The notes below the pieces were generated by a model. It ran no database searches and was not told the DNA's origin. It was given only the letters and a program-made list of their open reading frames with translations. From Candidatus Altimarinota bacterium (lineage in GTDB: Bacteria > Patescibacteriota > Gracilibacteria > BD1-5 > JAGOOR01): a DNA stretch of 34,283 nt. Made by a program: the position numbers and the translations under genes. Positions 1-34,283 of this stretch are shown here, piece by piece. Numbering within the stretch: the stretch's first letter is position 1; each line of letters opens with the position of its first letter. The stretch covers positions 1 through 34,283 of the forward strand of contig JALQUC010000025.1 of the NCBI GenBank assembly GCA_023268615.1, written 5' to 3'.

Positions 1-530
<530 letters not shown>

Positions 531-626
531 TATTTCTTCCGCTTTTGTGTGCATTTGATTACTTTTTGTCTCTTTACTCATCGCATCTTTTTCTTTAGAT
601 TATTGTCATCCTGACAAAATAGACAT

Positions 627-702
627 AGAAAGTAGAAATAGAAGATAGAAAGGAATTTTATAACTATTCCGATCTACTTTCTACCTCCTATTCTCTATTT
701 CT
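627..702 (+). repeat. Imperfect long inverted repeat in the 23S-5S spacer
   Basis: A purine-rich arm (about 627-656) and a pyrimidine-rich arm (about 666-702) can fold back on each other. The closing pairs are GGAAT (652-656) with ATTCC (666-670), and the stem then continues imperfectly with bulges. Stems in this position often serve as processing sites for pre-rRNA cleavage; that role is inferred. The spacer contains no tRNA gene. Confidence 0.5.
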
Positions 703-720
703 CATTCGCGTTTGCGAATG
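703..720 (+). other. Perfect 7-bp hairpin just upstream of 5S rRNA
   Basis: CATTCGC (703-709) and GCGAATG (714-720) form a perfect stem around a GTTT loop, ending 10 nt before the 5S gene. There is no T-run, so it is not a typical intrinsic terminator; an rRNA processing signal is more likely. Confidence 0.5.
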
Positions 721-730
721 TTGTCTCGAG

Positions 731-846
731 TGTCTTGGTGCTTTTAACACGGGTGTTCACCTGTTCTCATTCCGAACACAGAAGTTAAGCCCCGTCGTGC
801 CGATGGTAGTGCTCATTTGAGTGCAAGAGTAGGTAGGCGCCAGGAC
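731..846 (+). rRNA. 5S ribosomal RNA
   Basis: A sequence of about 116 nt carries the 5S hallmarks: CCGAACACAGAAGTTAAGC in the middle, GCCGATGGTAGTGC, and GAGAGTAGG-like AAGAGTAGG near the end. Its ends pair as the terminal helix I (GTCTTGGTGC with GCGCCAGGAC). It follows 23S by about 200 nt in the usual order, and the exact ends are set by helix I. Confidence 0.95.
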
Positions 847-865
847 TTTCGAGATAACCTCTTAG

Positions 866-889
866 ATCCTCCTTTTTGGAGGATTTTTA
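866..889 (+). terminator. Rho-independent terminator of the rRNA operon
   Basis: ATCCTCC (866-872) and GGAGGAT (878-884) form a perfect 7-bp stem around TTTTT, followed directly by a T-rich tail. It lies 20 nt after 5S and before uppS. Confidence 0.9.
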
Positions 890-970
890 TTGCCCTGATT
901 TTTTATAAAAGAAAGTCTAGGAAAATCTCCTACTTTGCCTACAATCTCACTATTATTTTTATACCCCTGT

Positions 971-1648
971 ATGCAGCATATTGGATTTATCATGGATGGT
1001 AATCGTCGTTGGGCAAAAAAACTCGGCAATATCCCTTCGTATGGTCACGAAAAGGGCGGTGAATCAATTGATAGAGTTATAGAAATGTGTCTCAATGCAG
1101 GCGTCTCTCATGTGAGCCTCTGGGCTCTCTCCAAGGAAAATGTCTCTGAGCGCTCAGAAGACGAACTCTCTGCTATATACGGACTCGTGCGTCGCAAGAT
1201 GCCAAAACTCGTTGAGCTCTGCAAAAAAGAATCTATACGATTTCAGACTGTTGGTGATCTCTGGCTCCTCCCAGCTGATGTTCGAACTCTTCTTCTGGAT
1301 GCTATAGATGCTACCAGTACAGGAACCAAGATGACCTTCATTCTCGCGCTCTGATATAGTGGACAGGATGAGATAGTTCGTGCCACCAAGAGATGTCTCA
1401 ATGAGGGTATTGATCCCTCAACACTCGATGAGAAGACTTTTCTGCAATATCTCGATTCTGGAGCATTTCCACCTCCTGACCTCATCGTCCGTACAGGATG
1501 AAATATTCGTCACTCAGGATACTTCCTCTATCAATCTGCGTATTCTGAATATTATTTCACAGAAACACTTTGGCCTGATTTTGATCAAGCAGAATTTGAT
1601 CGTGCAGTTTCGTATTATCAGAAAGTGCAGCGAAATTTTGGAAAATAA
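971..1648 (+). CDS. uppS: Isoprenyl (undecaprenyl) diphosphate synthase
   Basis: This cis-prenyltransferase builds undecaprenyl diphosphate, the lipid carrier for peptidoglycan and surface glycans, from farnesyl-PP and IPP at the membrane face. The 225-aa product opens with HIGFIMDGNRRWAK, where Asp9 is the catalytic/Mg-binding residue. The C-terminal signature DLIVRTG(G)NIRHSGYFLYQS is followed by SEYYF and WPDF. Two TGA codons (1352-1354 and 1499-1501) are read as Gly; the second falls on the conserved RTGG glycine. The ATG at 971 is chosen because it sits just before the conserved HI-IMDGNRRW start; a TTG at 935 would add 12 unlikely residues. The prenyl synthase gene follows after 11 nt, so the two are probably co-transcribed. 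Confidence 0.95.
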
Positions 1649-1659
1649 TATCATCTCTT

Positions 1660-2526
1660 ATGCTCTCATGGCTCCCTCATTATCAGGATGATATTAACGC
1701 TGCTTTTGCTCGACTTTTTACTTCCCGATATAGTGCAGAAAATGAAGTAGAAAAACTCTACGAAGAAGCCCTCCGCTATGCTGTTGAGGGTGGAGGGAAA
1801 AGACTTCGTCCAATTCTCACACTCATCGCTTATGAGCAGATATCTGGACTCCCTGCTTCCCCTGAGGTTATGAATGCTGCACTGGGGATAGAATGTATCC
1901 ATTGTTTTACCCTCGTACACGATGATCTACCATGCATGGATAATGATGAACTTCGTCGAGGAAAACCAACCGTATGGAAGAAATATGGAGAGACTATGGC
2001 TGTACTCATCGGAGACACACTTCAGACACTCGGATTTGAACTCCTCGCACAATCAGGGCATGCCTCTATCGTCCAGGAGATTGCTCATGCAGTCGGCGAT
2101 ATGGGTGTGACGAGAGGACAGGTACGAGATACTTTGCTGAGACACGACACACTCACACTCGATGAGCTCCTCCGTATCCATGATGAGAAAACAGGTGGAT
2201 TTATAGCATCAGCTCTTGTTGCTGGTGCTCTCGCAGCTGGCGCTGCATCTGACAAAGTTGAATCATTCCGTCGGTTTGGATTTCTCCTGGGTCGTGCATT
2301 TCAGATACGGGATGATATCCTCGATCATGAGAGTGATAGCGCGACTCTCGGTAAAGCTGCTGGGAAAGATGTCCATCTCGGCAAGGGTATTGTCGCACTT
2401 ATCGGCATAGAAAAATCCCGAGAAATGCTTACTCAGCTCGAGACTGATATGCTTGCTCTGATTCATGAATTTGATGATCCGCGATTTGCGGATATTGTGG
2501 CGTATGTGGTGAAGAGAAGCAAGTAA
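1660..2526 (+). CDS. Polyprenyl (farnesyl/geranylgeranyl) diphosphate synthase
   Basis: This trans-isoprenyl diphosphate synthase condenses IPP with allylic diphosphates to give C15-C20 products, which would feed UppS just upstream. The 288-aa sequence has the GGGKRLRP substrate motif near residue 46, the first Asp-rich motif DDLPCMDND near 87 and the second, DDILD, near 218. That spacing and length match IspA-type enzymes. Chain length cannot be decided by eye, so no symbol is given. The gene has no TGA codon among roughly 24 glycines, unlike most neighbours. Confidence 0.92.
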   Translation: MLSWLPHYQDDINAAFARLFTSRYSAENEVEKLYEEALRYAVEGGGKRLRPILTLIAYEQISGLPASPEVMNAALGIECIHCFTLVHDDLPCMDNDELRRGKPTVWKKYGETMAVLIGDTLQTLGFELLAQSGHASIVQEIAHAVGDMGVTRGQVRDTLLRHDTLTLDELLRIHDEKTGGFIASALVAGALAAGAASDKVESFRRFGFLLGRAFQIRDDILDHESDSATLGKAAGKDVHLGKGIVALIGIEKSREMLTQLETDMLALIHEFDDPRFADIVAYVVKRSK

Positions 2527-2528
2527 CT

Positions 2529-3014
2529 TTAGAGATACTTGTATTCATCGAGTGTATTTTTATCTTTTATAATTTCGAGGAATTTTTTTGCATCATTTTT
2601 TGCTTGAGAGAGGCTGTGGTCGAGGTAATTCCCACACTCTGCTGCTGTAGCTCCAGGAATCGGATAGCTCTCATCTAGTTCTGCTACCCATGCGTACATT
2701 TCTTGGATAATTTTTACTACTTCTTCTCCACTTGGTTCTCATGAGAAGAGTACATACATGCCCGTACGACATCACATAGGTCAGAAATAGATTGTTTTTT
2801 TACTCCAATCAGCGTGATTTCTCAGAAATGTCGCACCGAGATGTTCGATTGAGTGTGCAGAAGTGATGCTCATAACAGGATCATGATTCGGTGCCCGCAT
2901 ACGGATATCGTAGGTGCTTATTACATCACCGCTAGGGGTTGTATCTTCACGAGAGAGATAGATTCCAGGTTGGAGAGCGTTGTGGTCTACACAGAAAGAA
3001 GAAATGCGTTCCAT
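2529..3014 (-). CDS. luxS: S-ribosylhomocysteine lyase (AI-2 precursor synthase)
   Basis: LuxS cleaves S-ribosylhomocysteine to homocysteine and DPD, the precursor of autoinducer-2. The 161-aa product has the usual family length. Metal ligands are His54 and His58 (HSIEH) and Cys127 (ECGNY); Cys82 in PMGCRTG matches the catalytic cysteine. Three TGA codons are read as Gly, including the invariant Gly81 of PMGCRTG, which is among the clearest proofs of recoding here. It starts 5 nt after the mtnN stop and is last in an apt-mtnN-luxS operon. Its own stop lies 3 nt from that of the convergent prenyl synthase. Confidence 0.96.
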
Positions 3015-3019
3015 AAATG

Positions 3020-3658
3020 TTATTGGTTGATTAAGAACTCCAGAATAAATGGAAAATGTTTCGTTACTCGTTCTCCTGCGTGCAGGTTATTTGCGAAATT
3101 CTCTCCAGCCTCTTCGTCAGCATTGTCTGATATGACTTTGAGGGCTATGAGTGGTTTCTGGTAGTGATGAGCCACTTTCGCTAGTGCTGCTCATTCCATG
3201 TCGACGAGCTGTCCACCCTTTGCCTGCAGAGATTCTCTCGTGGTTCCTGATGCGACGAATTGATCGCCCGTCACGAGGATGCCTTTTTTTAATTCTGGAT
3301 GCTCGACTGTGATGAGGTCAAAGAGCGGATAGAGTCTCGTCTGCGCTTCACTATCTCATTCGATAAATCCATCATGTTCGACTGTGTGCGTCACGACGAC
3401 CACATCGCCGAATTCATACTGTGGTGAGAGACTTCCCGCGAGTCCGATATTTATAATAGCATCGATGGCGTATTGTTCGAGGACTTTTGTCAGCATCATC
3501 GCTGCTGAGACTTTGCCAATTCAGCTCACAGCAAAAACGAAATTACCGTGTTCAACGATATCTCCCGGTGAGAGGAGTTTCTCATAGCTGAGATACTTCG
3601 TGAGCGGGAGCATTTCCTCGGCCATGGCAGAGATGATGAGTATTTTTTTGTGGTCCAT
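3020..3658 (-). CDS. mtnN: 5'-methylthioadenosine/S-adenosylhomocysteine nucleosidase
   Basis: The enzyme hydrolyses SAH to S-ribosylhomocysteine plus adenine (and MTA to methylthioribose plus adenine). The 212-aa product has the expected length and motifs: an N-terminal ISAMAEEM segment with the catalytic-region Glu, SGIGKVSAA, GLAGSL, VDMEGAAL and a C-terminal KVISDNADEEA with the catalytic Asp. Three TGA codons are read as Gly; two of them fall on the conserved glycines of SGIGK and MEGAA. It lies between apt and luxS, which use its two products, adenine and S-ribosylhomocysteine. It begins 4 nt after the apt stop, so co-transcription is very likely. Confidence 0.95.
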
Positions 3659-3662
3659 AGAA

Positions 3663-4181
3663 TTAGTTATATTGAATAGCTGAAAAAATTTCAAATTCTC
3701 TGAGTTTTTCTCGTCATCAGAGCGATGTTAATTCCAGAAGCACTGCTCAGTAGACTTTTCGGGCTTCACTTCTCTCGGCGAGCCGGAGTGCTGCAGCGAG
3801 CGTGCCACCAGTTGCGAGTACATCGTCCGTGACGAGGACATTTTTCTCTTTCAAGAATTCACCTCTCACGGTGAGAGTCGCTTCGCTATATTCGTAGGTG
3901 TATGATTCCTCTATTGTGAGGTTAGTTGGAAGTTTCCCAGCTTTACGAATCATCACAAACGGGAGATGGTATTTCTCGGCGAGGAGAGAGCCTATAATGA
4001 ATCCTCTGGCATCAATACCAGCAATGACCTCGATGTTTTTTTCCCGGATAAAGACCCCTATTTTTTGAATTATTTCATCTCGTGCATTTATATCTGCTAG
4101 GAGTGGAGATATCTCTCGGAAGAGCACACCGGGTGTTGGGAAATCTGGTATTTCTGTGATGAGGTGAGAATAATCCGTCAT
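3663..4181 (-). CDS. apt: Adenine phosphoribosyltransferase
   Basis: Apt converts adenine plus PRPP to AMP in the cytosol. The 172-aa product shows PDFPTPGVLFREISPLL near the N-terminus, GIDARGFIIG, and the PRPP-binding loop VLVTDDVLATGGT. The C-terminus reads through TGA as KVY-G-AVLLELTSL-GG-REKL and ends EIFSAIQYN, as in family members. ATG at 4181 gives the family's usual length; a TTG at 4217 is less likely. As first gene of the apt-mtnN-luxS operon it can recycle the adenine released by MtnN. Confidence 0.94.
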
Positions 4182-4231
4182 AATGTGGCCATTGTAGAGA
4201 TAAATCGCTCTTCGCAAATTCTTCTTGTTAT

Positions 4232-4258
4232 TTGACTTATATATTTATACGATAAAAT
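4232..4258 (+). promoter_or_regulatory. Promoter, leaderless type, for the 451-aa unknown gene
   Basis: TTGACT (4232-4237), a 15-nt spacer and TAAAAT (4253-4258) precede the ATG at 4266 by 7 nt. Transcription would start at or one base before the start codon. The spacer is shorter than the optimal 17 nt. Confidence 0.55.
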
Positions 4259-4265
4259 ATGCTTT

Positions 4266-5621
4266 ATGAATGAGCCAGAACGATATTTTTTTGTTGAATC
4301 AGAGGTTGTGAATCAGGCAACAGGTCTGATACTGAATGCTTATGATAGAAATTTGATACCTTTATGAGACTATAGTTGACTCTGACAGGAGAAGGTTAGT
4401 GCGCTCAATACAAACTATAACAATGTATATCTCCAATATATCGTAGGTGCCATTCGCCATACTCTTTGAGAGCTCGTACCAAATTGTGAGGTTACTGTCG
4501 AGCCTGAATCTCTCAAACGGATGGTATGGCAGGTATTTTGATCTCTCAAGCTTCATCCGATAAGAGAGCAGGATAAACACGGCAAGGTAACAGTTTATCG
4601 TCCAGATGCAGAGCTTTCTGAGGTTTTCGGAGAGCCATCTGATACGCTCGAATATCACAATCGTGTACAGACTCATCTGGACAAAGTGTTCTCGGAAATG
4701 AATCAAGAACTCACAAAACATATATTGGATAGGTTTGTTTATCTCGAGAGTTTTTTTGATGCCACTTCTGATCGTGACCGAGACAACGCTTTTGACACAA
4801 TTCTTCAGTGTGGTATTGATATCCGGAGAGCACGAGAAAAAATAAGTGATTTTTGTGCAAAAAATGACATGCAGAATCCTTTTGATTCTTCTGAGCATAC
4901 TTCTTCTCAATCGAATTTTTCAGATGATACTCCTTATTTGCGTACTTTATCTGAAATATTTGCTCTTTCTAAATCCGAAAGGTTTCTCAAGCAATTTCTC
5001 CCAGAAGATACCCCAGAAGAAGAGTCGTATCTGTTTTATTTTTCTCTTGATGATTCAGATGTTTTTGATGAAGCTTCTTTTGAGAAACAACGCTTTGCTG
5101 TCTATGAACAAATCTATGAACGAAAATTGCTCATATATTTTTATGCATCGAGACAACTTCAGCAAAAGAAAGAAGTAGCATATTTTGAACTCAGACAAAA
5201 ACTTTCCGACCTCAGTTTTGAAATCAAGGCTTGTAAAAAATCTGTAGATGCTCATTCTGATGAACCTGAAATGTCTGAAGAAAGTATTGCTGAAAATGAT
5301 ATCGCAAGGGTAGAGATGCTGTATAATCGGGTAGAGTCTCTTCGTCGTAAATATTCTGCTGTTCAAACTGGGTATGATATTTCACAAGTTTTTTATACTA
5401 TCTCTCAATCTCTCAGTCTGTTTATAGATACAGTAGGGTCAAGATTGTCTGCCCTGGAGACTTCTGAAGAACAAAAAGAAGCAATACTTGTTTCTCTCCG
5501 TAGTACTCTTCATGCAACACTTCAGCGCTGCTGGAATCAGTTAGGCAGTTCAAGAGAAGAGCCAATTGTTGCCATGAGAAGAATACTCAATGAAGCACTT
5601 GAATTCCTGGTGCATGATTAG
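4266..5621 (+). CDS. Hypothetical protein, 451 aa
   Basis: I do not recognise a family. The reading frame is open for 452 codons with five TGA codons read as Gly, all in the first 120 residues. The composition is soluble, with many charged residues, no signal peptide and no membrane segment. Stretches near residues 300-385 look helical and possibly coiled-coil, with heptad-like Leu/Lys/Glu patterns. ATG 4266 is supported by a promoter-like TTGACT/TAAAAT just upstream. Its stop overlaps the psd start by 8 nt, so translation of the two is probably coupled. That is the only hint of function, and it is weak. Confidence 0.85.
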
Positions 5622-6480
5622 ATTGATTCCTAGATTTTCACGGTATTATCAGGTCATGCGTCGCATTTCTTTTCTTTCTTTTGTCTACCATCACCGTCTC
5701 TGATATCCACTTCTCCTCCTCTTTCGGACACGGTGATTTTCTCGTGTGATGGGGTGGATATTTCGAGCACCTATCTCGAGATATCTCATTCGTCCACTTT
5801 CTGCTCTGTACCATATCAGATTGGATACTTATAAAATCCCAGAAGGTTGATTTCGTTCGCTCAATCAATTTTTCATTCGAGCATCGAACGAAAATTACAG
5901 GCAATTTCCTGAGACAGATCTTGGGAGCCCGGTTGATGGATGTGTAGAATTATTCCGAGATATCTCCACGACAGATGATTTTGTGGTGAAGTGATATCGT
6001 GCCAATCTTTTCAAGCTTTTCTGACCAGATATAGGAGATTTTATCGGGGGTGATATATGTTTTTGTCGACTCAGATTTTCGGATTACCATCGATTTCATT
6101 TCCTGGACGACGGAGAGATTCTCTCCTCTACTTCGCGAAATGGACCACTGTATTCTGTTGATAATCGCGTCCTGGATACGGGATTCTGGATGTACAACAA
6201 ATCTCATCTCATGCGGCTTCGTACAGCGAATTTCTGAGACATGCTCTGGCTCGAAGTGGGTGCGACCAATGTCGGCTCAATCACCAATCATAAAACAGTA
6301 GGAGAAACATTTTCTCGATGAGAGGAAAAATGATATTTCGAGCTGGGCGGTTCTGCTGTCCTCCTTGTCTTTCAAAAAGGTATGATTCAATGGTCTCCAA
6401 CTCTCATTGAAAAAACTCTTCAAAAAGAAGAGCACGAAGTGATGACGGGGAATGTAATTGGAATTATTAGGCGTCAATAA
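5614..6480 (+). CDS. psd: Phosphatidylserine decarboxylase proenzyme
   Basis: Psd makes phosphatidylethanolamine from phosphatidylserine at the membrane, using a pyruvoyl group formed by self-cleavage. The 288-aa frame has FFIRAS, SPVDG, DYHRFHF, a VGATNVGSI segment and the C-terminal GGSAVLLVFQKG, in which Ser247 would become the pyruvoyl residue (small alpha chain of about 42 aa). The family's common LGST is GGSA here. Eight TGA codons are read as Gly, including the glycines of GYFELGGS and FFGPD-type turns. The start at 5614 overlaps the preceding stop; ATG 5656 is a shorter alternative. pssA and the CDP-lipid synthase lie just downstream on the other strand. Confidence 0.9.
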
Positions 6481-6513
6481 CAGTATCTTTTTTCTTCCTC
6501 ACTCACGATTCTT

Positions 6514-6690
6514 TTGGTACTTTTTCTGCAAAAAGTACCCAAAAGCATTCAGGGGACACAAACTCGCTCTCCAGTTCAGCAATTTATATTCCAATATTCA
6601 TGACGCTCAGACAGTTACGATATGCCATTCAAGGCATATCTCCACCCCTAAAAACCCATTTTCTGACTTTCTTCTGGACCGACAGTTTTA
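6514..6690. repeat. Dispersed double-hairpin repeat, copy 1 (between convergent psd and carS-like gene)
   Basis: A perfect 10-bp hairpin, GGTACTTTTT (6516-6525) and AAAAAGTACC (6530-6539), is followed by CCAAAAGCATTCAGGGG, AAACTCGCT, an inner 8-bp hairpin GATATGCC/GGCATATC (6619-6640), and CCCCTAAAAACCCATTTTCTG. The same order of blocks recurs at 24403-24535. Both copies lie between 3' ends of convergent genes, so they may act as two-way terminators. No transposase is present. The element resembles widespread bacterial repeats with the GGTACTTTTT-AAAAAGTACC core; this is from memory, not a search. Confidence 0.75.
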
Positions 6691-6692
6691 TT

Positions 6693-7241
6693 CTAATACC
6701 AGCATTCTTTCCATCCTATGTGGTAGGCAATTGTATTGGTTATGAGACTGAGAATTGGTCAGATGATGAGGAGAAAGAGGCTTCCTCCGATGCTAGCAAA
6801 GTAAAAAGGTAGCATAAAAGCAATTGCACCAACCATATAATCGATACCATCCCATGGTTGAAACATGGTGCCTGGTTTTATGCCCAGTCTTCTCTTAAAA
6901 AAACTCTTTATCATATCTCCGACGAGTGCTCCGAGCCCGAGCCATCATCAGAGAAATACTGATACGCTCCAGCTCGAGTAGAGATTGTAGTATTCACTGT
7001 ACGCTGGTAATAAGGTGACGAGAAATCATCGCCCAATATAGAGCAAGAGTCCTGCAATCATGCCACCTAGTACTCCTGTTATGAGCCCTCGTACTGTCTT
7101 GTTTGCTCACAGTAATCGTGCATGTATGGGACGAGAGAATTGTTGTATGTAGGGGATATTTTTTGCTACTACGGGTACTGCATTTGCGATAAATGCTGGA
7201 AAGAAAATCACAAATATCTGGAGCAGATTAGCGAAGAACAT
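6693..7241 (-). CDS. CDP-archaeol synthase-like CTP:lipid-phosphate cytidylyltransferase (CarS/DUF46 family)
   Basis: Members of this membrane family (PF01864) transfer CMP from CTP to a lipid phosphate; the archaeal enzyme makes CDP-archaeol. The 182-aa product has several hydrophobic segments. It carries the family pattern: PAFIANAVP near the N-terminus, LGANKTVRGLITG, GALVGDMIKSFFKRRLGI, and WDGIDYMVGA. Five TGA codons are read as Gly, one of them in the conserved LG-x-x-KT-x-RG. Its start overlaps the pssA stop by 14 nt. With PssA and Psd next to it, the likely role is to make the CDP-lipid used by PssA, replacing CdsA. The true lipid substrate (diacyl or isoprenoid) cannot be told. Confidence 0.88.
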
Positions 7242-7884
7242 AATGCGGAATGAGCAATAGTATGATGGATCCTACTATATAGCTGAGAATGATGACAGTT
7301 TGTGCGAGTCATATTGCCCAGACATCTCCACCATATATTCCTGGGAGTGCGAGACAGCCGAGGAGGAGGACTCAGAGATATTTTTGAGAGATATTTTGTT
7401 TCATAATATGTATGCAGGGAATATGTGATATGGCCAGAAATGCTATTACCCCGATACTGAGTATGAGGATGAGTGGTTCTGGGTAGACAATCAATATACC
7501 CATGATACCTATTGCAGCTGCAGGTGACGGGAGACCAGAAAAATAAGTGCCCGAATCTTGTTTGTGCATCGTAAATCGTACAAGACGGTAGAATATAGAA
7601 CACATGTAGAGTGCTGCGAGCGAGAGACTTCCTGTGATCGACCATATCCAGAGACCAGGATGGAGTCAGAAATTGATAAAGTCTGCTACATCATCGAGGT
7701 ATGGTCCTAGGTGTGTACTTCAGAATCTGCGTGCTGCCTTCCCATCGAGAGCGTCCATCAAGAGTGCTCAGAGCAGGAGTATCTCTGCTGAGAGCCAAGA
7801 TGGCTGTGTGATGACGAGGTAACATGCTAGTATACCAAACACTATTCCAATACTTGTGATGATATTTGCGATGTGTTTTTTCAT
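7228..7884 (-). CDS. pssA: CDP-alcohol phosphatidyltransferase, probably phosphatidylserine synthase
   Basis: The enzyme would transfer a phosphatidyl group from a CDP-lipid to serine in the membrane. The 218-aa protein is hydrophobic with about six membrane segments and has the CDP-alcohol transferase signature: DALDGKAARRFG, then GPYLDDVADFINFG. The motif has seven residues between AR and the next Gly, where eight is usual. The LDxxADxxxFG form resembles PssA more than PgsA, and psd nearby fits. Five TGA codons are read as Gly, two within or beside the motif. A TATTAT box lies 8 nt before the start. It overlaps the CarS-like gene downstream. Confidence 0.85.
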
Positions 7885-7967
7885 AAGAGAAAATAATATA
7901 ACTCTAGTATTTGTATAAATATTCATTCTCAAAACTCAGTTCTCTATATTTCCTCTTTTTTTATTTT

Positions 7968-8882
7968 TTAGCTGAGCATTTTACCAATTTTTTTTGTTGC
8001 TTTTATCACGCTCTGGAGTATCAGTTCTGGTATGATGATGCCTCGTTTGATGAGATTTTCATCGATATTCCAGAGCCATCGCGTGTCCACCATTTTGATA
8101 CCTTCTCACGGCGTCACAAATATGTTTTCTGTATGGAGGAACCACTGTCACCAATGTTTTGGATCATTGGCTGGTCTGGTGTCGGGGATTTTACCAGTTT
8201 GTATATAGAAGATGAGTATGATAATACACAGGAGGTATATTTGAGATAATTCTTCCCGCGTGAAATCCTCTATTTTTTTGGCAGACAGAGGATGTCCTGA
8301 GATATATTGTTGCGCGATATAGGATGTTTCTTTGCCTCTGTTTTCTGGTGATATAGCCGTGCCATAGCTCATATATTCTCGAGGGAGAAAATTATGAAAC
8401 ACAGGAAAATTTTCACGCATATTTTCTGGAATGCGTATATCAAATCTCCCACGAAGTATTCCTGCAAATATATCGATATTCCATCGTAGACCTTTTTGAA
8501 AATGCGTAATAGCTTCGTAGTCCTGATAGTAGCGAAAACTCTCATCAAAAAAACCAAAATATCTCGAGAGCAGGAGATATTCTTGATACTGTCTCCATGC
8601 TTCTTCTCGTGTTGGGAGGAATTTATAGGAAAAAGGGCTCAAGAGTTTCTGAAGTGGCTGACCGTGAATGTTTTTTGTTCCAAAAATAGTAGGAATATCT
8701 ATATCCCACCGACCTTCCTTGATAACCCAATTTGATCCCTCTACTCGAAATGCTCGTGAAAAGAATCATTTTCCCAGAAGAGAGCAAGTGTATGCGTCGC
8801 ATATTTCTCGAAAATCTATTGTTCCGCACTCTTCGATGCAGGTGATTTGATGTGTCTGAAACAGAGATTCGAGCTTGTCCAT
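7968..8882 (-). CDS. Protein of unknown function with a protein-kinase-like fold pattern
   Basis: No family is certain. The 304-aa frame (three TGA-Gly) shows pieces in the order of a kinase-like fold: a glycine-rich segment LGKGFFSRAFRVEG near residues 36-49, a lysine strand WVIKEG near 53-58, a hinge-like YIAQQYISGHPL, and late in the chain HTENIFVTPGEGIKMVDTRW, which resembles the loop with Asn and a metal-binding Asp. The canonical HRD is not clear. Such proteins include small-molecule and sugar kinases. It starts 1 nt after the capA stop, so it belongs to the capA transcription unit and may act in surface polymer or lipid work (inference). Confidence 0.8.
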
Positions 8883-8883
8883 A

Positions 8884-9951
8884 TTAGCGGATTATAGTAT
8901 CTATCTGCCCTATGTCATTGAGTGCCCGTTTTTTTGCCTCTCATGAGAGAAGTCTCGGTTGACCATAGTTTTCTATAGTGATAGGGTGGAGTTCTACTCT
9001 GTCGAGCTTGGTGATGGCGTCAGTCTTTGTTAGAAATACTTGTAGCGCTAGACCAGTTTTTGTCTCATAACTAAAATCCTGATCAAAAATAAAATTTCCA
9101 AGAGAATAGAATATATATTTATCACCATACTTCTCAATTCATTGAGTCCAGTGTGGATGCCCACCTATGACCATATCTGCACCAGAGTCTATGGCTGTTC
9201 GTGCAAATTTTTGTTGAAGAGGTGTTGGTGTTCTAGTGTATTCACTGCCAGCATGCATGATGACGATGGTATAATCAGCTTCTTTTTTTGCTGTTTCGAT
9301 GGATTTTCTTAATTTTTGCGTGTGTTGTATTCGTGCGACATACTCGTTTGTGGTCGTTCCGTCATCATTTATAGAGGCATAGGAAGCACTGATAAATGCT
9401 ATTTTTATCCCATTTTTTTCTACTATTCTCGGAGTCCATGCTTCCTGGAGATTCTCACCCGTTCCTACTTGTATCATGCCTTTTTCTCTCAAGAGTTTTT
9501 GTGTTATTTTGAGTCATGTTTCCCCCTGATCGAGTGCATGATTATTTGCGAGATTGAGCAGGAGAAAATTCATCACAGAAAGTGTCTCTATGAGCTTCGG
9601 TGGCGCATTAAATATCATTGTTTCTTCGTAGGAATACAGTGGTGTACCATTGGTTGGGGATTCGAGATTTCAGATATTAAAATCGCTCTGAGTCATAAAA
9701 TCTCTGATATTTTTCCACATCCAGTAGGGATCGTTTGCTTTTTCTGCGCGTCTCGCGACGAGCCGAGAGAGCATGATATCACCAACAGCAATAAAATTTA
9801 CTTCTTGAATATCTGGTTTTATTGTTTGTGCTTCGGGGTAAGTCTTCTGGTGTGCTCGGTAAGACATGGCAAATATAGTAATAGTCATCAAAAAACCCAC
9901 TATTGTGAGACTGACTGCAGCGAATATTTTGAGATCAATTTTCGTGGACAT
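8884..9951 (-). CDS. CapA-family (PGA_cap) metallophosphatase-like surface polymer protein
   Basis: CapA-type proteins are calcineurin-like and are tied to poly-gamma-glutamate or other capsule assembly at the cell surface. The 355-aa product begins with a membrane segment at about residues 8-29. It then has NFIAVGDIMLSR, NLESP, LLNLANNHALDQGETGLKIT, VIMHAGSEYTRTP, GADMVIGGHPHWTQG and YSLGNFIFDQ, all in family order. Four TGA codons are read as Gly. The ATG at 9951 gives a proper N-terminal membrane anchor. It heads the unit capA, kinase-like gene, pssA, carS-like gene. The polymer it serves is not known. Confidence 0.9.
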
Positions 9952-10092
9952 GGATTTGCTCCATGGTATATCTTTTTTCTGTTTTTACAAACAGGCACTC
10001 ATCAGAGTATTCTTCATAAATATTTTTATTATAAGTCAATTATTTGCATTCAAAAAAGAGCTTCTCTATACCACAAAAGAACTATTTTTGTG

Positions 10093-10098
10093 TATAAT
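10093..10098 (+). promoter_or_regulatory. -10 box, leaderless type, for the AI-2E-family gene
   Basis: A consensus TATAAT ends 6 nt before ATG 10105, so the predicted +1 is the A of the start codon. No convincing -35 box is seen. Confidence 0.6.
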
Positions 10099-10104
10099 GT
10101 CTGT

Positions 10105-11274
10105 ATGAAATCTCTCCTCACTTCTGAAACACGACAATTTATTGTCTATGTTTTTGTCACTTTGGTCTCAGTACTTTTGGTTTGGATTGTTTATCTGTTG
10201 CGTGATTTGATAGGGTTATTTTTAGTGGCTTGTTTCTTTGCACTTCTTTTGAGTCCTTTTGTTGGTCGTCTCAAAAAAATTAAAATCCCTGATGTTCTCG
10301 GTATACTTATAACATTTTTAGGATTATTTCTGATAGTGAGCCTGTTTCTCATCTCTATTATTCCTGTTTTTGTTGGTCTTGCTGAGGATTCCAAGGTATA
10401 TGTCGTGAATACAGCCAATGCGCTTGAACAACAAGCTCTCGCCAACTTTCCTGTTATAGATAGCCTCCCATTTAATCTCGGTAATCTCGTCCGCAATGAA
10501 GTGAATATTGATGGTATTCGAGCATTTATCGTGGATGAAAATCGTGCACAGTTTGTCATGGACGGACTCATTGGCAATATAGATCTTGTTAGAAATTTTA
10601 TTCAGCAATCAGTCGGACAGGTCTCGACTGTGAGTCTCTCATTTGCTTCTGGTGTGACGACTGCGGTGACGACTTTTTCACTCTTTGTACTCCTCACATT
10701 TTTTATCATACTTGAACGACAGGTCTTCCTCCGATGGTTTTTTGCTATTCTCCCGTCTGATCTGGGTCATTATTTCCGTAGTCGGCAGAGAACCATATCC
10801 AATGCTATTCATGCATGGCTCAGAGGTCAGCTTCTTCTCGCAGTCTTCATGTTTGCTATCAATCTCATAGGACTCTTTATTGCTCAGCTTCTTGGTCTCC
10901 CAGTTGATCATATATTTTCACTTGCTCTCATAGCTGGTGCTATGGAATTTGTCCCTTATCTCGGTCCTGTTATAGCATTTATTCCAGCGTTTCTCATGGT
11001 TATCGTGAGTCCTGAAGTGAGCGTCTGGGCTATTGGTGGTGTTATTGGTCTCTACATCCTCTTCCAACAGATAGAAGGGAATATCATGGTGCCTCTCGTT
11101 ATGAGCAAGACCCTGAGCCTCTCATCACTCTACATACTCGTTGTGACCCTTATTGGTGCAGCACTTGGCGGCATTCTCTGAGTCCTCCTCGCTATTCCTC
11201 TTGCTTCCATTCTGCATATATTTTATCATGACTGGATGCACTATAGGCGAACTCTCCTCAAAAATGCACAGTAA
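10105..11274 (+). CDS. AI-2E family (PerM/TqsA-like) transporter
   Basis: The 389-aa membrane protein of PF01594 has about eight helices: an N-terminal pair, a soluble middle segment near residues 80-180, and the C-terminal block with EFVPYLGPVIAFIPA and GLYILFQQIEGNIMVPLVM, which is the family signature. One TGA (11179-11181) is read as Gly in GGILGVLLAIPLAS, a conserved position. Family members include the AI-2 exporter TqsA but also ion/proton antiporters, so function is uncertain; luxS elsewhere in the window makes AI-2 export thinkable but unproven. ATG 10105 is preferred to any earlier start because a TATAAT lies exactly 6 nt upstream. Confidence 0.9.
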
Positions 11275-11276
11275 AT

Positions 11277-11969
11277 ATGTGGCATGCAGATAGCACTCAG
11301 ATTCGCTATTATCCGTGATGAGATGATGCGTTTCATTTTTCATACTTTGTGCCAGATTTTTCTCTGACTGCACCAGAGATTATTACCATTCCACAGACCA
11401 ATTCTCCCTATACAGGCTATGATGCATGGGTGCACCAATATAATCGTGAAGAGGAGATCTCATTGGTTCAAAGTAGTATTGAATCACTCTGAGATACTCT
11501 CACACGACGCGTTCATATAGCGGGTATTTCTTGTGCAGAAAGTGTTGATCTCATAAGTGAGTATTATAGACTCCAGTGATATCATGATGATCAAATGAAC
11601 CAGTATCAGATTCCTACTGAGGCACCTCTCACTGCTAGTACTACACTTCGCCATATTCTCTGGTGCGAAAAAGATAAAAAATTTCTCTGAAAAAAAGACA
11701 CTCAATGAGTGCCCTATTATGCCACCTGTCCACCGGTTCGTTTTCCTTCAGATCTCCGTGTTTTGCAGCAATCAGCGCGCATGAATATGCTCTTGGGTAT
11801 AGAGGTTATGCCTCGTGATGAGCAATTTTTGGGAGAAATATTTCAGAAACAAATTCTGACCCCATTTCAGCTCTCGCAGCTCATTTACTACCGATGGAAA
11901 CAATTTTGATTTAGTGGTGAAAAATATGATTTTTCTCTACCATTTCCTAATTTTTCCGAGGCATTCTAG
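11277..11969 (+). CDS. Hypothetical protein, 230 aa
   Basis: I recognise no family. The frame begins 2 nt after the transporter stop and needs seven TGA codons as Gly, including a double Gly near residue 14. The protein is soluble, rich in Tyr, Gln and aromatic residues, with no signal peptide. It ends in TAG inside a CTAG shared with the convergent small membrane protein. Tight spacing suggests co-transcription with the transporter. Confidence 0.75.
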
Positions 11970-12163
11970 AGGAAAAAGTTTTTCTCGTATTCTGTGTATA
12001 TCTCTGTTCTCATAGCGAGTAATTCAGCATTGTAGAGAGAGTTTTTTTTCTGTATTTTTGCTGCATTTTTCTGTATCAAGAGGTAGTATCAGAAAACACA
12101 ACTGAGGATCAAGAGTATGTCTATCCAGTAGAGATTTTGGAGAAAAATTGAGAGTAGTTCCAT
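11966..12163 (-). CDS. Small single-pass membrane protein, 65 aa
   Basis: This short frame starts 3 nt after the sortase stop. It encodes MELLSIFLQNLYWIDILLILSCVF-G-YYLLI, one hydrophobic helix containing one TGA-Gly, then a charged tail rich in Lys, Asn and Glu. The stop (TAG) lies in the same CTAG as the stop of the convergent 230-aa gene. The fit between sortase and that gene, and the clear helix-plus-tail design, support it as real. Function is unknown; it may be part of the sortase unit. Confidence 0.6.
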
Positions 12164-12166
12164 ATT

Positions 12167-13093
12167 TTAGGGATTATTTTTGAGTTCTGTGACGACGAGG
12201 AGACGATTGAGTGTCGTACCAAGCGGCCAACAAGTCATGAGCGTGAGTTGTTTGCTGGCTGAATCTCATCCGAGTGAAGAGACATGTCCAGGCTTGACCA
12301 CGAGCTTGTTTTTCACGACATAGACATATTTCTTTTGTTTGAAGTAGACGATGATTTCATCACCATTAGTGAGTTCATTGAGGAGGGCAAATACATCATT
12401 ATAGTTTCATTTTGCCCATGGGAAATTGGAACTATGTCAGAAGATAAAACTATTACCATCCTGTCCTGGATCTGCTGATCATGGATATTTTACGATACCC
12501 TTCTCGAGCTCTTTCATAAAAATCTTGTGCCATTCATTTGATGTATCTGCTTCATGATGTTCTACATTCACGAGAGGAATATTTTTACCAATTTTTGGGA
12601 TTATGATTCTATTTTCATAAGGCGCTATATTCACGGAGAGGCTCACCCGTGAAACATCTTGGTCAAAATATGATGCTCCGAGTTCTGGTGTTTCACTCTC
12701 AGTTTTTTGCATTTGTTGATTGAGAATTCTTTTTCTGCGTTCTTCTCGTGCATCTTTGGCACTCTTTTGATCGGTAATATGTGTATTTGCAAGTCCTCAC
12801 TCGATGGCTATCTTTTCTTGCTCGAGCTGTTCTGGCATGAGTATGGCTCTGGCAAATGCACTATAGGCTGACCAATTGGAGAGGAGAATGAGAATGACAA
12901 AAATGATGCCAGTTAAGAAGATAAAATGCATAATAGCCCGGACATTTTTGAGCCATTTGTGCTTTTTTTCTATCTTTTTTTCCTCTTTTTTTGCCCAATC
13001 GATGACATCGTGCGATGTTTCGAAGATTTCCTGAACAATTTTGGTAGGTTCGAGGTTCTTTTTTCGCGGTTGTATATCATTCATCAGTGTCAT
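12167..13093 (-). CDS. Membrane-anchored sortase family protein
   Basis: Sortases are cysteine transpeptidases on the outer face of the membrane that attach proteins to the wall or to each other. The 308-aa protein has a charged N-terminal segment, a membrane helix near residues 52-73, a linker, and the catalytic domain from about 155. Catalytic residues are His220 in GHSSNFPWAK, Cys288 in LTLMTCWPLGT and Arg297 in NRLLV. Five TGA codons are read as Gly; one supplies the Gly of GHSS. The domain has the class D/E-like TCWP form. No sorting signal is visible in proteins of this window, so the substrate is unknown. Confidence 0.92.
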
Positions 13094-13099
13094 GGTATC

Positions 13100-13128
13100 A
13101 GCGTACCATATCTTTTTTCTGATAGCAA
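13100..13128 (-). promoter_or_regulatory. Promoter, leaderless type, for the sortase gene
   Basis: On the minus strand TTGCTA, a 17-nt spacer and TACGCT stand 6 nt before ATG 13093. The -10 is only moderately like consensus, but the spacing matches that of several other genes here. Confidence 0.5.
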
Positions 13129-13152
13129 AAATTCGCGTGTTTTTTCTCTCTA

Positions 13153-14685
13153 TTATTCGAGGTCCCAGATTTTGCGTTTTCGCAGACTCATGATGCCCCA
13201 GGAGAGCATCGCTGCGCCGTAGACCACAAACATCCCAGAAAAGCCGACAAATGAGATCAGAGCCCCTCCAAATATCAATCCTACAGCATTGGCAAAGTTA
13301 TTTAAAATCTTGAGCGGAGCCGCGGATACATCGGCATTTATGACATTTGATTGGGCAGTTTTGGCGTAGGCTTTATTGTATTCGTCGGCAAATATCGATT
13401 GACTCATTGGATAAGATGCTGCGTATCCCGTACTATTGATGATACCGAGTCCTACCACAATGAGTAGTCCGAGAAGATTTTCAAAATTTCCGGCTATAGA
13501 AAGCCCAAAAAGGGCTACAGCAGAAACAAATATACCCATTGCAATGATGTTAAATTTTCCATAGGTCTTTGCCTTTTTGATCCAAAAGAGTTGTAGAGCA
13601 TAGGCAGGTACAGCGAGAATACCAATGAGTATAAAACCGCTTCGAATGATGTTTTGAACGCCAGAATCCTTGAGAGATTCATCGAGAAAAGTGATGAAAA
13701 ATGTCATCACAATCGTATCCCAACAGCCAAATAATATGATGGATACCGTCGACCACAGGAGTATGGGGACAAGAGTTGTTTTTTCAAAAATTAGTTTGTA
13801 TATCATCCTATATTCTTCTTTTGTTTTCTCGATTATTTCTCCCCAGTTTATCTCTTTTGTTATCTCTTTTGGCTTCATGATGATGTAGTCCATTCATCAT
13901 TTGAGCTTCTGGAAATCCAGTGTAGAGACCGTGTTTTTCAAATAAGAAACAGTGTTTTGTTCTATATTCTTTGTTTTTTCAACAATATTGAGATTTTTTA
14001 CAGTTCCTAGATTGAATACTTCATGATCATTATCAAAATAGTTGTAGATAAATACCCATGCACATACGATGAGAAATATCAGTACAAAGAGTATGAGCTG
14101 GACAGAATCTGTACGAAATGACAGGATAATAATCGATAAGAGCACACCAAAGACAGAACCAATACCCATTGAGATGTTGTTTTTGGAGAGAGCGGAGTCG
14201 TATTCAGACGAGTCTGAATGATTGAGGAGGTAGGCTATAGAGGTTATTTCATATATTTCCTTGACGCTTCCGTAGAGCATTCCGGCTAGGAGCAGCAGTA
14301 CCATATTTATCCCCGTCGAGAGAAATGTACGCGTGATTTCCACTATTCAACCATCGAGACTGAAATCGAGACCATCTGTTGTACGGATGAGATAGAGAAA
14401 GACTATTGCCGCCGCTATCATACAGGCATTTCCGAGCCCAAACATCGTTTTTGAGGGAATATGTCGCTGGATGGTACCAATTGATACAGATATGAGCATA
14501 GACCAGATATTTCCTATACCGAGAAATATCCCTACGAGAAGAGGAGAACCAACGATAAAACCGAAGAAAAAGACTGTTGTGAGGTGAAAAATAACCCAAA
14601 TAGCTCCGTAGACCTTTACCACATTGTAAAAATTTTTGAGGAGCTTTGCCTTTTCTGGTAGTTCTGGTGTGACTATCTGAGTCAT
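13153..14685 (-). CDS. Major facilitator superfamily-like transporter
   Basis: Three adjoining reading pieces join through TGA codons (14347-14349, 13897-13899 and 13894-13896, the last two giving Gly-Gly) into a 510-aa protein with about 12 membrane helices. It has two halves separated by a long hydrophilic loop near residues 215-290 (Lys/Glu/Asn rich). Small-residue helices such as GLGNACMIAAAIVFL and GLGIINSTGYAASYPMSQS suit an MFS carrier. No substrate motif is recognised. A strong promoter with the -10 exactly 6 nt before ATG 14685 supports the start. The sortase gene follows after 59 nt with its own promoter. Confidence 0.8.
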
Positions 14686-14691
14686 AGGTTT

Positions 14692-14720
14692 ATTTTAGCA
14701 CACTTTTGTGCTTGAGTAAA
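14692..14720 (-). promoter_or_regulatory. Promoter, leaderless type, for the MFS-like gene
   Basis: On the minus strand TTTACT (14715-14720), a 17-nt spacer and TAAAAT (14692-14697) end 6 nt before ATG 14685. The spacer contains a small hairpin (GCACA-AAAG-TGTGC) that might affect promoter use. Confidence 0.7.
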
Positions 14721-14735
14721 ATTATTTCCCTCTTT

Positions 14736-15440
14736 TTATCTGGTTCCGTAATTGAGTACCCATATATTATCACACTGTCCTATTCAGAGCTCTCGAAATT
14801 CAGCCTGGTACATGTTTTCTCGATGGTAGAGGCTGGTGGTGAGTTGATCGAGGAGTTCCATGATGCTTTCCTGACCGAGACCGAGATTTTCTCCTCACCA
14901 AGTATAGTCATAATTTCCGCTCTGGAATCGTTCTTGTAGGGTACTTCAATTCAGTGTGTGAGTGATTTCTCCCACAGCACAGAGCTTCAGAGCATACTCC
15001 TGTGCTATCGCATCAAGTGTTGTCGAACGAACGAGAGGGCTCAGACCCCTATCTACCCTTCTCTTACTGTGTTCTTGGGTCAGGAGATTGCGAATCCGAG
15101 AGAGCGTGAGCTCATTTTTATTTTTTGTGAGGAGACTCGCTGGGTGGTAATTATCCTCACAATAGTAGCCTGTTAGTAGGCTCTGAGTATGACAAAAGAG
15201 ATGCTCGAGATAGGAGATGATGTCTCGTGCTGGCTGGGACAGTGATGGGCGTTTTTTGTATTGAGAAAGTGCTGCCTGAGTTTTTGAGAGGATTTCGATT
15301 TGTTTTTCTGTTGATACGGGTGCGAGATATTGTTTTCTATACATATCGTAGAGAGCCTCGACACGGATCTGTGCAGAGCCAGTCAGAGCCTCTGCTCCTG
15401 CGAAAAAGAGTATACCTGCTATGATGATGAGTCGTTTCAT
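14736..15440 (-). CDS. Secreted CAP (SCP/YkwD-like) domain protein
   Basis: CAP-superfamily proteins are secreted proteins of varied and mostly unknown activity. The 234-aa product has a signal peptide (MKRLIIIAGILFFAGAEAL), a helical spacer, and a CAP domain from about residue 115. The domain shows RVDRGLSPLVRSTTLDAIAQEYA, then GEITHTLNG, TWGGENLG and LYHRENMYQAEFRELGIG. Three TGA codons are read as Gly, two in TWGGENL and RELGIG, where glycine is conserved. It is divergent from the FNR gene and is upstream of the MFS gene. Confidence 0.9.
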
Positions 15441-15492
15441 AATTTGGAAAAATAGAGTTTTTCATATAGTACTCTCTATAACGCTTATTTCA

Positions 15493-16221
15493 ATGCCTCC
15501 TGTTTCTATTTTCTTGACTCTTCAGAACAAAAAACAGCTCACTCACGATGTGTTTGAGCTCGAGTATACTTCCTCTGAGTCTCTCCATATCACACCAGGT
15601 CAGTTTCTCCTCTGCGATACTGCAGGTGACCCAAAACTTCGTCGCTCGTACTCTGTGAGCTGGGCAGCGGGAACGAGTGTTTTTTTTATTATCAAGCGCC
15701 TTCCTGAAGGGAAAGGTGGTAGTATGGCTATCTGTGACCAGACAATAGGACATACGATGCAAGTGTGGTGACCTATGGGACGATTTATCCTCCAAGAAAA
15801 TACTTTTCCAAAGGTCTTTATTGGGACTGGTACTGGTTTTGCACCGCTCTACTTTATGCTCAAGTATTCTCTCAAAAAAATGAATAATGAAAAATGAATA
15901 ATGAATAATGGAGGAATGTTTTTTTTATTCGGGGTCAGAGAATTACGAGATGTTTTTTATCAAGAAGAGCTCCAACAATGGTCGCAAGAATCTTTCTTTG
16001 ATTATCAGATTTGTTGTTCACGCGAATCCTCATCACTCCCAGACAAACATCGTGAGTGACGGGTGACAGAATGCCTCACCCCTGAAAATATCTCAGAAAT
16101 GAATAAAACTGGAGAAACTGAATTCTATATCTGCGGGAGTCCAGCGATGGTGACAGAAGTTAGATCTATGCTCGAATTGTACGGGATTTCCAAAGAGAAA
16201 GTATTCTTTGAGCAGTATTAA
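15493..16221 (+). CDS. FNR-type flavin oxidoreductase (FAD/NAD(P)H-binding) with an in-frame repeat insert
   Basis: The 242-aa product resembles ferredoxin/flavodoxin-NADP reductases. The FAD half has LRRSYSVSW; the GPMGRF loop has its Gly from TGA 15772-15774; the nucleotide half has FIGTGTGFAPLYFML and EFYICGSPAMV. Between the first strand-helix and MFFLFGVREL sits an extra peptide, MNNEKGIMNN, encoded by a low-complexity repeat at 15879-15910 that also occurs in the mfd N-terminal gene. Three TGA codons are Gly. ATG 15493 starts just before the conserved domain; upstream in-frame ATGs at 15421-15435 would overlap the divergent CAP gene. Its TAA shares TTAA with the RNase J stop. Confidence 0.87.
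15879..15910 (+). repeat. AATGAATAATGA low-complexity repeat inside the FNR gene
   Basis: A 26-bp tract (15879-15904) is identical to 23988-24013 inside the mfd N-terminal gene. In both it is read in the same frame and yields MNNEKGIM, with its central TGA as Gly. Confidence 0.85.
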
Positions 16222-18251
16222 ATACACACCACGAGCGGCTCTCTTTCCCAGACCTTGAGCACCATTTTTCCGAGGTCTTTTGCGAGAGCGTCTTTTGCGT
16301 TTTTATCGAGAGGACTTCCGTCACTATTCTTTCATCCTTTTTTCACATAATCACTGATAGCTGCATGTGATGCTGCTATCTCATCTGGGAAGAAGAGACC
16401 ACGAGATTCGACCGTAGCATCTTTTGTATTGACGATGAGTACACCTTCTTCACCGAGTTGGATTCGTTCTTTGACTGCGCGAGTCTCGAGCGAACCAATA
16501 CTCATACCATCGACTCCGAGTGCTTCGAGAGGGATTTTTTTTCGAGAGAAGACGAGTTCGTGTCGCTCATCGAGTTCTACGATAGAACCATCTTCGAGCA
16601 TGAGGACATTTTTTGGATCCCATCCCATCTTCACCGCTTCTCGTTTGAGCGTCAGTCTCTGGGTGATATCACCGTGAACAGGGATGATGTATTTTGGTCG
16701 TACGAGATTGATGATGACTCGCTGTTCTGCGATACCACCATGACCACCTGAGTGGACTTCATTTTCTTTGATTGTGATGATTTTTGCGCCAAATCGATTG
16801 AGACGATTCATCATATCGATGATAGCGAGCTCATTACCAGGAATAATAGAAGAAGAGAGAATGATAGTATCACGGGGCTTGATAGAGATAGTCTGATGGT
16901 CTCCACGAGAGATATTATTGAGACCACCGAATTCTTCTCCTTGTGCACCAGTAGTGATGATGATTTGTTTGCTTTCCGGGATGCTCTCCATGGTCTTTGT
17001 ATCGAGAGGTTTTACTGTTCATTCCTTACACTTCAGGATGCCCATTTCACGAGCAATGGCGACACAATCAACCATGCTGCGACCATTGACGAGAACATGG
17101 CGACCGAGCTGCTCTGCTATCGTGACGACATCTTGGATACGACTAATGAGCGTTGAGAAATTACCAATAATGACTCGTTCTGGTGCATCTTGGATGAGTT
17201 GCTTGAGCTCTCCGGTGACTTTTGTTTCTGAAGTCGTCCAGTCTTGCTTGTATGAGTTTGTGGTTTCCTGGAGGAGAATATCGATACCTCGACTGGCAAT
17301 TCGTGCGTAGTTTGCTAGATCGACAGGCTTGTCTATGCGAGGGAAAAATTCGAGCTTGTAGTCACCCATGTGCATAATACGAGCTGAAGGGGTCTCGATA
17401 TAGATACCACAACTATCTGGGATGGTATGATTGACGCGGAAAAATTCGTATTTGAATATGCCAATGTTGGACATTTTGCCACTGTCTGGATTGACTGGAA
17501 AAAATTGTACTTTGTTTTTGAGACCCGCTTCCTCGAGACCTTTTTTGACCATCGCTATGGTAAATGGCGCTGCATAGATAGGGGGGAATCCGAGGGCTGG
17601 GATGAGATTTTTCAGTGCTCCAATATGGTCGAGATGGCCGTGTGTGATGAGCATTCATTTGATGCGTTTGAGGTGTGTTTGTAGGAATCGGATATCAGGC
17701 AGCAGATAATTGAACCCTGGAGAATTGCCACCTCTGGCAAATTCGAGACCACCATCGACGATGAGGATATCATCTCCATGTTCAAACATGGTCATATTTG
17801 CACCAACTGTACGCAGTCCACCAATAGGTATTATACGAGTTTGGTTTTTTTCTACTTTTGGGAGAATTTGTGGCTCGAGTGCTCTTGGGAAAATAACTGG
17901 TACATTGAGACCCTTGATGACGGCAGGTGAGAGTTGAGTTGGGGCCTCAACAGTTTGCTCTGGCGCCCGTGTTCCAGCTGGTGATGGTGGGAGTTCGAGC
18001 CGTTTCATCGGACGATTAGTCAGAGGTTTTCCTGGTACAGGTGGTCGTTTTGGTGGCAGAGGTCTACGATTTGCACCTCCGTTTGATCCATGTAATGGTC
18101 TCGGTGAGAGTGGTGTGGTAGGTTTGAGTTGAGGTTTTGGTTTTGGCGCTATTGGTGCTGGTTGCATCATCGGTGATGCTGATTCTGAAGGTGGGTTTTT
18201 GTTCACCTGTCAGAGTTCTGAGTCGAGCTCAGCAAAAAAATTATCGGACAT
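16218..18251 (-). CDS. rnj: Ribonuclease J with proline-rich N-terminal extension
   Basis: RNase J is a metallo-beta-lactamase/beta-CASP nuclease with endo- and 5'-exonuclease activity in mRNA decay and rRNA maturation. The 677-aa protein has roughly 125 N-terminal residues rich in Pro, Ser and Lys with no fold evident. The core follows: RIIPIGGLRTVGANMT, the metal site THGHLDHIG (His204, His206, Asp208, His209), HTIPDSCG, MGDYK, TTGAQGEEFGGL and PVHGDITQRL. The C-terminal domain is shortened. Four TGA codons are Gly, one just before the metal site. ATG 18251 is chosen over GTG 18206 because it lies 7 nt after a TATTCT box. Confidence 0.94.
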
Positions 18252-18290
18252 AAAAGAAAGAATAAAGATTAAAATTGATTACAAAATTGG

Positions 18291-18314
18291 GAAAAAGAGT
18301 TTTTGTTTACTCTT
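18291..18314 (-). terminator. Intrinsic terminator ahead of RNase J
   Basis: On the minus strand AAGAGT and ACTCTT pair around an A-rich loop, followed by a short T-run. It would end the transcript that covers the 48-aa ORF and the structured stem at 18316-18359. Confidence 0.55.
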
Positions 18315-18315
18315 A

Positions 18316-18359
18316 CCTCTTCGTGTTTAGAGACAACAACAATACCCTAAACGAAGAGG
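18316..18359 (-). ncRNA. Strong stem-loop in the region before RNase J
   Basis: CCTCTTCG (18316-18323) pairs with CGAAGAGG (18352-18359), and the stem continues through GTTTAG/CTAAAC with a small bulge. It sits just before the terminator at 18291-18314. It may be the 3' end of a short RNA or a regulatory element; it matches no RNA family I can name. Confidence 0.4.
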
Positions 18360-18383
18360 AGCGCATGTGTTATGGCTAGAGGA

Positions 18384-18530
18384 TTATGAGACATGAGCAT
18401 CAAAAAGATCACCGTATGAGCTTCATTGATAACCACGACTCGTATGACTGAGAATATAATATCGTATTTTATTGAGGAGTGCGAGTGTCTGAGTATTGAT
18501 TTCTTGTCTTTGTGTGTTCTGAGATAGCAT
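18384..18530 (-). CDS. Possible small protein, 48 aa
   Basis: A short frame reads MLSQNTQRQEINTQTLALLN, then an aromatic KIRYYILSHTSRGYQ segment, TGA-Gly, and SSYGDLFDAHVS before TAA. The composition is protein-like and the single TGA fits the code. A consensus TATAAT (18535-18540) stands only 4 nt before the ATG, closer than for other genes. It may be a real small protein or chance within a small RNA gene. Confidence 0.4.
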
Positions 18531-18562
18531 AGAAATTATAGATGCTTTTATCGAAAAGCAAA

Positions 18563-19618
18563 TTATTCAAATAAATTTTTACCATTTTCCCGCACCCAAG
18601 TGATACTTTTTCCTTTGCCCCAAAATGGCCATAAGAGGACATCTTCAAAGGTATGTGTTCCTGCTTGCTCGTCTCTCATTGGATTCATCGCAAGCTCAAA
18701 GTGGAGATGGTAGAGGTATTTCTTATCAGGAACTGCTGAGTCACCCACATGGCCTACTATTTCTCATTTTTTTACTTTAGTACCTATTTGTATGTTATCA
18801 GGAATATCTGATAGATGTGCATAGATGGCAACATGTCCGGAAAGAGTTTTGAGATAGACGGTATTCCCACGGTAAGTATCGAGATTTTCTTGTCGCTCTA
18901 GCTCTGTTGTTCATTTGTGTAGGTGCTCCATCTCACTCCAGGTAAAGTCTCTCTTCACATGCATAATTGTTCACTCTTCTATCGCTCTCACTGGCGTTCC
19001 CTCACTGATATAGAAGTCCCATCCATGGTGCACACCATCAGTTACGCCTGCGCGAAATGGTCGTGCAGCATTTGGGAGATGAGATTGATTGGTTGGGAGA
19101 GGGCTCTCGGGAATTGGGAGAGCAAATTTAGTATTTCTCGCTGCGAGAATGATTTCTATATCTCGAAAAAATTGTCTCAAACGGAGTGAAGAAAGGCGGT
19201 AATCATTTTTGATAATTGAGCTGGCTTTGAGTGTGTTTCTGAGCGTCTCACTTGCTACATCTGAGAGAGCTTCTCTCGGAGGGAGAGATCCGCTGATAGG
19301 CATGATATAGTTGACGCCTCGATAAGTGACAACTGGCATACGACATTTTCCTGTGAGTTTCCATCGGACTACTTTGTCACCATTTGACTCACTCATCACT
19401 GATTGTGTATCAGGACATGCCGAGGTCAGTCGGGCACCATCTGCATCATCGAGTCTCAGGAGCACTGATGCACCATCATCGAGAGGCGTGATTCACGAGA
19501 AGAGTATCTCTATTGGAGGAGCTTCTGAAGCCGCCACCAATTCTACTGTTGGTTCTGATATGAGGATGTTGGGAACTGTGATGAGCAATACCCCGACGAA
19601 CAATGAAGATCGAATCAT
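18563..19618 (-). CDS. Secreted M23-family (LytM-like) peptidase
   Basis: M23 enzymes are zinc metallopeptidases that cut peptidoglycan cross-bridges, acting outside the membrane. The 351-aa protein has an N-terminal hydrophobic signal segment (residues 5-22), a region of about 150 residues with a few Cys, and the M23 domain. Zinc-site motifs are HHGWDFYISEGTPV and HLHFEL; GHVAIYAHL and GEIVGHVGDS lie between. Four TGA codons are read as Gly, including those in AIEEGTIMH and KKGEIVGHVG, as the family requires. Start ATG 19618 gives the signal peptide. Confidence 0.92.
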
Positions 19619-19789
19619 AGATTTATGCACTTGGCAACTGTGTTTCAGTGTACAAAAAAATTATTCAAATCAAATATCAGCCATCTATTTCCGCTTGATT
19701 ATGGTTCAATCTCTCTTTTGAAATATTTTTGATTTTCTTATTTTTGTGAAGAGCTGGTGAAGAACGCTTTCAAAAACACACTTTTTTCC

Positions 19790-19795
19790 TATACT
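19790..19795 (+). promoter_or_regulatory. -10 box for the secreted SLH-like gene (with leader)
   Basis: TATACT at 19790-19795, with TTTCAA about 16 nt upstream, predicts a 5' leader of roughly 20-25 nt before ATG 19825. This differs from the leaderless genes. No Shine-Dalgarno is visible in the leader. Confidence 0.4.
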
Positions 19796-19824
19796 TTTTC
19801 TCCGATATTTCTCTCAAATTCTCT

Positions 19825-21330
19825 ATGAAAAAAATAATATTTTCTCTTCTTCTCCTGAGTTTCTCTGTTTTTGCACAGACTGATAATGGTCTGTCTGATG
19901 CTCGTGCTCTGGCTGAACAGGGAATTATTGTGAATCAATCAACTATGGCTCCTGTTGCTGGTTCTACAGTGGCACAGGATATCCAAGAAGCGACCATGTA
20001 CCGAATCTATGACACTATTATTCGCCAGGAAGTTCTGGGAATAGCACTCAAGCTCAGGGGTGTGGTATTGCCAGATTCCTATACTTGTCGTAATTACTAT
20101 CGTGATACAGCAGAGTGGTGGGTTTGTCGTGCAGCAGAATTGTCTGCAGATCAGGATATCGTCACTCGTGCCAATCTCCATTTCCGACCACGCGATACTC
20201 TCACTCTCGCAGAGGCTCTCGGTATTACTATCAAGGCTCTCAATATACCACTCTCTACGACTCCTACGAGCACTATTGCAGGTACTGAACCTGATTGGCA
20301 AAAACGACTCGTCCTCACGATAGCTGAAAATCAAATTGCTCTCAATGTACGGGATAATACTGGACGATGAATCGCACTCTATGATGCTCGACTCGGTGCG
20401 ACACTCTCTGGATTTGATATGTCACATCGATTGACTCGAGGTGAGTTTTTCCAGATTTTGACAGCCTTCCTAGATTATCGGGATAATGCTGAACCAACTG
20501 CTCACTGTACTGTCTATAATGACGGATGCAATGATTGTACTCGTGTAAATGGTGTGCCTGCTTGTACCAAGAGAGCATGTTTCTGGGAAGGGATTCCATC
20601 GTGTTCTGAGTGCGAGGCAGGCTATACACTCCAGAATAATCGTTGTGTTAAAAAACAAACTGCGTGTATAGCGGAGGGTGAATATGCTGGTGGAGGATTC
20701 GTGATGTACCCAGAGAATATGAATGATTTTCAGTGTTGTGCTGGACTCACTCGTGCCGAGAGAAAAGATGGATCAACTCTTGCCGATGCAGGATATACCT
20801 GTATCCGACAAGGAGATAATTATTGTGATACTCGATACGAGAGTAGTTATAATTCTGTTGATTGTCGTACTGATGTCGCATTTGATACTTCTGTCTGTCA
20901 GAATTATTATGATGGATGCAATAGTTGTTCTCGCACTGAGAATGGTCAGACTATTTGTACACTCCGCGCCTGCCTCGTCAATGGACCAGCGTATTGTACG
21001 ACCTACATTCCCTATGTACCAAAAACACAATCTGAGGATAGTACCTTTTTAGCAAAAGTTGTCTCAGAGATGCGTAACTATACCAAGGATCTCTCCTGTA
21101 GTATCAATGCTCAGTGTCAGTGGAGCATGGTAGGATACAAGGCATGTGGTGGTCCGAGTTCTGCTATAGCTTTCTCTACTAAAAATGTGGATACAAATCT
21201 CGTCACCAGCAAGGGTACCTATATCACCAATGCTGAGAAAAAATTTAATGAGACTTATGGTATCATGAGTGACTGTATGTTCGTCCAGCCACCAGCAGAA
21301 CTCCGTTGTATTAATGGAATTTGTCAGTAA
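19825..21330 (+). CDS. Secreted SLH-like, cysteine-rich surface protein
   Basis: The 501-aa product has a signal peptide (MKKIIFSLLLLSFSVFAQ). Residues about 25-200 resemble S-layer-homology modules (YRDTAEWWVCRAAEL and HFRPRDTLTLAEALGI patterns). Two matching Cys modules follow, at about residues 231-252 and 361-383: YNDGCNDCTRVNGVPACT and YYDGCNSCSRTENGQTICT, each ending in an RAC. Between them an EGF-like stretch reads CSECEAGYTLQNNRC. One TGA is read as Gly near residue 182. The many Cys imply disulfides outside the cell. It probably forms part of the cell surface; the partner is unknown. Confidence 0.82.
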
Positions 21331-21334
21331 GTAA

Positions 21335-23065
21335 CTACATCTCTTCTGGAAGAGGCATGCCGAGAATTTGGCAACTGAATGCTATGATTTCAAGTGCTGT
21401 TCGAATTATCTGCATACGCATATGTCGTTCGTTTTCTGGTGTGTCTTTGAGTTTTGGAGTATTCACATAGAGAGCATTGAGATGACGCGCCATTGTCGCG
21501 AGATGAGCGACCATGAGGTGAAATTTGTATGTTTCTCCACAATTTTCTAGGAGCTCGTTAAAGCTCAAAATATCCATGACGACTTCACGATCGTATACAG
21601 TCAAACTTCAAACTTCAAACTTCAAACTTCAAACAGGAGCGATTTCTGTGAGAATTTTTTTCCATCTCACATAGGTATACTGGAGGTATGGTCCACTATT
21701 TCCTTCAAATGCCAATACTTTGTCCCATTCAAAGACCCAGTCTCGCTCACGATCCTGACTGAGGAAAGAGTAGATGATAGCTCCGAGTGCCACAGATTTG
21801 GTATCTGCATCTGAGATATCTCTCTCTCGTTCCGTGAGAATTTTTTTGACCCTGTCAAAACTCTCATCAATGAGGTTCTTCAAGAATATAACTCGTCCAT
21901 GTCGTGTCGACATGGCTCCATCAGGGAGGCTCACAAATCCGTTTGCTGCATGCGTGAGCTCAGTATCTGTGTCAGTGAGCCAAGCGGATTTTGCTGTAGA
22001 AAACAGTTGGCGAAAGTGAAGTGCCTGTCGATTATCGACAAAGTAGACAATTCGACTCGGTGACCAGTTTTTGAGACGATATTTGATGGCTGCGAGATCG
22101 CTCGCGAGGTAGCCGTGTGTGCCATCTCTCTTTTGCAGAATACATGAGGGGAGCTTCGTTTCTTTTTCAAAAACAACACCCACACTGTCGTCTTCATTTT
22201 TGGTTGCGATTCATCGCTCGACGAGCTCATCGACGACGGCTGACATTGTATTATCTGGTGTGAGATCTGGCCAATTGCCGAGCTTTGGAAGGGGGAGTCA
22301 TTCATAGAAGCTCTCACCAATCCATATATCAGGATGGACTCCAAATTCGCTCATAATAGTTCGTACCCCTTCGAGACTCTTGTCTGTAAATTGTTGCCAT
22401 AATTTGACAGATGCTTCGTCACCCTCTGATAGCAGCTTGAAGGCATCGCGACATTCCTGGTCGACTGATTCTTCTTTTTCTATTTTTTCGGTAATAGCGA
22501 CATATATCTCGAGCAGATGATGAACAGGATCTCGCTCAAATGCTTCTTTATCACCAAAATATTTCCAACCAGTAATGAGCTTGCCAAATATTCCACCCCA
22601 GTCGCCCTGATGCATATCAGCGGTGACTTCATAGCCCATTGTGCGGAGGAGATTGATCGTTGCTTGTCCAAAGAGAGGTGTACAGAGGTGACCTATGTGG
22701 AGTGGCTTTCCGATATTTGCCCCCATGTAGTCGATGATGATTTTCTCATTCTTTTTTTCGTAGGTTGGGAGTTCCCAATCAGAGAGCTCGGTTGCATAAA
22801 ATGCATCTGTCACAAAGAGATTTACAAATCCGCCTTGGATATTTCCGTCCGTCACGAAACTCTCGTTTTTCATAAAACTCAGCACTTCCTCTGCGAGTTG
22901 TGGTGGAGGTGTTTTTGTTGCTTTGACCGCCGGAAATATATTGATACATATATCCCCAAATTTTCGATCTGGAGGAATCGTGAATTGGAACACATCAGCG
23001 GAACACTCTTTCTGAGCTGTTTCGAGATATTTTGTGAGAGCTTCTCGGAGGATACTGGACTGCAT
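21335..23065 (-). CDS. argS: Arginyl-tRNA synthetase with an in-frame heptamer repeat
   Basis: ArgS charges tRNA-Arg with arginine. The 576-aa class I synthetase has ANIGKPLHIGHL (HIGH at 123-126), GDWGGIFGKLI, GVVFEKE, the second signature as AMSTRHGRV, and an anticodon-binding domain from about residue 490 ending at MPLPEEM. Four TGA codons are Gly. Two of these come from a TTCAAAC tandem repeat (21601-21634) that encodes residues about 478-488 in the linker before the anticodon-binding domain. A TATACT lies about 28 nt before ATG 23065, so this mRNA may have a leader. Confidence 0.93.
21601..21634 (-). repeat. TTCAAAC heptamer tandem repeat inside argS
   Basis: Four full copies of TTCAAAC and one 6-nt partial copy run from 21601 to 21634 (plus-strand sense). 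On the coding strand they are read as V-G-S-L-K-F-E-V-G-S-L. The unit is 7 bp, so gain or loss of one copy would shift the frame. Confidence 0.95.
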
Positions 23066-23124
23066 AGTGAGGGAGATGAATTGTCTCTAGTATAGGGAAA
23101 AATATAGAGGGGCAAATAGTATTC

Positions 23125-23766
23125 CTATATTTCTTCGTCAGACAACAATAAGGAGAGCGTCTGTTTCATATAATGAACTCTTGACCGGACAGTTCCTTCA
23201 TTCAATCAAAATTTTTTCCCAATTTCCCCATGAGATATACCTGCTAAATGCATAGCAAGTATATGCTGTCTTTGTGTATCAAATCTTTGAGCTGAAAATT
23301 CTTCTACTCTCCTCAGCAGAGCCTCTCTATCTATATAATCGACAACAGTATTCATGACTGCTAATTCTCATGCCACAGAATAAGAATCTTTTCTTTCTTC
23401 GTCGAGACTTATATCGTTCACAAACTTTTTGGTTCTTTTTAAAAAATTGAGGGCTTGATTTCTCCCAATAGCACAAAGCCAAGTATAAAAACTACTATTA
23501 CCTTTGAATCGTCCAATATTCTGCCAAACCCGTAACCACACTTCTTGTTTGAGGTCTTCTAGGTCATGATGATGTGGTACCATTCTTGATAAGAATCAGT
23601 GTAGTCGAGCTGCATATTCTTCGCGAAGAATAGAAAATGCATCATGATCTTTTTCTTGAGTTTTCCTTACCAATTCTTCGATTCAATCTACTGGAGGATT
23701 GTGGACTTCTGTTTCATTTGAATCTAACGGCAATTCTATTTCTGTAGTATGTTCCGACATTTTCAT
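23125..23766 (-). CDS. ECF-type RNA polymerase sigma factor
   Basis: Sigma-70 family members of group 4 direct RNA polymerase to special promoters. The 213-aa protein has an acidic N-terminus, region 2 with HDAFSILREEY, HDLEDLKQEVWLRVWQNIGRF and FYTWLCAIGRNQALNFLKR, and region 4 with QRQHILAMHLAGISHGEIG followed by KKFGLNEGTVRSRVH. Four TGA codons are Gly; one gives the expected turn Gly in the region 4 helix-turn-helix. No anti-sigma gene is adjacent. Start ATG 23766 has a TAAAAT exactly 6 nt upstream; ATG 23760 is an alternative. Confidence 0.92.
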
Positions 23767-23772
23767 TTTATT

Positions 23773-23799
23773 ATTTTATAATAAATATCTATAAGTCAA
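23773..23799 (-). promoter_or_regulatory. Promoter, leaderless type, for the sigma factor gene
   Basis: On the minus strand TTGACT (23794-23799), a 15-nt spacer and TAAAAT (23773-23778) end 6 nt before ATG 23766. It is nearly the same as the promoter at 4232-4258 and is divergent from the mfd promoter. Confidence 0.6.
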
Positions 23800-23809
23800 A
23801 TATTTAGTG

Positions 23810-23838
23810 TTCACATTTTTCTCATCTTTCTGTATAGT
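23810..23838 (+). promoter_or_regulatory. Promoter, leaderless type, for the mfd N-terminal gene
   Basis: TTCACA (23810-23815), a 17-nt spacer and TATAGT (23833-23838) end 6 nt before ATG 23845. Confidence 0.7.
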
Positions 23839-23844
23839 CACTCT

Positions 23845-24390
23845 ATGCACCATCTCTCTGCTCCATCCCATCCTCTGATTCATGCTTTCCTTCTCCGAAG
23901 AGAAGAGTTTCAGGGTGTGGAGAGGCTCATCGTGGAGACGCAGGAACAAGGAGAGAAACTTCTGAAAGTTCTTACAGAACTTTCAATAATGAATAATGAA
24001 AAATGAATAATGACAAATGCAGGACTTTGAAAAAATTATAGACTTATCACAACAAAAACTGATGTTCTCGAAGTGATGCATGATCCTGACCTTGTTGGGA
24101 TTTTTTCAATTGAGACGCTGGATTGGGATGTCAGTGAACTCGAGAAAACTCATATTCTCAGGCTCTCCAAGGGTATGAAATATTCGGAAGAATTACTGGT
24201 CACTTGGCTCACAGATCATGGATATAGAGCTCAGAAATCAGAAGAGGAACATACATTTTTCCGTCAAGGAGATACGGTGAGTATTCAGACGAGGAAGGGG
24301 ATTCTCTTGGTCAATTTCTTCTGAAGCACGCTCGAGACACTGTATCTCGATGGAGAAGAACAAGACGAATACAAATTATTTGCCTGCTAA
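23845..24390 (+). CDS. Mfd N-terminal (UvrB-like) fragment of a split mfd
   Basis: The 181-aa product looks like the first domains of the transcription-repair coupling factor: HILRLSKGMKYSEELLVTWL, DHGYRAQKSEEEHTFFRQGD and ILLVNFFGSTLETLYLDGE follow the Mfd pattern of a UvrB-like domain whose DNA-damage partner is UvrA. It stops with TAA soon after this, leaving out about 150 residues present in E. coli Mfd. The rest of Mfd begins 3 kb downstream on the same strand. Three TGA codons are Gly. Residues about 48-57 (MNNEKGIM) come from the repeat shared with the FNR gene. It may be functional as a separate chain or a remnant. Confidence 0.72.
23988..24013 (+). repeat. AATGAATAATGA low-complexity repeat inside the mfd N-terminal gene
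   Basis: The tract is 26 bp, identical to 15879-15904 and read in the same frame, giving the same peptide MNNEKGIM. Confidence 0.85.
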
Positions 24391-24402
24391 TACATGATTC
24401 GT

Positions 24403-24535
24403 TTGGTACTTTTTATGGAAAAAGTACCCAAAACCATTCAAGGGAAAGAAACTCGCTGTAGACCAGGTTCATCTGATACCTGTATTCATCCCGCTCAAAC
24501 AGTCTTTCCCTTAAAAATCTATTTCTGTTCTTCCA
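24403..24535. repeat. Dispersed double-hairpin repeat, copy 2 (after the mfd N-terminal gene)
   Basis: A perfect 10-bp hairpin, GGTACTTTTT (24405-24414) and AAAAAGTACC (24419-24428), is followed by CCAAAACCATTC and a second hairpin, AAGGGAAAGA (24440-24449) with TCTTTCCCTT (24503-24512), that encloses AAACTCGCT and CGCTCAAACAG. The block order matches copy 1 at 6514-6690. It lies between the convergent mfd N-terminal gene and idi, at the left edge of the block that splits mfd. Confidence 0.8.
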
Positions 24536-24546
24536 TCAGTCGGAGG

Positions 24547-25086
24547 CTAGATTAGACTCTTTTCTTTCAAAATCCCAGATTTTTCGAGAATCATTGCTTC
24601 TTCGATGCACCATGGAGAATATTTATCCGTGTTATTTTTTATTTCTGTGAGAAAATTATCCCAGCTGATCCATGAGATTGCTTCGACTTCGTCGGGATTG
24701 ATGACTGGTTCGTCTTCGGTGTAGCCGATGTGAATCGGGCATATTTCGTTTTCCATCACGCCATCCTTGGTAAATTGATACCTGTACGGTGATGCTTCTT
24801 CTGCCCACACGACACTCATACCGAGCTCGTCTCTGAGTCTCCTCTTTACTGCGTCAATATTTGATTCATCGAGCCCTGGATGACCACAACAGCTATTCGA
24901 CCAGGCGAGTGGCCAGGTTTTTTTTACATGACTCCTCTGTTGGAGGAGGAGTTTCTTATCTTTGTTGAAAATAAAAATAGAAAATGCTCGGTGGAGTGGT
25001 GTCACTGCTCCGTGCACTTCTGATTTTGGCATAGTGCCGAGGATGGTATTATTTTCATCCACGAGGACGACGAGTTCTGGAGGCAT
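24547..25086 (-). CDS. idi: Isopentenyl-diphosphate delta-isomerase, type I
   Basis: Idi interconverts IPP and DMAPP, giving the allylic starter for prenyl synthases such as the one at 1660-2526. The 179-aa NUDIX-fold protein has AVTPLHRAFSIFIF, LLLQQRSHVKKTWPLAWSNS, the catalytic Cys in CCGHPG, the metal-site region AVKRRLRDELGM, and ENEICPIHIG with the catalytic Glu. There is no TGA codon. It begins 1 nt after the DUF1232 gene stop and ends the minus-strand unit that separates the two mfd pieces. Confidence 0.95.
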   Translation of the reverse strand: MPPELVVLVDENNTILGTMPKSEVHGAVTPLHRAFSIFIFNKDKKLLLQQRSHVKKTWPLAWSNSCCGHPGLDESNIDAVKRRLRDELGMSVVWAEEASPYRYQFTKDGVMENEICPIHIGYTEDEPVINPDEVEAISWISWDNFLTEIKNNTDKYSPWCIEEAMILEKSGILKEKSLI

Positions 25087-25087
25087 A

Positions 25088-25459
25088 TTATTGGACGAGT
25101 TTATAGATGCTATAGAGGAGAAATACTGCGAGGATAGTCAGGATACTCCAGAGCATCCAGTGATGCTTGTGCACCTTTTTTCCTTCTTGTTGGGCGACAT
25201 GTTTTCGTGCATCATCGAGAATGCTATTTGGTATGAAAATCCAGAGCAAGAGCGGGATAATCATGATATCATCTGTGATACCGATGAGAGGGAGCAGGTC
25301 AGGAGCTATATCGACAGGACTAGTGATATAGATAAACGCGATAAAAGCAGCCGCTATTTTAGTTGCTGTTGGTGTGCGTACATCACGAAATGCATGCCAG
25401 AGAACTTTTATTTCACTCTTTATGCTGTGAATTTTTTTGAGATTATGCAGGAGAGACAT
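25088..25459 (-). CDS. DUF1232 (YkvA-like) membrane protein
   Basis: The 123-aa product has the DUF1232 core, AAFIAFIYITSPVDIAPDLLPLIGITDD, shown here as two segments around YITSPVDIAPDLLP and IGITDD, plus a second hydrophobic helix near the C-terminus (WSILTILAVFLLYSIY). The family's function is unknown. It has no TGA codon. It lies 18 nt after the CaCA gene and directly before idi, so the three are probably co-transcribed. Confidence 0.88.
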   Translation of the reverse strand: MSLLHNLKKIHSIKSEIKVLWHAFRDVRTPTATKIAAAFIAFIYITSPVDIAPDLLPLIGITDDIMIIPLLLWIFIPNSILDDARKHVAQQEGKKVHKHHWMLWSILTILAVFLLYSIYKLVQ

Positions 25460-25477
25460 AGTTGAGAGGAGCTCTAT

Positions 25478-26431
25478 TTAGCCTCTGATGAGATAGGTGA
25501 GGTACGATGCGTAGACCATCACAAAGATGATACCTTGCCAACGCTCGAGATTGTTTCTGCGACCGACGAAGAGAGCAAAAAAGAGCAACAGAGTGGCACC
25601 AATACACATATAGATATCAGCAAAACTTGCTTCTGGTACATTGATAGGACTAATCACTGCCGAGAGTCCGAGGATCCAAAAGATATTAAAAATATTTGAA
25701 CCAACGATATTACCAACAGCGATATCGTTTTGACCCTTGCGAGCAGCGACTATAGAGGTGACAAGCTCAGGCATAGAAGTACCAATTGCGACAATCGTGA
25801 GACCGATAACTCGTTCGGACATGCCGAGAAGATGAGCCATGTCGACTGCTCCATCGACGAAGAGTTTTCCCCCTACCATGAGACCTGCGAGACCTCCACC
25901 TATCATGAGGAGAGACATAGAATTACTATATTTTTTGATCCCTGTATCAGTATTTTCTTCACTCTTACTGATGCTCGCGATATAGTAGAGAAATACTGCA
26001 AAGAAAAATAACAACACAAAACCATCTCGTTTACTAATAATATTCGTCCCTGACTGACTGAAGTACATATCAGCTCCGAGGAGACCTACGAGGACGATAG
26101 CTAATAGAGAAAATGGTATTTCTTTCCAGACTGTTGAACGACTGACTGGTATGAGACCTAGGAGACTCGTCACACCCAGAATGAGCAGGATATTTGCTGT
26201 ATTTGAACCCACGACATTACCGAGAGTGATATCACTATTGCCACGGAGGCTCGCCATGACGCTCACAGTGAGCTCAGGCAGCGAAGTACCAAATGCCACG
26301 ACGGTGAGACCGATAACGAGACTTGAGACACCAAATCGTTTGGCGATAGAAGCAGATCCCATGACGAGAAAATCTGCACCCTTGACGAGGACGGCGAGCC
26401 CGACGACGATAAAAAGAAGAGCTATAATCAT
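25478..26431 (-). CDS. Calcium/sodium antiporter (CaCA family, YrbG-like)
   Basis: The 317-aa membrane protein exchanges cations, typically Na+ or K+ against Ca2+. It has the two inverted alpha-repeats of the family: GLTVVAFGTSLPELTVSV with GNVVGSNTANILLILG, and GLTIVAIGTSMPELVTSI with GNIVGSNIFNIFWILG. About ten helices are evident. All of its roughly 34 glycines are GGN codons; none is TGA, unlike most genes in the window. A TATAAT lies exactly 6 nt before ATG 26431. Confidence 0.95.
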   Translation of the reverse strand: MIIALLFIVVGLAVLVKGADFLVMGSASIAKRFGVSSLVIGLTVVAFGTSLPELTVSVMASLRGNSDITLGNVVGSNTANILLILGVTSLLGLIPVSRSTVWKEIPFSLLAIVLVGLLGADMYFSQSGTNIISKRDGFVLLFFFAVFLYYIASISKSEENTDTGIKKYSNSMSLLMIGGGLAGLMVGGKLFVDGAVDMAHLLGMSERVIGLTIVAIGTSMPELVTSIVAARKGQNDIAVGNIVGSNIFNIFWILGLSAVISPINVPEASFADIYMCIGATLLLFFALFVGRRNNLERWQGIIFVMVYASYLTYLIRG

Positions 26432-26437
26432 GTGCCG

Positions 26438-26443
26438 ATTATA
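26438..26443 (-). promoter_or_regulatory. -10 box, leaderless type, for the CaCA antiporter gene
   Basis: A consensus TATAAT on the minus strand ends 6 nt before ATG 26431. The -35 is weak. Confidence 0.6.
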
Positions 26444-26467
26444 GCGGGGATTCTAAAAAAGAAATAC

Positions 26468-26851
26468 CTACAGTCCAAATCCTCTGATGATGAGGTAGAT
26501 ACCGATGATGACGATACCAAAGAGCGCAACAGAGAGAGCGGTATCATTTTTGTAGAATGCTATGACATTTTTTGTGACGCGTGGAAAACCTATGACGACA
26601 ACTCACTTCACGAGTGAGAGCCAACCGATGAGTGTGACAATTCCTCTCCAGTCGAGTGACCAGACATTGTGCACGAGGATACTTCCTAAACCTATCGAGA
26701 GTGACGCATACCCAGCGATGAGTATGATACCTGGTTCACTTACTACTGACTTCATGTATCCGAGTATGACCTCTCGTCGGAGGAGGAAGAGTACTCCGAG
26801 GATGAAAAAAGAAAGTCCCCAAAACTGTGCCAGAAATACTGCAGCGTTCAT
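26468..26851 (-). CDS. Small membrane protein, 127 aa
   Basis: The frame encodes four hydrophobic helices (residues about 5-23, 40-60, 66-85 and 106-122) joined by short charged loops such as LLRREVILGY. One TGA (26603-26605) is read as Gly in LVKGVVVIGFP. I recognise no family. It lies 36 nt upstream of the CaCA gene on the same strand. A TATTAT box sits exactly 6 nt before ATG 26851. Confidence 0.8.
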
Positions 26852-26857
26852 AGGAAA

Positions 26858-26863
26858 ATAATA
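26858..26863 (-). promoter_or_regulatory. -10 box, leaderless type, for the 127-aa membrane protein gene
   Basis: On the minus strand TATTAT ends 6 nt before ATG 26851. No clear -35 is seen. Confidence 0.5.
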
Positions 26864-26915
26864 AGGAAATAAAGGCAGGGAGATTATACTGATTTTTCTC
26901 TGATATAAAATACTG

Positions 26916-27374
26916 CTAGTTTACTCATGCAAGACAATCTCAGATCATTAGTAATGAGAAAGGTTCTCCAAATAAGTTGTACTGTTTAGTTAGAGTCATA
27001 ATATTTTTGTCTCTAAAAAGAGTAAAGACATTTAAATTTCACACATCAGTTTCTTCTAATAAGTATATAAAACTTCAATTATCTATTTTCATCAAGTCTG
27101 ATTGGTCTCAGTTATTTCATATTATTACTGGGGATTCTGTATTCAAATTTCCAAAACTTAATTTCATGGGATTCTTATCTACTTGAGACAGCATTTCTAA
27201 ATTACCCTCATTAACTTCGCCAACAGTTGAGATTTGTAAAGTACAGACCACGCTATTTGAAAAAGGAGGTTTAGATTCAATATAATTTTCATTTAATTTT
27301 AATTTTACGGAATTTGTATTTGTGCACCCCGCTAGAAACAATGCTAATAAAGGTAAAATGAGTATTTTTTTCAT
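26916..27374 (-). CDS. Putative lipoprotein, 152 aa
   Basis: The product begins MKKILILPLLALFLAGCTN: a short signal peptide with the lipobox LAGC, so signal peptidase II cleavage and a lipid anchor on Cys17 are expected. The mature part matches no family I know. Six TGA codons are read as Gly, all in the second half; without them the protein would end at residue 85. The gene is more AT-rich, with more AAT, TTA and AAA codons than its neighbours, which may mark a different origin. A TAAGTT lies 6 nt before the ATG. It is divergent from the mfd C-terminal gene. Confidence 0.78.
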
Positions 27375-27431
27375 AGTTTTAACTTACTTGCTTTCTATTG
27401 TATCCAAGATACTATCCTCTGCAAACGATTC

Positions 27432-29948
27432 ATGACAAATAAACACCCACAATCCCTCGCCCTTGGTCTCGATTTCGCACCTGATTTTGAGAGGATTCGT
27501 CGTGAGCATAGTCCTATAGAGGTGAATCAGATAGTTGATCCGACGCATCCGCCTGCGGGGATAGGGTATGTCGAGTGCGATACGCTTTCGGAGCTGGTGG
27601 AGTTCTTACATGACTTCCAAGATAAAAAAGAAAAGAGAAAAGAGAAAAAATGAGGAATCGTTGTTTTGACGAAACAGACGCCTGTGATGGAGAAGTTTTG
27701 TGTGGATAATGATATCGAAGCAGAGATTTATGCGTGGAAGTTAGGTTGACCATCATTTATTTTAAAAGGACAAAGTACAAAAGGCAAAAAGCAAAATGAA
27801 GGAATTGGTCATCGCGAGGACGACGCAGGAGGACGCGGCGATCCATGAGACAGTAATGGATTGCTTCGCGATGCTCGCAATGACGGGGACATCTGTGTTA
27901 TTACAGACGAGCTTATCTGACCACTTCTGGGTGGAGTGTTCCGACGGAAAAAGAGACCACAATTGGATTTGCTGGTTCAGATAAAGGTAGGTGACCCTGT
28001 TGTCCATCTCTTTCATGGAGTGGGGATTTTCCAGGGCATCGTCCGAAATGCTTTGTCATGAACGGAGCGCGAATATATCGAGATAGAATACGCGGAGGGG
28101 GACAGACTCTTCGTACCAGTGGAGGAGCTTCATCGTGTGTCGAAATTCGTTGGAGAGACGACACCGACACTCACTCGACTCGGTTCTCCGACATGGAAAC
28201 ACATACTCGCGAAGACCAATGAAGAGATTCAAAAAATTGCTGAAGAACTCCTCGCAAATCATGCTGCTCGTCGGATGGCTGGCGGTGTATCGATGATGGA
28301 TTTCCCGGAAAAAGAAGAAACTTTTCATATCGCATTTCCGCACAAGCATACGCTCGATCAAGAAGAGGCGATTCATGGTATCATGCAGGATATGAGTAGT
28401 GAAAAACCGATGGACAGACTGCTCTCGGGAGATGTCGGATTTGGAAAAACGGAAGTCTCACTCCATGCGGTGTATCGAGCATTTCTCAATGAAAAACAGA
28501 CGATATTTCTCGCACCGCTCGTGGTTCTTGCTTACGAGCACTATGAGTCTATTCGTGAACGACTCAAACCGTTTGGAGTGAATGTGGCGATGATGACCCG
28601 TATGAGCACAACCAAGGAGATCAATGCAGTATTGAAATGATTGAAAGACGGCTCGATTCATTGTGTTATCGGGACGCACAGACTTCTCTCACCGGATATC
28701 AAATTTCGGAATTTATGACTGGTTGTCGTCGATGAAGAACACAAATTCGGTGTGTCAGATAAGGAAAAAATCATGCATCTCAAGGCTGGTGTCGATACCC
28801 TCGCACTCTCTGCAACTCCTATTCCTCGCTCACTCAATCTCGCCCTCTCCGGTGTGAAAAATTTCTCAATATTATCTACTCCACCACACGGCAAAAAGCC
28901 CATTCATACGGCAGTCGCTCGCTACGATCAGACTATCGTGAAGCGTGCAATTGAGGAAGAGTTGGCTCGTGGTGGTAAAGTATTCTTCGTCCACAACACC
29001 ATCAAGACACTCCCTATTCTCAAAAAAGAAATCGAGTCACTCGTTCCCAAGGCAAAAGTCGTCATCACCAACGGACAGCTCCCGTCTGATGAACTCGAAG
29101 ACCGCATCATGGAATTCAAGCTCGGTATGCACAATGTCCTCCTCACGACGACGGTGATAGAGAATGGAATCAACTTCCTCGATACAAACACCATCATCAT
29201 CGATGAAGCTGAAGATTTCGGACTTGCACAGCTGCACCAGCTTCGATGAAGAGTAGGGCGATGACAGATTCAGGGGATTTGTTATCTCATGTATCGACAG
29301 CCCGAGCTTCAGGATGAGGCACGAGAGAGACTCATGACTATCGCCAATCATACACATCTCGGTGCAGGATTTGAGATAGCGCTTCGCGATATGGAAATCC
29401 GTGGTGTTGGTGATGTGCTTGGCGTCCGACAGTCAGGGAAGACGCGAGATGTGGGTGTGAGTTTTTACCTGAAACTTCTCGAACAAAAAATCGAAGAACT
29501 GCAATCCTGAAAAAAAGAAATGAAAGTGGATACCACGATTGATCTGCCTATCAGTGCGTATATTCCTGATGAGGCATTTAGCTCTGACATCGAGAAGATT
29601 CACTTTTATCGAGAACTCGAATCAGTTCGCAGCGAAGATGAACTCATGGAAGTCATCGAGCCACTCAAGACGCGTATTGATGTAAAACAGTCTGCTGTAG
29701 ACCACCTTTTTTTGCTTATTCGCGCTCGACTTCGATTATCATCTCTCGGTATTCGTCGTGTCCATATGCAACTCGGCAAATACACGCTCGAATGGGGTGG
29801 TGAAGGAGAAAAAACACTCGAAGCGATGAAAGAACTCCTGAAGAAAGATACCAAACAGTGTGCTGAGGTTATGTCAGGGAAAAAGATTTGCTACTCTCGG
29901 AAGGCATTTCAGAATCACGGGGATTTTTTGCGGTATTTTGTGAGCTAG
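27432..29948 (+). CDS. mfd: Mfd (transcription-repair coupling factor), large C-terminal part
   Basis: Mfd releases RNA polymerase stalled at DNA damage and recruits UvrA. This 838-aa part has a short D3-like region (GIVVLTKQTPVMEKF), the RNA polymerase-interacting domain from about residue 183 (VGDPVVHLFHGVGIFQG, RLFVPVEELHRVSKFVG), and the SF2 translocase with Walker A GDVGFGKTEVS near 333, DEEH at 434-437, SATPIPRSLN and QLRGRVGRG. The C-terminal D7 domain ends at YFVS. Ten TGA codons are Gly, including those in QLRGRVGRG. Residues about 126-153 come from a palindromic repeat. It has its own promoter-like TTGCTT-16-TACTAT upstream. Confidence 0.93.
27807..27885 (+). repeat. Palindromic repeat element inserted in frame in mfd
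   Basis: The outer arms GTCATCGCGAG and CTCGCAATGAC match as an inverted repeat at 10 of 11 positions. The inner arms GCGATCCAT and ATGGATTGC match at 8 of 9. This layout is that of the well-known bacterial repeat with GTCATTGCGAG and CAATCCATGG-like arms. Here it is translated as part of Mfd (HREDDAGGRGDPG, then DSNGLLRDARNDG), with a TGA read as Gly. Confidence 0.85.
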
Positions 29949-30241
29949 AGAGTCTCAATTATCTGCTTCATTCTCTCCTGATAGAGAGTATAGAGAGGAT
30001 GTTTCTTATCGAGTTTTTTTCTGCTAACTCGTTCGTAGTTTCTTTTTAGTCGTTGAAGCGCTGCAACTGTAGTCATTCTCTGTATTTCTGATTCTAATGC
30101 TTTTTCATAGTCGATTTGAGCCGTTTCTCCTCGCATGATTTGATCGACTCTATTAGGAATGGCCTCACCTCAAAATCACCCTATTTCTTTAAAGTTATCC
30201 ATTATTTTCTGAAATTCTCTTTCCAAAAGTGAAGTACTCAT
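29945..30241 (-). CDS. Hypothetical protein, 98 aa
   Basis: This is a soluble, helix-rich small protein with Arg/Lys/Glu-rich heptads in the second half (ALQRLKRNYERVSRKKLDKK). Two TGA codons near residue 22 give IGGFGGEA. I know no family. It has a full promoter with the -10 exactly 6 nt before ATG 30241. Its TAG shares CTAG with the mfd stop on the other strand. Confidence 0.75.
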
Positions 30242-30247
30242 ATTAGA

Positions 30248-30275
30248 ATTATAAATTATAATTACTTATTTGCAA
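30248..30275 (-). promoter_or_regulatory. Promoter, leaderless type, for the 98-aa gene
   Basis: TTGCAA (30270-30275), a 16-nt spacer and TATAAT (30248-30253), both read on the minus strand, end 6 nt before ATG 30241. Confidence 0.7.
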
Positions 30276-30278
30276 TAC

Positions 30279-31043
30279 CTACTTCAGTAATTCCTCAAAG
30301 CTCTCCACGCTTCTCTCGGCGAGTTCGATGCAAGCCTTTTCTGGTCGACAGAATCGGTGGTAATAGATACCTCGTGCTCCGCACTGGCTCGCACCAGTGA
30401 GTCCTGGGAGTCCGTCTTCTATAACGAGACAGTCTGTGATAGGGATTTCGAGCATCTCTGCACACTTGAGCCAGACTTCTGGATCAGGTTTGTGGTTGGT
30501 GAGCATATTTGCTCCGATAATGGTGTATTCAACCTCCTTTTTGAAGGAGGTGCCCGAGTCTAGCGAGGGCGGAGGATTTGTTTTTCAATAAATCCCCCTT
30601 TCTTCATTCTGATTTTTCTCTCCTCCTTCAAGAAGAGAGTTTTTGAGGAAGTATTTCTCCAATTGCAGGAGTTGTACGACCCATTCGATGCGACTGGTTC
30701 CAGAATTTGACCCAATGGCTATTTTTTTATCACAGTTTTTGCAATATTCGAGAAATGGTATGAGGCTCGGATCTGATTCGAGTCATGCTTCAAAGAGAGC
30801 CTTTTGTGTCTCCCATATATGTGCATGGATAGCAGTGGGGTCGAGTTCGATGCTGTATTTTTCCTTGAGAATGGCAGAGAGTTGTACGAGTGATTTCGTT
30901 CCCCATTTTCACGACTCAAATTCATCTTCATCGAGAGGGAGATTGTTTTTCTGAAACAATTGTATGAGTGAGTGCTTCACAATACCGAGCGTATGAGCTA
31001 TCACGCCATCAAAATCAAAGAGGACCGCTCTAAAATCTTTCAT
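30279..31043 (-). CDS. HAD-family phosphatase with an in-frame repeat insert
   Basis: This HAD hydrolase of the beta-phosphoglucomutase/phosphatase type probably acts on a small phosphorylated metabolite. The 254-aa protein has motif I FDFDGVIAHT (Asp10 nucleophile, Asp12 acid), motif II AIGSNSGT, the motif III region KPDPEVWL and motif IV IEDGLPGLTGA. Between LEKYF and IIGANM, where relatives have a few residues, there are about 40 extra residues rich in Gly, Asn and Pro, encoded by a palindromic repeat. Three TGA codons are Gly, one inside the insert. It begins 1 nt after the 84-aa membrane protein gene. Confidence 0.87.
30531..30640 (-). repeat. Composite palindromic repeat inside the HAD gene
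   Basis: Three neighbouring inverted repeats are visible: CCTCCTT with AAGGAGG (30533-30550); GGAGGATTT with AAATCCCCC around GTTTTTCAAT; and CTCTCCTCCTTC with GAAGAGAG. A GCCCGAG-to-GAGGGC stretch lies between the first two. The layout is like dispersed repeats found between genes in many bacteria, yet here it is read through as protein with one TGA as Gly. Confidence 0.75.
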
Positions 31044-31044
31044 A

Positions 31045-31299
31045 TTATTTTTTTACACTTTCTACTATGCACCATTTTGACCTCGATTCATACCAGGTAA
31101 ATCCTGCGAAAAAGACGACGAGAGGTATCTCGAAATAAAATCCTATTATTACGAGGATAATGGCGAGAATAGAGCGCCAGGAGACACCTCGCTTGCCGAT
31201 ATTGCATGCTCCACTGACAGGACGCACCCGAGAGAGTATCTGGCGGATTGTCCAGCCGACACCATATCCACCGAGGAGGAAGAGAAAAAGTATTATCAT
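31045..31299 (-). CDS. Small two-helix membrane protein, 84 aa
   Basis: The frame starts at ATG 31299 with MIILFLFLLGGYGVGWTI, followed by a Cys- and Arg-containing loop (SRVRPVSGACNIGKRG), a second hydrophobic stretch (ILAIILVIIGFYFEIPLVVFFAGF) written here in parts around GFYFEIPLVVFF, and a short basic tail. There is no TGA. I recognise no family. TACTAT lies exactly 6 nt before the ATG. It precedes the HAD gene by 1 nt. Confidence 0.7.
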   Translation of the reverse strand: MIILFLFLLGGYGVGWTIRQILSRVRPVSGACNIGKRGVSWRSILAIILVIIGFYFEIPLVVFFAGFTWYESRSKWCIVESVKK

Positions 31300-31305
31300 A
31301 CAAAC

Positions 31306-31333
31306 ATAGTATGTGATTTCGTGTCTCAAACAA
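31306..31333 (-). promoter_or_regulatory. Promoter, leaderless type, for the 84-aa membrane protein gene
   Basis: On the minus strand TTGTTT (31328-31333), a 16-nt spacer and TACTAT (31306-31311) end 6 nt before ATG 31299. It is back to back with the S41 protease promoter. Confidence 0.6.
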
Positions 31334-31338
31334 ATATT

Positions 31339-31366
31339 TTGTACTTTGGGGCACTCGGGGTATACT
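31339..31366 (+). promoter_or_regulatory. Promoter, leaderless type, for the S41 protease gene
   Basis: TTGTAC (31339-31344), a 16-nt spacer and TATACT (31361-31366) end 6 nt before ATG 31373. Confidence 0.7.
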
Positions 31367-31372
31367 CTCTGT

Positions 31373-32920
31373 ATGAAAAAACTTCTCTCACTTGTCGTCG
31401 TCTTCCTCAGCCTCTTCGCGTATCCAGTATTTGCTGATGAGGATAGAGTACTCACACTCGGAGAGACACTGACCCTGTATTTTACCGAGATTTTCCCAAC
31501 TCTCACTCCTGAAATCAATGATGTGACAGTCAAATACAATGGTATAGGGAGCCGTTCTGCTCTTCGAGGGGCTCTCCAGCGAGCTATCTACTATGATATG
31601 CTGCCCAATTCTGCTGTGACACTCCGTCCTGATGAACCGATGAGTGACCGTGCTTTTTCTCAGCTTCTGCGTCGTCATTTTGGTACGCGTGTGACCGCTG
31701 ACGAGTCATCTCTGACACTCGCTGACTATGAGCGATTCATGGTGACGATACGATCATCATTTGCCTATCGTCTGTTGCAGCTCATGAATGCTCCAGAGGA
31801 AAATACTCCAACAGAGATACCACCATCGAGCTCATCAAAACTCTCACAATCCAATAATTATTACCTCCTCGAAAATATCTACTCTATTCTCCAAGAGAAT
31901 TATCTCAGTGGTCAGAAATTCAGTGAAGCAGACCTCATCTATGGAGCAGCAGAATGACTCGTCAACGAGCTCGGTGATCAGCATACTCGATTCTTCCGAC
32001 CTGATGCCTCGACTGATTTCAAAAATTCACTCGATGGCAATATCGTCGGTATCGGTGTGGTAATCGATGTTGATGCGACTGGTTCTCTCACCATCACTGA
32101 TGTTATCCGTCATAGTCCTGCAGAAAAGGCATGACTCGTCGCAGGTGATAAAATCATCAAAATCAATGGTATCGTCGTCTCCACAGAGGATGGTATCGTC
32201 GATGATATCGCTCGACTCAGAGGACAGGTCCAGACACAGGTCGAGGTGACCGTGCAGTCTGGCAAGGTCACCAAAACAGTTGCCATAGTCCGAGAGATTA
32301 TTCATATCGAACAAGTCGAAACAGATGAGCTCTCTCATGCCTATCATATAACCTTCTGAGAGGTCGCATTTGGTGTCGATGCTGCTATGGAATCAGCACT
32401 TCAGGGATTCATCTCGAGTGGTAAAAAGAGACTCATCCTCGATCTCCGTAATAATCCTGGAGGTTCTATGGCGGAGACTCGCACTATTCTCAATTATTTC
32501 ATCGATAAATGAAATCCTCTCGTCATCCTCAAATACCCAAAACTCGAAATCATCAACTATGCTCAAAATCCTGCTCTCACTGACTGGAATAAATATGAAA
32601 TTGTCATCCTCATCAATGCTGATACTGCTTCTGCTGCTGAGATCATAGCAGCGACTCTCCGTGAATATTTCCCGAGAAATACCGTCATAATTGGCGAGAC
32701 CTCATATGGTAAATGAACCGTTCAAGAACTCGTCTCATTTGATGACAAATCCATGCTCAAATACACCATAGCTGAGTGGCTCATCCCTCGAAGTCGTCGA
32801 TCTATTGAGAAGGTCGGTATTGTTCCAGATAAGAGAGTCGTCTTTGATAGACAACACTGGAGAACAAAACGCATCGATACACAGCTCCTCGCTGCAGAGC
32901 AGTACGAATTTGTGAATTAG
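31373..32920 (+). CDS. Secreted C-terminal processing peptidase (S41 family)
   Basis: S41 proteases trim or degrade secreted proteins with a Ser/Lys dyad. The 515-aa product has a signal peptide (MKKLLSLVVVFLSLFAYPVFA), an N-terminal region of about 160 residues with SLH-like features, a PDZ domain near residues 220-300 (VGIGVVIDVD, LVAGDKIIKINGIVV), and the protease core: LILDLRNNPGG, NADTASAAEI with Ser420, and SYGKGTVQE with Lys447. Five TGA codons are Gly; one is the invariant Gly after that Lys. ATG 31373 has TATACT exactly 6 nt upstream. Its TAG overlaps the stop of the gene on the other strand. Confidence 0.95.
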
Positions 32921-34283
32921 GCTGCGAGACCGAGATGGTCATCTTGTGATGATCACTCAGTCTGCGTATTTGGCATGCGGGCTATAGAATCAAATTCTTC
33001 TTTCTTTTTCGTGAGAACTGTTCCTGATCGGGCTTGGGTTTTTTTCTTCACATCGTCCAGAGCATCGCTATCAAAATTACCATTGTATATGTTATCGAGA
33101 GAGAGTTTCTCGATTGGTATTTGTTTTTTTACTATTTCGCTCCATTTTTTCGCCATTTCTATCCTGTAATTGAGTGCTGCGGTCGCTCATTTAGTTTTTT
33201 CAATTTTTTCTGCTTCTCGGAGAGTTGCTTTCATTTGTTCAAAATAACTGGCATATCTTTTTTGTTCTTCAGGGCTATCACCACCTGTTTTGAGCATTTT
33301 TGGCTCTATAATACCGAGCATAACACCAGTCATACTACAATACCACACCTTTGGATTAGAGGCATCGATTTTTTCTTCTAAGAGACGCTTCATGGGGTCT
33401 CTATTTTTTTCAAAGAGTGATTTTGTGATTTTATCTATATAGTCTTTATTTCATTTTAATCACATTTGTTCTGCCATTCTCTCAGCCATTTTTGGTATAG
33501 CATAGAGGAATCACCGCATCTCATTAAATACTCCATCGCCTTTGGTTGCTTTGCCGTTTGCTGCATAGTCTTCATCGACATTCGGATCGATATAGTTATC
33601 CCAATTCACCCAAGCAATAGGAATACCTGATTCAAAGTTATCCCGGAAACGGAAATGGTCGCCAGAATAGTATCATTTATTTCTATCCATTGCAGCATGT
33701 GCTGTACTATCTCCATAAGTATCTGATAGTCTTTGATAGTAGTTTTTGATGATTCATTTATTTTGACGGATTTTCTCGTATTGTTTTCTCTTATCTGTTG
33801 GTTGTTTTTCGAGGAGTTCATCAAAAAGTGCTGGATCATTGATCATGAGGTTGAGCATCGGATCTCGCATACCCGACATCTTATGCATGAGTTTCTCACC
33901 ATACTTTCCCCAGAACTTCTCAAAACTTCCTCTCCATTTTTTATTATCTCATGAAAGTCTGTTTGTTCCGGCTTCTCTTGTGAGTCTTTCTAGTTCTTTT
34001 CCACAATCTTCGCTAATTGTGTAGGCAAAGGCGATGCCAGTTTCACGGAATGTATCTCCAAAGTCTTTATTCTGCATAAAGACAAACATAGGCATGTGGT
34101 AGCCACTTTGGAATTGTTCTTTTACATGTTCACGAGTAGGTCCCAGCATCTGCTCATCTCTATGCCCGAAGAGTATTGCAGCGTAGGGCATCGTGGTAGT
34201 TGCAGTCGGATAGCCCTCTGCGAGCCAGAGGTCGGTCGCTGCACCGAAAAGTTCTGGGAGTTTTGAACTGACAGCAGCGCTCA
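32917..34283 (-). CDS. C-terminal part of a large protein of unknown function (runs off window)
   Basis: The last 454 residues of a protein whose start lies beyond the window are visible. Eight TGA codons are read as Gly. The sequence is soluble, rich in Lys, Glu, Met and aromatic residues, with no membrane helix and no motif I recognise; MPYAAILFGHRDEQML, WVNWDNYIDPNVDEDYA and GVMLGIIEPKML are typical stretches. The C-terminus is Lys/Gln/Ser-rich. The stop TAA (32917-32919) overlaps the TAG of the convergent S41 gene. With no domain call, its role is open. Confidence 0.8.

Follow-up and report, generated by a model that had tools for sequence, protein, structure and literature searches.

Dispersed arrays of a 7-bp unit were found both between and inside the genes of a Gracilibacteria-type genome with genetic code 25 (UGA=Gly), and comparison with relatives partly supports the idea that recoding widens which repeat strand genes can absorb; the broader claim of an intragenic excess was unsupported. 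The sequences compared are probably best explained by a class of arrays that is filtered at the level of the protein and whose coding strand is switched by UGA=Gly. The window was the whole contig JALQUC010000025.1 (34,283 nucleotides), and its genome is labelled G000 in all comparisons.

UGA is a sense codon in G000. The coding fraction of the same-genus genome G001 was 0.84 under code 25 vs 0.42 under code 11, that of family f2 was 0.83 vs 0.15, and argS carries internal TGA throughout the order. The amino acid was taken to be glycine from established knowledge of code 25, and on this reading TGA makes up 15% of G000 glycine codons genome-wide. Code 25 has been described for SR1/BD1-5 Gracilibacteria (e.g. 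PMC4032931), and by coding fraction G000 uses the same code.

An earlier note on this DNA had claimed that repeat DNA of a kind usual between genes lies in frame, with a TGA in each case, in argS, the FNR gene, the N- and C-parts of mfd and the HAD gene. All five inserts were in frame under code 25 and held at least one in-frame TGA; they were not of a single kind (three period-7 arrays of about 32 bp and two palindromic elements), and two further heptamer arrays in the mfd C-part had been missed. The seven features are as follows (the first three called with Tandem Repeats Finder):
15876–15910, forward strand: heptamer array AATGAAT/AATGAAA, 32–35 bp, in the FNR-type oxidoreductase gene (15481–16221)
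21601–21634, reverse strand: heptamer array AGTTTGA × 4.9 in argS (21335–23065)
23985–24019, forward strand: heptamer array in the mfd N-part gene (23845–24390)
27619–27648, forward strand: heptamer array of the AAGAGAA family in the mfd C-part gene (27432–29948), translated DKKEKRKEKK
27766–27797 (about), forward strand: degenerate heptamer array of nnnnCAA units in the mfd C-part gene, translated GQSTKGKKQN
27807–27885, forward strand: palindromic element of 79 bp in the mfd C-part gene, right arm ATTGCTTCGCGATGCTCGCAATGAC, TGA=Gly at 27846–27848
30531–30640, reverse strand: palindromic element of 110 bp in the HAD-type hydrolase gene (30279–31043), TGA=Gly at 30587–30585

Under code 25 the FNR array is translated as KMNNEKGIMNNGG (TGA=Gly at 15895–15897), the argS array as VGSLKFEVGSLT (TGA=Gly at 21631–21629 and 21610–21608) and the mfd N-part array as IMNNEKGIMTN (TGA=Gly at 24004–24006). 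The FNR array ends in a 3' tail GGAGGA and is spanned in frame by the Pfam NAD_binding_1 match. Placement in loops, which the note had asserted for every insert, was borne out for the FNR and argS arrays: AlphaFold models put the former in coil after helix 113–132 (mean pLDDT 66 vs 90 overall) and the latter, in the DALR domain region, at residues 478–488 in an inter-helix coil that holds the sole segment with pLDDT below 50. Exact insert boundaries against homologues were obtained for the HAD element only, by alignment with G001; the heptamer arrays substitute loop sequence rather than simply add to it. In the same alignments the argS loop was of equal length in G000 and G001, FNR was longer by 3 aa and the mfd N-part by 7 aa. 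A different heptamer array occupies the equivalent loop in one of the two G001 paralogues of FNR, and the argS loop of relatives G067 and G073 contains other repeats.

In the mfd C-part the array at 27619–27648 is directly followed by TGA=Gly (27651–27653), and the degenerate array adjoins the palindromic element on its 5' side, where G001 has a different array (AATGAAG). Both palindromic elements were absent from G001 by alignment, the HAD element being a clean insertion of 40 aa including LLEGGEKNQNEERGIYGKTNPPPSLDSGTSFKKE; DNA fold z values were −1.85 (mfd C-part) and −3.61 (HAD). Intergenic copies of the mfd C-part palindrome arm lie at C38, C11 and C20, and a literature text search for the palindrome sequence returned unrelated papers only. 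A single TGA per palindrome is unremarkable because TGA is so frequent among the glycine codons, and the palindromic inserts give no evidence for or against recoding having widened repeat uptake.

At a threshold of at least 70% lag-7 identity, G000 contained 102 heptamer arrays, of which 56 lie within genes and 29 of these are read through TGA. Period 7 gave 49 arrays, compared with 0–2 for each of the periods 5, 6 and 8–13, and the pattern (AATGANN)3AATG occurred 54 times while a reversed control pattern occurred 0 times, which together exclude chance. The arrays fall into AATGAAN, AAACTNN, nnCAAA and AAGAGAA families and, unlike the two palindromes, have no secondary structure in DNA folding. 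Their length is nearly fixed at about 32 bp or 4.5 units (cluster 29–35 bp, none above 40 bp in G000); slippage microsatellites were rejected on account of this fixed length and the single period. Copies inside genes and between them have in common a 3' tail nnGGA(T/A)TTTT outside the repeat (28/39, P = 2e-20). Unit composition differs, AATGACG being common in genes and AATTAAN between them, and the genic and intergenic copies may not be one pool. The hosts are conserved enzymes (zwf, gnd, metK, fmt, mnmA, miaA, uvrC, recG, metG, rsmG and argS); in most, the Pfam domain alignment runs across the array, and in folD, uvrA and mfd the array lies between domains. TGA-bearing frames were chosen in 29/56 genic arrays, with 69/269 open frames holding TGA (P = 3e-5). 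Antisense AAGA- and CAAA-family arrays were located at signal-peptide-like N-termini; N-terminal enrichment of arrays as such was not significant (P = 0.12).

The common tail and the fixed length would point to spread by copying. That the arrays were never inserted and are instead local expansions of a short seed, produced within variable loops by slippage or duplication, with family likeness due to AT-rich composition, was considered doubtful: the unchanged argS loop, the small gain in FNR and the existence of alternating 14-bp units all fit such growth, but the narrow range of lengths is unlike slippage, period 7 alone is numerous and the tail lies outside the repeat. For comparison with MITE/REP elements (terminal inverted repeats, target-site duplication, mobilisation by a transposase), array pairs and transposases were examined. 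Taking an inverted pair, or hairpin, as the basic element suits a code-11 genus, g150, in which 12/17 close pairs were inverted, and not G000 (4/14). Among candidate mobilisers, Y1_Tnp profile matches above cut-off were present in 7/12 array-bearing genomes and 0/9 other genomes tested; a role for the Y1 transposase is unproven, as G001, G171 and G160 are without it and the single G000 copy has no heptamer array beside it. A reverse transcriptase in this role is likewise unproven, RVT_1 being absent from G000.

AATGAAN is the commonest family. In arrays of at least 21 bp its sense strand has TGA in every frame and its antisense strand has a stop in none. Among the intragenic copies of code-25 relatives, 36/39 were nevertheless sense and 3/39 antisense; all 36 sense copies read TGA as Gly (typically M-N-N-E-K-G-I-M-N-N) and strictly avoid TAA, which implies that selection is active. 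Sense to antisense counts were 36:3 within genes; for copies flanked by co-directional genes they were 7:12 (P = 1.6e-5, Fisher test). The variable base was T in 0/37 cases when at codon position 1 (NAA); elsewhere in the codon it was T in 55/101 (P = 1e-10), and in non-genic copies in 59/91. The pattern recurs in four code-25 families (f1, f2, f3 and f13). Hydropathy was −1.2 for MNNEKGIMNNGG vs +1.5 for FIIHYSLFIIHY.

The filter on genic arrays is likely to be selection on the protein: to judge from orientation, phase and letter choice, arrays would be retained only where in-frame translation suits the site, hydrophilic readings in enzyme surface loops and hydrophobic ones at signal-peptide-like N-termini. 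Under the standard code the hydrophilic AATGAAN strand would be closed unless TGA is mutated; with UGA=Gly it would open, and genes would have to avoid TAA only. Reassignment of UGA would thus have changed the codable strand and the unit variants, and would neither have created the repeats nor raised the general tolerance of genes.

The note had proposed that loss of UGA as a stop widens the set of repeats a gene can absorb and that intragenic repeats should be in excess under code 25. For AATGAAN, the TGA strand of which is the one used in genes, the first part was supported: copies lay in genes in 39/65 cases under code 25, compared with 8/32 in code-11 f7 relatives and 5/66 in other code-11 bacteria (all antisense), the code-11 sample consisting of few genera, with regions picked for holding an array and genomes that are not independent. 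G001 and G293 were read in part, and the G071 and G096 places were left out of the comparison. For all heptamer families combined the expected excess was unsupported, the intragenic fraction being 55% in G000 and 47% in f2 (code 25) vs 18% in one code-11 genus and 63% in another. The reason is that code-11 genes also take up TGA-free families and antisense copies, and recoding is unnecessary for absorption as such, since 15/24 arrays (63%) of the code-11 genus g115 are in genes. Genic AATGAAN copies of g115 are either sense (KLRMKNEELRM) with TTA replacing TGA or antisense (FILHSSFFILH), although to some extent a code-11 gene lacks in-frame TGA by definition.

These g115 counts, like the commonness of TGA as a glycine codon, would suit a role for relaxed selection in a reduced genome, with recoding irrelevant; we regard this as unlikely, because the TGA strand is preferred over a strand that is stop-free in all frames, same-strand code-11 copies have TTA at the TGA site and avoidance of TAA is strict. 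Least probable is a sense bias produced by orientation-biased insertion (e.g. linked to transcription or replication) and not by the peptide, for although one register holds 33/36 sense copies, beyond what stop avoidance alone requires, copies lying between co-directional genes show the opposite tendency (sense:antisense 4:9 in G000) and the AAGA and CAAA arrays at N-termini are antisense.

Three known kinds of repeat come closest. TAACTGA heptamers of Beggiatoaceae, Cyanobacteria and Bacteroidetes (MacGregor 2015, PMC4679880) are dispersed 7-bp direct repeats of several types, mostly intergenic; under code 11 forward copies end the gene, and only reverse copies occur within ORFs, mostly at protein edges. 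G000 likewise has tandem 7-bp repeats dispersed genome-wide, few units per set and a stop-bearing strand that constrains placement, but this strand is read through mid-enzyme, and the unit, the near-fixed length and the GGA tail differ; its families are not a TAACTGA unit just upstream of start codons, 56/102 arrays being in genes. Rickettsia palindromic elements (Ogata et al. 2000, reviewed in PMC10969869), compared by description and not by sequence, are palindromes of about 150 bp in frame in unrelated housekeeping genes of a standard-code genome. In-frame and apparently structure-compatible insertion into conserved protein genes is common to both, and the mfd C-part and HAD palindromes work alike; G000 differs in having mostly unstructured 32-bp tandem heptamers, with a main family whose readability hinges on UGA=Gly, and palindromes of 79 and 110 bp, where the Rickettsia element measures about 150 bp and codes for a conserved peptide. 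Borg repeats (Schoelmerich 2023, PMC9879509) are tandem repeats at the nucleotide level, lying within ORFs (about half) as well as between them, that add disordered peptide; within ORFs their units are divisible by three, compared with a 7-bp unit of near-fixed array length in G000. In a literature search confined to open papers, no report tying UGA recoding to intragenic repeats was found.

When a codon is reassigned, the consequences are generally looked for in tRNAs, release factors and codon use. In this case a mark of one base left by the code, TGA vs TTA at the same site of the same repeat, shows which repeats the proteome accepts, and it becomes a countable question whether the genetic code controls how much repeat DNA is turned into protein. 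We lean, somewhat beyond even chances, towards a wider reading in which, through UGA=Gly, a cosmopolitan heptamer became readable on its hydrophilic strand and a recurrent source of surface loops in essential enzymes, the opposite strand serving signal-peptide cores and standard-code genomes keeping TTA variants or antisense copies, so that selfish or structural repeats were made coding by a code change. The arrays would be a natural supply of new loops and signal-peptide-like N-termini. For gene finding, array-bearing genes in code-25 genomes look broken only under the wrong code.

The window is the whole of contig C41 of the 966-kb genome G000, in which code 25 (UGA read as Gly) is in use, and base-by-base reading confirmed an in-frame repeat and an in-frame TGA in all five places of the earlier note (FNR, argS, mfd-N, mfd-C and HAD). 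All five inserts are repeat DNA as proposed, but of two kinds, three heptamer arrays and two palindromic elements; mfd-C holds two additional arrays:

FNR, argS and mfd-N, tandem 7-bp arrays of 29–35 bp
mfd-C 27807–27885, palindromic element
HAD 30531–30640, palindromic element
mfd-C 27619–27648 and about 27766–27797, additional heptamer arrays

Sequence of G000 (959 kb) was concatenated and genes were predicted with a simple codon-usage caller (870 genes, 85% coding). Period-7 arrays (lag-7 identity of at least 70%) numbered 102, with 56 intragenic, 40 intergenic and 6 at the edges of genes; at a stricter setting there were 49, versus 0–2 per period at 5, 6 and 8–13. Array lengths were nearly fixed, mostly 29–35 bp with a peak at 32–33 and none above 40, and slippage was rejected as the origin because it would not yield such near-fixed lengths. 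The 29–35 bp length holds whichever heptamer is repeated, and other genera are similar. The families in G000 were AATGAAN, AAACTNN, nnCAAA and AAGAGAA; all but AAACT have in common a 3′ tail, nnGGA(T/A)TTTT, which is identical between genic and intergenic copies and was found at 28/39 AATGA arrays, 14/16 AAGA arrays and about half of the CAAA arrays (background 10%).

Genetic codes were verified via coding fraction (for G000, that of its genus). In code-25 genomes (G000, its same-genus relative G001 and family f2), 39 of 65 AATGAAN arrays were intragenic, 36 sense (TGA-bearing strand) and 3 antisense; by predicted translation every sense copy (36/36) reads TGA as Gly, and 33 of the 36 share a single phase, A|ATG AAN AAT GAA NAA TGA ANA ATG AAN AAT G. 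At the variable base able to create TAA, T occurred in 0 of 37 cases in these sense copies; at the other variable places T was the commonest letter (55/101; 59/91 in copies outside genes). Among the antisense copies, the one in G160 makes a start resembling a signal peptide, and the other two fall in an ORF with weak support. Single loci in the code-25 families f3 and f13 gave the same sense reading, e.g. KMKNEEGK within a 362-aa frame. Insertion bias was rejected as the source of the genic sense orientation because G000 copies between co-directional genes lean antisense (4 sense, 9 antisense).

Under code 11, 0 of 18 AATGAAN arrays lay within a gene in genus g150; in genus g115, 8 of 12 did, 4 antisense (FILHSSFFILH) and 4 sense with TTA replacing TGA (KLRMKNEELRM). 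Among 66 AATGAAN arrays from other bacteria of many phyla, 5 were spanned by an ORF of at least 200 aa, all 5 antisense. Intragenic occupancy was 39/65 under code 25 versus 8/32 in code-11 relatives (P 0.001) and 5/66 in other bacteria (P 7e-11), in a sample in which relatives were read in part and picked for holding an array, code-11 genera were few and the statistics ignore shared ancestry. That code-11 genes are TGA-free is partly true by definition; TTA replacement, strand choice and occupancy are the informative points. In standard-code bacteria the TGA-bearing AATGAAN strand is closed or needs a TGA-to-TTA change; closure of a stop-bearing strand under the standard code was stated for TAACTGA (PMC4679880). 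The proposal that recoding of UGA widens the repeats that genes can absorb is upheld for AATGAAN by these strand and codon choices, but not as a general intragenic excess: over all heptamer families, 55% and 47% of arrays (G000 and f2) were intragenic versus 18% and 63% under code 11, and this fraction does not track genetic code. The AAACT family, which includes the argS array, can also be read as a hydrophilic peptide free of TGA (NSKLKTQN) and needs no recoding.

Array hosts were conserved enzymes whose Pfam domain usually aligns across the array; by our interpretation of the matches they are zwf, gnd, metK, folD, fmt, mnmA, miaA, uvrC, uvrA, recG, metG, trmB, rsmG, rsmB/F, RecA (C-terminal tail), argS and mfd. 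The loop location claimed for the inserts was seen for two proteins, argS and FNR, whose arrays lie in coil between regular elements in AlphaFold models; the argS model agrees with solved ArgRS structures, and its sole stretch with pLDDT <50 falls inside the array.

Alignment with G001 (argS identity 80%) gave a clean insert boundary for HAD, where 40 aa are missing from G001, but not for argS, whose loop is of equal length in both and without repeat in G001. mfd-N is longer in G000 by 7 aa; the mfd-C site carries an AATGAAG array in G001 versus a CAAA array plus palindrome in G000; of the two FNR paralogues in G001, one carries an array of another heptamer (TTTGTCC) in the same loop and the second carries none. 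Relatives further away have yet other repeats in the argS loop, an HPEQSEGS...LDSSAKPQND element (G067, L057) and GLPQGKPLQCDSSDAPCGCND (G073, L074). These different repeats at the same loops argue that the loops are used repeatedly, and the argS loop is, judged from sequence, a recurrent insertion site. The repeat-derived peptides of G067 and G073 are unrelated to the G000 array.

Best supported is a reading in which a dispersed heptamer class of near-fixed length would enter genes or be converted into them, through insertion or copying, with protein-level selection as a filter that would retain arrays whose translation, presumably occurring in the cell, suits the site; UGA=Gly would open the AATGAAN strand that bears TGA and reads as hydrophilic peptide.

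By inspection, seven G000 arrays in purine-antisense orientation make up the hydrophobic core of signal-peptide-like N-termini, e.g. MKKFLLFSLFCFLFSLSGAYA, MKSTKILLFALCSLLFAFNAVFA and MKKTRLFLPFAFCLLPFFLNAC, the third of which ends like a lipobox; 2 of the 7 were counted as intergenic because the caller set the start downstream. Array-built N-termini follow an MKK...A pattern, one with a lipobox-like LNAC, and in several the array tail codes part of the MKK start. The pyrimidine-strand arrays at such N-termini are:

G000 (labels L014, L016, L020, L051, L088), C11:3166–3200, C13:2118–2150, C17:7329–7360, C17:14906–14936, C17:15730–15767, C17:46927–46959, C21:83356–83387
G160, L223:10001–10034

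The mfd gene (transcription-repair coupling factor) is in two parts, 23845–24390 (N) and 27432–29948 (C) of the window, separated by 3 kb in which genes lie on the opposite strand; in G001 it is likewise in two parts, on separate contigs. A second dispersed repeat of about 80–150 bp has a hairpin, GGTACTTTTT..AAAAAGTACC; one copy lies 3′ of mfd-N at the split and another after the single Y1 transposase gene of G000:

window 6490–6656 and 24379–24503, hairpin repeat
G000 C14:651–1100 and about 10 more places, hairpin repeat

In the code-11 relatives G293 and G282 (L193–L204), heptamer arrays often form inverted pairs at most 36 bp apart (12/17 close pairs) and include GC-richer families, e.g. 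CCAAGTG/TTGGAAC and GCGTTGC/AACGCGT.
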